DNA from: Sporosarcina sp. FSL K6-2383
GTDB taxonomy: Bacteria > Bacillota > Bacilli > Bacillales_A > Planococcaceae
Length of the DNA: 64,000 bases
Assembly (NCBI RefSeq): GCF_038618305.1
Contig: NZ_CP152017.1
Location: 1,031,501 to 1,095,500, forward strand
Direction: 5' to 3'
In this document: positions 1 through 64,000 of the stretch, in pieces
Layout of the letters: the number at the start of each line of letters is the position of its first letter
Position numbering within the stretch: position 1 is the stretch's first letter
Translations under genes and position numbers: made by a program
The notes under the pieces: model-generated
Database searches by the model: none
Seen by the model: only the letters and a program-made list of their open reading frames with translations
What the model was told of the DNA's origin: nothing

Positions 1-869
1 ATGTTGGACAGTTAAGTAGTGGTAGGGGATTGAAGTTTCAACTTTGGCATGGAGTACCACTTAAAAAGATAGGATACGATAGCAATATAAAAGAAAGTAC
101 TAAAAAGAAAGTTGCGAAGTTTTTTTTTCCTTTTCAAAATGAATGGAACAGGTGGGACTATATTAATTCATCAAGTAAGTATGTTTCAAATAGATTACAA
201 TCTGCATTTGGTAAAAGTGAAAATCAAATAGTCATAAATGGATTTCCAAGAAATGACATTATTTTAAATGGAAATAAGGTTGATATTGTAGAAGCGATTA
301 AAGAGCAATTAAATGATCAATCGAAAATGATTGGGTATTTTCCGACATTTAGGGATGAAGAAGGATTTGTGACTGAAAATTTCAATGAAGATTTTTTCAA
401 ACTAAATAATTTGCTTGAAGAATTAAAAATGGTTTTGATAGTGAAATTGCATTTTAGAGATGCTAAAAAATTAATTTTACAAGGCGAGTATTCAAGAATA
501 ATCTTTCTTACAGAAGATGAATGTCAAGATATAAATTACTTATTACCACATCTTGATAGTATTATTACTGATTATTCTAGTGTTTTTTACGATTACCTAA
601 TTTTAAATCGACCAATAATTTTTACCCCATTCGATCTTGGAACTTATATGTCTCAAGATAAAGGTTTATACGAAAATTATTGTGAGGCAACTCCAGGCAT
701 TAAATGTTTCGATTGGTCAGAAGTTGAGACAGCTTTGAGAAATATATATATAGATAAATGTGATAGTTTTAAAAAAGAAAGAAAAGAACTAAAATCAAAA
801 ATTAATCAATTTGTAGATAAAGAAAATTGTAAACGGGTGGTAGAATTCACGAAAAAAAAGTTGAAGTGA
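1..869 (+). CDS. CDP-glycerol glycerophosphotransferase family protein, 5' end outside window
   Basis: C-terminal part of a TagB/TagF-type transferase, a family that adds glycerol-phosphate or related polyol-phosphate units from CDP-activated donors onto surface glycans at the inner membrane face. The reading frame is open to the left edge, so the true start lies outside. Visible are the family motif QLWHGVPLKK, holding the His thought to be catalytic, and near the C-terminus the conserved ITDYSSVFYDY box. A TTG at 30 is only the first start-like codon inside the window. The gene is AT-rich, like the next two. It heads a glycan cluster, so it may decorate the repeat unit with a polyol phosphate rather than make wall teichoic acid. 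The substrate is not readable from sequence. Confidence 0.85.
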   Translation, partial: VGQLSSGRGLKFQLWHGVPLKKIGYDSNIKESTKKKVAKFFFPFQNEWNRWDYINSSSKYVSNRLQSAFGKSENQIVINGFPRNDIILNGNKVDIVEAIKEQLNDQSKMIGYFPTFRDEEGFVTENFNEDFFKLNNLLEELKMVLIVKLHFRDAKKLILQGEYSRIIFLTEDECQDINYLLPHLDSIITDYSSVFYDYLILNRPIIFTPFDLGTYMSQDKGLYENYCEATPGIKCFDWSEVETALRNIYIDKCDSFKKERKELKSKINQFVDKENCKRVVEFTKKKLK

Positions 870-926
870 ATTGTTATGAGTTTTAATTTATTGACATACT
901 TAACTAGTAAATAAGGAGAGAAATAA

Positions 927-1940
927 TTGGATAAAGAAGGAGATTTACAAATCAAACTTTCTGTAGTAATAATCACCAAAAATGAAGAAAGAAATATTAT
1001 TAAATGTTTAGATTCTGTTTATGAGAGCTTGAATGAGATAACTATTAATTATGAAGTTATAATTGTAGATAGTAATTCTTCAGATCAAACAATTGAAAGA
1101 GTTATTTCAAGTCGTGTAAAATATAAAAATTTAAAAGTAATTAGTATTATCGAAAGTTCCCAATATTCAGCGTCTTTAGGGAGATCTATAGGGACTGATC
1201 AATCGAGGGGAACCCATCTTTTATTTCTGGATGGTGATATGGAATTGCATAAGGACTTTTTAGAAAAATCTCTGAAATTATTAAAAAATCAAACTGTTAA
1301 TTGTATAGGTATTATAGGAAAGCGAAATGATGTTATTTGCTTTTCAGACGGCACTTTTCAGTATAGAGAAAATGTATATAACATTAAGAATGATAGAAAA
1401 GCTATACATTTCGGTGGCGCATTATTGATAGATAAAAATGCTCTAATAACTGTAGGAGGGTATGATGAAAATATTATTGCTTCTGAGGAACCAGAACTTT
1501 TTTTAAGGCTTAAAAAAAGGGGGTTTTGGATCAAAGAAATATCAGTTGAAATGGTGACGCATCATATTGCTGCTGAGGAAAAGACTTCTATTGTTTCTAG
1601 AATTATAAATAATAGAAGTATTGGAATAGGTCAAGCTTTTAGATCCAGTTTTCAAAAAAAAACAATTTTAGAGTTATTTAGTCATACTCCTTTGAATAAA
1701 TTTCTTATACCATTTATATTTGATTTAACATCTTTATTATTATTAATTTCATTTTTTTTTATAGCAGAAATTAAGTTGCTTTATATTGCGATACTAATCC
1801 AATTAATATCTTTTATAGTATCAGTTTTAAATAAAGGGTTCAAAAAGTATATTTATGTAAAGTTAAACTTTTTTAACATTTTAAAAGGCTGTTTATATAA
1901 AAAAGAAACTTTATTTAAATTAGAGAAGATTGTTGATTAA
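927..1940 (+). CDS. Family 2 glycosyltransferase with C-terminal membrane segments
   Basis: Predicted inverting GT-A glycosyltransferase that transfers a sugar from a nucleotide donor during assembly of the surface polysaccharide repeat unit. The start is TTG with GGAGAG about 6 bases upstream. The N-terminal fold shows SVVIITKNEE, a DSNSSDQT nucleotide-binding segment and LDGDMEL as the metal-binding DxD region. The acceptor part has GGALLIDKNAL and GGYDE followed by EEPEL. The last quarter (about residues 250-300) has two hydrophobic helices that probably tether it to the membrane. It sits 57 bases after the preceding transferase and 32 before the polymerase. Very AT-rich, in common with its two neighbours. 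Donor sugar unknown. Confidence 0.85.
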   Translation: MDKEGDLQIKLSVVIITKNEERNIIKCLDSVYESLNEITINYEVIIVDSNSSDQTIERVISSRVKYKNLKVISIIESSQYSASLGRSIGTDQSRGTHLLFLDGDMELHKDFLEKSLKLLKNQTVNCIGIIGKRNDVICFSDGTFQYRENVYNIKNDRKAIHFGGALLIDKNALITVGGYDENIIASEEPELFLRLKKRGFWIKEISVEMVTHHIAAEEKTSIVSRIINNRSIGIGQAFRSSFQKKTILELFSHTPLNKFLIPFIFDLTSLLLLISFFFIAEIKLLYIAILIQLISFIVSVLNKGFKKYIYVKLNFFNILKGCLYKKETLFKLEKIVD

Positions 1941-1972
1941 ATATTTATGAAATAGAACGGGGATTTGCAAAC

Positions 1973-3253
1973 ATGATTAAAATTAAATTTACACATAAAG
2001 AAATATTCAATTACTTGTTTGCTTTCTTTTTTATATTTATTTTATTTAAACCATCACCGACAAGGTTATTAGGGGAAATACTAGGTTTTAAGCTGTTTGA
2101 TATTTTAGCTTTTTTGATAGTTCTTTTGATAGCTTTATTCATGTTTAAATATCCATCTAGTTTGTTTGTTGAAAAGAAAATTTTTAGTGTTTTCCCTATA
2201 AGAATATTGTCGTTAATTTCAATTTTAAGTCTTATGTCGCAGTATATTGCAACTATTTTTTTAGGTTTGCCTACAGTGCTAAATGATTTATTTGAGATGT
2301 ATCGATATTTTTATTATATTATCGTATTCATAATAGGTTATATTGCTGGAACGTTATATGAATCAAGAAGACTAAAGTTCCTTTTTCTTATTTCAGGTGG
2401 AATAGTAACTTTTATTGCTCTTCTACAGTATTTTAATCCTATGAATGTGCAAAGTATTATATCCATATTATATACGGATATAAAGTTGCGGAGTATTTCA
2501 ACCAGTAATCCAAGGGTGTTTGGAAGTATGTATAACGCAAATTGGTATGGTGTTTTTGCATCTATTTGGGCGAGTTATACTTTTGTTCTTTTACAAAATG
2601 CAAGAATGAATATAAAAATTATTCCACGAATTCTTATATTTTTATATGGGGTTTTTGGAGTGGTTATGTCTGGTTCAAGAACTGGATTTATTCTTTTGCT
2701 GTTAGGCGTTTTAATTGCATTGGTGTTTTCTTTATTTAAAAGAATTAGTTTTAAGTTAATAGGTATTTCTTTATTCTTTATAGCTGGATTCAGTATTTTA
2801 TTGCCAAAGATAATAGAGAAAAGCCAAAGATTTAATGAGCTCTATTTAGCACTTAAAACAGGGAGTCTACGCAATGTATCTAGTTTTGATGGTAGAATTG
2901 AAACTATGTCAAGTTCAATAGAATATGCTCTTATCAATCCAATTACGGGTATTGGTTTTGGAAACTTCTATGAATTACTACCACATAACTCATATATATT
3001 AGTTTTTATACAGTTTGGTTTAATAGGATTTGTTTGTTTTGTTTTATTTTTTGTTTATAATTCATTGAAAATGTCACAAGGTTTCATTAATAATAAAAGT
3101 GAAGATAATCATATTATTATGCTTGGGTTACAAACAAACTTTATTTTTATTACAGCTATGCTGACGGGAGAATTTATTAACTCTATTCAGATTATGAGTA
3201 TTTATCTGCTACTTATAGGATATGTAATTGGTTTCATAAAATCAAATAAATAA
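1973..3253 (+). CDS. O-antigen ligase/Wzy-type polysaccharide polymerase, multi-pass membrane protein
   Basis: Predicted integral membrane polymerase of the WaaL/Wzy family, 426 aa, with roughly ten to twelve hydrophobic helices and no soluble domain. These enzymes join undecaprenyl-linked repeat units outside the membrane. The family features are the SGSRTGFILL segment before a long membrane stretch and, in the periplasmic-loop region, GIGFGNFYELLPHNSYIL, where the His-Asn-Ser of the HNxxL-type motif is conserved. Strongly AT-rich with Phe/Ile/Leu-biased codons, as expected for serotype-determining genes that move horizontally. A 65-aa out-of-frame reading inside it (2542-2739) is a shadow. 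Which repeat unit it joins cannot be told. Confidence 0.85.
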   Translation: MIKIKFTHKEIFNYLFAFFFIFILFKPSPTRLLGEILGFKLFDILAFLIVLLIALFMFKYPSSLFVEKKIFSVFPIRILSLISILSLMSQYIATIFLGLPTVLNDLFEMYRYFYYIIVFIIGYIAGTLYESRRLKFLFLISGGIVTFIALLQYFNPMNVQSIISILYTDIKLRSISTSNPRVFGSMYNANWYGVFASIWASYTFVLLQNARMNIKIIPRILIFLYGVFGVVMSGSRTGFILLLLGVLIALVFSLFKRISFKLIGISLFFIAGFSILLPKIIEKSQRFNELYLALKTGSLRNVSSFDGRIETMSSSIEYALINPITGIGFGNFYELLPHNSYILVFIQFGLIGFVCFVLFFVYNSLKMSQGFINNKSEDNHIIMLGLQTNFIFITAMLTGEFINSIQIMSIYLLLIGYVIGFIKSNK

Positions 3254-3273
3254 AAAAGTGGAGTTGTTGCTAG

Positions 3274-4290
3274 TTGAAAAAAATTCTAATAACAGGCGGC
3301 GCTGGTTTTATTGGATTCAACCTAACAAAAAAAATTTTGGCGTTGGGGTATGCTGTAATCGGTGTGGACAACATGAACGATTATTACGAAGTGTCGCTAA
3401 AAGAAGCTCGTTTGTTACAACTTACAAGTCATGGAAGTTACAATTTTTATCAGACTGATTTAGAAGATAGAGGTAAGATTGAATCGATATTTAATGAAAA
3501 TAGGATAGACGTTGTAATAAATTTAGCGGCGCAGGCAGGAGTACGATATAGCTTAGAAAACCCCCATGCTTATATTGCTTCAAATGTTGTTGGGTTTATG
3601 AATATTCTAGAATCATGCCGTCATAATGACGTAGAGCATTTGATATACGCATCTTCCAGCTCTGTGTACGGTGCGAACACCTCCCTACCATTTTCAACAA
3701 ATGATAATATTGATCATCCATTAAGTCTATATGCTGCAACCAAAAAAGCTAATGAATTGATGGCTCATACTTATAGTAGTCTTTATAATTTGCCTACAAC
3801 AGGTCTTCGTTTTTTTACAGTTTACGGCCCTTGGGGGCGTCCAGATATGGCGCTATTTAAATTTACAAAGAGTATCATTGAAGGTAAGCCGATTGATGTA
3901 TATAACAACGGAGATATGATGCGTGACTTTACCTATGTCGATGATATTGTTGAGGCGATTAGTAGGTTAGTAGAGAAAAAAGCGCAACCAAATCCTGAGT
4001 GGTCTGGTAATAATCCAGATCCAAGCTCAAGCTACGCACCTTATAAAGTTTATAATATCGGTAATAACAGCCCGGTGAATTTGATGGATTTTATTGAGGC
4101 TATTGAAGAAAAGATAGGAAAGAAAGCGATTAGGAATTATATGCCACTTCAAGCTGGGGATGTACCTGCGACATATGCAAATGTAGAAGACCTTTATCGT
4201 GATATTGACTTTCAGCCACAAACATCCATTAAAGATGGAGTAGGAAAGTTTGTCGATTGGTATATAGATTATTATAAAGTAAAACTGTGA
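3274..4290 (+). CDS. NAD-dependent epimerase, UDP-glucuronate 4-epimerase type
   Basis: Extended short-chain dehydrogenase/epimerase, 338 aa, with an N-terminal Rossmann motif GGAGFIG, the [11 protein letters not shown] segment typical of UDP-uronate 4-epimerases, a SSSSVYG catalytic Ser/Thr region and the catalytic pair in YAATKKANE (YxxxK). It would interconvert UDP-glucuronate and UDP-galacturonate, or the equivalent 2-acetamido uronic acids. Start is TTG with a weak GTGGAG site. From this gene on, base composition is visibly less AT-rich than the three genes upstream. Its 3' end overlaps the possible GTG start of the dehydrogenase that follows, so the two are translationally close and probably make successive precursors. 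Confidence 0.88.
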
Positions 4291-4301
4291 GGATGGTATA
4301 C

Positions 4302-5582
4302 ATGGATCGTAGCATCGCAATCGTAGGTTTGGGATATGTTGGACTACCTGTAGCTGTAGCATTCGGAAAGAAACATCCTGTCATTGGGTTCGATATTAAC
4401 ATAAAACGTATTGACACATTAAAATCTGGAATTGATTATACCAATGAAGTAGAGTCGGCGGACCTAAAAGAAGCTCAAATTGAATTTACTGCCGATGCTA
4501 GAAAGTTAAAGGAATCCGATTTTATTATTGTATCTGTCCCAACTCCAATAGATAAACATAATCAGCCGGATTTAAGTCCATTATTGAAAGCGTCAGAGAC
4601 GGTCGGTGCCAATTTGCAAAAAGGATCTATAGTTGTATATGAATCGACTGTATACCCTGGGGCGACTGAGGATAATTGTGTTCCTGTTCTTGAAAAAGCT
4701 TCTGGATTAGTGTGCGGTAAGGACTTTTTCGTCGGATACTCACCTGAACGAATTAATCCTGGAGATAAGATTCATACGTTTACGAACATTACAAAAGTCG
4801 TTTCTGGTCAAACTCCGGAAGTGTTGGATATTGTTGCAGATGTCTATGCGAGTGTTGTTGCTGCTGGTGTATATAAAGCAAGCTCTATTAAAGTGGCCGA
4901 AGCCGCAAAGGTTATTGAAAATACACAACGCGATGTGAATATTGCACTTATGAATGAACTAGCTTTAATCTTTGATCGTATCGGAATTGATACGGCAGAA
5001 GTATTGGAAGCTGCGGGCACAAAGTGGAATTTCCTTAAGTTTACGCCAGGCTTAGTTGGTGGGCACTGTATTGGAGTAGATCCTTACTATTTGACGCACA
5101 AAGCAGAAATGGTTGGACATCATCCTGAGGTAATATTGGCAGGTCGTCGGATAAATGATGATGTTGGTAGATTTGTCGCAACGTCATTAGTAAAGAAATT
5201 GATTAAACTCAATTTGCCCATTCAAGAAGTGAGAGTCACTGTCCTCGGATTGACGTTTAAAGAGAATGTCCCAGATTTACGAAACTCAAAGGTGATTGAT
5301 GTTATCCGTGAATTACAGGAATATGGGATAGAAGTTCAAGTCGCTGATACACAAGCTGACACGGAAGAAGCTGTTCGAGAATATGGCGTATCTTTAACTG
5401 CCTATGATGAACTGCTACCTGCAGAAGCTGTTGTTTTGGCCGTTTCACATCATGAATATATTGAAGCAGGATGGATGCAGTTCGAACACTTACTTAAACA
5501 GGGTGAAGGAATTGTTATCGATATTAAGAGTGCTTTGGATAAAGAAAGTAAACCTAATAAAATTGATTTGTGGAGATTATAA
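4302..5582 (+). CDS. Nucleotide-sugar 6-dehydrogenase (TviB/WbpA/UDP-GlcNAc or UDP-ManNAc type)
   Basis: NAD-dependent four-electron dehydrogenase oxidising C6 of a UDP-sugar to a uronic acid. The N-terminal Rossmann motif GLGYVGLP, the central NELALIFDRIGID segment and the catalytic-Cys motif VGGHCIGVDPYYL followed by LAGRRINDDVG match the TviB/VipA branch, which acts on UDP-HexNAc, better than UDP-glucose dehydrogenases. I place the start at the ATG at 4302, preceded by GAGGATGG; a GTG at 4287 in the same frame overlaps the upstream gene and is the alternative. Together with the epimerase upstream it would supply an amino-uronic acid such as GalNAcA. Sugar specificity is inference. Confidence 0.88.
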   Translation: MDRSIAIVGLGYVGLPVAVAFGKKHPVIGFDINIKRIDTLKSGIDYTNEVESADLKEAQIEFTADARKLKESDFIIVSVPTPIDKHNQPDLSPLLKASETVGANLQKGSIVVYESTVYPGATEDNCVPVLEKASGLVCGKDFFVGYSPERINPGDKIHTFTNITKVVSGQTPEVLDIVADVYASVVAAGVYKASSIKVAEAAKVIENTQRDVNIALMNELALIFDRIGIDTAEVLEAAGTKWNFLKFTPGLVGGHCIGVDPYYLTHKAEMVGHHPEVILAGRRINDDVGRFVATSLVKKLIKLNLPIQEVRVTVLGLTFKENVPDLRNSKVIDVIRELQEYGIEVQVADTQADTEEAVREYGVSLTAYDELLPAEAVVLAVSHHEYIEAGWMQFEHLLKQGEGIVIDIKSALDKESKPNKIDLWRL

Positions 5583-5584
5583 GA

Positions 5585-6742
5585 TTGACTAAAAAGAAAA
5601 TACTACAGATTTGTGCAATTGATGTCAGTGTTGATGCCCTTTTAAAACCATTGATTTTAAAATCAATGGAAGAAGGTTACGAGGTTCATAATGCATGTAC
5701 GGATACAGGGAAGTTTGCTGAATTGGAAGCACAAGGCTTAACGATGATTGAAATATCAATAGATCGTCAGATTCATCCTGTGAAGAATTTAAAATCAATT
5801 TGGAATCTGTACAAACTTATGAAGAAAGAAAAGTACGATATAGTACATGTGCATACACCTGTAGCAGCATTGTTGGGGAGAGTCGCAGCAAAGTTTGCTG
5901 GAGTTAAGAATGTGATTTACACAGCTCATGGATTCTATTTTCACGATGAGATGTCTAAAAAACAATATAATTTATTCTTTAATATCGAAAAATATGCTGC
6001 TAAGTGGATGACAGACTGGTTGTTACTGCAAAGTAAAGAAGACTATCAGTTATCACTGGCACAGGGTTTTAAATCTAATGATCATACAATTCATCTAAGT
6101 AATGGCGTAGATATATGGCACAAGTTTCATGAAAAACAAGTATCATTTGAAGAATTAAGTCAATTTCAATCTGAAAATGATTTAAGTGGGGATGACTTTG
6201 TTTTTACTTTCGTAGGTAGGTTAGTGAAAGAGAAAGGCATTTTTGAATTAATTGAGGCGTTTAAATTGCTGGCAAACAACTTCCCACAAGCAAGACTTGT
6301 ATTGATTGGTGGTCTACTGGAAAGTGAACGGGATCATGGAAGCTATCAGGAATTAATGAATGATTTAGAACATCCGAGTATTCGTTATCTTGGTTTTAGG
6401 AAAGACATACCAACAATAATGAAAGCTTCGGATGTATTTGTACTACCCTCTTATAGAGAAGGACTACCTAGGTCTATTATTGAGGCAATGGCTATGGAGA
6501 AACCAATTATTGCAACAAATATTCGGGGATGTCGAGAAGAGGTATTTCCAGGCGAGAATGGTTTATTGGTAGAGAAAGAGAACTCTGAAGAACTAAAAAA
6601 AGCCATGATAGAGTTGATAGAAAATCCGCAACTCGTTGCTAAATATGCGAAGAGAAGTAGAAGTATTGTTGAGGAGTTATTTGATGAGGAGAAGGTTCTG
6701 AAGAAGCAAATTGATTTGTTTGATGATTTGACAAGGATATGA
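5585..6742 (+). CDS. Family 4 glycosyltransferase (GT-B, EpsD/Cps-like)
   Basis: Retaining GT-B glycosyltransferase. The N-terminal domain has HVHTPVAALLGR and the strongly conserved YTAHGFYFHDE segment. The C-terminal donor domain has FVGRLVKEKGI, the LPSYREGLPRSIIEAMAM EX7E motif region and ATNIRGCREEV. This combination resembles EpsD-type enzymes that add the first or second sugar after the phosphoglycosyl transferase. I prefer the TTG at 5585, 9 bases after GGAG; a GTG at 5570 in the same frame overlaps the previous gene. A short hairpin with T6 follows at 6754-6780, so the transcript may end here. Confidence 0.87.
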   Translation: MTKKKILQICAIDVSVDALLKPLILKSMEEGYEVHNACTDTGKFAELEAQGLTMIEISIDRQIHPVKNLKSIWNLYKLMKKEKYDIVHVHTPVAALLGRVAAKFAGVKNVIYTAHGFYFHDEMSKKQYNLFFNIEKYAAKWMTDWLLLQSKEDYQLSLAQGFKSNDHTIHLSNGVDIWHKFHEKQVSFEELSQFQSENDLSGDDFVFTFVGRLVKEKGIFELIEAFKLLANNFPQARLVLIGGLLESERDHGSYQELMNDLEHPSIRYLGFRKDIPTIMKASDVFVLPSYREGLPRSIIEAMAMEKPIIATNIRGCREEVFPGENGLLVEKENSEELKKAMIELIENPQLVAKYAKRSRSIVEELFDEEKVLKKQIDLFDDLTRI

Positions 6743-6753
6743 GAATGAATTTT

Positions 6754-6780
6754 CACTTGACGGTTAGTTAAGTGTTTTTT
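6754..6780 (+). terminator. Rho-independent terminator after GT4
   Basis: CACTT pairs with AAGTG across a loop, with extra AC/GT pairing, followed directly by six T. It separates the first polysaccharide gene block from the NUDIX-like gene. Confidence 0.55.
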
Positions 6781-6816
6781 ATTCTATAGTCAAACTGTTA
6801 AAGAAAGGGGTAAAGG

Positions 6817-7998
6817 ATGGGTGAATTTTGGGGTACAGTAAGAGAGGAACTTGTAACAGAAGTTTTTTGGATTGTACTAGGAATTTTAATCGGTACAATC
6901 TTGAATATAATTTTTCGTAGAGTAGTAAAGATGTATCGGCGGAATCGAAGAAAAAAAGAAATGGAGTTAAATAAAAACAACTTTTTAGAAACAAGAAATA
7001 TTTTATCATTGGATCATGCTGATCCTCATTATGAGTTACAGGATATTTCTGTGAAAGATACAGGGAAAAACCTATATATAGGATTTCCTTCCGAATTGTT
7101 AGATGAAATACGTGAACTAGATCCTAATTTTGATATTAGATCATCGGTTTCATTCGACCAAGAGACGGATTTTAGGAATCTTGAGGATCTAACTGGAATA
7201 GCGGGATTGGCTCAAATGATTCAAATGCATAAAATACAAGTAGCTAGAGAATTTATTCAGCTAATTGGAGAAGGAAGAACATTATTTAACGGAACCAAGT
7301 ATGGAGTTTACCGCATAAAACCGGGAAGAACAAGTGATGAAAAAGAAAATTCAAGCCTCCGGATAGAATTGTTTAAAACAGATTATTTTACGCATCGGGT
7401 TTTCCGTTCTATTTATAAAGAACTGGTAAATCAGAATCATCCTATAGGTGAAGTTCGGAAATTTGAAGAGTTACACAAGTATTATCCATTCTTAACGTCT
7501 TTTGGTATGAATACTTTTGTATTATTAGATAATGGAGATGACATTGAAATCATTTTTGCTAAGCGATCTAAGTATATATCTAAACAGGAATCTGAAAGTC
7601 TATGGCATGTCACGATGAATGAGGGTCTTACGGGAACAGATAAAGATGGAAAAGATGTTAGTCTAATAAAATGTTTGCACAGAGGGCTTCAAGAAGAGCT
7701 TGGAATTCGTGTAGAGCATCATCGATTTATCGAAGAAGAATATTTCATGGATTTATTCTTAGAAAAAGAAAGTTTTGAAATCGGAATTACATCTTATGTG
7801 AAATTGAATATGGATTTGAATCAAATTAAGCAGTTATACATTGGGGCTCAAGATGCAGAACTTGAAACAGATGCATTGGAAGCTGTAGATTTATCATCTA
7901 AAAAAATCAAGAAATTCTTAGAGAATAATAAGTTAACGCCAGCTGCTGAATATACTTTGAATATGTTATTGGCAAGGCAGAGGTCTTTAGGAAATTGA
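6817..7998 (+). CDS. Membrane-anchored NUDIX-like protein of unknown function
   Basis: 393 aa with one N-terminal membrane helix (about residues 15-35, VFWIVLGILIGTILNIIF) followed by an Arg/Lys-rich stretch, which predicts a cytoplasmic bulk. The C-terminal third contains a NUDIX-box-like element: GLTG, then SLIKCLHRGLQEELGI. It lines up with the GX5EX7REUXEEXGU pattern except that the first acidic position of the REUXEE part is Gly. The middle (about 80-250) is unrecognised. Membrane-linked NUDIX domains are known as a small family associated with nucleotide-signalling immunity loci (SMODS-associated NUDIX), but no cyclic-nucleotide synthase gene is seen here. It has its own upstream gap after a terminator and lies between glycan genes. 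Start is ATG after AGAAAGGGG. Confidence 0.6.
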   Translation: MGEFWGTVREELVTEVFWIVLGILIGTILNIIFRRVVKMYRRNRRKKEMELNKNNFLETRNILSLDHADPHYELQDISVKDTGKNLYIGFPSELLDEIRELDPNFDIRSSVSFDQETDFRNLEDLTGIAGLAQMIQMHKIQVAREFIQLIGEGRTLFNGTKYGVYRIKPGRTSDEKENSSLRIELFKTDYFTHRVFRSIYKELVNQNHPIGEVRKFEELHKYYPFLTSFGMNTFVLLDNGDDIEIIFAKRSKYISKQESESLWHVTMNEGLTGTDKDGKDVSLIKCLHRGLQEELGIRVEHHRFIEEEYFMDLFLEKESFEIGITSYVKLNMDLNQIKQLYIGAQDAELETDALEAVDLSSKKIKKFLENNKLTPAAEYTLNMLLARQRSLGN

Positions 7999-8070
7999 AA
8001 TCAAGAGAGTATGGTGAAAGTGGGGGTTGGTGATAAGATTAGATAGAATTCGATGGAAAACTAATATTGT

Positions 8071-8097
8071 ACACTACTAGATGGAGAAAAGTAGTGT
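8071..8097 (+). promoter_or_regulatory. Hairpin and TATAAT just upstream of the sugar-transferase gene
   Basis: An 8-bp perfect inverted repeat (ACACTACT/AGTAGTGT) lies immediately before CATTATAATATC, a plausible -10 region, about 30 bases ahead of the AAGGAGG site of the next gene. It could be an operator or a leader hairpin; no T-run follows. Confidence 0.3.
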
Positions 8098-8129
8098 CAT
8101 TATAATATCAATGTATTAAGGAGGACCAT

Positions 8130-8735
8130 TTGAAAAGATTATTCGATTTTATTGTTAGTTTTCTGACGCTGATTATCTTATCTCCTTTTATCGGTATAAC
8201 AGCACTACTTATCCATTTGAAAATTGGCTCACCAGTTTTATTCAAACAGGAACGCCCTGGATTGAAGGGGAAGTCATTCTTCGTTTATAAGTTCCGTTCG
8301 ATGACAGATGAGCGGGATGAGCATGGAGAGTTACTACCTGATGATGTACGCTTGACTTCGTTCGGTAAGGTAATTCGGAAGTTAAGTTTGGATGAGTTAC
8401 CACAGCTTTGGAATGTACTGAAAGGTGATATGAGCTTTGTTGGGCCGCGGCCATTATTGGTGGAATATTTACCATTGTATAATGAGCGACAGGCGAGGCG
8501 TCATGATGTACGCCCGGGCATTACGGGTTGGGCGCAGGTGAATGGACGAAATGCGATTTCTTGGGAAGAGAAGTTTGAGTTAGATGTGTGGTATGTGGAA
8601 AACCATTCTTTTTGGTTAGACATTAAGATTTTATTCATGACGGTGATGAAAGTGTTTAAGTCTGAAGGCATTAGTCAGAATGGACAGGCGACGATGACGA
8701 AGTTTGAGGGAAACAGAGGAGGGAAAGATATATGA
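8130..8735 (+). CDS. epsL: Undecaprenyl-phosphate phosphoglycosyl transferase, EpsL/PglC-like
   Basis: Small (201 aa) monotopic phosphoglycosyl transferase that starts glycan assembly by moving a sugar-1-phosphate, typically di-N-acetylbacillosamine-P, to undecaprenyl phosphate. It has an N-terminal re-entrant membrane helix ([17 protein letters not shown]), the KFRSMTD segment, the catalytic Asp-Glu in [14 protein letters not shown], and [12 protein letters not shown]. No extra N-terminal membrane domain is present, so it belongs to the short PglC class. The start is TTG, 6 bases after AAGGAGG. It overlaps the following acetyltransferase by 4 bases (ATGA). With the next acetyltransferase and the aminotransferase it forms the epsL-M-N trio known from Bacillus. 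The symbol is by analogy. Confidence 0.88.
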
Positions 8736-9388
8736 ACAAGATTGTTGTCTATGGATCAGGTGGTTTTGCGCGAGAAGTTGTCCATTTGATTGAAGATATT
8801 AATGAGCAACAAGCAACTTGGAAAATTCTTGGCTATATCGATGATAATCCGGAGAATCATGGGGAAGTTATTAATGACCTACCAGTTCTTGGTGGATATG
8901 ATTGGCTCAAGGAGCAAGATTCTATTGCAGTGGTGATGGGAATTGGCTCACCCAATGCTAAAAAGGCTATTGCGAATAAGCTAGAAGGTTTAAAGAATGT
9001 TACCTATCCAAATCTGATCCACCCATCGGTAAAGTTTTCTAGGTACAATACAATTGGAAAAGGCAATGTCATCTGTGAAGGAAATATTTTAACAATAAAT
9101 ATTGATATTCAGGATTTTGCAACGATTAACTTGAATTGTACAATTGGCCATGATGTGGTTGTAGGGTCGTATACGACGATTTTACCAAATGCTTCAGTTT
9201 CGGGGAATGTTGTGTTTGAAGAACGGGTAGATTTCGGAACGAATGCTACAATAATTCAAGGTATAAAAGTAGGTGAAGGTACGATTGTTGGAGCTGCTGC
9301 TGTAGTAGTTAAAGACTTACCAGCAAATTGTACTGCGGTGGGTATGCCGGCTAAGCCTATTAAATTTCATGAGGAATCGCATAAATGA
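8732..9388 (+). CDS. epsM: NeuD/PglD-family sugar O/N-acetyltransferase, EpsM-like
   Basis: 218-aa left-handed beta-helix acetyltransferase. The N-terminal half is a small Rossmann-like UDP-sugar binding domain ([22 protein letters not shown]). The C-terminal half has hexapeptide repeats with the catalytic-His segment [13 protein letters not shown] and the closing VGMPAKPIK. PglD/EpsM enzymes acetylate the 4-amino group of UDP-4-amino-sugars made by the partner aminotransferase, giving UDP-di-N-acetylbacillosamine. The ATG overlaps the stop of the transferase upstream. In Bacillus this gene is followed directly by epsN; here a dehydrogenase gene separates them. Confidence 0.87.
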
Positions 9389-9436
9389 AATAGCGGTGCT
9401 GTAGAAAAAGAAGAAATGATTAGGTGGTTTTTCAAA

Positions 9437-10279
9437 ATGCAAGATGTAGCAATCATTGGTGCAGGTCAAATGGGCGCCGGTATAACACAATACTTAGCTA
9501 TGAATAATATCAATGTTACTTTGATTGATTATAAAGAAAGTAATATTAAAAGGGCTTCAGGGGCAATTAGAAACAGCTTAAATAGGTTATTGTCTAAAGA
9601 GAAAATAAGCGAACTGGACTTGGTGGGAATTCAAGATCGCATTCACTATTCAACTGCATTAAGTTCTTGCAGTGAAATGGATTTAGTCATTGAGGCAATA
9701 CCAGAAGAAATAGAGAAAAAAGAGCAACTACTTATTGAATTGAACGGAATTTTGAATGAGCATACAATAGTAGCAACCAATACCTCATCCTTGTCTATAA
9801 CGAAATTAGGTACTTTGTTTAAGGATCCGACGAGGGTAATCGGATTACATTTCTTTAATCCAGCTGTGATTATGCCACTTGTTGAAATAATACGAGGGCT
9901 GGAAACTTCAAAAGAGACTGTAGATAAAGTTACGTCGTTCATCGGAAATATTAACAAAGAACCAGTATTTGTACAAGACAGATCTGGATTTATTGTAAAT
10001 CGCATCTTGATCCCAATGATCAATGAAGCTTTCTTTGTATTACAGGATGGTATAGCAACGGCAGAAGAAATTGATAAGGCAATGAAGCTCGGCTCAAATC
10101 AGCCGATGGGACCCTTAGAATTAGCGGACTTTATAGGGTTAGATACTTGTTTATCAATTATGGAGACCCTCCATATCAATTTCGGAGAAGACAAATATCG
10201 ACCAGCCCCATTATTACGTAAATATGTAGAAGCGAACCGCTTAGGTAGAAAGACAAAAAAAGGTATCTACACATATTAA
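9437..10279 (+). CDS. 3-hydroxyacyl-CoA dehydrogenase (3-hydroxybutyryl-CoA dehydrogenase type)
   Basis: NAD-dependent dehydrogenase with N-terminal GAGQMGAGI, the IEAIPEEIEKKEQL segment, TNTSSLSI, and the catalytic-His region GLHFFNPA, then the C-terminal helical domain (NRILIPMINEAF, GPLELADFIGLD). About 280 aa is the usual length. I place the start at the ATG at 9437 after TAGGTGG; an ATG at 9416 is in frame upstream. In other bacteria this enzyme serves fatty-acid or butyrate metabolism, but here it sits inside the EpsL/M/N set on the same strand. Whether it makes a hydroxyacyl substituent for the glycan or is simply inserted cannot be decided. Confidence 0.88.
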   Translation: MQDVAIIGAGQMGAGITQYLAMNNINVTLIDYKESNIKRASGAIRNSLNRLLSKEKISELDLVGIQDRIHYSTALSSCSEMDLVIEAIPEEIEKKEQLLIELNGILNEHTIVATNTSSLSITKLGTLFKDPTRVIGLHFFNPAVIMPLVEIIRGLETSKETVDKVTSFIGNINKEPVFVQDRSGFIVNRILIPMINEAFFVLQDGIATAEEIDKAMKLGSNQPMGPLELADFIGLDTCLSIMETLHINFGEDKYRPAPLLRKYVEANRLGRKTKKGIYTY

Positions 10280-10340
10280 TTTATACTTTCTTAGAGTCTA
10301 CTATTTTATTAGCCAATCAAATTAGATGAGGAATGATACG

Positions 10341-11480
10341 ATGAACAAGCGCATTTTCTTATCCTCCCCACACATGAGTGGGAACGAACAAAAATACATA
10401 AATGAAGCATTTGAAACAAATTGGATTGCTCCGCTTGGGCCGAACGTGAATGCATTTGAAGAGGAATTGGCTACCTATGCGGGGACGGCTGGAGCTGCGG
10501 CAACATCGTCAGGGACAGCGGCTATTCATTTGGCGCTTGAACTGCTAGGTGTTGAGCACAGCGACACGATATTCTGCTCAAGCCTTACTTTTGTAGCGAG
10601 TGCGAATCCTATTCTTTACACAGGAGCTGAGCCGGTTTTCATTGATTCAGAAGAAGAGACTTGGAATATGTCTCCTGTTGCTTTGGAACGGGCCTTTGAA
10701 GAATCACAAGCCGCAGGAAATTTACCGAAAGCAGTGATTGTCGTTAACTTGTACGGTCAAAGTGCCAAGATGGATGAACTGATGGCGATTTGTGAGCAAT
10801 ATGAAGTTCCAGTAATTGAAGATGCCGCAGAATCGCTCGGCTCTTTCTACAAAGGGAAGAAAAGTGGTTCCTTTGGCCAGTTTGGCATTTATTCATTCAA
10901 CGGTAATAAGATCATTACGACGTCTGGTGGCGGTATGCTCGTTTCAGACGATGTTGACGCATTGGCACAGTCACGCTTTCTAGCGACGCAAGCCCGTGAT
11001 GCAGCACCGCATTACCAACACAGCACAGTCGGCTATAACTACCGCATGAGCAATATTCTAGCTGGAGTAGGTCGTGCGCAGTTGGAAGTGTTGGATGAGC
11101 GGGTGGAGGCAAGGCGTGCAGTATTTGAACGCTACGTAGCCGCGCTCGGAGCTATTGACGGTGTGGAATTCATGCCAGAGCTGGAAGGGACCTATTCGAA
11201 TCGCTGGCTGACGGCATTGACGTTGGATCCGAAGAAGATACGAGTGACACCTTATGAGTTGATGGATGTACTAGCGGCGGAGAATATTGAAGCGCGTCCC
11301 GTGTGGAAGCCATTGCATTTACAGCCGTTGTTTGAAGGGTGTAAGTTCTATCCGCACACGGAGGATGATGTTGTGAGTGAACGGTTGTTTGCGGAGGGGA
11401 TTTGTTTACCATCGGGGTCGAATATGACGGTGGAGCAGCAGGGGAGAGTAATTGAAATTCTGAAAAAGCATCTACACTAG
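10341..11480 (+). CDS. epsN: DegT/DnrJ/EryC1/StrS aminotransferase, EpsN/PglE-like
   Basis: PLP-dependent sugar aminotransferase converting a UDP-4-keto-6-deoxy-GlcNAc to the 4-amino sugar. Seen are TSSGTAAIHLAL for PLP phosphate binding, VIEDAAESLGS with the ring-stacking region, and the PLP-lysine in YSFNGNKIITTSGGGML. NYRMSNILAGVG and a conserved C-terminal region follow. The ATG at 10341 fits GAGGA 10 bases upstream better than the in-frame ATG at 10326. It is the last gene of the cluster and its 3' half is visibly more GC-rich than the start of the cluster. The matching 4,6-dehydratase (PglF/EpsC-like) is not in the window and is probably further upstream. Confidence 0.9.
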   Translation: MNKRIFLSSPHMSGNEQKYINEAFETNWIAPLGPNVNAFEEELATYAGTAGAAATSSGTAAIHLALELLGVEHSDTIFCSSLTFVASANPILYTGAEPVFIDSEEETWNMSPVALERAFEESQAAGNLPKAVIVVNLYGQSAKMDELMAICEQYEVPVIEDAAESLGSFYKGKKSGSFGQFGIYSFNGNKIITTSGGGMLVSDDVDALAQSRFLATQARDAAPHYQHSTVGYNYRMSNILAGVGRAQLEVLDERVEARRAVFERYVAALGAIDGVEFMPELEGTYSNRWLTALTLDPKKIRVTPYELMDVLAAENIEARPVWKPLHLQPLFEGCKFYPHTEDDVVSERLFAEGICLPSGSNMTVEQQGRVIEILKKHLH

Positions 11481-11486
11481 TAATCA

Positions 11487-11536
11487 AAATGCCCTAGTAT
11501 CGCTTGTGAACTGACTTGCGTCTAGGGTATTCTTTT
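11487..11536 (+). terminator. Terminator at the end of the polysaccharide cluster
   Basis: AATGCCCTAG pairs with CTAGGGTATT (one G-U pair) around a 24-base loop and is followed by CTTTT. It lies 7 bases after the aminotransferase stop. Confidence 0.6.
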
Positions 11537-11559
11537 ACCACTGGGCGCCAAGAAATCTA

Positions 11560-11940
11560 CCATCCTATGCGATTACGTGCATCAATCGACGAAAATGCGT
11601 GCCTATTGGGGGAGTTTTTTTAGAGCAGGGGTGTGGGACGACATGCATTGGATAACTACTTGAAACTGGGCCTCTGCGGGTATGATGAGCACCAAGCCAG
11701 GAAAACGAGCAAAACATGTTAGCTTGGCCCCAAAGGCTATCATGCCCACCCTTCAGTGTAAAGTTGTAGGTCGAATAGCTACCAGCACTCCCCGGCCATT
11801 TGTGGAATGGTAAACCCAAGTCATTGCTTGGTACATTCGTTGTCATTTCGTGGTAAGAATGATGGAAGAGGTGGTACATTCTATTGACTGTAATCAATTG
11901 AAACGGTTCGTACGTCCAGGTCATACAAAGTAGCTATACA
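11560..11940 (+). ncRNA. Candidate large structured RNA; identity unknown
   Basis: About 380 bases with no credible coding frame and a higher GC content than the flanks, folding into a chain of hairpins on the plus strand. The clearest is nested. GGGTATGAT near 11677 pairs with ATCATGCCC near 11746. Inside it, CCAAGC near 11693 pairs with GCTTGG. Further stems follow, such as CCAAG/CTTGG near 11817 and GCCATT/AATGGT near 11800. Strand and ends are uncertain. Possible identities are a remnant of an insertion-sequence guide RNA (IS110 or IS605 type) or an unlinked large RNA. I do not recognise a known family and see no transposase next to it. Confidence 0.35.
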
Positions 11941-11945
11941 ACTAG

Positions 11946-11986
11946 CGAAAAAACTCATCATATCGATGCAAGCGATATGATGAGTT
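11946..11986 (-). terminator. Strong hairpin with T-run on the minus strand
   Basis: A 14-bp perfect stem (AACTCATCATATCG and its complement) with a 7-base loop. Read on the minus strand it is followed by six T. It would end leftward transcripts, such as one from the helix-turn-helix gene at 12291, or act as a bidirectional stop. Confidence 0.5.
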
Positions 11987-12290
11987 TGGGAATTTGCTGT
12001 AATCGAACATTTAAATTGCATCACTTTCATTACTAGGGATAGGAGTAAGTGCTAATACGTTTTCAATTAAAAAAGTATGCTTGGGCTGCCGTAGATAGCA
12101 ATAAGCCTAAAAAGAAACTTCACCAACTTGGATTACTTGCACCTGTCTTTTGCTGATTACCCCGTTTTTTATTCATATAGATCATATCCAGAAGCACGCC
12201 ATTGTCCATTGACTTGATTAATCGATTCGAAACACCTGCTCTATTCTTTTTATTCAACGTACGGAATCCACATTCTTATTTTGACATTTA
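11987..12290. other. Intergenic stretch without a recognisable gene
   Basis: About 300 bases between a terminator-like hairpin and the end of the minus-strand helix-turn-helix gene. I see only short frames without ribosome sites and no clear repeats. Confidence 0.4.
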
Positions 12291-13088
12291 TTAAAATAAA
12301 AGCTCATCCAACGACACATCATATTCCATAAAAATATCAGCAAATAACGCCTTATCAATCAAATTCCGGTATACGCCATCAAAATAACCAGCGATATTTC
12401 GTACAGTTTTACGCTTTGTCGCTTGAACAGTAATATGGAGTGCTTGCATCGCTAACTGTTCAAATAATTCTCCTTGGTGTGCATGAATGCTAAATTTCAA
12501 CATGCGTAATGACAGTGCACGATAAATGCCAAACAATTGACGGGCTAAAGAACTGTCACCAATCGTCGTTGACAACAGTTCTTTCATTCTCCCAAACAAC
12601 GTTGTAGGTGAAGGAATCGGCTCCGCAGGATACGTATCTGTAAGAGTATTGCCCTTTATGTTTTTAGATTTAGAAGAAAAGGCTTCAGGTTCGGAAACGC
12701 TGTCTTCAGCCTTACTGTCACAAGGGTTGTCCACTGTTGGCGGAGTGGTCAAAGTCGACTGGTCATCGAAGGGTAAAATGGTGTAAATGTTAGCGCCCAA
12801 CCCGTTCATAACAGGGCGAATGTAGTGAATGCGATCGATGATTTTTAGTTGCTCCAACTTACGAATCGCACGGCGCACTGTGACGTTAGACTTGCTAATT
12901 GCATCCGCCATTGTGTCGTGCTTTAAGTGAGCAGCTCCGTATTTCACGGAGTAGCGACGAATCATATCCAGCACAGCGCGGTCCGTATCGTTCATTTCAT
13001 TCCAGTTTGCGAGTACATGACGGCGAGCTGCTTCGTCCATATCTTGTGTGTTTGTGAAATGTGAGTAATCTTTTAAGTAAGTTGTCAT
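12291..13088 (-). CDS. Winged-helix protein resembling plasmid/phage replication or DnaD-type factors
   Basis: About 265 aa. The N-terminal half has a helix-turn-helix with AVLDMIRRYSVKYG, then ADAISKSNVTVRRAIRKLEQLKII, typical of a winged helix with a recognition helix (VTVRRAIRKL). A polar linker rich in Ser/Thr/Pro follows (about 120-165). The C-terminal segment TVRNIAGYFDGVYRNLIDKALF resembles the tail of replication-initiator or DnaD-like proteins in Bacillales. The ATG at 13088 is favoured: the in-frame ATG at 13097 sits directly against the AAGGGG site. The promoter region carries a 35-bp element also present in front of the DUF1659 gene at 39826. Function is inference only. Confidence 0.6.
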   Translation of the reverse strand: MTTYLKDYSHFTNTQDMDEAARRHVLANWNEMNDTDRAVLDMIRRYSVKYGAAHLKHDTMADAISKSNVTVRRAIRKLEQLKIIDRIHYIRPVMNGLGANIYTILPFDDQSTLTTPPTVDNPCDSKAEDSVSEPEAFSSKSKNIKGNTLTDTYPAEPIPSPTTLFGRMKELLSTTIGDSSLARQLFGIYRALSLRMLKFSIHAHQGELFEQLAMQALHITVQATKRKTVRNIAGYFDGVYRNLIDKALFADIFMEYDVSLDELLF

Positions 13089-13108
13089 GGTGGTCATTCC
13101 CCTTTATT

Positions 13109-13143
13109 CTTTATATAGAGAGAAATGAGGAAAACGGATACAC
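13109..13143 (-). promoter_or_regulatory. Conserved 35-bp promoter-like element (copy 1)
   Basis: On the minus strand GTGTATCCG is followed 17 bases later by TATATAAAG, just upstream of the helix-turn-helix gene. The same 35-base arrangement, 30 of 35 positions identical, occurs at 39846-39880 upstream of another minus-strand operon. The conserved ends and fixed spacing suggest recognition by a specific sigma factor or activator. Confidence 0.5.
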
Positions 13144-13159
13144 CTTTGAAAATATATTT

Positions 13160-13197
13160 TTAAAAAAGAAAAAATCCTTCTGTGGAAGCAAGGATTT
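13160..13197 (-). terminator. Terminator for the 13336-13671 gene
   Basis: An 8-bp stem (AAATCCTT/AAGGATTT on the plus strand) read on the minus strand runs into a T-rich tract TTTTTTCTTTTTT. Confidence 0.6.
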
Positions 13198-13265
13198 AGA
13201 TGACTATCAAGCGGGGGAACTGATTCTGAACCAGGTGCTTTTTTGAAAAACTATCACATCAATAA

Positions 13266-13301
13266 CCCGAATCCAGACCTTATAAAAAGTCCAGATTCGG
13301 G
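13266..13301. promoter_or_regulatory. Inverted repeat downstream of the minus-strand hypothetical gene
   Basis: CCCGAATC and GATTCGGG form an 8-bp stem with an inner GAC/GTC pair. There is no T-run on either side, so it is less convincing as a terminator than the hairpin at 13160-13197. Confidence 0.3.
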
Positions 13302-13335
13302 GATTTGTGAGCTATCCACTTCTAGCATCCAACAC

Positions 13336-13671
13336 TCACTGCAGCATGATCGTAAAGCCTTCGTTCCCATGTCCCTTCATAATCATCAGCAACTCCAGCG
13401 CAGTCATACTCGATAATCGATTGGCAAATGAAACCGCAGCTTCATGATCAGGAAATGCGAACGCCTCCAATTCATCATGAACCATAAACTCTCCATCCAC
13501 CTTACCCAACAGATACACCCGCACCACATAACCAGTCGCATCCACCGACAAATCATGAATCATGATTAACATCCCTATATCACCAGCATCAGGTTGTACC
13601 AACAATTCATGCAAGTCCATTTCCTCTTTTAACGCCTTCGGTAGTGCAAGTTTAATATCGCTTTTCAGCAT
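13336..13671 (-). CDS. Hypothetical protein, 111 aa
   Basis: Not recognised. A soluble, acidic small protein with alternating hydrophobic strands (IGMLIMIHDLSVDATGYVVRVYLLG) and a C-terminal helix (AVSFANRLSSMTALELLMIMK). The start is ATG with GGGGGTGA about 8 bases upstream on the minus strand, and a good terminator follows. Codon use matches its neighbours, so I regard it as a real single-gene unit. No signal peptide or metal motif is visible. Confidence 0.55.
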   Translation of the reverse strand: MLKSDIKLALPKALKEEMDLHELLVQPDAGDIGMLIMIHDLSVDATGYVVRVYLLGKVDGEFMVHDELEAFAFPDHEAAVSFANRLSSMTALELLMIMKGHGNEGFTIMLQ

Positions 13672-13952
13672 TTTTATTCACCCCCTACGTTAATTATCGA
13701 CAGAAAGGGAGAGGATATCACCTACATTTTTTTAACGGTTATGTAAATGTCACCATCTCCTAAATGAATGAGAATGTTAAAATTCAATGTGATTTTCATC
13801 ATTTGCTGATAACATACTTATAAATTCTAACGTATTCATATCGTATAGGTGACTGTGTGCCGCGCATTAGTGAAACTGAATGACTATTCCGATTTTTTGA
13901 AACTATTTACCTACCCATGCCGTATAATAATTATCTCATATTGAAAGGAGGG

Positions 13953-14120
13953 ATGAATATAGCTGGAAATGCTGGTGGTCATCGAGATGGTGCTGTAAAA
14001 GGTCGTAGCCAATTCGAAGGTCCGAATGGTAACTACATTAAGCGCGACACTTCGACAGGCAGATTTATGGATCAAAAAACGACCGATGGAAAGTTTAAAG
14101 GTGTTCGTAAAGAAAAGTAA
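13953..14120 (+). CDS. Small conserved basic protein (about 55 aa)
   Basis: Gly/Lys-rich small protein, with DGAVKGRSQFEGPNGNYIKRDTSTGRFMDQK and a closing GVRKEK. I have the impression that this pattern (GAVKxRSQ, GNYxKRDxxTGKF, FKGVRKEK) occurs in short Bacillales proteins of unknown role. The ATG at 13953 lies directly after AAAGGAGGG, too close for normal initiation, whereas an ATA six bases on (13959) has ideal spacing and would give M-A-G-N. So the true start may be ATA. A TATAAT at 13923 and a strong terminator after the stop make it a stand-alone transcript. Confidence 0.65.
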   Translation: MNIAGNAGGHRDGAVKGRSQFEGPNGNYIKRDTSTGRFMDQKTTDGKFKGVRKEK

Positions 14121-14167
14121 CTAATAGAGTATCCATCTTTGAACGGGATGGATACTCTATTAGTTTT
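14121..14167 (+). terminator. Strong terminator after the small basic protein
   Basis: A 17-bp perfect stem starting at the base after the stop codon, a 9-base loop, and TTTT after the stem. Confidence 0.85.
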
Positions 14168-14281
14168 CATAATTGTAGGATCGGGTACCAGGTTCTAATA
14201 CAATTCAGACAATTCGTTTTGCAAGAATTGAGATTTGGATCTAGTTGAAGAACGAAAGAACCCCCTGTGGTGAGTGAAATG

Positions 14282-14318
14282 CCCCGTAAATGTTAGACAC
14301 CAACTAACATTTACGGGG
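14282..14318 (+). terminator. Perfect 15-bp hairpin before the repeat array
   Basis: CCCCGTAAATGTTAG pairs with its exact complement around a 7-base loop, followed by TGTTTCTTT. The short tail TTTCTTTGTGTAT plus TGGCTGTT recurs on the far side of the array near 17255-17280, so both ends of the array share flanking sequence. Confidence 0.5.
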
Positions 14319-14342
14319 TGTTTCTTTGTGTATTGGCTGTTC

Positions 14343-14732
14343 CGCGTGAAGAAAACAACGTTTCGCGCCAAAGCAACATAATCGCCGAAGAAAACAAAAT
14401 TTCTCGCAAAGAAAACAACGTTTCACCGGAAGAAACATAATCGCCGAAGAAAACAAAATTTCCCGCAAAGAAAACAACGTTTCACCGGAAGAAAGCAACG
14501 TTCCCGCGGCAAAGCAACGTAATCGCCGAAGAAAGCAACATTTCGCGCGAAGTAGACAACGTTTCCCGTAAAGAAAACAACGTTTCACCGAAAGAAAGGA
14601 ACGTTCCCGCGCCAAAGCAACGTAATCGTCGAAGAAAGCAACGTTTCACGCGAAGTAGACAACGTTTCCCGCAAAGAAAACAACGTTTCACCGGAAGAAA
14701 GAAACGTTCCCGCGCCAAAGCAACATAATCGC
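14343..14732. repeat. Array of 21-bp units with 19-bp closing units (family A)
   Basis: The stretch splits into consecutive 21-base units of the form GAAGAAAGCAACGTTTCACGC with diverging bases, closed at intervals by a shorter unit of about 19 bases such as CCAAAGCAACGTAATCGTC. In the best-kept part the order 21+21+21+21+19 gives a 103-base super-repeat: matching units start at 14528 and 14631. Some units carry deletions. The minus-strand reading of each unit begins AACGTTG. Frames across it give heptad-repeat peptides without a ribosome site, so I take it as non-coding. It continues beyond the insertion sequence at 17161. Confidence 0.85.
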
Positions 14733-14863
14733 TGTTTATGGCATGATTGAAATGTACTAAACGGCAGCTAATTTATGCTCATAATAAAAAGGGCCACTTG
14801 CCAACATCTATTAAAATACATACACTCCTCTTGGGCATAACGTTCATAGGAGGTATATAGGAG

Positions 14864-16375
14864 ATGTTAGCAATGGCTGAAATTAATTATATCAGATTAG
14901 AGACAAACACCAAAGGAAGGTCCTATTCATCGGTGGCAAAACAGATGGAGTTGGATCGCAGGACAGTTAAGAAATATTCGGAGATGGAGGATTTCAGTCC
15001 AGAGGTGAAGTCTGTACAGAAAAGAAGAGCCAAGGTGATGGATCCAGTCAAACCGATAATTGATCAATGGCTTCTTGAAGACATAGGGAAGAAAAAGAAG
15101 TTTAGGAGAACAGCGCAGCGGATCTATGACCTTCTCGTTAAGGAGCATGAATTTCAAGGTTCTGACCGTTCGGTCCGTGACTATGTGGCAAAAAGGAAAG
15201 TCGGCTTATTGGAAGAGAACAATGACGCTGCTTTACCACTGGAAGCAATAGCTGGAACTGCACAAGTAGACTTTGGAGAAGCTCCATTCAAGTACAGGGG
15301 AAAAGAGGTCATTCGACATTTTCTGGTCCTCTCTTTTCCTAATAGTAATTCATTCCTGTTCCAAGTCTTCGCTTCCCAGAATCGGGAGTGTTTCCTGCAA
15401 GGACTGACAAACATGTTCACCTTTTTGGAAAGCGTACCGCATACCATACGTTTCGATAACCTATCACCTGCGGTGAAAAAGGTACTGCCAAACGGCGAAC
15501 GGAAATTAACCGATGAATTCACTCGTTTCGTAGCCCATTACGGATTCCAATATGAATTCTGTAATCCGGGGAGCGGAAATGAGAAAGGTCATGTGGAATC
15601 TATGGTCAAATACATTCGAAATAATTATCTGTTACCAGAAATATATTATGAGGATCTTTCGATCTTGAATGAGCAGACATTGAATTGGAGCCTAGAAGAT
15701 CGGAATCGTCGCCATTATGAAAAAGATACTATGATTGCCGAACTGTATTTGGAAGATAAGGAGCGGTTCCTTCAACTTCCAGGAAAGGCATATGAATGTG
15801 TGCGGTTCGTACAGGTCAAAGCAGATAAATATGGAATTGTCCGCATCGACACCAAACAATATTCCACTTCTCCACGTTTTTCAGGACAAGCGGTGCTAGC
15901 AAAAGTTTCTTTTGATACTGTTGCGCTTCTAAATGAGGAGAATAAAGTGATTGTAAGCCACCCTCGACTATATGGAGAAACAAAGAAATCTATGGATTGG
16001 CAGCCTTATCTGACGTTGATGGCCAAGAGGCCAACTGCTTTAAAGTACAGTTCATTTTATCATCAGTTGCCGGAAGACTGGAAAGCCTTTTTTGCAAATT
16101 GTACAACCGAAGAAAAACGGAATGCCCTTCAACTCTTATCCGTCATTTTGAAGGAGCAGGATTTTGATATATCTGTGAAGGCCTTGCGAATGGCATCTGA
16201 ACACGGACACCCAACTACTGATTCTATCAAACATGTTTATTATCAACTCGTGAACGGGAGAGGTATCCGAGAAACGCTATCCCTCCCATCTTCCGTTCCA
16301 ACCACCATAAATTCAACCAGAGGTCTTTCTCATTACGATCGGTTAATGGTTGTAAATGGAGGTAATCCGCAATGA
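14864..16375 (+). CDS. istA: IS21 transposase IstA
   Basis: 503-aa DDE transposase of the IS21 family. The N-terminal region has a helix-turn-helix (SSVAKQMELDRRTVKKY). The catalytic core shows VDFGE (Asp about 136), RFDNLS (Asp about 198) and GNEKGHVES (Glu about 245), with a beta-barrel-like C-terminal part. It works with the IstB ATPase for target capture and cut-and-paste or circle-mediated transposition. The start ATG lies 8-10 bases after a GGAGG site; an ATG at 14873 is an alternative. Its stop overlaps the istB start (ATGA), typical translational coupling. No frameshift or stop interrupts it. Confidence 0.95.
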   Translation: MLAMAEINYIRLETNTKGRSYSSVAKQMELDRRTVKKYSEMEDFSPEVKSVQKRRAKVMDPVKPIIDQWLLEDIGKKKKFRRTAQRIYDLLVKEHEFQGSDRSVRDYVAKRKVGLLEENNDAALPLEAIAGTAQVDFGEAPFKYRGKEVIRHFLVLSFPNSNSFLFQVFASQNRECFLQGLTNMFTFLESVPHTIRFDNLSPAVKKVLPNGERKLTDEFTRFVAHYGFQYEFCNPGSGNEKGHVESMVKYIRNNYLLPEIYYEDLSILNEQTLNWSLEDRNRRHYEKDTMIAELYLEDKERFLQLPGKAYECVRFVQVKADKYGIVRIDTKQYSTSPRFSGQAVLAKVSFDTVALLNEENKVIVSHPRLYGETKKSMDWQPYLTLMAKRPTALKYSSFYHQLPEDWKAFFANCTTEEKRNALQLLSVILKEQDFDISVKALRMASEHGHPTTDSIKHVYYQLVNGRGIRETLSLPSSVPTTINSTRGLSHYDRLMVVNGGNPQ

Positions 16376-17091
16376 GAGACACGATTGAGGAACATGCAAA
16401 ACGGTTAAAGTTGAGTTGGATACGAGAACATTATCACGAAGTGATAACCGGGACGCATGAAGAGTTTTTACTAACCCTCTTTGAAAAGGAAATACAGCAA
16501 AGAGAGGAAAGAAAGTTAAACCTGCTCATTAGTCAATCCTGTCTGCCAGATATATCTGGCAGGCAGCTAGACTGGCAAGGTATTCATATGAATGGTGATA
16601 TAACAAAGGAAGACATCTTGAGCGGTGTATTTATAGAGAGAAAAGAGAATCTGATTCTTTATGGAGGTGTTGGTGTCGGTAAGACACTTATGGCCTCCAT
16701 AGCGGGATGGAATTCTGTACAGGAGAATTGGAAACGGGTGAGATTTTATACGGTGGCACAGCTTGTGAACAGTCTTTTGGAAGCCAACGAGAAAGGAACA
16801 CTCGGGAAATTTTATAAACAAATTGAGAGCCTAGATTTATTAATCCTTGATGAATTGGGCTATGTACCACTACACAAGCAAGGAGCAGAGCTCCTGTTTC
16901 AAGTAATCAATCTCTGTTATGAAAAACGAAGTGTCATCGTAACAACGAACTTACAGTTCGGTCAATGGAATCATGTTTTTGGCGATCCAATATTAACGGA
17001 AGCATTTATCGATCGTCTTATTCATTACTCACATTTAATTGTATTCAATCGTGATAGTTTTCGTCATAAAGAGTCACTAATGAATCAATGA
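16372..17091 (+). CDS. istB: IS21 helper ATPase IstB
   Basis: 239-aa AAA+ ATPase of the DnaA/DnaC-like clade that assembles on target DNA and stimulates IstA. It has Walker A GGVGVGKT, Walker B LLILDELGY, a sensor-1 region VIVTTNLQF and the arginine-finger region EAFIDRLIHYS. N-terminal helices (HAKRLKLSWIREHY) match the IstB oligomerisation part. It is intact and translationally coupled to istA. Right after its stop the terminal-repeat blocks of the element begin. Confidence 0.95.
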   Translation: MRDTIEEHAKRLKLSWIREHYHEVITGTHEEFLLTLFEKEIQQREERKLNLLISQSCLPDISGRQLDWQGIHMNGDITKEDILSGVFIERKENLILYGGVGVGKTLMASIAGWNSVQENWKRVRFYTVAQLVNSLLEANEKGTLGKFYKQIESLDLLILDELGYVPLHKQGAELLFQVINLCYEKRSVIVTTNLQFGQWNHVFGDPILTEAFIDRLIHYSHLIVFNRDSFRHKESLMNQ

Positions 17092-17160
17092 CACCCTGGT
17101 TGGCAAGTGATGTACATTTTTAACTGCCAAACAGTACGTTTTATACTTGCCAAATACACA

Positions 17161-17212
17161 TAATCGCCGAAGAAAGCAACGTTCCCGCGCCAAAGCAACA
17201 TAATCGCCACAG
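17161..17212. repeat. Right-hand continuation of repeat family A
   Basis: After the IS21 right end the array resumes with TAATCGCC, a unit GAAGAAAGCAACGTTCCCGCG and a 19-base closing unit, in phase with the left part if the insertion and one TAATCGC are removed. So the insertion is younger than the array. Confidence 0.8.
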
Positions 17213-17218
17213 AACGCA

Positions 17219-17260
17219 AGAAACACCCTACAGAGATTTCTCTCCGCAAAGTGTTTCTTT
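17219..17260 (-). terminator. Probable terminator of the large SLH gene
   Basis: GAAACAC and GTGTTTC enclose an inner AGAGA/TCTCT stem, 25 bases after the minus-strand stop. The T-run is weak. Confidence 0.4.
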
Positions 17261-17281
17261 GTGTATGGGTATTGGCTGTTA

Positions 17282-20260
17282 TTAGTTACCTACGATAACT
17301 TGGGTCGTCAGTGTTTGACTGTCGACGATGTAGGTTAGGTAGAATGAGTCGCCGCGTTGGACGCCGGTGAATGTTAAGATGTTTGAACCGTTGCCTAATA
17401 CGGCTGGGACTACGGTGTCATTGTTGGAGTTGACGAGATTGGTTGCAGTTAGTTTAATCCGATTGGATGCTGTTTTTGAAATGTCTTCTCCGTATTGATC
17501 TGTGATTTTCAATGCTCCTCTTAAATCGGCGGAGGAGATGCTCACATTTGCTGCTGTTCCTGGAACATGTAGTGCTTGATCCCGAACGCTTAGACTGTTA
17601 TTTGATTGTAATTCAATTGCATTGGCGAACGGTGCTGCTTTTGTAATGATGACTGTTTGTTCGAGTGTAAATGGTTGTTGGTCGGCATTGACGATGACTT
17701 TTACAGGAATACTTTGGTCGTCCTTGTCGACGATGTCTTTATTCCCACGGACATAAATTATGCCTGACGATGCGTTATAGACTAGATCATCGTGGCCTGT
17801 AATGACGGTATATTCAGATGCCGGTACAATGATTCTGTTGCCGTCTGTTGTAATACCATAGACGATTAGCTCTCTCGTATAATTGTTTAGCGCTGAAGTT
17901 GTAGGATTATCATAAATGACATCAATCGTTTTTAATTCATAGTAAACGATGTTTGTTTTATCCGTTACTTTTACGTTGATCTCGAATGCGCTTGAATTGA
18001 TTGTTCTTGCGATACCTTTTGTATCAATTTGTTGCAATGTCAGCCTTACAGCGTTTGACCCTTTTTTCTTGCCTGTTACTGTGACTGGGTTTGTTGCGGT
18101 AACGATTTTGTTAGAAGAAAGGGCTACTTTATCGTCCAATGTTTCTACTTGGACAAAATATTTACCGGCATTTTGGGTTGTTGCGGCAGTTGCCAAATTC
18201 GCCTCTGTTAGAACAGATTCACGTCCATACTGATCGCTTATGCCAATTGTACCTTTTCCTAATGTGAAGGCTCCTCCGACTAGTAAGTTTGTTTCAATGT
18301 CTGTCGTAGAAGTAATCGTTGTTGCTTCCGCTTTGGCTTTTACTGTTACTAACAGTGTTGCGACTCTATTATTCGCAGTTGTCGCTGTGATGAGCACTTG
18401 GCGATCTGTTGTTGCGCTCGAAGAATCGGTTAGGACTAGCTTCGCTTTGCCTGTCAGTGAATCGTTTTCAATTACTGCTTTTGCATTCGTATCATTGGTC
18501 GTTATTTTTACACCATTGGCACCATTTAGCGTTACTGCGTTCGTAATTTCTTTACCATCAATACCGTGCACGACGAAAGGAACTTCGGTCTTTTCAGCAG
18601 CAACGACTAATTGTGGAGCCGCTAATGACATTGTATCTGCTTTTACGCCTTCAGTAACCGTTAATTCATATCTGTCGCTTTTACCTGTCGATTTCGAGGT
18701 AATAGTAACTGTTGCTTTACCTACTTTTTTATTTCTCGGTTGTTTTAGCTCAAGTACCGTTTGTTTTTGGCCATTAATCGTCATTTGTTTAAAGACTGGT
18801 GAGCTCACGCTGTTGTTCACATCAATGACGGATGGATCTGATACGACAATAATTACGTCCTTGGCGATATCTTGTGCAGGTACTTCCAAACCATATTGGT
18901 CTTTCGCGCTAAGCACTAAGTGGAAGTCTTCATAAGAAGCATCTACATTGAATGCTGCCTCTGAATTAACATCATTGTAAAGACCCGTCATTTTCACTTC
19001 GGAAACTAGCGATTTACTAGCCACAGTTACGATACTTGCTTTTGAAATAGATGTTGCTTTATCAGCTACGGACAGGGAGATTTTATCACCCACCTTAAAA
19101 TTAGCAGAGGCAGTTGCTTTCGTAATTTCTACTATGCCTTCAGATGGCTTCACAATCGTTTCACTGCCAGTGCCTGACACATTGGAAGTGGCAGTTACAT
19201 TTGGAACTGATGATGTCATGTCTTCGCCGTATTGGTTGACTACTTGATAGGCAATCTTCACTTTGTTGCCGACTGGATTCAGAATGGCATAGTTATTCAA
19301 ATAATTGATGGCAGTTACTTTCTCGTTTGCTACAGCTGTTGTTTTTGTGAACGCTGTTTCTGCAACACCAGTTACGGAAACGGTGTAGCTTCCTTCAGTT
19401 AACTTGGAAGCTAATTCAAGTTCGGCAGACTTTTTATCTGTTGCAAATTCGACAGCAGCGATTGAAATCGTTGAACTTCCTTTTTTCACTTCAAACTTAG
19501 CAGTTGCTGGATTGACTTCTTGGTTAAATGTCACAGTCAATGAACTAGCGCCTGTCGCTTTAAGTTCAGTGAGTTCCACTGGTTTAGCGAGTACTTCAGA
19601 TAGATTCAGATTGACCGTACGCGATAAAAACGTCGCAAATTGGCCCCTTGTTGTTGTGCTTTTTGGATTGAATTTATTTAACGTTGGGTTCGTGATATCG
19701 AAATAATCCAACACGTTAATATAGGTACGAGCAGACGCTTTTGCGGCGCTTAAGTCGGTCACATCAGGCTTGTGTTGCTGGTCAGCCACATACGCTATTA
19801 CGTCCGCGCTTTCCATTGTATTCATTAGACGTACTAATGCGATGGCCATATCCTCGCGCGTCATTTCCTCTTTGGCTAAAAGTTTGCCATTACTGCCGCC
19901 TAAAATACCGTTATCCTTAATCATTGCCGCATATTTTAGTAATTCATCTCCAGAATCCTTCATCGTGACATCTGTGAAACGGCTAATTGTTTTATAGTCC
20001 GCCGGTACTTTGAAGCCTTCGGATACTAAATATTTGCCGATTAATTTCACTACATCTGAGCGAGTGAGTGTTTTGTTCGGTTTGAACGTGCCGTCTGGAT
20101 AGCCGTTAATGACTTTTGCATTGACGAGTTGATAAATGGCCTTTTCATGAGTATTTCCTTTTAAATCTGAAAAATCAGCTGCAAATGTAGTTGGTGCGAC
20201 AGCTGTTGCGACTAATGTTGCCGCTACGGCGCTTGCTAAAAACTTACTTTTTCTTTTCAT
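17282..20260 (-). CDS. Large S-layer-type protein with three N-terminal SLH domains
   Basis: About 992 aa. Signal peptide (KFLASAVAATLVATAVAPTTFA), then three SLH domains over about residues 30-235, the first with VINGYPDGTFKPNKTLTRSD, which bind pyruvylated secondary wall polymer. The rest is a chain of beta-sandwich repeats similar to bacterial Ig-like/S-layer domains (for example LTELKATGASSLTVTFNQEV and later KITDQYGEDISKTASN). The start is ATG at 20260 with AAAGGAGGAA; the frame continues 60 codons upstream only through the structured leader and is not coding there. A paralogue with near-identical SLH architecture is at 58395. Likely a major surface-layer or cell-surface protein. Confidence 0.88.
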   Translation of the reverse strand: MKRKSKFLASAVAATLVATAVAPTTFAADFSDLKGNTHEKAIYQLVNAKVINGYPDGTFKPNKTLTRSDVVKLIGKYLVSEGFKVPADYKTISRFTDVTMKDSGDELLKYAAMIKDNGILGGSNGKLLAKEEMTREDMAIALVRLMNTMESADVIAYVADQQHKPDVTDLSAAKASARTYINVLDYFDITNPTLNKFNPKSTTTRGQFATFLSRTVNLNLSEVLAKPVELTELKATGASSLTVTFNQEVNPATAKFEVKKGSSTISIAAVEFATDKKSAELELASKLTEGSYTVSVTGVAETAFTKTTAVANEKVTAINYLNNYAILNPVGNKVKIAYQVVNQYGEDMTSSVPNVTATSNVSGTGSETIVKPSEGIVEITKATASANFKVGDKISLSVADKATSISKASIVTVASKSLVSEVKMTGLYNDVNSEAAFNVDASYEDFHLVLSAKDQYGLEVPAQDIAKDVIIVVSDPSVIDVNNSVSSPVFKQMTINGQKQTVLELKQPRNKKVGKATVTITSKSTGKSDRYELTVTEGVKADTMSLAAPQLVVAAEKTEVPFVVHGIDGKEITNAVTLNGANGVKITTNDTNAKAVIENDSLTGKAKLVLTDSSSATTDRQVLITATTANNRVATLLVTVKAKAEATTITSTTDIETNLLVGGAFTLGKGTIGISDQYGRESVLTEANLATAATTQNAGKYFVQVETLDDKVALSSNKIVTATNPVTVTGKKKGSNAVRLTLQQIDTKGIARTINSSAFEINVKVTDKTNIVYYELKTIDVIYDNPTTSALNNYTRELIVYGITTDGNRIIVPASEYTVITGHDDLVYNASSGIIYVRGNKDIVDKDDQSIPVKVIVNADQQPFTLEQTVIITKAAPFANAIELQSNNSLSVRDQALHVPGTAANVSISSADLRGALKITDQYGEDISKTASNRIKLTATNLVNSNNDTVVPAVLGNGSNILTFTGVQRGDSFYLTYIVDSQTLTTQVIVGN

Positions 20261-20292
20261 GGATGGGGTTCCTCCTTTTAAGTGAACACTGA

Positions 20293-20447
20293 TCAATTGC
20301 GCCTCGGCGTAATTGCGTTGGGATTTTGAATTGAGCTTGCTCAATTCACTCCCTTCAAAATCTCTAACATCCGCCGGAGGCTTAACTTGAATCAGCAGGG
20401 GGGGTTGAACCCCCTCTGATTGAAATGAATGCTGAATCAAGTTAAAA
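20293..20447 (-). promoter_or_regulatory. Structured 5' leader element, full copy (a)
   Basis: On the minus strand a long hairpin closed by TTAACTTGATTCAGC and its complement is followed directly by AGCCTCCGGCGGATGTTA. After an insert with its own perfect hairpin (TGAATTGAGC/GCTCAATTCA) comes ACGCCGAGGCGCAATTGA. GCCTCCGGCG and CGCCGAGGC can pair with one bulge. The element ends about 33 bases before the S-layer-type gene start. The same order is found, without the insert, at 23946-24007, and the first half at 20636-20731. Confidence 0.55.
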
Positions 20448-20540
20448 CTTTCCCTATCCTACTATCATATAGTATTTTCCAATGTAATAGGGTAATTTTG
20501 CTATAAATTTCCCATGAAATTATTTCGTTAAAGGGTAGAC
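20448..20540 (-). promoter_or_regulatory. AT-rich promoter region of the S-layer-type gene
   Basis: Between the two leader copies the minus strand carries TTACCC and, 18 bases on, TATATGAT-like sequence, a plausible promoter for the long leader. This is weak evidence from spacing only. Confidence 0.3.
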
Positions 20541-20635
20541 CAAGCTGTGTGGAGCCTTTAGCGAGTTCGTTAAGAAGTATTCAGTTTTCAATTATTTTCC
20601 TCGCATATCTAATGAGGAAGTTCACCTTCCTTTGG

Positions 20636-20731
20636 TCTGACATCCGCCGGAGGCTTTATCTGAGTTCAGTGGGGGTTTTCTGTAGCTGACGCATCGCTTT
20701 CAGTACAAAAGCATTTGCTGAAATCAGATAA
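20636..20731 (-). promoter_or_regulatory. Structured leader element, half copy (b)
   Basis: On the minus strand TTATCTGA pairs with TCAGATAA around a long loop and is followed by AGCCTCCGGCGGATGTCA, as in the full copy, but the CGCCGAGGC partner is missing. Stem bases differ from copy (a) yet pairing is kept, which points to selection on RNA structure. It lies between the terminator of the upstream gene and the S-layer gene promoter. Confidence 0.45.
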
Positions 20732-20736
20732 AAAAA

Positions 20737-20771
20737 TAGTAGCACAAACCATGGACTTGGTTTGTGCTACT
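20737..20771 (-). terminator. Terminator after the C-terminal-SLH protein gene
   Basis: A 15-bp perfect stem (TAGTAGCACAAACCA and complement), with a short loop and seven T on the minus strand, 14 bases after the stop. Confidence 0.85.
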
Positions 20772-20784
20772 AATGGTAGTGTGT

Positions 20785-22212
20785 TTAATTTAAAAACAAC
20801 ATATCATCTCGATAGTTTTGTTTGAGGTCGCTTTCCAAGAAATCAAGGAAGCGAACAATGATTGCGGAAGCCTGTGCTCTTGTTAATGGCTTATTTGGAT
20901 TGAAATAGTTCTTTTCATCGCCATTAATGAGACCGAGCTCGGTTGCAACGTATACGCTATCTTTCCCCCAAGCAGGGATTTTACTGTTATCTACATAATT
21001 TGTTCGATAGCCTGGGCTCGGCGCTCGACCCTCCATACCTAATGCCCGAACAAGAATGGCTACTGCTTGTACACGTGTAATTGGACTATCGGGCATGAAG
21101 TTTTCACTCGTTACCCCATTGATAATTCCTTTTTCAACAGCACTTTCGACAAATAGATAGTCAGGCTCTTTCGGGTCTAAGTCTTTGAATATCGGGATTC
21201 TAGGTGCTCTCTTGTTCGAAGGCTGCTCAAGAACCCGAATATCGACGGCTTTTAATACACCGACAGTATATTGATAGCGTTGCATAGGTGTATTTGGTGA
21301 GAAAAATTGTGTAGATTCATCTAAAATTCCTAAAGAATATAAGCGTTCAATGCTATCCTTTGCCCAATGCTGCGAGAGATCGCGGAATTTAGGAACAATT
21401 AATCGTTCAATTTTCGGAACCCGTTCTTGTGCTAAACGAATGGTCCCCTTACCACTCCCGTAAGGAATATTATACGTGTATTCACCAACCATTTTGGAGT
21501 TGCTAAGAACCGCATGTCCTCCAGTAAAGCTAGATAATGAAGGATCATGTGGTTCGTATTGTAATACTTTGGACTTGCTATCAGATACCTTACTTGTAAT
21601 ATATGAGCGTCCAAAGGGGTGAATGATTTCTTGGTCAATAATTTGAGTTTCGGTAGCCCCCCAGAAATTTTCATAACCAACATTACGACCAGTTAAATGG
21701 ACTGTAATCAAGTCGTTCGTATTCGTTTTATAAATCTTTCGGGCAATCATGTTTCCTGAATAATAATCTGATGCAGGACGATTATCGATAACAGTTCCTT
21801 CTGAAAACTGGTAGTCATCGAGTGTATATGTTGATTTTCCGATAGTCACTTTCTCTGAATAGCTTTTAACAGTAGATTGGGCAGTTGTTTGACCTTTATC
21901 AGTCCGTTCGGTCAAATCATCGACGTATACTACGCTACGTGATAGTTTATCACCGTTTTTACTTGTTAAAGTAAAACGATATGTTTTAGTTAGGAGGTCT
22001 TTTCGTTCTTTTTCAGTGATAGTAGCTTTTCCGCTAAATTTAATTGGGGTACCAGAGAGGAAAAAGTATTCTTCGTATGTATATTCATTAAAAACACCGC
22101 CTGAGTAATCAGCAGGTGCCGCATTTACTGAAGGTGCGATGATGAATGCACCAAACAATACCGTAAAAGATACAATTAGAATTTTTATTGAAGTACTAAA
22201 TTTTTTAATCAT
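20785..22212 (-). CDS. Secreted protein with three C-terminal SLH domains
   Basis: About 475 aa. Signal peptide (IKILIVSFTVLFGAFIIAPSVNA), a unique N-terminal domain of about 240 residues that I do not recognise, and three SLH domains over about 275-465 (FRDLSQHWAKDSIERLYSLGIL, then VEKGIINGVTSENFMPDSPITR and TELGLINGDEKNYFNP). The protein is thus wall-polymer anchored through its C-terminus, opposite to the large SLH protein next door. Start is ATG at 22212 after GAAAGGA; upstream in-frame codons lack a site. It lies 66 bases after the end of the secreted protein encoded upstream on the same strand, so both probably share the leader at 23946. Confidence 0.8.
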   Translation of the reverse strand: MIKKFSTSIKILIVSFTVLFGAFIIAPSVNAAPADYSGGVFNEYTYEEYFFLSGTPIKFSGKATITEKERKDLLTKTYRFTLTSKNGDKLSRSVVYVDDLTERTDKGQTTAQSTVKSYSEKVTIGKSTYTLDDYQFSEGTVIDNRPASDYYSGNMIARKIYKTNTNDLITVHLTGRNVGYENFWGATETQIIDQEIIHPFGRSYITSKVSDSKSKVLQYEPHDPSLSSFTGGHAVLSNSKMVGEYTYNIPYGSGKGTIRLAQERVPKIERLIVPKFRDLSQHWAKDSIERLYSLGILDESTQFFSPNTPMQRYQYTVGVLKAVDIRVLEQPSNKRAPRIPIFKDLDPKEPDYLFVESAVEKGIINGVTSENFMPDSPITRVQAVAILVRALGMEGRAPSPGYRTNYVDNSKIPAWGKDSVYVATELGLINGDEKNYFNPNKPLTRAQASAIIVRFLDFLESDLKQNYRDDMLFLN

Positions 22213-22278
22213 TTGTTTTTCCTTTCTAATCGGGGATATATGGCATATAAAATATTTATATGCCATATTGTTTGTTGA

Positions 22279-23928
22279 TTAATTTACAAAAATGATTTTT
22301 CCAGATGTACTGTATTCATGCAGAATATAAAGCTGATCTCCTTGTCTTAAGTCATTGACGGAGATGATACGACCATTTCGAATAAACGTTGCTTGGTTAA
22401 CGTTCAAGTTTAACCGAGTGTTAGTTGAATTAAATGAATTGTGTCCCCACCTAGATACATTACGAATTGAAATGATATCTGGCGAGTATGAGTATCTGCT
22501 GTCGTATTGCCCAATTGATACATAAGGGGCAGGTTGGTTACTATACCCAACTAAGTGAACTCCGACAATCGATTTGTCTTTTACATAAAAGTAACCGTAT
22601 CTTCCAGTATTATTTCTTAATTCATCTCTCGCATTTAAGCGACGTGTGGATGATCCGTAATCCTCTGTCACAACAGTATCGTTGGCAAAAGAAAGAGTAG
22701 GAGCGGTAGTATTTTTCCACGTATGCTGAGTTAGTGATTTCGTGTTTTTAAGTTTCAGCTGATATCCATTTGTAGTATCAATTTGTCCAAAGTAAACGGA
22801 ATGGCCAGTTAAACTGGAATTCATGAAACCATCATTGGATAAGTTAACAATATTTGCCGAACGATTCACATTATTAGTTTCAGCTACCACGAATGCGGTA
22901 TCACCTAGACGCAAGCTCTTCGAATCAACCAATCTTCCATTGCGAATGAAAATGGTGCCTGAATGATAGGAAAGTGATCCTGCTGTTTTGAGCGTCAGTT
23001 GACTTAGATTGTTATTCAATCTTTGAATAGGCTCTGTATATGAGGATTCAGTTCCCTTTTTAATGATGATTTTTTTGATGACTTCTTGTCCGAATTGACT
23101 CACTGTTACAAAATAAACAACGTGATTCCGGTAATAACGAAGCTCATCACGTTTGATGGCTTGGTTTCCAACGTAAATGGAAGTGTCTGATGAATATGCA
23201 TAAGCTGTATTTCGACCATTGCCCGTCAGTCGCCAACGCCCATTTAGGAGTATCTCTTCATTATTTAGCAACAACTGATTGCGGGACGAATCGATTTGTT
23301 GAAGTGACCCTCTGTAAATATTTTCAACTTTGACTCCCTCAGTAATAATTTCGATGGAATCAATAAACTTCGTATTATATTCAGCAAAAGTCAGCTTGAC
23401 ACGATCTCCTTCATAAAGAGTGCTTGAATCAACCATTGTTTTTCCATTGAAGAAACTCGTTTTGTGGTTTGCTATATACGAATTAACTTCTCCATTGTCG
23501 AGCTGAAAGGAAATAGTAGTATTCCGATTATTAATAAAAAGAACTGTTCCCATTAGAACCTTATCACGATTTTCAATTTTCCCTGGGAGTGCCCCAGTTT
23601 TACCACGTAACGCCTTTACTCGACGTAAATTAACATCCGCTTCAACTTCCATGCCAAGTTTAAATGCATCGATTGTTGTCGTAATCGTATCGACCGATAA
23701 ATTTGCGAACTTGTCGATATTGAGTGTTGTTGTTTGTCCTTGATTGTTCTCAATCGTAATGCTCGTCAACCTTTTCTCCGTATTGTCCTCGTCTATGTAC
23801 ACATCTTCATACGTTACTTTTACAAACTTTCCCGTGATAGGGGAACTAGCTTCGGCAGGATTCGCTACAAATAATCCAACAAAAAGTAAAACCGCAAATG
23901 TAATAAGACGGCAGCAGTTTCTAACCAA
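22279..23928 (-). CDS. Large secreted protein of unknown function, beta-rich
   Basis: About 549 aa. Signal peptide (LITFAVLLFVGLFVANPAEA). The mature part is rich in short beta-strand repeats separated by turns, with recurring phrases such as NGRxxxxxxLRxGD (NGRLVDSKSLRLGDTAF; NGRIISVNDLRQGDQLY) and RDELRYYRNHVVYFVTV, suggesting repeated small beta-barrel modules. No SLH or sortase signal, so it is either free or held by its partner. The real start is probably TTG at 23928, 7 bases after ATGGAGGTG; the ATG at 23943 overlaps the ribosome site. First gene of a minus-strand pair with the C-terminal-SLH protein. Confidence 0.7.
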   Translation of the reverse strand: MVRNCCRLITFAVLLFVGLFVANPAEASSPITGKFVKVTYEDVYIDEDNTEKRLTSITIENNQGQTTTLNIDKFANLSVDTITTTIDAFKLGMEVEADVNLRRVKALRGKTGALPGKIENRDKVLMGTVLFINNRNTTISFQLDNGEVNSYIANHKTSFFNGKTMVDSSTLYEGDRVKLTFAEYNTKFIDSIEIITEGVKVENIYRGSLQQIDSSRNQLLLNNEEILLNGRWRLTGNGRNTAYAYSSDTSIYVGNQAIKRDELRYYRNHVVYFVTVSQFGQEVIKKIIIKKGTESSYTEPIQRLNNNLSQLTLKTAGSLSYHSGTIFIRNGRLVDSKSLRLGDTAFVVAETNNVNRSANIVNLSNDGFMNSSLTGHSVYFGQIDTTNGYQLKLKNTKSLTQHTWKNTTAPTLSFANDTVVTEDYGSSTRRLNARDELRNNTGRYGYFYVKDKSIVGVHLVGYSNQPAPYVSIGQYDSRYSYSPDIISIRNVSRWGHNSFNSTNTRLNLNVNQATFIRNGRIISVNDLRQGDQLYILHEYSTSGKIIFVN

Positions 23929-23945
23929 ATGTGACACCTCCATTA

Positions 23946-24007
23946 ATCAATTGCGCCTCGGCGTAATCCCTAACATCCGCCAGAGGCTTAACTTGAATCA
24001 AGTTAAA
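23946..24007 (-). promoter_or_regulatory. Structured 5' leader element, compact copy (c)
   Basis: Minus strand: TTAACTTGATTCAAGTTAA, a perfect hairpin, then GCCTCTGGCG, a 14-base loop region beginning GATGTTA, and CGCCGAGGC, closing the second hairpin. GCAATTGA follows about 10 bases before the ribosome site. It is the minimal form of the element seen in front of the large SLH gene. Confidence 0.55.
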
Positions 24008-24009
24008 TT

Positions 24010-24392
24010 TCCACAGAAACCCTATTTGCCTAAGTATACACTATCTACCCCATATATCGTCTAAATATATGGGATTGTTAGATTCAAAATAAGATAATCC
24101 AGAATCATATGATCAGTGGGATTTATATTAAGTTCAGCAATATTTGATTGACCCCTTGGGTGAGTGACTAGGGACTAGGATACAACCGTCCCATTAAAAT
24201 AAGCCTTACCTTCGCAATAGGAAGTAATCTTGCGGGTTATTATTGTTGAAAAGGAAGCGCTAAATGGAGATTTACTAAACAAGTTGACCTATATCGACAA
24301 AAAACACATGTATACTACAAAAATAGAATCCAGATAACCGCATGAAGTAACGTAATATTTACAGAGATTTGGTTATACTGGACTACAATATA
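24010..24392. other. Divergent intergenic region without a gene
   Basis: About 380 bases between the minus-strand leader and the plus-strand riboswitch. It should hold promoters for both directions, but I cannot fix them. A sequence GGAAGCGCTAAA near 24252 resembles half of a catabolite-responsive site but has two mismatches. Confidence 0.35.
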
Positions 24393-24458
24393 GGGAACTG
24401 TGAAGTACGTACCGTAAATGGGCACCTGGGGCGTATGGAGTTGTTGGTGCAACCGACC
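24393..24458 (+). promoter_or_regulatory. Cyclic di-GMP-II riboswitch aptamer
   Basis: The sequence has the class II c-di-GMP aptamer hallmarks in order: GGGAAC, then TAAATGGGCACCTG, a variable hairpin, then GTTGGTGCAACCGACC. This closely follows the known class II form (AAATTGGGCAC, then AGTGCAACCGACC). It stands directly upstream of a terminator and of the matrix gene island. The CCGACC end of the aptamer is also the 5' strand of the terminator stem, so ligand binding would compete with termination. That makes an ON response to c-di-GMP the likely mode (inference). Confidence 0.85.
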
Positions 24459-24499
24459 TGATTAAATTTGGACAACTTGTCTAATTTAGTTGGGTTTTT
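24452..24499 (+). terminator. Riboswitch expression platform, terminator hairpin
   Basis: CCGAC and TAAATT pair with AATTTA and GTTGG, with an inner GGACAA/TTGTC hairpin, followed by GTTTTT. It sits 20 bases before the first gene start and overlaps the 3' end of the c-di-GMP-II aptamer. Confidence 0.75.
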
Positions 24500-24520
24500 A
24501 TTATGAAATGGGGGGACGTA

Positions 24521-24766
24521 TTGAAAAGTTTTTTTCTGTTAACAGTGCTTTTGATGGCAATGGAAGCTTTAATATTTCGTATTAATAGTCTCGCAACTAC
24601 TGAAATAAGGAATGGGATGGCTTTATCTATTGTTCCAGAAAAAAGTGCTCTCATTGCGATAGATTATGGGGGAGAAAGTATGTTTGCTGTCAAAAATAAT
24701 ACTGGACAAGCATCTAAGTTAGAAAATCACCAGTTAACGAGTGATGAAGTATATGCGGCAAGCTAG
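24521..24766 (+). CDS. Small membrane protein of unknown function
   Basis: About 81 aa with one N-terminal hydrophobic helix (FFLLTVLLMAMEALIF) and a short extracytoplasmic domain with MALSIVPEKSALIAIDY. The TTG at 24521, about 6 bases after GGGGGGA, is the likely start; an ATG at 24503 in frame lies in the terminator tail. Its 3' end overlaps the start of the histidine kinase, implying translational coupling. Position as first gene under the c-di-GMP switch suggests a role with the kinase or matrix fibres. I do not recognise the family. Confidence 0.6.
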   Translation: MKSFFLLTVLLMAMEALIFRINSLATTEIRNGMALSIVPEKSALIAIDYGGESMFAVKNNTGQASKLENHQLTSDEVYAAS

Positions 24767-26048
24767 CTTAATAAGAAAGAATCCTTCCAGTATCATGGAT
24801 TTGGGAATTTTGTATCGGGTCACTTCTCTTCTATTAACATCGCTCTTTTTTTTCCTAGGGTCTGCATCGTCATTTGTATTTAAACTAGGGTTAGTTGTGA
24901 CTCTGGGGATTGCGGCCTGGATCATCATTGATTTACAAAAAAGATATATAAAAAACACTAAAATTTTACAAGCAATTGTCTTAACGGAAACAATTGGATT
25001 GACATTGTTACTTATTCCGACAGGTGGTATTTCAAGTCCGTTCATCTGGTACGCACTCAATCCTGTACTCGTAGCAGCCTGTTTTCTGACGCCATTATTT
25101 TGCTGGGGAGCACTCATATTTTACCTTGGAAGTGCCACATTCATCGCTTACCGTCTTATAGACATAAACAATATCGTAATGATTTTTGAAGGGAAATCCT
25201 ATTTTTATCTTGTATGTTTATTAACAACATTGCTTGCGAGATTATTCTCACGGCTAACGACGGAGTTAAATTCAAAAGCAGCCTTACTAAATAGGCAACA
25301 AGACGAACTCATACAGGCCAATGAAAAACTGACTGAAACAAATCAAAAGTATCAGGAAACCTTAGAGCAAATCATGCTAGAGAGAATCTATATGGATCAG
25401 ATGATCATCAGTGAAGAACAGAATCGTATCGCCAATGAAATCCATGATAGTGTTTCACAGAGATTGTTTGGAATCGTCTATTCATTGCACAGTTTACAAG
25501 CTAAAAGTAACAGCATGACGAGGGAAGAATTGAACAAGGAGTACCAGTTCTTATCACAGTCTGCTAATACGACAATTAAAGAGCTGCGGGGGGCTATTTA
25601 CCGGTTAAGCTCGGTGAAGAAAGGTGAACAACCATTTCTCTTGCGTTTGAAAAAATATTTAGATGAATATGCACGATTAAATGACATTAGAATTGATTAC
25701 CGAATTACGGGCGATGAATTTTTCATTTCAAACGAACAAAAGGAAGCGCTTTATCGAATTATATGTGAAGCGTGTGGCAATGCGGTTCGACATGGAAAGT
25801 GCACAATTGTTGACCTGAAATTATCCTTGCTAGATGAGAAAACAGTAGTCTTTATTCAAGATGACGGCATAGGGATAAGTTCATACGTTGATAAGAAAGA
25901 ACAAGGAATTGGGCTCATCAATATGCAAAATAGCGTCAGTTCTTTTAACGGGACATTTTCAATAGAAGGGATGCTTGGTTCAGGTACAACAATAATCATT
26001 GAAATCCCAAGTACAAAAATAATGAAGAAACAAGAGGTGGCTGGATAA
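24744..26048 (+). CDS. Membrane sensor histidine kinase, NarL/DegS-LiaS class
   Basis: About 434 aa. The N-terminal half has roughly six membrane helices without a large extracytoplasmic loop. A coiled coil follows (about 180-220, NRQQDELIQANEKLTETNQKYQ), then HisKA_3 dimerisation with the phospho-accepting His in NEIHDSVSQRLFG and a HATPase_c domain with CEACGNAVRHG (N box) and QDDGIGI (G1). Start choices are GTG 24741, ATG 24744 and ATG 24753, all overlapping the upstream gene. It is followed directly by its response regulator. Stimulus unknown; placement suggests control of the TasA-like genes downstream. Confidence 0.88.
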   Translation: MKYMRQASLIRKNPSSIMDLGILYRVTSLLLTSLFFFLGSASSFVFKLGLVVTLGIAAWIIIDLQKRYIKNTKILQAIVLTETIGLTLLLIPTGGISSPFIWYALNPVLVAACFLTPLFCWGALIFYLGSATFIAYRLIDINNIVMIFEGKSYFYLVCLLTTLLARLFSRLTTELNSKAALLNRQQDELIQANEKLTETNQKYQETLEQIMLERIYMDQMIISEEQNRIANEIHDSVSQRLFGIVYSLHSLQAKSNSMTREELNKEYQFLSQSANTTIKELRGAIYRLSSVKKGEQPFLLRLKKYLDEYARLNDIRIDYRITGDEFFISNEQKEALYRIICEACGNAVRHGKCTIVDLKLSLLDEKTVVFIQDDGIGISSYVDKKEQGIGLINMQNSVSSFNGTFSIEGMLGSGTTIIIEIPSTKIMKKQEVAG

Positions 26049-26689
26049 TGAAAGTTGTTATTGTTGATGATCATCCATTGGTTAGAAAAGGCCTAAAATC
26101 TATACTTACCCTAGACGGATCAATGGAGGTACTTGGTGAAGCGGCAAATAGTAGAGAGGCATTGGAGCTTTTCAGTGAACTTAAACCGGAGTTAGCGCTT
26201 GTTGATCTTCGATTGGGAAATGAATCCGGTTTGGATCTAATAACAGAAGCCATTCGACAAGGAGCAGCTTGCAAATTCGTTGTGCTGACGTCATCAACGG
26301 AAGAAAATGATTTTAAGCAGGCCAAAGAGTTAGGCGTTGCTGGCTATGTATTAAAAGAAGCACTACCCGAAGAATTGTTACAAGCATTGCTCATTATTAG
26401 CAAGGGGAGAAAATATTACGATCAAGGAGTACTAGAATTTGTCATGAAACCACGTGGACTCGTTGAAGAAAATGGACATGTGGAAAAATTAACACCAAAG
26501 GAAAAGGAAGTCTTAATGGCACTGGGAAGAGGGTTTTCAAATAAAGAAATTTCGCAGTTCCTGTATATCACGGAGTACACTGTGAAAAAACATGTGAGTC
26601 AAGTATTAGCGAAGCTAGGACTAGCCGATAGAACACACGCCGCACTCTACGCCAATGCAACGGGCTTGGTGAGATATGTTGTAAATTAA
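26048..26689 (+). CDS. NarL/FixJ-family response regulator
   Basis: 213 aa. Receiver domain with the acidic pair VDDHP, phospho-Asp about 53 in LALVDLRLG, Thr/Ser in VVLTSS and Lys in YVLKEA. The C-terminal LuxR helix-turn-helix has LTPKEKEVLMALGRGFSNKEI and the recognition helix TEYTVKKHVSQVLAKLG. Its start overlaps the kinase stop (ATAATGA). Likely targets are the nearby TasA/SipW genes, since a 490-base gap with room for a promoter follows. That link is inference. Confidence 0.9.
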   Translation: MKVVIVDDHPLVRKGLKSILTLDGSMEVLGEAANSREALELFSELKPELALVDLRLGNESGLDLITEAIRQGAACKFVVLTSSTEENDFKQAKELGVAGYVLKEALPEELLQALLIISKGRKYYDQGVLEFVMKPRGLVEENGHVEKLTPKEKEVLMALGRGFSNKEISQFLYITEYTVKKHVSQVLAKLGLADRTHAALYANATGLVRYVVN

Positions 26690-27182
26690 TGGGCCCGGGC
26701 TCTAACACAATATGGAGTTGTATTGGAATCATTTACCTTTCATTATCTGGTACAAAAGTACACCAGACTTAAACTAAAGTAGAAACTAGCAGTAGACATT
26801 AGATATCAGAAAAATCACTCATTTGAGGGATGGGGAATTGTTTTTGACTGGGTATACTGAACGTAGTTCCATTTTCATAGTGAACGAAATAAAGTCTAAG
26901 GAAGGAGATGGCTGGCATAAAAGGAGGAACATAAGTCTATACATGCATATCCGTGGATTAGAATTGGCATTTTACTTTTTTATCGCTACTAATTAAGAAA
27001 CTATGCCAGACAAAAAGTGAAACATTAAAAGTAGCCGGCTATGAAAATGGTTAATGGAATCAGGTCAAACTGATCAAAAGTAAAAGAAAACTTTTAGCCA
27101 ACGTCGAAGAAGAAAAACAGTTTTACAAGACCCGGGAAGACAAGTAGTAAAAAAATATAAACTAAATTGGAGGAAATTAAAA
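26690..27182. other. Long intergenic region upstream of the TasA-like gene
   Basis: About 490 bases with no credible gene. It contains several ribosome-site-like AAGGAG blocks near 26900 but only very short frames. It probably holds the promoter and operator sites for the fibre gene, possibly bound by the preceding response regulator. No clear -35/-10 pair or repeat can be named. Confidence 0.35.
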
Positions 27183-27785
27183 ATGAGTATTAAAAAGAAA
27201 CTAGCTATGAGTATCGCAACTGGAGCATTGGCTGTAAGTATGATTGGCGGAGGAACTTATGCTTATTTCAATGATGTTGAAGTAAATAACAGCAGTTTTA
27301 CAGCGGGTACTTTGGATATTAATGTTGCGGGTAATGATGCAGCAAATGCAATTATTGATGTTAGCAATCTAAAACCAGGTGATATCATGACACGTAGTTT
27401 TAAACTCAATAACACTGGTAGCTTGGATGTATCGAAAGTATTATTGACATCCAATTATTCTGTCACTGATACAAATTTGAATAATGCTGGCGCAGATTTT
27501 GGTGAGCATATTAAGGTTCAGTTCGTTATCAACAATGACAAAAGGACTGAAGTTGTTCATGAAACTACTTTAAAGAATCTGAGTCAAGCAGACGTTACGG
27601 ATAGGGATCTGTTAGGATGGCTCCTTGGTGGAGAAAATGGCGGACTAAAAGCCGGTACAACGGATAACCTTACAGTTATGTTTGAATTCGTGGATAATGG
27701 CGCAGATCAGAATGTTTTCCAAGGGGATTCCTTGAAGCTTGAATGGACTTTTGATGCAAAGCAAACAGCTGGCTCATTGAGATAA
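27183..27785 (+). CDS. TasA/CalY (camelysin) family matrix fibre protein
   Basis: 200 aa. Signal peptide (KKLAMSIATGALAVSMIGGGTYA) ending in the family hallmark GGTYAYFND, recognised by SipW-type peptidases. The mature part has the TasA/camelysin jelly-roll pattern: SFTAGTLDINV, NLKPGDIMTRSFKLNNTGSLD, and a closing SLKLEWTFDAKQ. Family members form extracellular biofilm fibres and some were described as metallo-proteases (M73). The start is ATG, 8 bases after TTGGAGG. It is followed by an attenuator-like hairpin and by tapA- and sipW-like genes. In B. subtilis the order is tapA-sipW-tasA, so the order here is changed. Confidence 0.9.
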   Translation: MSIKKKLAMSIATGALAVSMIGGGTYAYFNDVEVNNSSFTAGTLDINVAGNDAANAIIDVSNLKPGDIMTRSFKLNNTGSLDVSKVLLTSNYSVTDTNLNNAGADFGEHIKVQFVINNDKRTEVVHETTLKNLSQADVTDRDLLGWLLGGENGGLKAGTTDNLTVMFEFVDNGADQNVFQGDSLKLEWTFDAKQTAGSLR

Positions 27786-27795
27786 CATATAACCC

Positions 27796-27829
27796 GGGAG
27801 GAGAGCTCTTCTCCTCCCTTATTTTATTT
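27796..27829 (+). terminator. Hairpin between fibre gene and tapA-like gene
   Basis: GGGAGGAGA and its exact complement with a 5-base loop are followed by TTATTTTATTT. An imperfect T-run suggests partial read-through, which would give much more fibre subunit than assembly factors. Confidence 0.65.
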
Positions 27830-27943
27830 CAACAAGCCATCAGTGCTCGTTCTTAAATATATTTCTCAACATATAACTCATTTTATGTTTTGAGGAATAT
27901 AATTAAAAATTTCATCGGCCAAAAATGGAAAGGCGGGATCAGA

Positions 27944-28957
27944 TTGAAAAGCAAGCGTAGACGTAGATATAAGAAAAAGAAACGCGATCTTTTCCTAATT
28001 TTAAAAATAGCACTCATTTGTTATTTAGCTATCTTTGGCGTCGGTTATATGTCGTCTGATACGTCTGCAAATTTCAGCAGCCAGTCGGAAGTTTCCCAGA
28101 CAATCACTGCCGGTATATGGGAAGTGCCGATTGCACTCATTAATCAATGCGAAGAGGAATACGAAAATGATGAGGTATCGAGTGAGGAAACTGAGTTCAA
28201 CCACGAAGACGAAGACAATAACCCAGAGGGCAAAATCGAAAAGGATGAAGTAACGAGTGGAGAAACCAATGTTGACCGCATTGACAAGGAAGATACTCCC
28301 CCAGAAGAAAACGAAGAGGATCTAGTCTCAAGCGAGGAAGCTGAAATGGATTGTGGAGACAAAGATGATGCGGCGGGCGGGGGCATCTGCGAGGGCGAAG
28401 AAAACGAAGAGGATCTAGTCTCAAGCGAGGAAATTGAAATGGACTGTGGGGACAAGGAAGATGCATCTAAGGAAATAGATGAAAAGGATGCTGCAGGCGA
28501 GGTCTTCTGCGAGGGAGAAGAAAATAAAGAAGAGGATACAGTTTCAAGTGAGGAAGCCAAAGTAAACTGTAAGAATAATGATGATAAGTCTGAAGAGGAT
28601 AACGACATAGAAGAAGCTAGTCAGGAAAATGAGATAGATGGTTCAGATGGGGAAATTGGTAATATTGAGGGGACTCAAGAAGAATTGAATGCCAGCACAG
28701 AGAATGAGCAGGAAGAGCCTGAAAGTGAAAATCAAAAACAACCGGATGGTAAGAATGAACCTGTAAACACATCAAAAGAAAAGATTCTAACTGACGAAGA
28801 TTCTGCAAATGATAAAGCTTCAGAAAATAGTTCTGATAAAAAGAAAGACGAAGAGATGAACGAAGCCATAAAAGAACAAAAAAAGAGTGCGGAAGGTGAT
28901 ATAAATGAGAAAGAAAAAAACAACGAAAACGAAAAAGATGATGAAGTGGGTAAATAG
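27944..28957 (+). CDS. TapA-like matrix assembly protein with acidic Cys-bearing repeats
   Basis: About 337 aa. Highly basic start (KSKRRRRYKKKKRD), one membrane/signal helix (LFLILKIALICYLAIFGVGY) and a TSANFSSQSEV segment recalling DTSAAF of TapA/YqxM. After that the protein is an extremely Glu/Asp-rich tail. It contains imperfect repeats of 31 codons (starting near 28304 and 28397, a third near 28517) with EENEEDLVSSEE and MDCGDK, so Cys recurs at regular places. Start is TTG after AAAGGCGGG. It overlaps sipW by 53 bases. TapA in Bacillus anchors and nucleates TasA fibres; the same job is inferred here from position and layout, not from strong identity. Confidence 0.65.
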   Translation: MKSKRRRRYKKKKRDLFLILKIALICYLAIFGVGYMSSDTSANFSSQSEVSQTITAGIWEVPIALINQCEEEYENDEVSSEETEFNHEDEDNNPEGKIEKDEVTSGETNVDRIDKEDTPPEENEEDLVSSEEAEMDCGDKDDAAGGGICEGEENEEDLVSSEEIEMDCGDKEDASKEIDEKDAAGEVFCEGEENKEEDTVSSEEAKVNCKNNDDKSEEDNDIEEASQENEIDGSDGEIGNIEGTQEELNASTENEQEEPESENQKQPDGKNEPVNTSKEKILTDEDSANDKASENSSDKKKDEEMNEAIKEQKKSAEGDINEKEKNNENEKDDEVGK

Positions 28958-29513
28958 CTTTGTCTCCGGCATATTGATGGTCCTGTTGATTAGTGTAGCT
29001 TCCATAGTAGTTATATCGAAAGCCTCCGGCGGAGAACCACAGCTTTTTGGTTACCAATTAAAAACAGTTCTGTCGGGATCCATGGAGCCGGGAATGAAAA
29101 CCGGCTCGATCATTGCCGTAAAATTAGCCGAAGATAAAACGGGTTTAAAAAAAGGCGATGTTATCACATTCCAAGAAGAAGAGATTTTGATTACACACCG
29201 AATTACGGAAGTAGTCAAGAGTGGAGACTCCGTACTTTACCGGACAAAGGGAGATAACAACAATGCAGAGGATGTGAATCCAGTTCTGTCTGACAATGTG
29301 GTGGCGGAGTATACAGGTTTTACATTGCCTTATGTAGGATACTTCATTAACTTCTCTCAGTCGAAGAATGGTGCATTTTTACTGTTAATACCTGGATTCC
29401 TGTTGCTGATATACTCCGCAATTACGATTTGGAAAGTGCTATCTGAAATCGAATTGCGTCCGAAAAAACAAGTAGATTTAGTAGAGGAAGATGGCGAGAA
29501 AAGTACTTCCTGA
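28905..29513 (+). CDS. sipW: SipW-type (ER-type) signal peptidase I
   Basis: 202 aa. Two membrane helices (about 19-37 and 160-180) flank the catalytic domain. The nucleophile is Ser59 in VLSGSMEPGM and the general base is His98 in ITHRI, replacing the Lys of ordinary bacterial signal peptidases, which is the SipW/ER class. Later boxes include TKGDNNNAED. It would process the TasA-like fibre protein and probably the TapA-like protein. The start ATG lies inside the 3' end of the tapA-like gene after GGAAGGTGAT. Confidence 0.93.
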   Translation: MRKKKTTKTKKMMKWVNSFVSGILMVLLISVASIVVISKASGGEPQLFGYQLKTVLSGSMEPGMKTGSIIAVKLAEDKTGLKKGDVITFQEEEILITHRITEVVKSGDSVLYRTKGDNNNAEDVNPVLSDNVVAEYTGFTLPYVGYFINFSQSKNGAFLLLIPGFLLLIYSAITIWKVLSEIELRPKKQVDLVEEDGEKSTS

Positions 29514-29548
29514 ATTGATTGACAGAATAAGTAAGGAGGCGTTACCGT

Positions 29549-30211
29549 ATCAAACCTTTCAGATTACTTCCTTTCCTTCTATTAATTATTAGTGGAATCT
29601 GTTTCCTTCCCGTGACGAGTGTATTTGCAGATGTTGAAAACGACGCAGCTGAGACTGATTTAGAGATCAGTCTTTCACCAAAAGATACTTTATTTGATAT
29701 TACTAATATGAAGCCGGGTGATTGGGCGCCAAGGACCATTACAGTTCAGAATTCGGGAAGTAAAGATTTTGTCTACCATATGCAGTTGCAAAACAGTGGA
29801 GAAGTGAAGCTTTTCAATGAGCTGTTGTTGGAAATTAAAGTAGGCGATATAGAATTGTATACAGGGAAATTGGCCGCACTAAAATCTTTGCCGGAAAGAA
29901 AACTCACAAGTGGCACCGAAGAAAATTTAAATATCACTATTCGTTTTCCGGAACATCTTGGAAATGACTTCCAAGGGCTAGAGTCGGCATTTGTTTTCGC
30001 TTTTACAGCGGAAGGAAAAGATAACGCGGCAGCCCAAGCGATGACCAAAGTACAGATTGACAGCGGAGTTCTAGCAACGACTGGGTTCGGACTGCCTGGC
30101 AAATCGTCAAATATAGTTACGCTGATGTTTTTAGGTTCTATACTTGTGACAGGTGGAATTGTATTGTTGATTATTAGGCGTTACAGACGTGTTTCTCGTT
30201 TCCTCAATTAA
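29549..30211 (+). CDS. Predicted wall-anchored TasA-island surface protein with apparent ATC start
   Basis: About 220 aa if read from ATC at 29549. That codon sits 9 bases after a perfect AAGGAGG and opens a textbook signal peptide (KPFRLLPFLLLIISGICFLP, cleavage after VFA). The first conventional start in frame, GTG at 29612, lies inside that signal peptide. The mature part has a camelysin-like phrase, ITNMKPGDWAPRTITVQNSGS. The C-terminus has LATTG (about 175-179), a hydrophobic helix and a RRYRR tail, the layout of a sortase signal. Last gene of the matrix island, 35 bases after sipW. Either a non-ATG start or a one-base error must explain ATC. Confidence 0.7.
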   Translation: MKPFRLLPFLLLIISGICFLPVTSVFADVENDAAETDLEISLSPKDTLFDITNMKPGDWAPRTITVQNSGSKDFVYHMQLQNSGEVKLFNELLLEIKVGDIELYTGKLAALKSLPERKLTSGTEENLNITIRFPEHLGNDFQGLESAFVFAFTAEGKDNAAAQAMTKVQIDSGVLATTGFGLPGKSSNIVTLMFLGSILVTGGIVLLIIRRYRRVSRFLN

Positions 30212-30222
30212 ATCAAAAATAT

Positions 30223-30254
30223 AACCTCATCCTACAATTGGCTGAGGTTTTTTC
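30223..30254 (+). terminator. Terminator at the end of the matrix island
   Basis: AACCTCA/TGAGGTT stem with an inner loop, followed by a T6 run, 11 bases after the stop. Confidence 0.75.
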
Positions 30255-30450
30255 TGGCTGAATCTAGAAAAAAACGGTACAGTCACGCACGTCGAGTGTG
30301 CAATAGGTAATTATCCACAAGTCCTCACCTGAAATAGATTATTTAAAATAGTGTGACAAGACGATCGGAATTATAGTATTCTATTTAAGAGAGAGACTAA
30401 AATTACACAAGTAATTATTCATACAACAATAACAATAAAGGAGGAATTTG

Positions 30451-32097
30451 ATGAAAAAATCGTGCAGGCTGGCTTTCGTTTTTGTTTTTGTCTCGAGTCT
30501 TTTTATTGCATATACGTCGGCAGATTCGTATGCGGAGGATAAGGTGCTCAATGACGTTAGATTGGGAAGTTATTATTATGAATCTGTATTGAGTTTAAGT
30601 GAGCGGGGAATCATTAGTGGGTTTAACGATGGTACGTTTAAGCCCAATCAAGCTGTGACGCGTGGACAAGCAGCCAAGATTTTGGCACATGTGCTTGAGC
30701 TTGATATGGAAAATGTGGAGGATCCGAAATTTCGGGATGTGAAGCCAAATCATCCGTACTATAAGGAAATTGCAGCGTTGGCGAATGCTGGTGTGATTAG
30801 CGGCTTTGAAGGCGATACGTATAAGCCGGATCGTACATTGTCGAGAGCGCAAATGGCCAAAGTTATTACGGAGGGCTTTCGTTTTGATGTGGAGAAAATG
30901 GAAAAACTACCGTTTACCGATGTGAAAAGCACGGTATGGTATGCGGATTATGTACAAACATTGGTTGCGCACAATATTACAACGGGGGTTACTGCTACAG
31001 GCTTTGAGCCAAATCATGCCGTAACGAGGGGGCAGCTCGCTACGTTTATTACGCGTAGTGAAAAGGCGGCTATGCTTTTTAAGCCTCTTGTTATTGCAGG
31101 AAATGGTGGTTTTGATTTTCTTGACGGGAATGCAATGGATGCGTCATTTCGCTCTCCCGCCAGCCTAGTTGTGTTGGCGGACGGGGCTGTTTTGATTTCA
31201 GATCGTCAAAATCAGTTGATTCGAAAACTGCGAGGCGGGATCGTTTCTACGTTTGCGGGGACAACGTTTGGGTTGAATAATTGGGAACTTCCTGAGGGCG
31301 GTCTCCATGATGCGGTGAAAGAAACAGCAGTATTTAACGATCCATCTGGAATGGTTGCTGATCGTGAAGGAAACATTTATATCGCGGATGCATCGAATCA
31401 TGTCATTCGTAAAATCGCTACGAGTGGTGAAGTGACGACCGTTGCTGGAGATGGACTGCCTGGTGATGAGGATGGAATTGATGGAAATACGCGATTTAAT
31501 CAACCGCAGGATGTAGCGATTGCAGCAGATGGAACGCTCTATGTGGCCGACACATTAAATCATTTAATTCGGAAAATCGAGCCAAATGGAAAGGTGACGA
31601 CATTAAATGCTCCTTCCAACCGTCCCATTGAGGTGGTGGCTGGCGACATTGAGAGTGCTGGTGACTTCCAAGATGGTGATTTGAAACATGCGAAGTTTAA
31701 TGAACCATCGGGATTAGCGATTGATAGCAAAGGGAATTTATATGTCAGTGACACTGGTAATCAATTGATTCGTTATATCAATTTTTCTACCAATACTGTA
31801 ACGACGGTTGCTGGGAAAAGTGTAAACAACGGAACATTATATGCAGACAGTGGATATCGAGACGGGGCGGCACTTGAGGCACTGTTCCATTCACCAAGTG
31901 GAATGACAGTAACGGCAGAGGGAGGGGTTCTGATAGCAGATCGTTTAAACCATTCAGTACGTTATTTGTTGAACGGGAAAGTGACGACACTTGCAAGGAA
32001 TGGTTTGAGTTATCCAACAGATGTTGCAGTTCAGGATGGAATGATTTTAATAGTGGATAGCTATCACAATCAAATCCGACAAATACAATTTAAATAA
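30451..32097 (+). CDS. SLH-anchored NHL-repeat beta-propeller protein
   Basis: About 548 aa. Signal peptide (LAFVFVFVSSLFIAYTSADSYA), three SLH domains over about residues 35-205 (GIISGFNDGTFKPNQAVTRG; GVISGFEGDTYKPDRTLSRA; NITTGVTATGFEPNHAVTRG), then about six NHL repeats. These have phrases such as DREGNIYIADASNHVIRKI, AADGTLYVADTLNHLIRKI and DSKGNLYVSDTGNQLIRYI, which build a six-bladed propeller. It is therefore a surface-displayed binding scaffold, target unknown. Start ATG 30451, 6 bases after AAAGGAGG. It stands alone, with terminators on both sides. Confidence 0.88.
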   Translation: MKKSCRLAFVFVFVSSLFIAYTSADSYAEDKVLNDVRLGSYYYESVLSLSERGIISGFNDGTFKPNQAVTRGQAAKILAHVLELDMENVEDPKFRDVKPNHPYYKEIAALANAGVISGFEGDTYKPDRTLSRAQMAKVITEGFRFDVEKMEKLPFTDVKSTVWYADYVQTLVAHNITTGVTATGFEPNHAVTRGQLATFITRSEKAAMLFKPLVIAGNGGFDFLDGNAMDASFRSPASLVVLADGAVLISDRQNQLIRKLRGGIVSTFAGTTFGLNNWELPEGGLHDAVKETAVFNDPSGMVADREGNIYIADASNHVIRKIATSGEVTTVAGDGLPGDEDGIDGNTRFNQPQDVAIAADGTLYVADTLNHLIRKIEPNGKVTTLNAPSNRPIEVVAGDIESAGDFQDGDLKHAKFNEPSGLAIDSKGNLYVSDTGNQLIRYINFSTNTVTTVAGKSVNNGTLYADSGYRDGAALEALFHSPSGMTVTAEGGVLIADRLNHSVRYLLNGKVTTLARNGLSYPTDVAVQDGMILIVDSYHNQIRQIQFK

Positions 32098-32138
32098 GGA
32101 AATAGGGAAAAACGCATGCATAGCAACCAGAAGAATAC

Positions 32139-32176
32139 AGCCCTTCGACCGAGCAATCGGTTGGAGGGCTTTTTCT
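32139..32176 (+). terminator. Terminator after the SLH-NHL gene
   Basis: AGCCCT pairs with AGGGCT, with an inner ACCGA/TCGGT stem, followed by TTTTTCTGTTT. Confidence 0.75.
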
Positions 32177-32393
32177 GTTTCGATATATTTTGTGAGATAG
32201 CATTTTATTAATTAATAGGAACAAAGAATAAAGAATTGGATGGGAGTTACTATTAGCGATTATTGTAAATGCTAGTACAAGGAGAAAATATTCCTTTTAC
32301 TGAGGCGAAATTAACTAGTTACAAATTATTAAAGAATAAATGCTAATCATTAAAAGCAAGCTAACAAGAAGAAGTTAGCAGATGTATTGCATT

Positions 32394-32415
32394 ATTGCTC
32401 GATTAATCGTGCAAT
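32394..32415. promoter_or_regulatory. 22-bp palindromic operator upstream of the PTS operon
   Basis: ATTGC, T, CGATTAATCG, T, GCAAT reads the same on the other strand except at the two symmetric T positions. About 30 bases downstream is TATAAT (32447) with no good -35 box, so the palindrome is placed like an activator site. The PRD regulator at 36184 is the obvious candidate to bind it. Confidence 0.5.
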
Positions 32416-32482
32416 TTTGCGTATGGACTTAAAAAATGAGTAAACTTATAATTTAGTCAACATAAGAGTAGGGGTTGATAAT

Positions 32483-33547
32483 GTGAGCATGATGGACACG
32501 ATTGAAAGCATTCCAATTCATTTGAATAAAATACTTAGGAACAAAAACCTTGTAGATCAAAGCATACAAGATTATTTGAAAGCGTTTCCCGATATAAAGG
32601 GAATTGTATTTATCGCATCAGGTACTTCTTATAATGCCGCTTTTACAACAAAGAAGTTTGCAGAGGATTTTACCAGTATTCCGGTAGAGTTAATCTATCC
32701 AAACATTTTTGTAAACTATTTAAACAAGTCCTTATTAAATAAAGAAACGTTATATGTCTTTATTTCCCAGGGTGGAAAAACAAAACTTGTTTATGAAGCA
32801 TTAGAAATAGTTAAATCGAAGGGATTCCCGAATATATCGATTACTGAAAATATAGATTCTCCAATTGCGAAAAGCGCTGGTTTAGCTTTAGAGATGGGTT
32901 CTGAAAATGAAGCGTATATGTTTAGAACGTTAGGGTACTCTGCAACATGTGCCACGTTATATTGGCTTTTTGTTTCATTATCAAAGCTATATTGTGGATT
33001 ATCAGCAGCAAAAGAACAGGAGCTAGTGGAAGATTACTCGAAAATGGTTGAAAACCTACCCAAAATTAAAACTGATACACTCGATTGGTATAGACAGAAT
33101 AAGTTCACTTTAATGCAAAAGAGTAAATTTATATTTTCGGGTACAAATGATTTATGGCCAGTTGCGCAAGAAGCTGATATTAAGTTCATGGAAATGTTGC
33201 CAGCGCTTACAAATAGCTTTGAGCTTGAGGAACTCATCCATGGACCACAAAATGCGTTCGATAGTACGACGGGTTATTTTATTTTAAGTAGAAAAGGTGA
33301 AGACTCAGAGAAAGCCCAAAAGATATCGGCATTTATTAATACCGAAATCACGAAGTGTTTTATGGTTGGGGAAGAGACTACCTTGGACACAGATTTATCG
33401 ATTGTTTCACCTAGCAAATATTTTAGTAGCTTAGAGTATATTACGGTCTTCCAGGTTTTATCGTATCAATTATCTACAGATAAAGGTCGTGATCTCTCAA
33501 AAGGCGTATATCCACAAGTCGTAAATTATATCGAAAAGTCATTATAA
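32483..33547 (+). CDS. SIS-domain sugar-phosphate isomerase/deglycase (GlmS-C/FrlB/GfrF-like)
   Basis: 354 aa with two SIS domains like the C-terminal half of glucosamine-6-phosphate synthase. SIS1 has IVFIASGTSYNAA and FISQGGKTKLVYEAL. SIS2 has FIFSGTNDLWPVAQEADIKFMEML and the ELEELIHGPQNAF loop with the catalytic Glu/His region. No glutaminase domain is present. Such proteins cleave or isomerise amino-sugar phosphates or fructosamine-type glycation products. Here it is the first gene before a mannose-type PTS, as in the gfr/frl systems, so a fructose-amine or amino sugar is the likely substrate (inference). Start GTG, 8 bases after TAGGGG. Confidence 0.8.
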   Translation: MSMMDTIESIPIHLNKILRNKNLVDQSIQDYLKAFPDIKGIVFIASGTSYNAAFTTKKFAEDFTSIPVELIYPNIFVNYLNKSLLNKETLYVFISQGGKTKLVYEALEIVKSKGFPNISITENIDSPIAKSAGLALEMGSENEAYMFRTLGYSATCATLYWLFVSLSKLYCGLSAAKEQELVEDYSKMVENLPKIKTDTLDWYRQNKFTLMQKSKFIFSGTNDLWPVAQEADIKFMEMLPALTNSFELEELIHGPQNAFDSTTGYFILSRKGEDSEKAQKISAFINTEITKCFMVGEETTLDTDLSIVSPSKYFSSLEYITVFQVLSYQLSTDKGRDLSKGVYPQVVNYIEKSL

Positions 33548-33570
33548 AAGTAAAGGTGGGTACAAATCGG

Positions 33571-33996
33571 ATGAAGAAAATATTAATTGCAACGCATGGG
33601 GAATTTGCAGAGGGAATTATGTCTTCTGCGGAGATCATTTTGGGGAAACAGGAAAATCTGTTTTTCATAAATGCGCATGTGGATCATATACCAGTCGCTG
33701 AGAAAATAGAGACCTTTCTTGAAGAAAATGTTAGTGAGGATGACAACTTAATTATCATTACGGATGTATTTGGAGGCAGTGTCAACCAAACAGCCATCCG
33801 CTATTTATCGAGTGGAAAGGTAAACATTATTACCGGTTTCAATTTGCCGCTGTTGTTAGAACTAATCATGTTGAACGAATCAGATATTACACCAGAAAAG
33901 CTCAAAGAGGTTACCAAGAAATCCAAGGAACAAATCATATATGTCAATGATGAATTACTAAAAGTAAATGATGAAGATGATGATTTTGATCTGTAA
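33571..33996 (+). CDS. Mannose-family PTS EIIA component
   Basis: About 141 aa. The phosphorylated His9 is in LIATHGEFAEG; IIITDVFGGSVNQTA is the second family signature. It takes phosphate from HPr-His15 (ptsH at 49471) and passes it to the EIIB encoded next. The acidic end (DDDFDL) is a tail outside the fold. The ATG at 33571 is preferred; the GTG at 33556 overlaps the AAAGGTGGG site. Separate EIIA and EIIB genes, rather than a fusion, are typical for many Bacillota. Confidence 0.9.
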   Translation: MKKILIATHGEFAEGIMSSAEIILGKQENLFFINAHVDHIPVAEKIETFLEENVSEDDNLIIITDVFGGSVNQTAIRYLSSGKVNIITGFNLPLLLELIMLNESDITPEKLKEVTKKSKEQIIYVNDELLKVNDEDDDFDL

Positions 33997-34020
33997 GATT
34001 AAAGAACAGGGGTGGAAAAG

Positions 34021-34509
34021 ATGATCGTAACCGTTAGAATTGATGATCGCTTATTACATGGACAGGTCGTGTATAGCTGGAAAGCGGCATTATCTTATAA
34101 TGCTGTCGTAATTGCTAGTAATGAAGCAGCCAATGATGAAACGAGGAAAATGGCGCTGAAAATGAGTTGTCCGGATGGAGTTAGACTTGCAATCCGAACA
34201 ATTGAGGATGCGGCAACTGTATTGAAAAACCCAAAGTTAGCACAAATGAAGGTATTTGTGATTTGTTCAAAGCCTAAAGATGCATATGAATTATTATCAC
34301 TGATCGACGAAACGCCAGTTTTAAATGTAGGTGGCATGCAAATGCATGAAGGTAAAGAATTGCTCTCACCAGCGGTATATGTATCGAAAGAGGACATAGC
34401 GTATTTAGATAAAATTCAAGATAGTGGGATTGAAATTGAGGTACGTCAAGTTCCGACAGATAATGTTAAAAACTATAACGAGTTAAAAAGTAAATTGACA
34501 TTCAAATAG
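34021..34509 (+). CDS. Mannose-family PTS EIIB component
   Basis: About 162 aa. The N-terminal VRIDDRLLHGQVV carries the phosphorylated His13, and VASNEAANDE and NVGGMQMHEGK are family signatures. It phosphorylates the sugar as it passes through EIIC/EIID. Start ATG 34021 after AGGGGTGG (the GTG at 34012 is part of the site). Spacings of 20-25 bases on each side place it in one operon with the SIS enzyme and EIIA. Confidence 0.9.
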   Translation: MIVTVRIDDRLLHGQVVYSWKAALSYNAVVIASNEAANDETRKMALKMSCPDGVRLAIRTIEDAATVLKNPKLAQMKVFVICSKPKDAYELLSLIDETPVLNVGGMQMHEGKELLSPAVYVSKEDIAYLDKIQDSGIEIEVRQVPTDNVKNYNELKSKLTFK

Positions 34510-34530
34510 AAATAGAAGGGGAGAGGTCTT

Positions 34531-35307
34531 ATGGGAACTGCGCTTTTAGTAGGTGCAATACTAGGAATACTTTGGTTTATAGAAAAAATGCTTGGAACAC
34601 CAATGGTTATCAGACCAATCGTTGTCTCAACGATTATTGGCTTAGCATTGGGAGATGTACAAACGGGTCTCCTCGTAGGCGCAACACTTGAATTAGTTTT
34701 TATGGGGTTCATTCAAGTTGGAGGGGCAGTACCGCCAGATGTTCTCGTTGGTGCGGGGCTAGGAACATCCTTTGCTATATTAAGTGGTAGTGGAGCAGAG
34801 GTTGCATTAGCATTAGCTTTACCCATTGCAATTTTGGCTCAATCTTTAAAAGTAGTCGTCTTTATCGTACGAAGTTATTTTATGAAGTATGCGATGAGTC
34901 TGGCTAAAGCAGCGAATATTAGGGGACTCATAACCTTAAACATGGCGGGCCTAGTTCTTCAGTGCCTGATGTATTTCGTAGTTGGATTTGTGGCAATTCT
35001 ATTTGGATCAACTGCAGTAGAAGCCTTTGTGAATAATATACCAGGAGTAATTATGAACGGACTTCAGGTTGCGGGCGGCTTATTACCTGCTGTTGGATTT
35101 GGTCTGTTATTACTTCCAATGATGAGCAAATTTAATGTATTATATTTCATCTTTGGTTTCGCATTATTTGCATATGTAAATTTACCAATCCTAGGTATCA
35201 CGCTATTCGGAGTTGTTCTCGCGTTTATCCTAGTCTACGAAATGCCAGGGAAGAATGTTGCGGTTGCTGGTTCAAATATAGATGAGGAGGACCTATTCGA
35301 TGTCTGA
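34531..35307 (+). CDS. Mannose-family PTS EIIC membrane component
   Basis: 258 aa, hydrophobic throughout with about seven to eight membrane segments. TLELVFMGFIQVGGAVPPDVLVGAGLGT is the conserved EIIC-Man signature, with MSKFNVLYFIFGFALFAY near the end. It forms the sugar channel with EIID. Start ATG with GGGGAGAGG upstream. Its end overlaps the EIID start by 8 bases. Sugar specificity is not visible but the linked SIS enzyme argues for an amino or glycated sugar rather than plain mannose. Confidence 0.9.
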   Translation: MGTALLVGAILGILWFIEKMLGTPMVIRPIVVSTIIGLALGDVQTGLLVGATLELVFMGFIQVGGAVPPDVLVGAGLGTSFAILSGSGAEVALALALPIAILAQSLKVVVFIVRSYFMKYAMSLAKAANIRGLITLNMAGLVLQCLMYFVVGFVAILFGSTAVEAFVNNIPGVIMNGLQVAGGLLPAVGFGLLLLPMMSKFNVLYFIFGFALFAYVNLPILGITLFGVVLAFILVYEMPGKNVAVAGSNIDEEDLFDV

Positions 35308-36118
35308 TAAAAAGAAACTAACAAAAGATGAGAAAAAAATGATGCACGAGATTTTCTGGAACTCATTTATGCTAGAGGCTTCCTATAACTATGAAAGACA
35401 ACAAGCGTTAGGGTTTTCAATCGGAATGTGGCCTGCGATTAAACGGTATTATAAAACCAAAGAGGAGCAAGCCGAGGCACTTGAGCGTCATATGAATATT
35501 TTTAATACGACACCACATGTGGTTACTACGATAACGGGTGTTGCCACTGCATTGGAGAAAGAAGCAAGTGAAAATCCTTCCTTCGACAAAAGTATCATTA
35601 ATAACGTGAAAATAGGCTTAATGGGCCCATTCGCTGGGATTGGCGACTCCCTTTTCTGGGGAACATTGCGAATTATCGCTGTTGGAATTGGTTTGTCCTT
35701 GGCTCAACAAGGAAGCATATTAGGCCCCATATTATTTTTACTACTCTTTAATATTCCGCATATGTTAGTTAGATATTATGGTGGGGTTTATGGGTATAAA
35801 TTAGGTACAGGCATTATGCAACAGGCTAATAACTCCGGTATTATGGAGAAAATCTCAAAAGGGGCTACCGTTGTCGGACTCATGGTCATTGGGGCAATGA
35901 GTGCTTCCATGGTAAAACTTAATTCAGCCTTTGTATTCACCGTTGGAGATCAAAAAATTCCAATGCAAGATTATTTAGATCAAATATTCCCATTGTTATT
36001 ACCACTTTTATATACTTTGGCTATGTTCTTGTTATTAAAAAAGGGCTTCAAGCCAACAACTATATTGTTCATAACAATCATATTTGGTATAGTTGGGTCC
36101 TTAATAGGAATTATATAA
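35300..36118 (+). CDS. Mannose-family PTS EIID membrane component
   Basis: About 272 aa. A cytoplasmic N-terminal part with FWNSFMLEASYNYERQQALGF, the EIID hallmark, then NTTPHVVTTITGVATALE, LMGPFAGIGDSLFWGTLRII and three to four membrane helices at the C-terminus. Start ATG 35300 with GAGGAGG; the in-frame GTG-like codon at 35282 is inside EIIC and lacks a site. It closes the PTS gene set and a terminator follows at once. Confidence 0.9.
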   Translation: MSDKKKLTKDEKKMMHEIFWNSFMLEASYNYERQQALGFSIGMWPAIKRYYKTKEEQAEALERHMNIFNTTPHVVTTITGVATALEKEASENPSFDKSIINNVKIGLMGPFAGIGDSLFWGTLRIIAVGIGLSLAQQGSILGPILFLLLFNIPHMLVRYYGGVYGYKLGTGIMQQANNSGIMEKISKGATVVGLMVIGAMSASMVKLNSAFVFTVGDQKIPMQDYLDQIFPLLLPLLYTLAMFLLLKKGFKPTTILFITIIFGIVGSLIGII

Positions 36119-36124
36119 AAAATG

Positions 36125-36160
36125 ATTACTGTAATCTTCTTGATTACAGTAATTTTTTTA
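36125..36160 (+). terminator. Terminator after the PTS operon
   Basis: ATTACTGTAATC and its exact complement (12 bp) with a 5-base loop, followed by seven T. Confidence 0.9.
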
Positions 36161-36183
36161 GCGCATAAGGAGGGGGAGAGAAT

Positions 36184-38100
36184 TTGAACTTTAGTCGTAG
36201 AGAATTACTTATCTTAAATGAATTATTTCATAAAAAAAGCTTAACCTCTACTGATTTATCCCTTGTTGTAGACACTTCAGTTAGAACCGTTAAAACAGAC
36301 ATTTCTAACCTGAAAGTAAAATTATCGGATTATGGAATAACCATTCATTCTAAACCGAATCAAGGCTACAAACTTAACTATGAAAATGCGGATAGTATCA
36401 CTTTTTTAACGAATCAGCTGAAGTCTATGAATGTAGAAAGATTATATACTTTTAAGAAAAATAACTATGAACGGGTTTTTTACGTCCTAAGGCGGCTGTT
36501 ACTGAAAGATGTTTATATTAAATTGGATGTACTCGCCAATGACATGTTTATTAGCCGATCTACTTTAAATGCAGATATGATAGAAGTAAAAAAAGTTCTA
36601 AACAAATACGAACTAAAATTAACCTCAAAAGCAAATCATGGAATAATGATTCAAGGTACAGAGATCAATAAACGGATGTGTATCGCAGAATATTATTACC
36701 ATAATAACACAAAGCTAGGGTATGAAAGTAAGAACGAATCCTCTTATTTTAAAGAACATAATGATAAATATATTCAAACAATCGAATCTATACTGAGAAT
36801 CGTTTGCGAGGAGTACCTGATTGTATTATCCGACTTCTCGATAAAAAACATCGCAATCCATATCTTTATTTCGATTCAAAGAAATCTTTCAGGTAATAAA
36901 ATTTCGGTACCCAACACCTATTTGAAGAAAATCAGAACGAAGGAAATTTTTAAGGCGAGCGAAAATCTTTCCATGAGACTCAACGCGCTATTTGGCTGTA
37001 ATTTTCAAGAGGTAGATAGTGCTTATATTTTCATGCATATTGAAAGTAAACAGCTCTTAAATGATTCGACGAGTATTACCAATGAACAACAAACGGAAGT
37101 AAAAAAGGTTTTAGAAAATATATACGCTGAAATTAAAAGTAATTTTGATATAGATATTTCGGAGGATAAGACACTTAATCAATTTTTAGCATTACACATT
37201 CCGCAGATGATAAAGCGAATTCGGAATAATATGGTCATCCGAAATCCAGTTGTACATGAAAATCTTCAAAAATATATCTTTGCCACTAAGGTAACGATAT
37301 CAGCAACTGAAATTATTCAAAATCATTACGATGTACAAATCAATTTAGACGAGTTTGGTTATTTGGTACTCTATTTCAACGTTGCCTTAAGGAACCTTCA
37401 AAAGAATAAGAAAATCACAATTGGCTTAATGAGTGGTAGGGGCAGAGCGGAAACCATTATGTATATCAATGAGATTAAAGAAAACTTTTCAGATGAAAAG
37501 TATGAATTAATTAATTATGACTCTAAGGAAAAAGCAATTAGTCATTTAGATGATATTGACATATTGGTATCCTCCTACGAAGTAGAATTATCTAGAAATA
37601 TATTGCAAGTAGCGATTGAAAAAGGGAATTATATTAATGAAATTAGAGAGTACACCAATAAAACAGATCTTTATAAACTCAATATAGAAAACTATTTCCA
37701 ACCGCAATTTTCAGACTTCTATTTAGAGGGAAAAGATAAAGAGAGCGTTTTGAGTAATTTAGTAAAAAAACTGCAATCTCTAGATATTATAAAATCAGAA
37801 GTTCAAATGGATATGCCATTTGTTGCCCATGAAATTGGTAATAATATTGTCCATCTTCAGGATTTATATAAAATATGCCGGAAGTCATTTTGCTTTATCG
37901 CCGTACTTGAAAACCCAATCATTTGGGACAAGGATATCATTAGAGTCCTGTTCATCATCAAAACAAAAAGAGACGGCGACCATAACTTAAGTATTTTATG
38001 TGATATGTTTTCCAAGTGGACAAGTAATAAGGAGAATGTAAATCGGCTAATTCAAAATAAAGATTATGATTTATTTTTACAAAGCATTCAAGATTATTAA
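36184..38100 (+). CDS. PRD-domain transcriptional regulator (MtlR/LicR-type)
   Basis: 638 aa. N-terminal winged helix-turn-helix (LTSTDLSLVVDTSVRTVKTDI), a second helix-turn-helix (KLDVLANDMFISRSTLNADM), two PRD domains with candidate regulatory His in SIKNIAIHIFISIQRN and LALHIPQMIKRIRNN, an EIIB-like segment (about 400-500) and a degenerate EIIA-like C-terminus (about 540-630). Such proteins activate PTS operons and are switched by phosphorylation from HPr and EIIB. Start TTG after GGAGGGGGAG. It follows the PTS operon after a terminator, so the palindrome at 32394 is a likely target. Confidence 0.85.
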   Translation: MNFSRRELLILNELFHKKSLTSTDLSLVVDTSVRTVKTDISNLKVKLSDYGITIHSKPNQGYKLNYENADSITFLTNQLKSMNVERLYTFKKNNYERVFYVLRRLLLKDVYIKLDVLANDMFISRSTLNADMIEVKKVLNKYELKLTSKANHGIMIQGTEINKRMCIAEYYYHNNTKLGYESKNESSYFKEHNDKYIQTIESILRIVCEEYLIVLSDFSIKNIAIHIFISIQRNLSGNKISVPNTYLKKIRTKEIFKASENLSMRLNALFGCNFQEVDSAYIFMHIESKQLLNDSTSITNEQQTEVKKVLENIYAEIKSNFDIDISEDKTLNQFLALHIPQMIKRIRNNMVIRNPVVHENLQKYIFATKVTISATEIIQNHYDVQINLDEFGYLVLYFNVALRNLQKNKKITIGLMSGRGRAETIMYINEIKENFSDEKYELINYDSKEKAISHLDDIDILVSSYEVELSRNILQVAIEKGNYINEIREYTNKTDLYKLNIENYFQPQFSDFYLEGKDKESVLSNLVKKLQSLDIIKSEVQMDMPFVAHEIGNNIVHLQDLYKICRKSFCFIAVLENPIIWDKDIIRVLFIIKTKRDGDHNLSILCDMFSKWTSNKENVNRLIQNKDYDLFLQSIQDY

Positions 38101-38182
38101 GACGAGCTGTCTTAAGCTGGTAGCTCTTTGGAGAGTGTAAGTAACCAACGAAAAAGTCATAATAACTAAGGAAGAAAATAAT

Positions 38183-39025
38183 ATGAAAAAAACAATCCAA
38201 GATATTGTATTAATCACGATTGGTGGATTTATTTTTGCTATTGGTATAAATTATTTCACCCTCCCAAATCTGTTATCAGAAGGCGGGATTATTGGACTGA
38301 CAATTATTGCACACTATTTATTCCAATGGTCACCAGGGATTATTAATTTTATTTTAAATATGCTTTTATTTTTGGTTGGCTATAAATTTTTTGATAAACG
38401 GACTGTTTTTTATACGTTATATTCCATTGTATCCTGCTCTGCTTTTTTGTATGTAACTGAAGATGCGGGGAAAATGCTGACAGAGGATCCACTTTTAGCA
38501 GCTATTTTTGCAGGATTATTAGTAGGTATTGGTTTAGGCATTATTTTTCGAATAGGCGGAACGAATGGAGGAACGACAGTCCTTGCTAGAATGGCTAACC
38601 AATACTGGGGCTGGAGTATCGGAAAGAGTATGCTAATTATCGATATTATAGTAGTTGCTGGCTCTATTTTTATAATTGGTTTAGAAAAAGCAATGCTCAC
38701 TTTACTTACTGTTTATATTGGTGCCAAAGCCATCGATTTTATTGTCGAAGGTCTGGATGAAAGGGTCGCCGTTTTAATTATTTCAAATTCACCAAACGAA
38801 GTTTTACATAAAGTCATGGATAGTATGTCGAGGGGAGTCACTGTTTTAGAAGGGCGCGGCGGCTATACGAAAGCCAATAAAGAAGTTCTGTATATTGTCA
38901 TCAGCAAACAAGAAATTGTGCGACTCAAAAGTATTATAAAAGAAATTGATGAGCAAGCCTATGTTACGATGCATAATGTTCGTGAATTGATTGGAAGAGG
39001 TTATAAGGCGGCTAAAGCCAATTAG
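38183..39025 (+). CDS. YitT-family membrane protein (DUF161/DUF2179)
   Basis: 280 aa. Six or so membrane helices with the family phrases FAIGINYFTLPNLLSEGGIIG and RIGGTNGGTTVLA, then a cytoplasmic DUF2179 domain (RVAVLIISNSPNEVLHKVM, GVTVLEGRGGYT). YitT-type proteins are common in Bacillales in several copies; transport of an unknown solute has been suggested. Start ATG with AAGGAAG. It follows the regulator by 82 bases and may be co-transcribed with it. No direct tie to the PTS sugar is visible. Confidence 0.88.
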   Translation: MKKTIQDIVLITIGGFIFAIGINYFTLPNLLSEGGIIGLTIIAHYLFQWSPGIINFILNMLLFLVGYKFFDKRTVFYTLYSIVSCSAFLYVTEDAGKMLTEDPLLAAIFAGLLVGIGLGIIFRIGGTNGGTTVLARMANQYWGWSIGKSMLIIDIIVVAGSIFIIGLEKAMLTLLTVYIGAKAIDFIVEGLDERVAVLIISNSPNEVLHKVMDSMSRGVTVLEGRGGYTKANKEVLYIVISKQEIVRLKSIIKEIDEQAYVTMHNVRELIGRGYKAAKAN

Positions 39026-39050
39026 TCACCCGCGATTCTTACCTCAGTTA

Positions 39051-39088
39051 CTCATCCAATCAGTCGGACGATCGGCTAATTGGATGAG
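39051..39088. terminator. Hairpin between yitT and yvrJ (convergent genes)
   Basis: CTCATCCAAT pairs perfectly with ATTGGATGAG around an 18-base loop. No T-run on either strand, but its place between converging genes suggests a bidirectional stop. Confidence 0.45.
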
Positions 39089-39142
39089 ATGTACATCAAA
39101 AGAAATAGTAGGATTGAATCCACATGTACCGCCGCTTCACAT

Positions 39143-39271
39143 TCACTTCATCTTCAATGAAAGTAGCACATCATGTATCGCGACGAGCTTTGTTTCGAGC
39201 CGGTGCAAAAGATAGAATGATACGAATATCGGAAAGCCGATTTCCTGTATGAGACTCATCCATTGTTCCAT
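39143..39271 (-). CDS. yvrJ: YvrJ-family small membrane protein, 42 aa
   Basis: Too short for ordinary gene finding but clear on the minus strand: ATG preceded by AAAGGAGGAAACGAG and a peptide with LIQEIGFPIFVSFYLLHRLE. That is the YvrJ pattern (a membrane helix with GFPIxVxxYLLxRLExKL) and a short tail LLSLKMK. The family is found in Bacillales next to DUF1659 and DUF2922 genes, exactly as here. Function unknown. It lies behind the DUF2922 terminator, so it is expressed by read-through. Confidence 0.85.
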   Translation of the reverse strand: MEQWMSLIQEIGFPIFVSFYLLHRLETKLVAIHDVLLSLKMK

Positions 39272-39296
39272 CTCGTTTCCTCCTTTCTGTGATTAA

Positions 39297-39340
39297 ATAA
39301 AAAACCGGTTCCCCAGTCGGAAAGCTGAGGAGCCGGTTTT
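39297..39340 (-). terminator. Terminator between DUF2922 and yvrJ genes
   Basis: AAAACCGGTTCC pairs with GGAGCCGGTTTT (one mismatch or G-U), followed on the minus strand by T6. It would reduce expression of the yvrJ gene behind it. Confidence 0.75.
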
Positions 39341-39351
39341 ACATGTTGTTA

Positions 39352-39567
39352 TCAGTTTACGAGTTCAGTCACATTACGCTCGACAATACGAGCGTTTTTT
39401 GGTGTTTCAAGTGGAGATCCGTCCACTTCGAACACGCCCGATGCGATAATTTCCTGCATCGCAGTTTCCACGGCTACTGCCGTTAAATCTGCACGTGGCT
39501 CGTCCACCGTCAGCATCACGTTTTTGCCGGCTGCTGTACTGAAATTCAATTGCAAAGTTTTTGCCAT
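39352..39567 (-). CDS. DUF2922 small protein
   Basis: 71 aa. It matches the DUF2922 pattern: an N-terminal strand KTLQLNFSTAAGKNVMLTVDEPR, then a helix VAVETAMQEIIASGVFE and a closing IVERNVTELV. The start is ATG with GAGGGATG on the minus strand. It is the middle gene of the DUF1659-DUF2922-yvrJ set. Function unknown; the operon lies near a competence-type sigma factor and carries the 35-bp promoter element. Confidence 0.85.
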   Translation of the reverse strand: MAKTLQLNFSTAAGKNVMLTVDEPRADLTAVAVETAMQEIIASGVFEVDGSPLETPKNARIVERNVTELVN

Positions 39568-39607
39568 CCTTCATCCCTCCTTTCCCCATCAAACTGTGCT
39601 CCCCTGA

Positions 39608-39826
39608 TTAGTTAATGACGTTAGATGTTTCCACCTTGTCTGCACCGATGAATGGAAGCGCTGATAACTGCGCAAGTTCCTCGAGCGCATTGTACAAGTC
39701 ATCCGCATCCGCATTTTTTGCAACGTTACGATAGGTCTTTGATTTACGAATCAGTTTACCGTCATCCGTCAGACCGTTATCAAAGTAAACCCGACCAACT
39801 GCATTTTTAAATTCGATTGTCGCCAT
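39608..39826 (-). CDS. DUF1659 small protein
   Basis: 72 aa. Pattern: IEFKNAVGRVYFDNGLTDDGK, KSKTYRNVAKNADADDLYNALEELAQL. The start is the ATG at 39826 with the perfect site AAAGGAGGTGATCAC. The longer frame to 39844 runs through that site and is not used. First gene of the operon with DUF2922 and yvrJ, behind the 35-bp element at 39846-39880. Function unknown. Confidence 0.88.
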   Translation of the reverse strand: MATIEFKNAVGRVYFDNGLTDDGKLIRKSKTYRNVAKNADADDLYNALEELAQLSALPFIGADKVETSNVIN

Positions 39827-39845
39827 GTGATCACCTCCTTTCACC

Positions 39846-39880
39846 CTTTATATAGAATGAAATTAGGGAATCGGATACAC
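39846..39880 (-). promoter_or_regulatory. Conserved 35-bp promoter-like element (copy 2)
   Basis: Minus strand: GTGTATCCG, 17 bases, TATATAAAG, immediately upstream of the DUF1659 ribosome site. It matches copy 1 at 13109-13143 at 30 of 35 positions with no gap; the two ends (9 and 11 bases) are fully conserved. Confidence 0.5.
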
Positions 39881-40109
39881 GGATGTGAAATAATATTTAC
39901 TTTAATTTTCCTAGTGCAAGTCAATTAGACATAGGGTGGGGAATAATTATTCTAAACGTATGTAATTATTTGTAATTTATTCATAATATTCTCCAAATTA
40001 TTCCTAAAGGGTGATATAATAGAACTACGTAATATTCAATTCGGGGTTCAAAGAACTAGCTGTTTTCTTATAAGCTGGAACAAAGAGTACTTGAAAAGGG
40101 GGACATTGG

Positions 40110-40346
40110 ATGGGGACACGCAAGGTAACACATGTTATTTTAGGGGTTTGTATGCGGACGGGAAAGATGGCAGAAATGCTCGAAGATGCGGGAGCAACAG
40201 ATATTGCAGTGATTGACTATGAAGCTGAAGAGGATCACATTCAGGTGGCGAAAGTGGATTTCTATTCTCCTAAGACTGCGAGAAAGACATTGGGAAAATC
40301 CAAGCAAATCATATTTCATAAGCTTTTAGTGAGGAAGAAAGAATGA
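40110..40346 (+). CDS. Hypothetical protein, 78 aa
   Basis: Not recognised. The peptide begins TRKVTHVILGVCMRTGKMAEML and has an acidic centre (VIDYEAEEDHIQVAKVDF) and a basic end (LLVRKKE). The start is ATG with AAAAGGGGG 9 bases upstream, a TATAAT at about 40014 lies upstream, and a strong terminator follows. These signals support a real single-gene transcript. It lies between the DUF1659 operon and the sigma-factor gene. No function is proposed. Confidence 0.55.
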   Translation: MGTRKVTHVILGVCMRTGKMAEMLEDAGATDIAVIDYEAEEDHIQVAKVDFYSPKTARKTLGKSKQIIFHKLLVRKKE

Positions 40347-40378
40347 CTAGTGTAAAGTACTGAGATAGGTTAAAAAAG

Positions 40379-40422
40379 GACAGCCCTTCGATTGGATTTG
40401 CTCAATGAAGGGCTGTCTTTGA
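40379..40422. terminator. Terminator between the 78-aa gene and the sigma factor
   Basis: GACAGCCCTTC pairs perfectly with GAAGGGCTGTC, followed by TTTG. The upstream A-run also gives a T-run on the minus strand, so it can serve both converging genes. Confidence 0.75.
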
Positions 40423-40514
40423 GTGTGTGCTGGTGTTAATGGTGCTTGCATTAATGTGAGAGTGTGTCACGAATTAATAAGATCCTTTTTTCACGAAAAC
40501 TACTGCAACTCATC

Positions 40515-40997
40515 CTATGAAAGCGAGTTCCTCAATTTGACTAGCATTCGCTCTCTGCGCTTCTTAACGCCTGCCACTGAAATACCGTTGCGAACAGCAC
40601 ATTCAGCCAATGGTACGCCCTCGACAAATAACCATTGAATCAGTTCTATTTCCGTCGGTGACAATAAATCAAGTACCTCCGCAAGATCATCAGACCACTT
40701 GTATTCTACAAAATAAGCTGTATCCACGATGTTTTCTACTAAGCTATCCTCCATCTGCGTATTATGCTCATCAAATCGGTTTTCCTTTTTTAACTCATCT
40801 AACATAGCTCCTCGGATACTTCGAAAGGCAAATGCTGTGAAATTTCCTTTATCTTCGTCAAAACGTTGCCAGGCCTGCCATAAGGCGACGCGTCCTGCCT
40901 GACGATAATGTTCATAATCGCGGTAAATGTTCAGCTTGCGGATAGATGCAGAAATCATCGGCTCATATTGCTCCAATACTTCTTCAAACTTCTTCAA
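40515..40997 (-). CDS. ComX/SigH-like alternative sigma factor
   Basis: About 160 aa. Region 2 is clear (DYEHYRQAGRVALWQAWQRFD, then FTAFAFRSIRGAMLDELKKE) and region 4 is short (LSPTEIELIQWLFVEGVPLAECA, then VKKRRERMLVKLR). The size and layout match the small competence sigma factors (ComX of streptococci, SigH of staphylococci). I place the start at TTG 40997, 8 bases behind AGGAAGG. The frame runs on to 41078, but that part contains an inverted repeat and has no site. It is divergent to comK, which supports a competence role. Its promoter targets may include the 35-bp elements in this window (inference). Confidence 0.75.
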   Translation of the reverse strand: MKKFEEVLEQYEPMISASIRKLNIYRDYEHYRQAGRVALWQAWQRFDEDKGNFTAFAFRSIRGAMLDELKKENRFDEHNTQMEDSLVENIVDTAYFVEYKWSDDLAEVLDLLSPTEIELIQWLFVEGVPLAECAVRNGISVAGVKKRRERMLVKLRNSLS

Positions 40998-41047
40998 TTT
41001 TACGGCCTTCCTGACCGTGCACGATGCTTTATATTCCCGGGTGACTC

Positions 41048-41090
41048 CATAGTAGTTCATTAGAATTAGAGAAACCAATGGACTACTATG
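41048..41090 (-). promoter_or_regulatory. Inverted repeat in the leader of the sigma-factor gene
   Basis: CATAGTAGTTCATT and AATGGACTACTATG are complementary at 13 of 14 positions with a 15-base loop, located 50-90 bases ahead of the sigma start. In Staphylococcus aureus sigH an upstream inverted repeat limits expression after transcription. This looks like the same arrangement. Confidence 0.55.
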
Positions 41091-41149
41091 ATGAATGGAG
41101 TGTCAAACGTTACGTATGACTTAGTTATTTGTCATGTATTTAGCGTATT

Positions 41150-41245
41150 TGTATAAAAATACTATATTTTTGATAAATTTGGTCTATTAAAATGTATGTG
41201 GGAGTGGTAATGTAGAAGTATAATCGGTAGAAGGGGGATTTTTTA
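41150..41245 (+). promoter_or_regulatory. comK promoter region with AT-rich palindrome
   Basis: AAAAATACTATATTTTT near 41155-41171 is a palindromic A/T element that resembles, with different spacing, the paired A4/T4 boxes bound by ComK. TATAAT at about 41220 lies 26 bases before the comK start, which has AGAAGGGGG. Autoregulation is a reasonable guess only. Confidence 0.35.
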
Positions 41246-41743
41246 GTGCTAGCGTGTGATTCCTATTTACTAGATATAAGAACATTGGCCCTTGAATCAG
41301 TTTTTGCTGGAGATTTTAAATCGAAAATCAGTACGACGCATGGTATTTATTATTCAAAACTTACACCGGCTCAATTACTCAATAAGGCATGTCTCCATTA
41401 TTTTTCGACAATGGAGGGACGTATCCAAGCTGCATCTGCCCTATTAAACTATGTAAAGAAGCCACCCTTCATCATCGCACCAAACGAACTAGGCGTCTAT
41501 CCAACGGCATCTCCCGACAATGACGATTGTGTATGGTTCTTTAACCATCGCTTTACAATCGTTGAAGTTGCGAAAGGGCAGTCAATCGTCACTTTCATGG
41601 AAGGGACAAGTATTCATGTAAAAGCCTCCAAGCACACAATGCTAAAGCAATACCTACGCCTGCACTCATTATTAAGCGTCTCCGACCAAATAGGACGAGA
41701 AAGACAAATCTACATTATCGATAAAAAGGGAATGAAAGTATAA
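41246..41743 (+). CDS. comK: Competence transcription factor ComK
   Basis: 165 aa, somewhat shorter than the 192 aa of B. subtilis ComK. The central signature is well kept: a hydrophobic start, YYSKLTPAQLLNKACLHYFST, MEGRIQAASALLNYVKKPPFII, then FPT-like YPTASPDNDDCVWFFNHRF and the later VEVAKGQSIVTFMEGTSIHVKAS. ComK activates DNA-uptake genes by binding A/T boxes. Start is GTG with AGAAGGGGG. It is divergent from the SigH/ComX-like sigma factor, so two competence regulators share one intergenic region. A terminator follows. Confidence 0.88.
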   Translation: MLACDSYLLDIRTLALESVFAGDFKSKISTTHGIYYSKLTPAQLLNKACLHYFSTMEGRIQAASALLNYVKKPPFIIAPNELGVYPTASPDNDDCVWFFNHRFTIVEVAKGQSIVTFMEGTSIHVKASKHTMLKQYLRLHSLLSVSDQIGRERQIYIIDKKGMKV

Positions 41744-41745
41744 TC

Positions 41746-41785
41746 AAAGGGATGAGTGTCGAGTGACTAGACACTCATCCTTTTT
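41746..41785 (+). terminator. Terminator after comK
   Basis: GGATGAGTGTC pairs perfectly with GACACTCATCC, followed by TTTTTG. Confidence 0.85.
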
Positions 41786-41911
41786 GTTATGGTGAAGTAC
41801 CATCAATCAGACGCCCAAATTCGAATGGCAGTCTGGATCATCGCGGCAAGGAAAATTGTCGTTTTACTGGTTCATTATTATCAATAAAAATGAAATCAAT
41901 CAAGCTGAAAT

Positions 41912-42145
41912 GAGTTTTGTCGAATGCGTAGTCGAGTCTTCGAAATCGGTAGTCGAGTTCGGCCAAAAGGTAGCCCAGTTTCTCCGGGGTAGCCCAGTTC
42001 CGCGAATGCGTAGTCGAGTTACCGAAATAGGTAGCCGAGTTCGGCCAAAAGGTAGCTGAGTTTCCCCGAGGTAGCCCAGTTCCGCAAATGCGTAGTCGAG
42101 TTACCGAAATAGGTAGCCTGGTTTCCCCGAAGGTAGTGCATTTCG
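41912..42145. repeat. Array of 21/19-bp units (family B, left array)
   Basis: Units begin GTAGYCSAGTT and have lengths 21, 21, 19, 21 in regular order: GTAGTCGAGTTACCGAAATAG (21), GTAGCCGAGTTCGGCCAAAAG (21), GTAGCTGAGTTTCCCCGAG (19), GTAGCCCAGTTCCGCAAATGC (21). The super-repeat is 82 bases. Ten or so units are present before it decays near 42130. No ribosome site or consistent frame. Confidence 0.88.
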
Positions 42146-42217
42146 TCTAATGAGTAATCATGTTTACAAGAGAAAAGGCCCGTTCGAATATGAAAGGGCC
42201 TCGTCAACCTATTAATA

Positions 42218-43186
42218 TCATTTTCTCCCGGCTATATAAAACGTAGATGTTGATTTCCCTTTTTTCATAAGAGGAGATTTATTCAATGCATAACTGGCGG
42301 CATACTTGTCCTTTAACATTAAAAAGTTTCGGCAATCTTTATTATTTAATGAGGGCTTAACTAATATAAGCCAATCTTGAATTGCGTCATTATGGGGATC
42401 TACAGCAACTTTTAGGCAATGTGGACAATGCCAAGTCTCACGATTTTTCCGCTTAAGTTGCCCATGACAATCATGGCATAACAGACCCTTACGTAAATCA
42501 TCGGGATGAATATGATAATAGGTACACAGTGGAAATGGATTGAATTGCTGTTGTTCGGCATGGATTTGTCTGGATAGTTCTTGAATTTGTTGGGGTGTAA
42601 GAATATCTTCGGTTGGTCTTAATTTTTGCAGATAAAAAGGAATTTGTTTTTTATAAATGATAGGAAAATTGTCTGGAGTATCTATCACTTTCGTGTTTGG
42701 GTTTGCGAGAATAAGGAGACCAAGTGTTTTCAAATGAATTCCACGTTGTCGAAGCCATTCATCAAGATTCGACTTATTCGATTCAATTTGATAGACCGGA
42801 CAATCGAGAACCACTTCGTCGCCGGTTTCAAGTACTTGCACAAGATGGGGAGGATTGGGTATAAATCGGACTGAATCCTTCAGATTTTTCACTTCGATAA
42901 TAAGGATGTATTGCTCTGTAATAATCAAAGTATCAATCTGAAATGTGAATTTTGGGGAATTACACAAATGGACATCCGTAAAAATTTTCATTATATGAGG
43001 AAATTGCGTTCGCTCAATATAAGAATCAACATTACATTCTCCAGAGTAGCCGGCACCAATTCGATAAAGTTGTTTTTGTAAATACTGGACTTTTCGATGA
43101 TCAGGGGGAAGCCGGGCAATCAGACGGGGGATTCCTTGAAGTAAAACAGGCTTCTTTCTGAGAATAGTAGTACTTATGAGATTCAT
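42218..43186 (-). CDS. NERD-domain protein with C-terminal zinc ribbon
   Basis: About 322 aa. The N-terminal half is a nuclease-related (NERD) domain: GAGYSGECNVDSYIE, FTFQIDTLIITEQYILIIEVKNLKD (the D...E-x-K core of a restriction-like fold). The C-terminal region has a zinc-binding HDCHGQLKRKNRETWHCPHC stretch. NERD proteins are suspected DNA-processing enzymes, often in Bacillales. The ATG at 43186 touches the AAAGGAG site; an ATA three codons later (43177) is spaced correctly, so the true start may be ATA. The longer frame to 43270 has no site. The gene is bracketed by two arrays of the same repeat family. Confidence 0.8.
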   Translation of the reverse strand: MNLISTTILRKKPVLLQGIPRLIARLPPDHRKVQYLQKQLYRIGAGYSGECNVDSYIERTQFPHIMKIFTDVHLCNSPKFTFQIDTLIITEQYILIIEVKNLKDSVRFIPNPPHLVQVLETGDEVVLDCPVYQIESNKSNLDEWLRQRGIHLKTLGLLILANPNTKVIDTPDNFPIIYKKQIPFYLQKLRPTEDILTPQQIQELSRQIHAEQQQFNPFPLCTYYHIHPDDLRKGLLCHDCHGQLKRKNRETWHCPHCLKVAVDPHNDAIQDWLILVKPSLNNKDCRNFLMLKDKYAASYALNKSPLMKKGKSTSTFYIAGRK

Positions 43187-43261
43187 CTCCTTTTCACTAA
43201 TCAGATAATTCGATTTAATCATACTATAAAGGTGCTTAGTTAACAATAGATTTATTACTAA

Positions 43262-43665
43262 AATTGTCAAGGTAGTCGAATCTGGCCAAAAGGTAGCTCA
43301 GTTTTCCAGAGGTAGCCCAGTTGCGTGAATGCGTAGTCGAGTTTCCGAAATTGGTAGCCGAGTTTGGACAAAAGGTAGCCCAGTTTTCTGGAGGTAGCTC
43401 AGTTCCGCGAATGCGTAGCCGAGTTTTCCAAATCGGTAGCCGGGTTCGTTCAAAAGGTAGCCCAGTTTTCCCGGGGTAGCCCAGTTCTGCGAATGCGTAG
43501 CCGAGTTCTGTCAAAAGGTAGCCCAGTTTTCCAGAGGTAGCCCAGTTCTGCGAATGCGTAGCCGAGTTCTGTCAAAAGGTAGCCCAGTTTTCCAGAGGTA
43601 GCCCAGTTTTGTCGAATGCGTAGTCGAGTCTTCGAAATCGGTAGCCGAGTTCCGTGGATAATACG
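43262..43665. repeat. Array of 21/19-bp units (family B, right array)
   Basis: About 19 consecutive GTAG-units in the same orientation as the left array. The first part follows the order 19, 21, 21, 21 (82 bases). Near the right end one 21-unit is lost, giving a 61-base super-repeat (19+21+21) that recurs almost unchanged around 43480-43600. The near identity of those copies points to recent duplication. Confidence 0.88.
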
Positions 43666-43798
43666 CTAATAACTTGTAAATAACCTGTGGGCAACTTATA
43701 TTTTTTTGTGGAAAACTTTAGTCTATTACACTATTCCTTAAAGTAAAATGAATAGTATAATAGGGAAAAGTGTTACTGAGGACTGGGGGCTTGTTGTT

Positions 43799-45184
43799 TT
43801 GAAGAGAAATAGTAGATGGCTATTGGTGTTATTCACGATGTTATTCGTTTTATTGCCATTCACCACATCGGCATCAGCTGAGCCTCTGGGAGATATGAGG
43901 CAGCTCGTCAAGGATTATTATGTTGACGATGTTCCAGAATCGGTTTTAATGAAAAATACGGCGTTAGAAATTACGAAGCAACTGGATTCCCACTCTGTCT
44001 ATATGACTGCGCAAGAGTATCAACGATTTGTCAATGGTATTGAAAAGCGGATTATTGGCATTGGTATTGTACTCGAGGAAGATGTCAAAGGGATTAAGGT
44101 GGCATCGGTTATTCCGAAAGGACCCGCAGAGCGAGCGGGCATTCTGGCTGGCGATGTGATTACACATGTTGGAACACAAAGTCTTGTCGGTAAGTCAGTA
44201 CAGACAGCTACGTCATGGATTGGTGGTCAAGAAAATACAGTTGTGACGCTGACAGTTGAACGTACGGGGCAAACGGGACCACTCTTAATGAGCATTAAGC
44301 GTGAAGTCATTACAATGGTCAATGTTGAATCGACCATGCTAGGCGGCAATATTGGTTATATTCGCCTAAACAGCTTTGCTTCTGAAACTGCGAAGGAAGT
44401 GAATGCCGCGATTCAATCACTGCACGGTGTAAAGGGATGGATTGTAGATTTACGGAATAATGGTGGTGGCTATATAACAGTCGCGCAGGACATGACGGGA
44501 TTTTTCCCCAATGCAATCGGAGCTTTTCAGTTAAGGGAAAAGACCGGTAAGCCACAGGTTTTTAATGCGATTCCTCAGTCCAATAAACTCAATGCACCCA
44601 CACATCTTTTGATGAATGGATATAGTGCAAGTGCTTCCGAGATGGTGGGCGCAGCAGTCAAGGAACAAAAACTAGCAACAATATATGGTCAAACCAGCTA
44701 TGGCAAAGGCTCTATGCAGTCAATGTTCAACTTTACAGACGGTAGTGTCTTGAAGTTAACGACGGCTCGATTCTATTCGCCAGGAGGCAAGGCTGTGGAT
44801 AAAGTTGGCGTAAAGCCAGATGTCGTTACGGCAAAGGAATTGGAATTAGAAGTATCTCATCGTGATCAACTGATTGCACAATGGAAGGGCTATAAGGCAT
44901 TTCCTAAACTGAACAATGTCCCAGTGACAAAGAAATTTCAAGTGGAGATGAATGCAGAGATGGATTGGAGCAAGCTCAGCAATGGTGATGTCCAACTTAT
45001 TCAGTTAGGTGGGGGAGAAAGTGCTGTGACAATTAGCGTTACGAATGAACGAACTGTAACCGTTACTCCAACAAAACCATTAATAGCGGGTAAAACCTAT
45101 ATGCTCGTCATACATCCACATTGGAAAGGGACTAATCACTATTCAATGAGGCAAGGAATTTATCTAGATGTTACGGTGAAATGA
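43799..45184 (+). CDS. S41-family C-terminal processing peptidase (CtpA-like)
   Basis: About 461 aa. Signal peptide or membrane anchor (WLLVLFTMLFVLLPFTTSASA), N-terminal helical region, PDZ domain (about 80-165, GIGIVLEEDVKGIKVASVIPKGPAERAG), then the S41 core. The core has GYIRLNSFA, DLRNNGGGY, the catalytic Ser in NGYSASASEMVGAA and the Lys in TSYGKGSMQ. After FYSPGGKAVDKVGVKPDVV there is an extra beta domain of about 100 residues (TISVTNERTVTVTPTKPLIAGK) that resembles Ig-like surface domains. It degrades or trims exported proteins. Start TTG 43799 after GGGGGC; the frame from 43748 lacks a site. Stand-alone gene. Confidence 0.87.
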   Translation: MKRNSRWLLVLFTMLFVLLPFTTSASAEPLGDMRQLVKDYYVDDVPESVLMKNTALEITKQLDSHSVYMTAQEYQRFVNGIEKRIIGIGIVLEEDVKGIKVASVIPKGPAERAGILAGDVITHVGTQSLVGKSVQTATSWIGGQENTVVTLTVERTGQTGPLLMSIKREVITMVNVESTMLGGNIGYIRLNSFASETAKEVNAAIQSLHGVKGWIVDLRNNGGGYITVAQDMTGFFPNAIGAFQLREKTGKPQVFNAIPQSNKLNAPTHLLMNGYSASASEMVGAAVKEQKLATIYGQTSYGKGSMQSMFNFTDGSVLKLTTARFYSPGGKAVDKVGVKPDVVTAKELELEVSHRDQLIAQWKGYKAFPKLNNVPVTKKFQVEMNAEMDWSKLSNGDVQLIQLGGGESAVTISVTNERTVTVTPTKPLIAGKTYMLVIHPHWKGTNHYSMRQGIYLDVTVK

Positions 45185-45187
45185 ATA

Positions 45188-45235
45188 AAAAAGGCAGTCG
45201 GTTCTCTTTAACAAGAGAATCGTCTGCCTTTTTTG
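45188..45235 (+). terminator. Terminator after the S41 peptidase gene
   Basis: AAAAAAGGCAG and CTGCCTTTTTT with an inner GGTTCTC/GAGAATC stem. The symmetric A/T runs let it act on both strands, so it can also stop the sda transcript. Confidence 0.85.
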
Positions 45236-45252
45236 TGAAATGAAGAACATAG

Positions 45253-45381
45253 TTAAAGTTGGGGCGATAGGGATCTTCGGCGGATTTCGATTTCCAAAAG
45301 TTGAATGAAAAGAGGACTGAAATTAGAAGACTTAGCAGTAGTATAGGATTTAATGAGCAACGCATCAGGTAGTTGAGTCAT
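45253..45381 (-). CDS. sda: Sporulation inhibitor Sda
   Basis: 42-aa protein read on the minus strand from ATG 45381 with TTGGAGGTGACC about 9 bases upstream. The peptide TQLPDALLIKSYTTAKSSN, then FIQLLEIEIRRRSL, matches Sda, whose helical hairpin has LSDELLIESY and FIELIENEIKRRSL. Sda blocks KinA autophosphorylation and so stops sporulation while DNA replication starts or is damaged. Upstream lies a cluster of DnaA boxes, consistent with the known DnaA control of sda. A 64-aa frame over the same place in another phase lacks a ribosome site and is a shadow. Confidence 0.9.
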   Translation of the reverse strand: MTQLPDALLIKSYTTAKSSNFSPLFIQLLEIEIRRRSLSPQL

Positions 45382-45506
45382 TTGAAAGGTCACCTCCAAT
45401 TTTATAATATATGTAGTACTAAATTAAAATGCCTGGGCATAGAATGTTAAGTAATAAAGCTCTATATTTAATTTACCAAAAAAAGAGTGACGGAACAACC
45501 GTTCTT

Positions 45507-45605
45507 TTATCCACAGTTAGTGGTGGATAACCTGTGGTTAACTTGTTTATAAAGGTGTAGAAGTCATATATTATAGTCGGTATAATGTTTATAAACTTAT
45601 CCACA
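45507..45605. promoter_or_regulatory. Cluster of DnaA boxes upstream of sda
   Basis: Two perfect TTATCCACA boxes (45507-45515 and 45597-45605) and two near-matches on the other strand, GGTGGATAA (45522-45530) and TGTGGTTAA (45533-45541). All lie within 100 bases between sda and the zinc-ribbon protein gene. DnaA binding here would couple sda expression to replication initiation. Confidence 0.75.
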
Positions 45606-45674
45606 GGTGTGGGATAGTGAGAATTTTGTCGAACGATTCTTTGAGATTTTATCAAAAATGGAAGGAGAAATGTA

Positions 45675-46406
45675 TTGTATTGCATCCATTGTGGAAACCA
45701 TCAAAGAGAAGGTCAATTTTGTGCGAAATGCGGAACGCCTTTAGGGAGTGAGGTGGCGGCGACAAGGACAATGCTTGTGAAACGACAATCGAATGATTAT
45801 GCCGAAAAGACAAGCAGAATGCTCAAAGGATACGGTCATTATCTACTAAAATATGTGAAGCAACCGAGCACAGTTTTTACACAAGAAGTAAAGGAGTTCA
45901 CCTATGCTGTCGTAACGATGCTCTTCCTGTCTTTATTTGTCGGGTTGGCCATTTTCACGAATATGAAAGAGTTTGGAGCACCTTCCATAAGCATGATTGG
46001 TAGCACAGCGTTGCTTGTCATGGTGAGTACATTCGTTGTCGTTGGTTCGCTATATATTACAGCAACTCTGCTAGGACCCGAGCATTCTTTTAAAAAACTG
46101 GTCACCCAATACGGTACTCATCTTATCCCATCGACTATCCTCATTGGTGTCGCATTACTACTTCTTATGTTAAAAATAAATACCCTCGGTAATCTACTTC
46201 TATTAATCGCCCTCCTATTTGCATTGCTCATTGTTCCACTTTACATACTGGTAAAAGTACAAACGGCAGAGGCATCAGCGCTCGATCCTTTATATAATAT
46301 TGTTGTGTACATCATTATATTGGGTATCATTTCTTCGGTCTGCATCGCTATTTTTGGAAACTCCATCATAGGTGACATCTTGAATTGGTTGAGTTTTATA
46401 AAGTAG
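45675..46406 (+). CDS. Zinc-ribbon membrane protein (Yip1-like fold)
   Basis: 243 aa. N-terminal zinc ribbon CIHCGNHQREGQFCAKCG (two CxxC pairs), a linker, then five membrane helices. Proteins with this layout are frequent in Bacillales; a membrane-remodelling or regulatory role is guessed at best. Start TTG 45675 with AAGGAGAAATG (the ATG there is in another frame). It shares its promoter region with the divergent sda. Confidence 0.75.
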   Translation: MYCIHCGNHQREGQFCAKCGTPLGSEVAATRTMLVKRQSNDYAEKTSRMLKGYGHYLLKYVKQPSTVFTQEVKEFTYAVVTMLFLSLFVGLAIFTNMKEFGAPSISMIGSTALLVMVSTFVVVGSLYITATLLGPEHSFKKLVTQYGTHLIPSTILIGVALLLLMLKINTLGNLLLLIALLFALLIVPLYILVKVQTAEASALDPLYNIVVYIIILGIISSVCIAIFGNSIIGDILNWLSFIK

Positions 46407-46414
46407 ATAATACG

Positions 46415-46452
46415 ACAACAAGCCCTCACAATTTTCGTGAAGGGCTTGTTTG
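46415..46452. terminator. Bidirectional terminator between converging genes
   Basis: AACAAGCCCT pairs perfectly with AGGGCTTGTT around a 14-base loop, between the zinc-ribbon membrane protein and polysaccharide deacetylase genes. Confidence 0.7.
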
Positions 46453-46461
46453 GTGTTCTTT

Positions 46462-47610
46462 TTACTTACCCACTAGCTTATCCGCAAAATCCTTTAGCGT
46501 CGTGCTGGAGTGGATGCGTTGGCGCTTTAATTCAAAGAGAGAGTCACCTTGAAAAACGTTACCTTCGTCAATCGTATAGCCGCTTGTCATTCCGGCAGAT
46601 CGTAAGGCAAGGATGGCTTGGGGACTTCTCTTGCCATATGGATAGGCAAGGGTAGTAACTCGATGATTGTAACCCAAAATTTCCTCGATAGCGTTATTTG
46701 CTTGCTCAAGGTCATTCAAAATGGTAGATTGTGATTCCAGTTCGAGCATACTCTTATTCGACAGTGAGTTGAACATATGAAATCCGTGGGTATGATTTTG
46801 ATAGGAATAGACGTCTTGTGTTTGAATCATGTCTATCTCTGATATTGTGTTTAGACGATTGATGCGACTTGTAATGACAAATGATGTTGCTTTGAAGCCA
46901 TGCGTTTTTAAGATGGGATAAGCCAAGTCAATCGTTGATTTATAACCGTCATCGAATGTGATGAGTACAGACTTCTTTGGCAGTGCTGTTTTTTTCATTA
47001 CCCATGCTTCTAGTTGCTGTGGTGTAATCGTTGTCCAACCATTTGTCTTCAAGTAATCCATTTGTTCTTTAAACTTTTCAATTTCCAGCGTAGACGCATT
47101 AGTGTCTGTCTTGCTTCGCAATATATCGTGATACATTAAAACGGGGATGCCAGCTTCAATTTTTAGCTGATCCTTATGTATGTATCCTGTTTTTCCACCC
47201 AATATAATGGGGAAATAATCACCTTTTAAGCGCTGTACTTGAATGGTCATATTGGGTTGGATTTGTCCAATGACCGTTGCATTTTTAGCTGGACGATCGA
47301 TAATCTGTATGTAAGTAGCTGTTTTTGCTCTTACTGGATGTGCACCTTTCCAGGTTCCGGGTTCATCCTTTGTTACCTTTGCTTTTTGCTTTGAAAACTT
47401 AACCTCGTCATTGCCAATCAGAGTGTAATAATAGCGCTCTGCTTCTTTCATCACTGTAAGTGAAGTCCCTTTTTCAAAGACGGCTACCTTTTGATTTTCG
47501 TTAAAAACAGCTGTTGCTTCGGTAATCTTAATTGACTTCACAGTAGAGGCTTCTGTGAAAGTTGGAAATATGATGATGGATAGTAACAGTAGTGCAATTA
47601 ATTTTTTCAA
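46462..47610 (-). CDS. Secreted polysaccharide deacetylase (NodB domain) with SH3-like region
   Basis: 382 aa. Signal peptide (LIALLLLSIIIFPTFTEA). The middle (about 100-150) looks like a bacterial SH3 domain (VRAKTATYIQIIDRPAKN, GKTGYIHKDQL). The C-terminal NodB domain starts with IPVLMYHDIL and has VLITFDDGYKST (catalytic Asp and metal Asp) and the metal-binding HTHGFHM. It probably deacetylates a wall or exopolysaccharide sugar; the surface glycan made by the first cluster is one possible target. Start ATG; the minus-strand site is GAAGGAG. Single gene. Confidence 0.88.
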   Translation of the reverse strand: MKKLIALLLLSIIIFPTFTEASTVKSIKITEATAVFNENQKVAVFEKGTSLTVMKEAERYYYTLIGNDEVKFSKQKAKVTKDEPGTWKGAHPVRAKTATYIQIIDRPAKNATVIGQIQPNMTIQVQRLKGDYFPIILGGKTGYIHKDQLKIEAGIPVLMYHDILRSKTDTNASTLEIEKFKEQMDYLKTNGWTTITPQQLEAWVMKKTALPKKSVLITFDDGYKSTIDLAYPILKTHGFKATSFVITSRINRLNTISEIDMIQTQDVYSYQNHTHGFHMFNSLSNKSMLELESQSTILNDLEQANNAIEEILGYNHRVTTLAYPYGKRSPQAILALRSAGMTSGYTIDEGNVFQGDSLFELKRQRIHSSTTLKDFADKLVGK

Positions 47611-47805
47611 AGTACTTTATGCTCCTTCAGTTTACATTCTCTACCTTATAATAGGGAGAAGTGAGGGAGTTAGCAAGTTGAATTGCGGAAAATCAATATA
47701 TAAACAAAACGCAGTAATGTACAATTGAGTTTCAATGAATTGTGATGAAAGATTGTGCAACGTTTGGATTTGTTGTGGTATACTAACGATGAGGGGAGGG
47801 TAAGT

Positions 47806-49395
47806 ATGCAGCTCGATAGTCGAAGTCGTATGATTTTTGATGAATTGATGGAGAATCCTAGCATGACCAGTAAAGAGTTAGAAGAAGGATATAGTTTAAC
47901 TCGTAGGCAGTTAGGGTATAGTTTCGATAAAATCAATGACTGGCTACAAGCAAAACGTCTTCCGATTATTGAACGGACGAGACAAGGGCATTTCATCATT
48001 GACCATTCCATATTTTTAAACTATGGAAGCAGGGAAACCATTGCTTCATCACAAATGACGATTATATCTGAAACGCAGCGTGTTCAGATGATTATCTTGA
48101 TGCTTCTCAGTAAGCAAGAGGAACTTTCCCTTTTACATTTTACAAGTGCTTTAGAAGTCAGTAAAAACACGGTGCTTAGTGATTTAAACGTAGCGCGTGC
48201 TTGGGTAGAAGAGTATGATTTGGTGATTCGATATTCGCGCCGAGATGGCTATCTGTTGGAGGGGGAAGAGTTTTCCATACGAAGACTCCTGATCAATACG
48301 ATTTATAAAGTGTTGGCAATCCCTAATGGAAAAAAGCGACTAAAGGAATTAGCAAACATACAGGAAGTAGAGTTGAAAGAGTTAATGGTTCGACTCGAAA
48401 AGATTGAACGGAAATTGAATTTGAAATTTGCTGATGCAGAAATCGAAACGTTACCGTATTCTTTGTTGCTCGTCCTTCGTAGAATGGCCGACAATAAAAT
48501 CGAAACGTCATTTTCTATTCAATACGAGGAATTATCAGATACGAAGGAATATCAGGCAACTGAAGAGATTTTGTTTGATATCGAGGATATTCCCGTGCAG
48601 GAACGTTTATTCATCACGTTGCGGCTGCTGACGACAAATGTCTATTGGTCCGAAGCGCCGCCAGAAGAACCGATTCCTAATTTAGCCCAAGCGCTTGATG
48701 AAATGCTACGGCTGTTTGAAGCGAGTGCAGTGGTTCAACTACAGGATAGACAACAATTATTAAATAAAATTTTACTGCATTTAAAACCAGCTTATTATCG
48801 TATTAAATACCAACTGACAGAGATTAATGACGTTGGTTATGCGTTGATGAAAAATGAATATAAGGAATTGTATCACCTTGTTAGTCAGTCGACGAAGCCA
48901 TTAGCCACACTGATTGGCACGGCTATTCCAGCGAGTGAGATGGCCTATTTAACGATGTTAATAGGCGGCTGGTTGAGAAAACAAGGCGATAATCTACACG
49001 AAAAGGTGAAGGCGATTGTCGTTTGCCCAACCGACGTGTCGGTCTCGCATGTCATGTTCAATGAATTACGAGAGTTGTTTCCAGAGTTCATATTTTTGGA
49101 CGTCGTATCGGTTCGAGAATTGCATAGCTCTAAACTCGATTACGATATCGTTTTTTCACCGTTTTTCTTAGAAACGGATAAAAAGCTCTATTTAGCAAAT
49201 TCTTTTCTGAAACATGAAGATAAGCCTCGTCTACGCAAGCGTGTTTTGTTTGATTTACACGGCTATATTCCTTATGAAGTGAATGTAGATGAAATGATGA
49301 CAATCATGGCTAAACATGCAACGATTCACAATGAAGCCCTTCTTAGAAAAGAATTGCACACCTATATCAATGAATTAGGTAAAATGAAGGTATAA
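47806..49395 (+). CDS. PRD-domain transcriptional regulator upstream of ptsHI
   Basis: About 529 aa. N-terminal helix-turn-helix (SMTSKELEEGYSLTRRQLGYSFD), a second winged domain (LSLLHFTSALEVSKNTVLSDL), PRD domains over about 180-390, and an EIIB-like C-terminal part (KAIVVCPTDVSVSHVMFNEL). No EIIA domain is visible. Start ATG 47806 with GAGGGGAGGG; the longer frame to 47755 lacks a site. It is followed by ptsH and ptsI after 75 bases, so it probably controls them or a distant sugar operon. Confidence 0.82.
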   Translation: MQLDSRSRMIFDELMENPSMTSKELEEGYSLTRRQLGYSFDKINDWLQAKRLPIIERTRQGHFIIDHSIFLNYGSRETIASSQMTIISETQRVQMIILMLLSKQEELSLLHFTSALEVSKNTVLSDLNVARAWVEEYDLVIRYSRRDGYLLEGEEFSIRRLLINTIYKVLAIPNGKKRLKELANIQEVELKELMVRLEKIERKLNLKFADAEIETLPYSLLLVLRRMADNKIETSFSIQYEELSDTKEYQATEEILFDIEDIPVQERLFITLRLLTTNVYWSEAPPEEPIPNLAQALDEMLRLFEASAVVQLQDRQQLLNKILLHLKPAYYRIKYQLTEINDVGYALMKNEYKELYHLVSQSTKPLATLIGTAIPASEMAYLTMLIGGWLRKQGDNLHEKVKAIVVCPTDVSVSHVMFNELRELFPEFIFLDVVSVRELHSSKLDYDIVFSPFFLETDKKLYLANSFLKHEDKPRLRKRVLFDLHGYIPYEVNVDEMMTIMAKHATIHNEALLRKELHTYINELGKMKV

Positions 49396-49470
49396 AATTT
49401 GTTTTTACATGCTTTAAAAAGTATTGTAAGTATAGAATTATCAATTATATTATGAAGGAGTTTGATTGAG

Positions 49471-49737
49471 ATGGTCGAAAAACAATTTAAAGTAACGGAT
49501 AAAGCAGGTATTCACGCACGTCCAGCAGCAATGTTAGTGAGTGTGGCAAACAAATTTGTATCAGACGTAAATTTAGATTACGGTGGCAAGAACGTTAACC
49601 TAAAATCTATCTTAGGCGTTATGTCTTTAGGAATTGGGCACGGTGAAACTTTCAAACTAAATGCTAGCGGCGCAGATGAACAGGATGCGATTAATGAATT
49701 GGCAAAAACATTGAAAACAGAAGGACTTGCTGAATAA
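49471..49737 (+). CDS. ptsH: HPr, phosphocarrier protein of the PTS
   Basis: 88 aa. His15 in AGIHARPA is the EI phosphorylation site and Ser46 in [13 protein letters not shown] the HPr-kinase site used for catabolite repression with CcpA. Start ATG 49471, 11 bases after GAAGGAG; TTG 49462 is too close to the site. Its stop overlaps the ptsI start (TAATG). It supplies phosphate for the mannose-type PTS at 33571-36118. Confidence 0.97.
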
Positions 49738-51452
49738 TGAGCCTGCTAAAAGGAATTGCTGCATCGAGCGGCATTGCAATTGCAAAAGCATACTGTTTGG
49801 TTGAGCCTGATTTATCCTTTAGTAAAAAAAAGATTGAGGACAGTGCAACGGAAGTTGCACGTTTTCAATCTGCACTAGCTACTTCAAAAAGCGAATTGGA
49901 AGCAATTCGTGATGTCGCTGAAAAGGAGCTAGGCGCAGATGATGCGGCTATTTTCAATGCGCATGTGTTAGTGCTGACAGATCCAGAGTTAATCGGACCG
50001 ATAGAAGAAAAGATTAAAACGGATCAAGTCAACGCTGAATTTGCTTTGAAAGAAATGTCAGATATGTTCATTACGATGTTCGAGCAAATGGACAATGCAT
50101 ATATGCAGGAACGTGCGGCAGATATTCGAGACGTCACAAAACGATTGCTGTCACATTTACTAGGTGTTAAAATTGTTAACCCAAGTATGATTTCTGAAGA
50201 AGTTGTTGTCATTGCGGAAGATTTAACGCCATCAGATACTGCGCAGTTAAATCGTCAGTTTGTCAAAGGCTTCACAACAGATATTGGTGGAAGAACATCC
50301 CACTCTGCTATCATGGCTCGCTCGTTGGAAATTCCAGCAGTTGTCGGAACACAAGAATCGACGAAGCTGATTCAAGACGGTGATCTTGTGATTGTTGATG
50401 GATTAAATGGAGAAATACATATTAATCCTAGCGCTGAAGTGGTTGCTGACTACAAAAATAAACAGCAGCAATTTGAGCAGCAAAAGGTAGAATGGGCCAA
50501 GCTGGTCAATGAAAAAACAATAACAGCAGACGGTCATCAAGTAGAGTTGGCTGCTAATATTGGTACGCCAGAAGATTTGGTCGGCGTCGTGAATAATGGT
50601 GGAGAGGCCGTCGGGCTCTACCGTACTGAATTTTTATATATGGGCAAGGACCAGCTGCCAACAGAGGAAGAGCAGTTCGAAGCTTATAAAAAGGTTTTAC
50701 AAGGAATGGCAGGTAAGCCGGTTGTAGTGCGTACTCTCGATATCGGTGGAGACAAAGAACTGTCTTACTTACAGCTACCTGAAGAGATGAACCCATTCTT
50801 AGGCTTCCGCGCAATTCGTTTATGCTTGGAAGAACAAGATATTTTCCGTACGCAACTACGCGCATTGTTACGGGCAAGCACATTTGGGAATTTGAAAATT
50901 ATGTTCCCGATGATTGCAACGCTCGGCGAATTCCGCCAAGCGAAAGCGATTTTGGAGGAAGAAAAACAAGAGTTACTAGCAGCGGGTACGGAAATTGCAG
51001 AACATATCGAAGTCGGCATCATGGTGGAAATTCCATCGACTGCTGTCCAAGCAGATGTATTTGCGAAAGAAGTTGATTTCTTTAGTATTGGAACGAATGA
51101 TTTAATCCAATATACATTTGCGGCAGACCGTATGAACGAACGCGTTTCTTACTTGTACCAACCTTATAATCCTGCAATTTTGCGCCTCGTGAAGATGGTC
51201 ATCGACGCTGCGCATAAGGAAGGAAAATGGGCGGGCATGTGTGGAGAAATGGCAGGCGACGAAATCGCTGTGCCATTATTGATTGGCCTAGGACTCGACG
51301 AATTCTCGATGAGTGCGACGTCGATTTTACCCGCACGCGCACAAATTAAGAAATTGAAGAAAAGCGATATGGTTGAGCTTGTAAACGAAGCACTTCAGAT
51401 GGGAACAGCCGAAGAAGTTGTGCAAGCTGTTAAGGAACGTACTGGTTTATAA
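49737..51452 (+). CDS. ptsI: PTS enzyme I
   Basis: 571 aa, full length. The N-terminal HPr-binding and phospho-His domain has [23 protein letters not shown] with phospho-His189. The C-terminal PEP-binding barrel has [42 protein letters not shown] and the catalytic Cys in [12 protein letters not shown]. It phosphorylates HPr with PEP. Start overlaps the ptsH stop by one base. A terminator follows at 51488. Confidence 0.97.
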
Positions 51453-51487
51453 AAAACGAATATCACTTTCATAATTATCTATGGATA

Positions 51488-51530
51488 AAAATATCCCTTG
51501 TAGGCCTAGGCTTACAAGGGATATTCTATT
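51488..51530 (+). terminator. Terminator after ptsI
   Basis: AATATCCCTTGTA pairs with TACAAGGGATATT (13 bp) with a GGCCTAGG-containing loop; only a short T-rich tail. Confidence 0.75.
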
Positions 51531-51739
51531 ACACCTGCTAGATTAACCAACAAATAACTTAATCAAGCACCAGGCGCACTGTGATTAATCGCTTTTGGCT
51601 CACTTTGGATTGAACAACGTTCGCAAGTTCCCGAAATTGTATCTTCGGGAATCTTGAATAGTTCACTGAAAGCGGACCAAAATGAACCGACACGCTGCAA
51701 TTCAGCAGTACCCAGACAATAAAAAGCTCAATACCTTAT
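51531..51739. other. Gap between ptsI and the ROK gene, nothing recognised
   Basis: Just over 200 bases between converging genes. A small CCGAA...TTCGG hairpin near 51632 is the only structure seen; no frame with a ribosome site. Confidence 0.4.
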
Positions 51740-52912
51740 TCACTCAGTAGGATTAATCTTAAGAAATTCCTCAATTGCAAAAGCCGACACCCCGAGTGCG
51801 GCTGAATGGGAGGATAATTCGGAAAACGTTATATTCATATCCACTTTGTGAAAGGGTAGTAGTTCTTGTTTAGCAGTTGTTATGATGGGTTCTATAATCC
51901 ATTTTTCCGCATCTGCTAATCTATTTCCAATAATAATGAGTTGAGGATTAAACGTTTTTATTAAGTTGGTAATTCCTGTCCCCATATTACATCCGATCTC
52001 CTCGAAAATTTGTAGCGCATCTTTGTCATTATTCTCGGCTAGTTCGATCAATTGTTCAAAGCTTGCTTCGGATAAATGGTCGATTTCTTTTGCTTGCTTT
52101 AATAGTGCGTGTTCAGATGCATAGGCTTCCCAGCATCCCCTGCTTCCACAATTACATGTGCGCCCATTCTTAACAATGGTCATATGGCCACTCTCTCCTG
52201 AAAAACCATTAATGCCGCGATATAATTCTCCATTTAAAATGATACCTACTCCAATTCCGATTCCGGCACTTACATAGATTAAGTTGTTGCTCTTTTGTCC
52301 GGCACCAAATCGTTTTTCTCCGTAGGCACCCGCATTTGCCTCATTTTCAACCAGTATAGGATAGTCGAATTCAGCTTCGAGAATTTTTATTAAGTCTACA
52401 TCTTTCCATTTTAAATTTGGTGCCAATAGAACCTTGCCTTCGTTATCAACAATTCCAGGTACACCAATTCCAATGCCTATGACACCATATCTACTTTCAG
52501 GTGTATGGCTGATAAGTGTACGAATTGTTTCTATAACTAGTTGAATTTGTTGATCTGCCGAAAGATTATTATCAACTGTTTGGCTCGCCTCATAAATAAT
52601 ATTACCTACTAAATCAGTAACAATCCCTAAAGTATAATTAACCCCGATGTCAACCCCGATTGAATATCCGGCTTGTTCATTAAAAAGCAGTATGACGGGC
52701 CGTCTACCTCCACTGGATTCCCCGATTCCCGATTCGTAAATAAGCTCTTCATCGATGAGTTCACTTACTAAAGAAGAAACTGTTGCTTTATTTAAGCCGG
52801 ACTGTTGTGCAATTTCCGCACGTGATAAAGGAGCTAACTTAATAATGGCTTGTAGAACAATTTCTTTATTCATCTTTTTGACAATATGCTGATTCCAAGT
52901 AATTTGTCTCAC
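51740..52912 (-). CDS. xylR: ROK-family transcriptional repressor (XylR-like)
   Basis: About 390 aa. N-terminal helix-turn-helix (LSRAEIAQQSGLNKATVSSLVSEL), then the ROK sugar-kinase-like domain with GIGIGVPGIVD, LVENEANAGAYGE, the metal-binding Cys cluster RTCNCGSRGCWEAYAS and IIIGNRLAD. It probably represses the divergent xylFGH genes and is released by xylose. Start GTG 52912, 10 bases after GTGGAGG. A TTGTTTA...GGACAAAC motif near 52976-52996 could be its operator. Symbol by context. Confidence 0.82.
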   Translation of the reverse strand: MRQITWNQHIVKKMNKEIVLQAIIKLAPLSRAEIAQQSGLNKATVSSLVSELIDEELIYESGIGESSGGRRPVILLFNEQAGYSIGVDIGVNYTLGIVTDLVGNIIYEASQTVDNNLSADQQIQLVIETIRTLISHTPESRYGVIGIGIGVPGIVDNEGKVLLAPNLKWKDVDLIKILEAEFDYPILVENEANAGAYGEKRFGAGQKSNNLIYVSAGIGIGVGIILNGELYRGINGFSGESGHMTIVKNGRTCNCGSRGCWEAYASEHALLKQAKEIDHLSEASFEQLIELAENNDKDALQIFEEIGCNMGTGITNLIKTFNPQLIIIGNRLADAEKWIIEPIITTAKQELLPFHKVDMNITFSELSSHSAALGVSAFAIEEFLKINPTE

Positions 52913-52973
52913 TATATCGTAACCTCCACGTCTTATTAACAATTATATCTGCTAGAAATATTGTACTACAAAT

Positions 52974-52998
52974 CATTGTTTATTGTATGGACAAACGA
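52974..52998. promoter_or_regulatory. Possible XylR-type operator
   Basis: TTGTTTA and GGACAAAC form an imperfect dyad in the divergent gap, similar in style to TTGTTT/AAACAA boxes of XylR. Weak. Confidence 0.3.
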
Positions 52999-53066
52999 AG
53001 TCTGTGGTGGTAAAATTTGAATGTACAAATATTTACAACAATTCGGAAGAGGGGGAGTATTCAATT

Positions 53067-54179
53067 ATGATGAAATGGAAGGGCTTACAATCAGTTGTTA
53101 TTTTAGTGCTTATGCTATTTTTGTTGGCAGCATGTGGTCAGGATGCCGGTACGAGTCAGGAAGCTGATACAAAAGTAGATAGTGGAGATAATGCAGATGT
53201 TGGGGAAAAGTCAGAGGAGAAAATTAAAATCGGTCTTTCTGTATCAGACTTAACGCTAGAACGCTGGCAACACGATCGTGACTTTTTTGTAGAGAAAGCG
53301 GAAGAGCTTGGAGCAGAAGTAATCGTTCAGTCAGCAAATGGCGACGAGGCAAAGCAATTATCACAAATCCAGAATATGCTATCCCAAGACATTGACGTAT
53401 TAGTCATCATCGCAATTAACTCAGATGCCCTTTCTACAGTTGTTGAAAAAGCAAAGAGCGAAGGCATTCCAGTACTAGCTTATGATCGTCTAGTAAATGG
53501 TTCAGACATTGATGCCTACGTATCTTTTGATAATGTACGAGTAGGTGAGATGCAGGCTGAATACTTAGTAGAGAAAGTACCCACAGGGAAATACTTCCTA
53601 ATGGGTGGTTCTCCGACAGACAACAACGCTAAGATGTTTAGAGAAGGTCAAATGAATATTATCCAACCTCTTGTTGATAAAGGTGATATTACAATTGTCG
53701 GCGATCAATGGGCAAAGGGTTGGGATGCAAATGAAGCACTAAAGATTATGGAAAATGCATTAACAGCAAATAAAAATGATATTGATGGAATTGTTGCCTC
53801 AAATGACAATACAGCTGGAGGAGCAATTCAGGCATTGGATGCGCAAGGTCTAGCTGGCAAAGTTGTTATCTCAGGTCAAGATGCCGATTTAGCAGGAGTT
53901 CAACGTATTGCAGAAGGCACACAGACAATGACAGTGTATAAGCCAATCAAGGCCATAGCGATTAAGAGCGCAGAAGTAGCTGTACAATTGGCAAATGGCG
54001 AAGCAATCACTTCGGATTCAACTGTAAACAATGGCAAGTTGGATGTACCTTTCATTAAGCTAGATCCGATTAAAGTGGGTAAGGAAAATATTATCGATAC
54101 TCTAATAAAAGATGGTTTCCATTCATATGATGATGTTTATAAAAATGTACCAGAAAATGAGCGTCCAGCACGCCCATAA
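53067..54179 (+). CDS. xylF: Xylose-type ABC transporter substrate-binding lipoprotein
   Basis: 370 aa. Lipoprotein signal with LFLLAACGQ (Cys23), an acidic linker, then a periplasmic-binding type 1 fold: IKIGLSVSDLTLERWQHDRDFF, LSQDIDVLVIIAINSD, VLAYDRLVNGSDIDAYVSFDNVRVG and the later GIVASNDNTAGGAIQAL. The ERWQ-D and YDRL phrases are typical of XylF/ChvE-like xylose binders. Start ATG 53067 after GAGGGGGAG. First gene of xylFGH, divergent from the ROK repressor. Confidence 0.9.
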   Translation: MMKWKGLQSVVILVLMLFLLAACGQDAGTSQEADTKVDSGDNADVGEKSEEKIKIGLSVSDLTLERWQHDRDFFVEKAEELGAEVIVQSANGDEAKQLSQIQNMLSQDIDVLVIIAINSDALSTVVEKAKSEGIPVLAYDRLVNGSDIDAYVSFDNVRVGEMQAEYLVEKVPTGKYFLMGGSPTDNNAKMFREGQMNIIQPLVDKGDITIVGDQWAKGWDANEALKIMENALTANKNDIDGIVASNDNTAGGAIQALDAQGLAGKVVISGQDADLAGVQRIAEGTQTMTVYKPIKAIAIKSAEVAVQLANGEAITSDSTVNNGKLDVPFIKLDPIKVGKENIIDTLIKDGFHSYDDVYKNVPENERPARP

Positions 54180-54246
54180 GTAGAATTTTTAGGAGGGGGA
54201 TCGCATCCCCCTTTAAATTTATCTATTTTAGGGGAGGAAAACCGAA

Positions 54247-55767
54247 ATGGAAGATTACGCACTTCAAATGAGGGCAATTACAAAAGAGTTTCCTGGTGTA
54301 CGTGCGCTAGATAACGTTACTTTTTCAGTTCGTAAAGGCGAAATCCATGCGTTATGTGGTGAAAATGGTGCTGGTAAATCTACTTTAATGAAAGTGTTGA
54401 GTGGGGTTTATCCACACGGGTCATACGACGGAGATATTATAATAAACGGCAAAAATGTAGCATTTAAATCGATTAAAGAATCGCAAAATGCTGGTGTTGG
54501 AATCATTTATCAAGAACTTGCATTAGTAGAAGAAATGTCAGTTGCAGAAAACCTATTTTTAAGCCATGACTTAATGAGAGCAAAAATCATTGATTGGAAT
54601 AAAATCTATGCAGAAGCTCAAAAATGGTTAAACCATATTGGGTTAGATGTTGATCCGCAAACAAAAGTTGGGCAACTAACAGTGGGTAAACAGCAAATTA
54701 TTGAAATCGCAAAGGCATTAACACAAGAAACAGAGATTCTTATACTAGATGAGCCTACCGCTGCATTAACGGAAAGCGATGTTGATGTTTTAATGAAACT
54801 TCTTCATGATTTACGTGCTGAAGGGGTTACTTGCATCTATATTTCACATAAGCTCAATGAAGTGATGGCACTCGCTGATTCTGTCACTATTTTAAGAGAC
54901 GGACAAACCGTAAGTACCGACAAAATTGCTGACCTAACAGAGGAACTCATTATTACCAAAATGGTAGGACGTGAATTAACCGAGCTTTTTCCTTATGAAG
55001 CCCGTCCAATTAGTCCTGAAAATATACTGGACGTGAAAAATTATTCAGTTACTGATCATATAGGGAAAAAGATAATTGTTGATGCTTCATTTACTTTGAA
55101 AAAAGGCGAGATTCTTGGTTTTTCTGGCCTGATGGGTGCTGGTAGAACGGAATTATTTATAAGTTTATTTGGTGGACTGAAGGGTAACCGAACAGGAAGT
55201 GTTTTAATTGATGGGAAGGAAACGAATATTAAAAGCCCGGCGGATGCTATTCGAGCAGGATTGGCATATGTTTCCGAGGATCGAAAGCGCTATGGCTTAG
55301 TTTTAGGAATGGACATTACTAAAAACACTACACTTGCTGCTTTAAATAAGATGATGAAATTAAAGGTGATTGATAATGCCTTGGAAGTCAAAACAGCGGG
55401 GGATATTACATATAAAATGAATTTGAAAGCCCCTAACTTGGAAGCGTTGGTAGGTCAACTCAGTGGTGGAAATCAGCAAAAGGTCGTTCTGAGTAAATGG
55501 TTATTAAATGACCCTAAAGTTTTGATACTTGACGAACCGACAAGGGGAATTGATGTCGGGGCAAAGTATGAAATTTATAAAATCATAAATGAACTTGCTA
55601 ATCAAGGAGTGGGTATCGTGATCGTTTCATCCGAGTTACCTGAGATATTAGGTATGTCAGATCGGATTATTGTAATGGCAGAAGGAAAAATAACAGGGGA
55701 ATTCCAAAGAGCAGAAGCAACTCAGGAGAAAATAATGACATGTGCAACAGGAGGGAAGAATTCGTGA
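54247..55767 (+). CDS. xylG: Xylose-type ABC transporter ATPase (two nucleotide-binding domains)
   Basis: 506 aa. Two fused ABC domains, as in all sugar importers of the CUT2 class. Domain 1 has Walker A GENGAGKST, a modified signature LTVGKQQ and Walker B ILILDEPTAAL. Domain 2 has a degenerate Walker A (GLMGAGRTE), signature LSGGNQQK and Walker B VLILDEPTRGID. It lies 67 bases behind xylF with GGGGAGG and overlaps the xylH start. It powers uptake through XylH. Confidence 0.93.
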   Translation: MEDYALQMRAITKEFPGVRALDNVTFSVRKGEIHALCGENGAGKSTLMKVLSGVYPHGSYDGDIIINGKNVAFKSIKESQNAGVGIIYQELALVEEMSVAENLFLSHDLMRAKIIDWNKIYAEAQKWLNHIGLDVDPQTKVGQLTVGKQQIIEIAKALTQETEILILDEPTAALTESDVDVLMKLLHDLRAEGVTCIYISHKLNEVMALADSVTILRDGQTVSTDKIADLTEELIITKMVGRELTELFPYEARPISPENILDVKNYSVTDHIGKKIIVDASFTLKKGEILGFSGLMGAGRTELFISLFGGLKGNRTGSVLIDGKETNIKSPADAIRAGLAYVSEDRKRYGLVLGMDITKNTTLAALNKMMKLKVIDNALEVKTAGDITYKMNLKAPNLEALVGQLSGGNQQKVVLSKWLLNDPKVLILDEPTRGIDVGAKYEIYKIINELANQGVGIVIVSSELPEILGMSDRIIVMAEGKITGEFQRAEATQEKIMTCATGGKNS

Positions 55768-56927
55768 AAACACAACCCACGGTTAATCCAGAGGCTAAGG
55801 AAAAAAGGGGTTTAAGTTTTAAGTTAGATATGCAAGCCTACACATTGATAATTGCACTGGTGCTAATTGCTGTACTATTTGGTTTTTTCACTGGTGGTGA
55901 ATTTTTATCGTCGCGAAATATTTCCAACTTATTTTCCCAAATGTCTGTCATTGCAGTGCTAGCTATAGGGATGACATTGGTCATCGTAGCCGGACATATT
56001 GATTTATCCGTTGGTTCCTTAGTAGGTCTGACGGGTGGCGTTGCGGCGATTTTACATGTTTGGTACGAATGGAATACGTTTACTGTCGTCGTTGCGGCAA
56101 TCGCCGTTGGTGCGCTTTTCGGTGTGTGGCAAGGTTGGTGGGTTGCTTACAGGGCAGTTCCAGCATTTATTGTGACGCTTGGCGGGATGTTGATTTTCCG
56201 TGGTATCCTTATTGGATTGAGTAAAGGGCAAACAATCGCGCCGATGAATGATAGTTTTAAGGCGATTAGTAATAGTTATTTCCCCTTCACTTTAGGCTAT
56301 ATTTTAGCTTTAGCGAGCATCGGCTTGTTGATTGTGTGGACAGTCCGAAATCGATCGAAAAGAAAAGGGTTGGATTTATTACTTCCGGCAGGATTTATTG
56401 ACTATGGGAAGATCGGAGTTTATTCCTTCTTCATATTATTGGCTACGTATATGTTAAACCGCTATCAAGGGATTCCAACTCCAATATTAATCGTGATTTT
56501 ATTAGCAGCTATTTTCATCTTTATTTCCAATAAAACCTCGTTCGGTAGATACGTTTATGCTATCGGTGGGAATCCAGAAGCAGCAGCTCTTTCAGGTATC
56601 AATATTAAGCGGAATACGCTGTGGGTTTTTATATCAATGGGTGCTCTATCTGGAGTTGCAGGTGTGATTTTAACAAGTAGATTGAATGCAGCGACGGTCA
56701 ACGCTGGTAACATGTATGAGCTTGATGCGATTGCGGCTTGTGTAATAGGCGGTACCAGTTTAATGGGTGGTAAAGGAAAAGTAGTTGGTGCTCTTATTGG
56801 TGCATTAATCATGGCGAGTATTGACAATGGAATGAGTATGATGAATATCGAAACCTTCTGGCAATATATCGTCAAGGGGTTAATTTTAATTATTGCTGTC
56901 TGGATTGATATTGCTAGTAAAAAGTGA
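55764..56927 (+). CDS. xylH: Xylose-type ABC transporter permease
   Basis: About 387 aa with roughly ten membrane helices. The family signature AGHIDLSVGSLVGLTGGVAA is present, as is the coupling segment GGNPEAAALSGINIKRN and the C-terminal IGGTSLMGGKGKVVGALIGALIMASI. Start GTG 55764, overlapping the xylG stop, behind AGGAGGG; the ATG at 55740 lies within xylG. It forms the channel of the xylFGH importer. Confidence 0.92.
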   Translation: MKTQPTVNPEAKEKRGLSFKLDMQAYTLIIALVLIAVLFGFFTGGEFLSSRNISNLFSQMSVIAVLAIGMTLVIVAGHIDLSVGSLVGLTGGVAAILHVWYEWNTFTVVVAAIAVGALFGVWQGWWVAYRAVPAFIVTLGGMLIFRGILIGLSKGQTIAPMNDSFKAISNSYFPFTLGYILALASIGLLIVWTVRNRSKRKGLDLLLPAGFIDYGKIGVYSFFILLATYMLNRYQGIPTPILIVILLAAIFIFISNKTSFGRYVYAIGGNPEAAALSGINIKRNTLWVFISMGALSGVAGVILTSRLNAATVNAGNMYELDAIAACVIGGTSLMGGKGKVVGALIGALIMASIDNGMSMMNIETFWQYIVKGLILIIAVWIDIASKK

Positions 56928-56963
56928 TTAATCAACTAGAAAATAAGAAATAAAGGGCGTGTG

Positions 56964-57959
56964 ATGATGAAAAAAGTTCGTTGGGGAGTATTAAGCACAG
57001 CAAACATTGCTCAAACACAACTGATTCCAGCCATTTTTCGAGCAGAAAATGCAGAAGTTGTCGCCATTGCAAGTCGAGGAAGTAAAGTCCATGCAGTCGC
57101 ATCGGCTTTACACATACCTAAAGCTTATGAAAGTTACGAGCAGTTATTGAATGATCCGGATATCGATGCGGTATATATACCTCTCCCTAATCATTTGCAT
57201 AAAGAATGGGTACTACAAGCTGCTAAACAAGGAAAGCATATACTTTGTGAGAAACCAGCGGCATTAACAGCCGGTGAGGCCGCTGAAATGGTACGAATTT
57301 GCTCGGAGCATAACGTGAAGTTTATGGAGGGATTTATGTACCAATTTCATCCACAGCATGCACGTGTGAAAGAAATTATAGCTTCCGGAGAAATCGGGGA
57401 GACTAAATTGATTAGATCCAGCCATTCTTTTTACTTAGAGAATCGTAATAGTGATATTCGAATGGACAAAGATATGGGTGGAGGCAGCTTATACGATCTG
57501 GGTTGTTATTCTATAGAAGTCATTCGCCGTATAACAGGAGCAGAACCTATTGAAGTACAGGCCGTTGCCGTAATAGAACCTGAATCAGGGATTGATATTA
57601 GCGCATATAGTCATATAAAGCTCGATAATGGTGTGACAGCTATTTTCGACTGTAGTTTTGACATGACCGCAAGAAATGAGTATGAGATTGTTGGGACAAA
57701 AGGGACGATTAAGGTACCTTTTGCATTCCGTCCAGATGTGAATGGTGGTATAGGCTCTATTCTGGTACAAGGAAATGGGATGAGTAGAGAAGAAAAAGTG
57801 TCTGGAGACATTTATCGTTTGGAAGTAGAGCATTTTTCCTCGGCAATACTAAATAATACGGATCCTGCAATTACTGGGCAATCCACGGTTAATAATATGC
57901 GAGTAATAGAGGCTTGTTATCAATCCATTCAAACTGGGCAACCAGTAGAGCTAACGTAA
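56964..57959 (+). CDS. Gfo/Idh/MocA-family oxidoreductase, possibly sugar (xylose) dehydrogenase
   Basis: About 331 aa. N-terminal Rossmann domain with WGVLSTANIAQTQLIPAI, the catalytic Lys in HILCEKPAALT and FMEGFMYQFHPQ, then the C-terminal alpha/beta domain with DMGGGSLYDLGCYSIEVIR. The variant start GVLSTANIA and the EGFMYRFHPQ-type phrase are shared with NADP-dependent xylose/dihydrodiol dehydrogenases. It follows xylH closely, so it may oxidise the imported pentose. No xylose isomerase or kinase gene is in the window. Starts at 56961, 56964 and 56967 are possible. Confidence 0.82.
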   Translation: MMKKVRWGVLSTANIAQTQLIPAIFRAENAEVVAIASRGSKVHAVASALHIPKAYESYEQLLNDPDIDAVYIPLPNHLHKEWVLQAAKQGKHILCEKPAALTAGEAAEMVRICSEHNVKFMEGFMYQFHPQHARVKEIIASGEIGETKLIRSSHSFYLENRNSDIRMDKDMGGGSLYDLGCYSIEVIRRITGAEPIEVQAVAVIEPESGIDISAYSHIKLDNGVTAIFDCSFDMTARNEYEIVGTKGTIKVPFAFRPDVNGGIGSILVQGNGMSREEKVSGDIYRLEVEHFSSAILNNTDPAITGQSTVNNMRVIEACYQSIQTGQPVELT

Positions 57960-58005
57960 TACTTTTGCAGTGAATAATTATGGAGTTGTTTAAAAGTTGC
58001 AGGTG

Positions 58006-58056
58006 AAAAGCGGTATCCTTGGAATGATAAATCATTCGGGGGTACTGCTTTTTTTG
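58006..58056 (+). terminator. Terminator at the end of the xylose locus
   Basis: AAAAGCGGTATCCTT pairs with GGGGGTACTGCTTTT (with G-U pairs) around an inner AATGAT/ATCATT stem, followed by T-rich sequence. Confidence 0.75.
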
Positions 58057-58067
58057 AGGGATTAAGT

Positions 58068-58236
58068 GAAACGTTGCATAGTTTGCTGAAAATGTTGTCT
58101 AGTTCCTCCAAAACGTTTAGAAGTAAGTGAATTACGTTGTCAACTCTCGTGAACGTTGCATAGTTCACCGAAAACGTTGTCTAGTTCCTCCAAAACGTTT
58201 CGAAGTAAGCGGCTTACGTTGTCAACTCCTCGCAAA
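58068..58236. repeat. Array of 21/19-bp units (family C)
   Basis: Two full super-repeats of 82 bases: AACGTTGCATAGTTTGCTGAA (21), AATGTTGTCTAGTTCCTCCAA (21), AACGTTTAGAAGTAAGTGAAT (21), TACGTTGTCAACTCTCGTG (19), then the same four again with a few changes. Each unit begins AACGTTG or TACGTTG, and the 19-base unit closes the series. The AACGTTG start and TACGTTG closing unit are shared with the complement of family A at 14343. Confidence 0.88.
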
Positions 58237-58394
58237 ATACTACATACTTCCCTCGTCCTATCAATCTATTAAATGGCAAACAACCAAAAATTGGACCCTA
58301 ATAGAGACTAACTACCATGCTAATATAAATGGTGCAACAACCAAGGTACATAAGCTGTACCGTGTCTATTTATTCAAGAGGAGGAAATAAAATA

Positions 58395-61208
58395 ATGGCT
58401 AATCTTCAATCAAGGAAGTATAAAAAATTTGTACTGGGCGCGGCGTCAGCGGCTCTAGTTGCATCTGCGGTTGCACCAGTAGCAAGTGCGAAGGATTTCA
58501 AAGATAGCAAAGGGAATACGCATGAAACTGCAATCGACGCACTATCTGATGCGGGTGTCATCAAAGGCTATCCAGATGGTACATTCCTACCGAACAAGAA
58601 ATTGACTCGTTCTGATGTTGTTAAATTGATGGGGAAATGGCTTGTGACTGAAGGGTATGAAATTCCGACAGATTACAAAACTAACATGCGTTTTACAGAT
58701 TTAACATCAAAATCAAACGATGAACTCTTGCAATATGCTGCAGTTGTTAAAGACAATGGCGTATTCAAAGGGAGTAACGGCAATCTATTGGCTGGTGACA
58801 ATATCACTCGTGAAAACATGGCTGTCGTTCTCGTGCGTGCTTTTGATGAAGTAAAAGATATGGAACTTGTCACTTATGTTGCGGCACAAGACTTTGAAAA
58901 AGATGTTACGGATCTAGGAAAAGCAAAAGCTGAGGCACGTACAGCAATTGATGTTCTAGATTACTTTGACATCACGAATCCAGCTGCGCCAGTTTTCAAT
59001 CCTAAAAACACAACAACTCGTGGTCAATTTGCTACATTCCTTTATAAAACAATCAATACAGACTTTTCTGCTGTTCAAGAATATGAAGTAAACGAAGATT
59101 TAGTTGCAGTAAAAGCGGCAGCTGAACAAGTGAAAGCGGGAGCAGTAACAGTTTCACGCGGAGTGGATGCAACTGATGCTAATAAACTAGCTGCAGTTCA
59201 AACATATGTAACTTCACTTGTCACTGAAAAAGACGTTGTAGCAACAGTAGTAGCAGGGAAAACAGCTGGAGACTATGTTGTTACACTTACTAAAGGTGAA
59301 GAAAAAGTAGAAAAAACAATCGCGGTAACATTCGATTTCGCGGCAGACGATCGTTTTGTTACTGAAGTGAAAGCACTTAATTCAACAGAATTACAGTTAA
59401 CTTTCAGCCAAGCGTTGGATAAAAAATCTGCTGAAACAATTGCTAATTATGCTGTTACTGCTAATGCTCCATCAGCAGAAAAGGCAAAAAAAATTCAGGA
59501 TATTCAGTTGCAAGCTGATGGTAAATCAGTTATCATCCGTTTCGCTGATGTACTTGTGAAGAACACTGTCTATACTGTTGATGTTTCAACTGTTTTAACG
59601 GCTTCTTTCCATAAGGTAGATAAGTTTAACGGGACAGTTTCTATCAGCACCGATGCGGCACCTAGCTTGGTTTCAGCATCTTACGATGGCAAGCTCAACT
59701 TAACTTTTAATGAAGAAGTTGATTTATCAAAAGCAATCGTTAGAGTGGATGGCGTTCAGTATAATGGCTTTGCAGCTGTTGATGCTGAGGCTGGAACTTA
59801 CACATATGTAGCTACGACAACAGGCATTGCAGCTACTAATGGCGCACATGCTGTTACAATTATAGGGGCAAAAGACAAGGCTGGGAATGAGGCAAGCACA
59901 TTAACAGCTTCTTATACAGTGTCTGAAGATATAACAGCTCCAACAGTAGCTAGTATTGAAAAGGTTACTGCTACTACATTCAAACTTGTATTTAGCGAAG
60001 CTGTCACACAACCAACTGTCAAAACTGTCAAAGGTGCAACTGAATTTGAAGCTAAAGTTGTTAGTCAAACAGGTTTACAGAAAGAATGGTTGGTAAACGT
60101 TGAAACGAAAGCCGGATCAAATGATTTATTCAATAAAGACGAAAGCACAGTGTCGTTATCAGTTGAAGTGACTAAATATAAAGACAGAGTAAATCTTCTG
60201 GGCAGCAAATATACTGGAGCAGTTTCATTGACTAGAAATACTGAAGTACCAACAGTTGTATCTACTAACCTAAATACAGTGGTTGCTAAAGGTACTGGTA
60301 CTGTTATTACAATTCCATTCAGTGAGAGTATTACTGCTGGGACAGGTGTAATCACTGTAAAAGATCCGGATGGAATTATCCAAACAGCTACTAGAGGATA
60401 TGCAGATAAGAATTTAACGCTAACAATCTCTGGTAAAGCACCTAAAGAAGGTACTTATACAATTACTCTAGCTGCTAATGCTGTGAAAGATGCAGATTTG
60501 AATGGAAATCTTAGTGCGACAACATCTGTTAATTTCTCAACTGTTGCTACAAACCAAGAACTAGCTACTAGTGCAGTAGCTGTGAACACGGCAATCATCA
60601 ATGGTAAAGTAGTAAATTATATTGATATTGCTTATGGAACTAACGATATGGCTAATTCGGCAATCGAGCTAGCGAATTATAAATTAGATAATAGTGAACT
60701 TCCAGCGGGGACTACTATTGGATTTGTTGGGAATAAACAATCTGTTCGTATTACATTGCCTACTAATTTTGAAGTTCCTGCTAAAGCAGGATACAAATTC
60801 GAAATCAGCAAAAATGTAAAAACAATTGCTGGTAGCACGATTGTTGCTACTGATAAGCTAACAACATTTACAAAGCAAATTACATTAAATGATACAAAGG
60901 CTCCCCAATTGGTATCTGCTAAGTTAGTAAATGCTGACCAAGTGGAATTAACTTTCAGTGAGGTTTTAGCAGCAGTAGCTGATGACCTTAATCATATCAA
61001 TGATCTTGTCGTGAAGGTAAATGGCAGCATTGTAGTGCCAACGGCTATTCTTGATGGTGTAAAAGGTGACAATAAAGTAGTAGTAACAATCCCGACTTTT
61101 AATGCTACTCAAACTGTAACTATAGAAGTTGTATCGGATTCATTAACGATTAAAGATGTATCTGGTAACGTAGTGGTAGCAGGAGCTACAGTAACAGCTA
61201 AAAAATAA
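58395..61208 (+). CDS. Large S-layer-type protein with three N-terminal SLH domains (second paralogue)
   Basis: About 937 aa. Signal peptide (KFVLGAASAALVASAVAPVASA), three SLH domains over about 30-240 (GVIKGYPDGTFLPNKKLTRSD; NGVFKGSNGNLLAGDNITRE; LDYFDITNPAAPVFNPKNTTTRG), then repeated beta-sandwich domains with LNSTELQLTFSQALDKKSAE, VTATTFKLVFSEAVTQPTV and VNADQVELTFSEVLAAVAD. These are S-layer/SbsC-like domains. SLH architecture and signal peptide closely parallel the protein at 17282-20260, indicating a duplication, while the C-terminal parts differ. Start ATG 58395 after AAGAGGAGG. Here the leader is short and lacks the two-hairpin element. Confidence 0.88.
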   Translation: MANLQSRKYKKFVLGAASAALVASAVAPVASAKDFKDSKGNTHETAIDALSDAGVIKGYPDGTFLPNKKLTRSDVVKLMGKWLVTEGYEIPTDYKTNMRFTDLTSKSNDELLQYAAVVKDNGVFKGSNGNLLAGDNITRENMAVVLVRAFDEVKDMELVTYVAAQDFEKDVTDLGKAKAEARTAIDVLDYFDITNPAAPVFNPKNTTTRGQFATFLYKTINTDFSAVQEYEVNEDLVAVKAAAEQVKAGAVTVSRGVDATDANKLAAVQTYVTSLVTEKDVVATVVAGKTAGDYVVTLTKGEEKVEKTIAVTFDFAADDRFVTEVKALNSTELQLTFSQALDKKSAETIANYAVTANAPSAEKAKKIQDIQLQADGKSVIIRFADVLVKNTVYTVDVSTVLTASFHKVDKFNGTVSISTDAAPSLVSASYDGKLNLTFNEEVDLSKAIVRVDGVQYNGFAAVDAEAGTYTYVATTTGIAATNGAHAVTIIGAKDKAGNEASTLTASYTVSEDITAPTVASIEKVTATTFKLVFSEAVTQPTVKTVKGATEFEAKVVSQTGLQKEWLVNVETKAGSNDLFNKDESTVSLSVEVTKYKDRVNLLGSKYTGAVSLTRNTEVPTVVSTNLNTVVAKGTGTVITIPFSESITAGTGVITVKDPDGIIQTATRGYADKNLTLTISGKAPKEGTYTITLAANAVKDADLNGNLSATTSVNFSTVATNQELATSAVAVNTAIINGKVVNYIDIAYGTNDMANSAIELANYKLDNSELPAGTTIGFVGNKQSVRITLPTNFEVPAKAGYKFEISKNVKTIAGSTIVATDKLTTFTKQITLNDTKAPQLVSAKLVNADQVELTFSEVLAAVADDLNHINDLVVKVNGSIVVPTAILDGVKGDNKVVVTIPTFNATQTVTIEVVSDSLTIKDVSGNVVVAGATVTAKK

Positions 61209-61218
61209 TTGTTTAAAC

Positions 61219-61257
61219 AAAAAAGCGGAACGAGCTCAGTGCTTGTTCCGTTTTTTA
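61219..61257 (+). terminator. Terminator after the second S-layer-type gene
   Basis: AAAAAGCGGAAC and GTTCCGTTTTTT form the stem with a G-U and a small loop; T6 follows. Confidence 0.85.
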
Positions 61258-61466
61258 TTATACTTATTTCGCTTCTTCCTTAGCTTTTTGAAGTTCTAAT
61301 TCTAACCCTTTCATGAACTCTACAAGCTAATCACGTCAGTAGGAACTTCAATTTTGAAAGTTCTTATGAATGTATGAAAAATCCTTTAGAAAACTATTGT
61401 ACAGTAATTCTGTGGCACAATTTTATAATAAAAATGTGAACAGTTTGTGAAAGGTCTAATGACTCG
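61258..61466. other. Gap with a possible decayed minus-strand coding tail
   Basis: On the minus strand a frame ending GLELELQKAKEEAK stops at 61261. The neighbouring frame upstream reads TFKIEVPTDVISL and would join it after a one-base shift. It looks like the tail of a broken gene but is too short to name. Confidence 0.25.
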
Positions 61467-61494
61467 TTGACATTGGTATTCTATCAGTTATTAT
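61467..61494 (+). promoter_or_regulatory. Sigma-A promoter of the NEAT operon
   Basis: Perfect -35 TTGACA (61467-61472), 16-base spacer, -10 TATTAT (61489-61494), directly upstream of the Fur box. Confidence 0.65.
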
Positions 61495-61511
61495 TAGGAA
61501 GAGTCCTGCAG

Positions 61512-61526
61512 TGATAATCATTCTCA
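61512..61526. promoter_or_regulatory. Fur box
   Basis: TGATAATCATTCTCA fits the 7-1-7 Fur consensus TGATAATNATTATCA at 13 of 14 fixed positions. It lies about 18 bases after the -10 box, where a bound repressor would block transcription of the NEAT genes under iron sufficiency. Confidence 0.8.
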
Positions 61527-61599
61527 ATATCTAGTTTGAATCGAAGAGACAAGAGCTTGCCTACTAAAAGGTTATTAGGGAAGTGAGGAGGTATCGTTC

Positions 61600-62202
61600 G
61601 TGAAAAAAAAGGTAGTACTTCCGTTTTTCATGGCCGTACTTGTTAGTATGATAGCTGTTGTTCCGCTATCTGTTGCGGCTGATTTATCTGATGGTACATA
61701 TGTTGTCGAATACGAGATGCTACAGGCCGAAAATGATTCCGTGTCTATTGCTAATGATTATTTTGAAAAACCAGCAATACTTACAGTCGACGGTGAAGCC
61801 CAATATATTCAATTCACAGTTAACCGCAGTGATTGGGTTAAAGTTCTTGAGGCTGCAGACGGAGAGTCGTTTGTCGATGTGGCTGTCGTTAGTGAAGATC
61901 CCGAAAATGATCAACGTGTCATTGCATTTAAGGTAGACGGAGATATTTCCGAGCCTGTGTTTATGCAAATGCACATTGTCATTAAGGATATGGAGCCTGC
62001 GTATGACCATAAGTATACCGTTCGTTTGAATTTTGACTTGGAGACAATTCAAGAAACAGACGCGCCTGCTGTTGTCGTTCCTTCATCGGAATCAAAAACT
62101 GAAGAAAAAACAGGGAACAATGTAATCATCTATATACTTATCGCAGTACTTGCCGTGGTGATTGTTATCATCGCGCGCAAAGTTAAATCATCAAAAAAAT
62201 AA
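61600..62202 (+). CDS. Single-NEAT-domain membrane-anchored haem-binding protein (IsdC/IsdX-like)
   Basis: 200 aa. Signal peptide (VVLPFFMAVLVSMIAVVPLSVAA), one NEAT domain (about 30-145) with DGTYVVEYEMLQAENDSVSIANDYF, DWVKVLEAADGESFVDVAVVSED and the haem motif YDHKYTVRLNFD (Tyr135, Tyr139), a short linker and a C-terminal membrane helix with Lys/Arg tail. No LPxTG-type motif is visible, so it is held by the helix. It should pass haem between wall and membrane. Start GTG 61600 behind GAGGAGG. Fur-controlled operon with the next gene. Confidence 0.9.
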   Translation: MKKKVVLPFFMAVLVSMIAVVPLSVAADLSDGTYVVEYEMLQAENDSVSIANDYFEKPAILTVDGEAQYIQFTVNRSDWVKVLEAADGESFVDVAVVSEDPENDQRVIAFKVDGDISEPVFMQMHIVIKDMEPAYDHKYTVRLNFDLETIQETDAPAVVVPSSESKTEEKTGNNVIIYILIAVLAVVIVIIARKVKSSKK

Positions 62203-62226
62203 ACCACAATTAGAGGAGAGAAACAA

Positions 62227-64000
62227 ATGAAAAAGCAAATCATGCTATTATTATCAGCACTACTCGTTGTATTTTCAGTATTTCCAGCACTTCAATCTCA
62301 AGCTGCTGAAGTAACTACACAAGAACTTGAGGTAGCGTTTGACGTATTAAAAGCAGATAGTGATGACAAGTCTACTGCTGGAGATTTTGTGAAAAGCCCA
62401 GCAAAAATTGCTGTTGAAGACGGCAAGACCTATGCATACGTAACACTACAGCAAGCTAAGTTTTGGCAGACACTAAAAGTGCAGGCGACACAACCAGGTA
62501 CATTTACAGAAGCTAATTTTGTAGATGCAGTAGTCGTTAGTGAAGATACGCAAGCAAATACTAGACTTGTAAAATTTGAAGTGCAAGATATTACTAAAGT
62601 TTTGAATGTTAAAGCTCATATCATTGTTACAGGTGTGCCAGGGATTGGCGAGTATGACCATACCTATGATCTCCGTTTGAAATTTGACGGCAGCAAAACT
62701 CCTGCAACACCAGAAGTAAACCCTGAGGTAAAACCGGATGTGAAGCCAGAAGCATTGAAAGATGGTGCATATACAATTGGCTTTGAAGCATTGCATGAAA
62801 CAGAAGATAAGGCATCTTCAATGGGTAGATATATTGATGCTTCGGCAGCTCTTACAGTGAAAGACGGTAAAAATCTTGTAGCACTGACGTTAACAAATAA
62901 CGAGCAAATTACGGCATTCCAAGTAGAGCAAGAAGACGGTAAATACGTTGATGCAACAGTTATTGATACAGACGAAAAAGCAGACACACGTGTAGTTGGA
63001 TTTGAAGTAGCAGATCTGTCTGCAATCATGAATGCCAAAGTAACAGTATTTGTGGCAGCAGCAAACCACACGGGTAACTATACAGTTCGTCTTGCTTTTG
63101 ATCAAAAAAGCATCAAAGCAGCAACTGAAGAAGTAGCAACAGATGGTGTATTTACAATCGACTTTAAAGCATTGCATGAAGAGGAAGACAAAGAATCTTC
63201 TATGACAAGATATATCGAAACACCCGCAGCACTTACAGTAAAAGGCGGTAAAAATCTTGTAGCACTGACGTTAACAAATAACGAACAAATAACAGCATTC
63301 CAAGTAGAGCAAGACGGTAAATACGTTGACGCAACAATTGTGAACACAGACGAAAAGGCTAATACGCGTGTCGTATCATTTGAAGTAGCAGATCTAGCTG
63401 CAATCATGAATGCAAAAGTAACAGTATTTGTGGCGGCAGCAAATCACACTGGCAACTATACAGTTCGTCTTGCTTTTGATAAAGATAGTGTCAAAGCAGT
63501 AACAACTGAAGAAATTGTTAAATTTGCAGACATCGACAAATCATGGGCAAAACCATATATTGAAGCACTTGCTGCTAAACAAATCGTTAAAGGTAAAACA
63601 GCTACAACGTTTGCTCCGAATGACACGATTACAAGAGCGCAATTTGCATTGATGTTATCACGTGCACTTGAACTTCCAAAACAAGATTTCGAAGGAACAT
63701 TCTCTGATGTAACACAAGCGATGGATGGAATTGTTTTTGAAATCGAAGCAGCAAACCGTGCAGGCATTATTAAAGGAAATGAAGGCAAGTATAACCCGAA
63801 TGAAAAAATTACTCGTCAACAAATGGTAACAATGATTATCCGTGCGATTGAATTCAAGGATGCAAGTGTATTAAAGGACGTAACAAATGCAGTAGTATTT
63901 ACAGATACTAAAAACATCACTGCTGAGGCAAAAAAATCAATCGATTTGGCAGCAGGCCTTGGTATCATTAGTGGAAAAGAAGTAAAAGGTCAGAAAGTAT
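62227..64000 (+). CDS. Multi-NEAT, SLH-anchored haem/haemoprotein receptor (3' end outside window)
   Basis: At least 591 aa; the frame is open to the window edge. Signal peptide (IMLLLSALLVVFSVFPALQSQA), three NEAT domains (about 30-152, 175-292, 300-418), then SLH domains (FADIDKSWAKPYIEALAAKQI; ANRAGIIKGNEGKYNPNEKITR; a third cut by the edge). NEAT1 has the standard YDHTY (Tyr143/Tyr147). NEAT2 and NEAT3, close duplicates of each other, read HTGNY, with His281 and His407 where the first Tyr should be. It resembles IlsA/BslK-type surface receptors. ATG with AGGAGAG, 24 bases behind the single-NEAT gene. Confidence 0.9.
   Translation, partial: MKKQIMLLLSALLVVFSVFPALQSQAAEVTTQELEVAFDVLKADSDDKSTAGDFVKSPAKIAVEDGKTYAYVTLQQAKFWQTLKVQATQPGTFTEANFVDAVVVSEDTQANTRLVKFEVQDITKVLNVKAHIIVTGVPGIGEYDHTYDLRLKFDGSKTPATPEVNPEVKPDVKPEALKDGAYTIGFEALHETEDKASSMGRYIDASAALTVKDGKNLVALTLTNNEQITAFQVEQEDGKYVDATVIDTDEKADTRVVGFEVADLSAIMNAKVTVFVAAANHTGNYTVRLAFDQKSIKAATEEVATDGVFTIDFKALHEEEDKESSMTRYIETPAALTVKGGKNLVALTLTNNEQITAFQVEQDGKYVDATIVNTDEKANTRVVSFEVADLAAIMNAKVTVFVAAANHTGNYTVRLAFDKDSVKAVTTEEIVKFADIDKSWAKPYIEALAAKQIVKGKTATTFAPNDTITRAQFALMLSRALELPKQDFEGTFSDVTQAMDGIVFEIEAANRAGIIKGNEGKYNPNEKITRQQMVTMIIRAIEFKDASVLKDVTNAVVFTDTKNITAEAKKSIDLAAGLGIISGKEVKGQKV

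Follow-up and report, generated by a model that had tools for sequence, protein, structure and literature searches.

A c-di-GMP-II riboswitch before a kinase/regulator operon in Sporosarcina and its probable link in trans to the calY matrix gene

A c-di-GMP-II riboswitch lies upstream of a biofilm-matrix island in Sporosarcina sp. FSL K6-2383, and the locus raises the question of how the second messenger could reach the matrix genes. Does RNA polymerase read from the riboswitch leader into the island, or does the kinase/regulator operon that stands between them pass the signal on? The locus was analyzed in a window of 64,000 nucleotides, meaning the whole stretch of DNA under study, and was compared with genomes of the host genus and family. 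The reading favored here, at a probability of roughly 0.6, is that a transcriptional-ON c-di-GMP-II riboswitch doses the kinase/regulator operon and that the regulator acts in trans on the calY promoter.

The aptamer occupies positions 24384-24466 of the + strand. A covariance-model search of the window, the check proposed in an earlier sequence-only reading, matched the full RF01786 model there at 60.9 bits (E 4.2e-11), over the gathering cut-off of 53.5 bits, and the class II consensus motifs quoted in that reading are present. The c-di-GMP-II family was the one Rfam family found in the 64-kb window, and this aptamer is the sole RF01786 match in the 3.67-Mb genome, which has nine GGDEF proteins. 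Canonical pairs fill 18 of the 22 model pairs in the window aptamer. Further evidence comes from an alignment of 55 aptamers, made after a duplicate row and three that were partial or poor had been excluded. The covariation score was 0.337, against 0.161 in shuffles; the pseudoknot was paired in 100% of cells, with 13 double-change cells, and helix P3 in 96.6%, so that covariation supports P3 and the pseudoknot. P1 as a whole was paired in 56.6% of cells, its outer part being poorly kept. Among the columns at least 90% conserved in a set of 58 aptamers, the window aptamer departs at a single position, 24443, which is G here (and in G137) and A in 56 of the 58. Judged by covariance model and alignment, the window riboswitch is real and well-formed, and as an aptamer it is ordinary. 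The Paenisporosarcina aptamer L032:4616-4699 has the pseudoknot GTGCC/GGCAC in place of the usual GCACC/GGTGC, a double compensatory change. Two genomes carry two matches head to tail that slightly overlap (G008:C1:1410888-1411046, which is L083, and G239:C51:20815-20973), and these are possible tandem class II aptamers, although the first G008 match scores only 29 bits.

A terminator hairpin lies at 24455-24496 (+) and is followed by a T run. It has 19 pairs, a folding energy of -16.6 to -17.2 kcal/mol and a z of -4.5 against shuffles. The overlap between aptamer and terminator that had been claimed from the sequence holds, in that the 5' arm of the hairpin contains the 3' strand of P1. Because the closing helix and the terminator share a strand, c-di-GMP is predicted to block termination and switch the operon ON, which is also the sense predicted earlier. 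The unliganded leader folds into the terminator form at -32.7 kcal/mol, compared with -15.2 kcal/mol when the aptamer pairs are enforced, an energy that does not count pseudoknot and ligand contributions. The same sense was predicted at most related loci. The 58 aptamers (39 from the host genus, the window's own, six from named genomes and 12 from the family's other genera; a further 12 places listed family-wide lie outside the set) were sorted by a heuristic of our own, according to whether the 5' arm of a terminator overlaps P1 or the P1 3' strand complements the Shine-Dalgarno sequence of the first gene. This gave 36 terminator platforms, of which G009:C7 and G023:88388 could be Shine-Dalgarno types, 18 Shine-Dalgarno platforms and four unclassified. 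On both platforms the ligand is predicted to turn expression ON, in other words at 54 of 58 loci. An OFF-type switch was considered and set aside, as no classified locus supports it; the four unclassified loci are G044:89882, G067, L036 and G206:1323004.

The putative promoter of the riboswitch spans 24347-24379 (+) and consists of GTAACG, a 21-nt spacer and TATACT (24374-24379). Spo0A-activated promoters have 0A boxes and a TTGACA-like hexamer 21-22 nt from the -10. A TTGACA-like hexamer with at least four of six matches stands 21 nt from the -10 in 26 of the 58 aptamer promoters, in a scan of spacings 20-22 made without a shuffled control, and the window promoter has a poor hexamer that matches TTGACA at three of six positions. 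The 21-nt spacing is a weaker hint of a Spo0A-type promoter. If this reading is right, the leader would be a meeting point of starvation signalling and c-di-GMP.

What does the riboswitch control directly? The reading of a sensor kinase and regulator pair downstream was confirmed by profile searches (PF07730, PF02518, PF00072 and PF00196, all over cut-offs), and this two-component operon is the predicted first target of the switch. The histidine kinase gene (24741-26048, +) encodes a membrane part, HisKA_3 and HATPase domains, and its H-box and ATPase domains are intact. The NarL/LuxR-type response regulator gene (26048-26689, +) encodes Response_reg and GerE domains, and the receiver residues D7, D8, D53, T81 and K103 are intact. 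The small ORF before them (24521-24766, +) had been taken for a small membrane protein. Comparison with relatives places its start at the TTG at 24521 and identifies it instead as the truncated remnant of a secreted protein. Its alignment covers residues 1 to about 64 of the relatives' proteins, and it resembles only the N-terminal 60-70 residues of secreted proteins of 135-218 aa.

Several relatives have a fuller operon, in which the aptamer is followed by the 135-218-aa secreted protein, a protein of ~370 aa (DUF5305 in the one tested), a kinase of ~565 aa and the regulator. The DUF5305 gene is absent from the window operon. A remnant of it was sought at 26690-27182 by comparing translated pieces with the relatives' proteins and was rejected. 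The one longer match (37 aa, 57%), with a short ORF that precedes calY in G044, overlies the conserved promoter region and was therefore read as conservation of DNA rather than of a gene. The window kinase also lacks ~130 residues between its membrane part and the H-box. In one representative of the relatives this missing domain had no Pfam match, and its PDB profile matches were weak (best E 0.09). A model built from Paenisporosarcina L032 (mean pLDDT 82.7, 15 sequences) matched 35 PDB chains at E <= 0.001, mostly LuxR-type ligand-binding and GAF domains, with TM-scores mostly of 0.45-0.7. On the strength of these structure matches to a model, the domain is labelled GAF-like.

In the island, calY (27183-27785, +) encodes a camelysin/TasA-like fibre protein. 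It had been named TasA, and the profiles place it in the camelysin/CalY family (PF12389 at 272.6 bits, cut-off 22.5), whereas the TasA equivalog NF046066 reaches 103.7 against a cut-off of 450. CalY residues 29-107 match the solved matrix-protein chains 8aur and 5of1. Likewise, the gene called TapA (27890-28957, +) is better described as encoding a TapA-like acidic protein, with TIGR04087 at 41.6 bits, under the cut-off of 80. The signal peptidase SipW (28905-29513, +) was named correctly (NF046067 at 288.6 bits, cut-off 190). A second secreted protein of the SipW cluster (29549-30211, +) matches PF12389 weakly, at 31.1 bits against the cut-off of 22.5. There is no ATG, GTG or TTG at 29549-29551, where its relatives start; the aligned start reads CGT ATC AAA behind a good ribosome site, so that the gene either starts unusually, starts later at the GTG at 29612, or contains a sequence error. 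On either side of the island lie S-layer-homology (SLH) surface proteins, at 17282-22266 (-) and 30448-32097 (+); those at 20785-22266 and 30448-32097 were called by Pfam and that at 17282-20440 by the look of its sequence.

By alignment, calY has a promoter region of its own that is largely conserved in relatives. The sequence TATACTRA occurs in all 13 aligned calY upstream regions (12 genomes), 170-375 bases before the start. Most of the 13 also have a TGGYRCnAAAGTnYRCCA element, a repeat like AAAGTAGAA and a box near -35. The window copies of these elements fall within 26747-26866 (+). They comprise the inverted repeat CTGGTACAAAAGTACACCAG at 26747-26766, a candidate operator of the regulator, further conserved boxes at 26773-26785 and 26810-26829, and the -10 region TATACTGAACGTAG at 26853-26866, with TATACT at 26853-26858. 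The operator core occurs once in the host genome at one mismatch or fewer, as does its reversed control. A larger regulon in the host genome was considered and rejected, as the operator core occurs once and a second pattern once.

How closely does the riboswitch travel with calY? RF01786 was found in 28 of 68 genomes of the host genus (27 over the cut-off) and in 48 of 261 genomes of the family, by searches whose filters can lose weak matches. PF12389 was matched in 28 of the 261 genomes, strongly in 26. The riboswitch is present in 24 of these 26 strong-calY genomes, against 24 of the remaining 235 (Fisher 1.6e-18, uncorrected for descent). In 20 of the 24 genomes with both, an aptamer lies within 8 kb of calY. 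The distance is 25-34 kb in G204 and G206, the two are on different contigs in G040, and in G041 they are about 1.35 Mb apart, yet calY keeps its promoter pattern there.

One obvious model is that a single messenger runs from the riboswitch through the kinase and regulator genes into calY and beyond, as implied by the earlier claim of direct control in cis. The window itself and three other genomes (G011, G018 and G023) have the same strand and order, and a consensus scan found no intrinsic terminator between 26689 and 27183, so that some read-through into calY may occur in the window itself. Such scans did no better than shuffles (promoters 17 vs 18.8, terminators 3 vs 3.7) and missed the riboswitch terminator, and they were therefore used only as pointers. 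However, the order seen in the window is found in only these four of the 20 near-linked genomes. Twelve pairs are divergent (G004, G014, G020, G021, G035, G038, G039, G044, G219, G220, G224 and G226; in G038 the aptamer close to calY scores 49.5 bits, below the cut-off, and that genome's stronger one is also divergent), and in four calY is upstream on the same strand (G009, G199, G207 and G208). Read-through thus cannot be the shared mechanism, since 16 of 20 genomes have no calY downstream on the same strand. The separate conserved calY promoter also argues against it, as does a terminator after calY (27796-27818, +), which comes from the scan that as a whole was not above shuffles. Direct cis control of the island is accordingly not borne out, and a single read-through messenger is very unlikely. 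Given these gene orders, most of the link has to be in trans, with the regulator as its presumed carrier.

Does the calY promoter answer this regulator or another one? The combined promoter pattern gave 30 sites in 26 of the 261 family genomes, 20 of them upstream of calY, six upstream of a secreted helical protein cluster and four elsewhere (G001, G024, G025 and G064). The reversed pattern gave 17 sites, so the argument rests on where the sites lie rather than on how many there are. Outside the set from which the pattern was built, 10 of 14 strong-calY genomes have it upstream of calY. The four misses are G009, G040, G072 and G144, and of these G072 and G144 are the calY genomes in which no RF01786 was found. 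This distribution favors a dedicated regulator of calY that accompanies the riboswitch and would act in trans. The alternative is that the riboswitch/kinase operon regulates something else and that the calY promoter answers other regulators, for example of SinR or Spo0A type. The regulator site at calY is a candidate only, RF01786 occurs in 24 of 235 family genomes without strong calY, some aptamers precede other genes such as those for GGDEF-EAL proteins or a pilus ATPase operon, and the promoter pattern also stands before the helical protein cluster. The co-occurrence in 24 of 26 genomes makes this alternative unlikely, as does the absence of the pattern from calY genomes lacking the riboswitch, of which there are just two. 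A further possibility is that sensing and signalling by the kinase branch have ceased here and that only the riboswitch leader is in working order. Lacking two features of its relatives' operons, the window operon may be decaying: the secreted protein is truncated, the DUF5305 gene and ~130 kinase residues are gone, and no DUF5305 was found anywhere in the host genome, in a weak search whose controls matched nowhere either. However, the kinase H-box and ATPase domains, the five receiver residues, the reading frames, the terminator, the pseudoknot and the calY boxes are all intact, and shortened kinases stand directly behind the aptamer in G020, G021, G035, G036 and G038 too. That the window's kinase branch has ceased to work is quite improbable.

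In the favored reading, dosing of a regulator that acts in trans, the leader would fold into the terminator without c-di-GMP and the operon would be mostly silent. With c-di-GMP, P1 would hold the 5' arm of the terminator and RNA polymerase would read into the kinase and regulator genes. The regulator, probably phosphorylated by its own kinase, would act at the calY promoter (-10 at 26853) by contacting the inverted repeat and the boxes upstream of the -10, leading to CalY fibres. In other words, c-di-GMP would set the dose of a matrix regulator rather than cause simple read-through into matrix genes. The aptamer and terminator (by sequence and structure), the gene content, the conservation of the calY promoter, the gene orders and the absences of domains and kinases are observations. 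We infer that the ligand binds, that the switch is of ON sense in the cell, that the regulator binds near calY, and that it activates rather than represses. The six helical-protein loci with a calY-type pattern (L065, L067, L070, L073, L074 and L077) encode three secreted proteins of about 140, 257 and 240 aa, for which Pfam gives weak helical matches only, and the clusters adjoin aptamer-regulator units or SipW islands. The cluster may be another target of the regulator.

Relatives often lack the kinase, and there the riboswitch may be the main input. Twenty aptamers of the genus precede a full regulator without a window-like kinase, a twenty-first (G061) precedes a regulator fragment, and four more kinase-less regulators occur in another genus of the family. 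In 10 of 11 genomes with only kinase-less riboswitch regulators, no kinase above about 30% identity was found (E <= 1e-20), in a search that detected the kinase in all four positive-control genomes. G011 has a kinase at 63% identity about 95 kb away on the same contig. On a tree of 58 rows the kinase-less regulators need four changes (bootstrap 3-5), of which well-supported branches force only one. At least one of the five receiver residues is altered in 16 of 24 kinase-less regulators and in none of 33 kinase-paired ones, although the altered rows, clustered as they are in a few related groups, do not count as independent cases. The commonest change is K to L. For this tally three starts were re-read, S was accepted for T, and the frame-broken regulator of G008:C8/L031, the G061 fragment and a duplicate G038 row were excluded; a Fisher p of 2e-4 was computed on an earlier tally of 11/20 vs 0/17. 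These patterns suggest, at a little under even odds, that the riboswitch repeatedly took over the two-component input. Sensor parts (the secreted and DUF5305 partners, the membrane segment and the GAF-like domain) would have been lost before the kinase, and receiver residues would also have been lost, leaving the riboswitch and a LuxR-type regulator as a stand-alone c-di-GMP sensor for fibre matrix genes. The window would represent an intermediate stage. In S. jiandibaonis (L031 / L082, G008:C8) the riboswitch regulator is split in two frames of 62 and 158 aa. At L057, L059, L063 and L072 the next gene after the riboswitch-linked regulator encodes about 832-837 aa, and its product is a MalT-like LuxR regulator in the one tested.

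In B. subtilis, the tapA-sipW-tasA operon is under SinR and AbrB. In the CsgD-curli system of E. coli and with VpsT of Vibrio cholerae, c-di-GMP raises or activates a LuxR-type matrix regulator, and in E. coli the output is an amyloid fibre. Proteins carry the c-di-GMP signal in those two systems, whereas a riboswitch would carry it here. Like the B. subtilis operon, the window island brings together a CalY/TasA-like fibre protein, SipW and a TapA-like protein. It differs in that calY comes before the genes for the TapA-like protein and SipW, has a separate promoter whose operator is another one, and is accompanied by a c-di-GMP riboswitch and a regulator; SinR control in B. subtilis appears in excerpts of PMC8470499. 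Nesting of an RNA switch before a two-component system, put forward as distinctive in the sequence-only reading, stands as an arrangement. In principle it had already been published, since excerpts of the work on C. difficile cmrRST (PMC8844915, PMC6837544, PMC12548384) describe a class II riboswitch, Cdi-2-2, that positively controls a two-component operon. According to the same excerpts, CmrR and CmrT are OmpR-family proteins and CmrT is a pseudoreceiver, the system affects surface behaviour and has an invertible DNA switch, and CmrR lowers biofilm in vitro. The window regulator is instead of NarL/LuxR type (Response_reg and GerE), and a conserved calY promoter and a graded loss of kinase parts in relatives are found here, while those excerpts report no calY or SipW neighbour for cmrRST. 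A c-di-GMP riboswitch for a surface protein is also described, in the excerpted account, in a Bacillus relative, B. thuringiensis (PMC4933901), where the class I riboswitch Bc2 acts directly on the cap adhesin gene with no intervening regulator. In the open-licence literature, no report was found that ties a c-di-GMP riboswitch to TasA, CalY or SipW, or that describes the wiring to calY or the loss of the kinase. If true, the favored reading would give a concrete path in soil Bacillota from c-di-GMP through an RNA switch, a regulator and the calY promoter to a protein matrix, one open to testing in harmless species. It would also make of these genomes a natural series, along which a riboswitch may have taken the place of kinase signalling and the evolution of a signalling input could be traced stepwise.

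A search of the named genomes for the kinase gave 25 loci, and RF01786 lies upstream of the kinase operon in seven of them (L031-L034, L036, L046 and L047). At 17 others, several on short contigs, no aptamer was found at the thresholds used. At the remaining locus a c-di-GMP-I-GGC aptamer (L041:156-240) replaces the class II aptamer before a related kinase-regulator operon, as if one riboswitch class had been exchanged for the other in place. Other c-di-GMP-II aptamers of the genus (L080, L084, L087 and L089) stand before genes for a VanW/G5 protein with a pilus-type ATPase, an Ig-like repeat protein and two GGDEF-EAL proteins.
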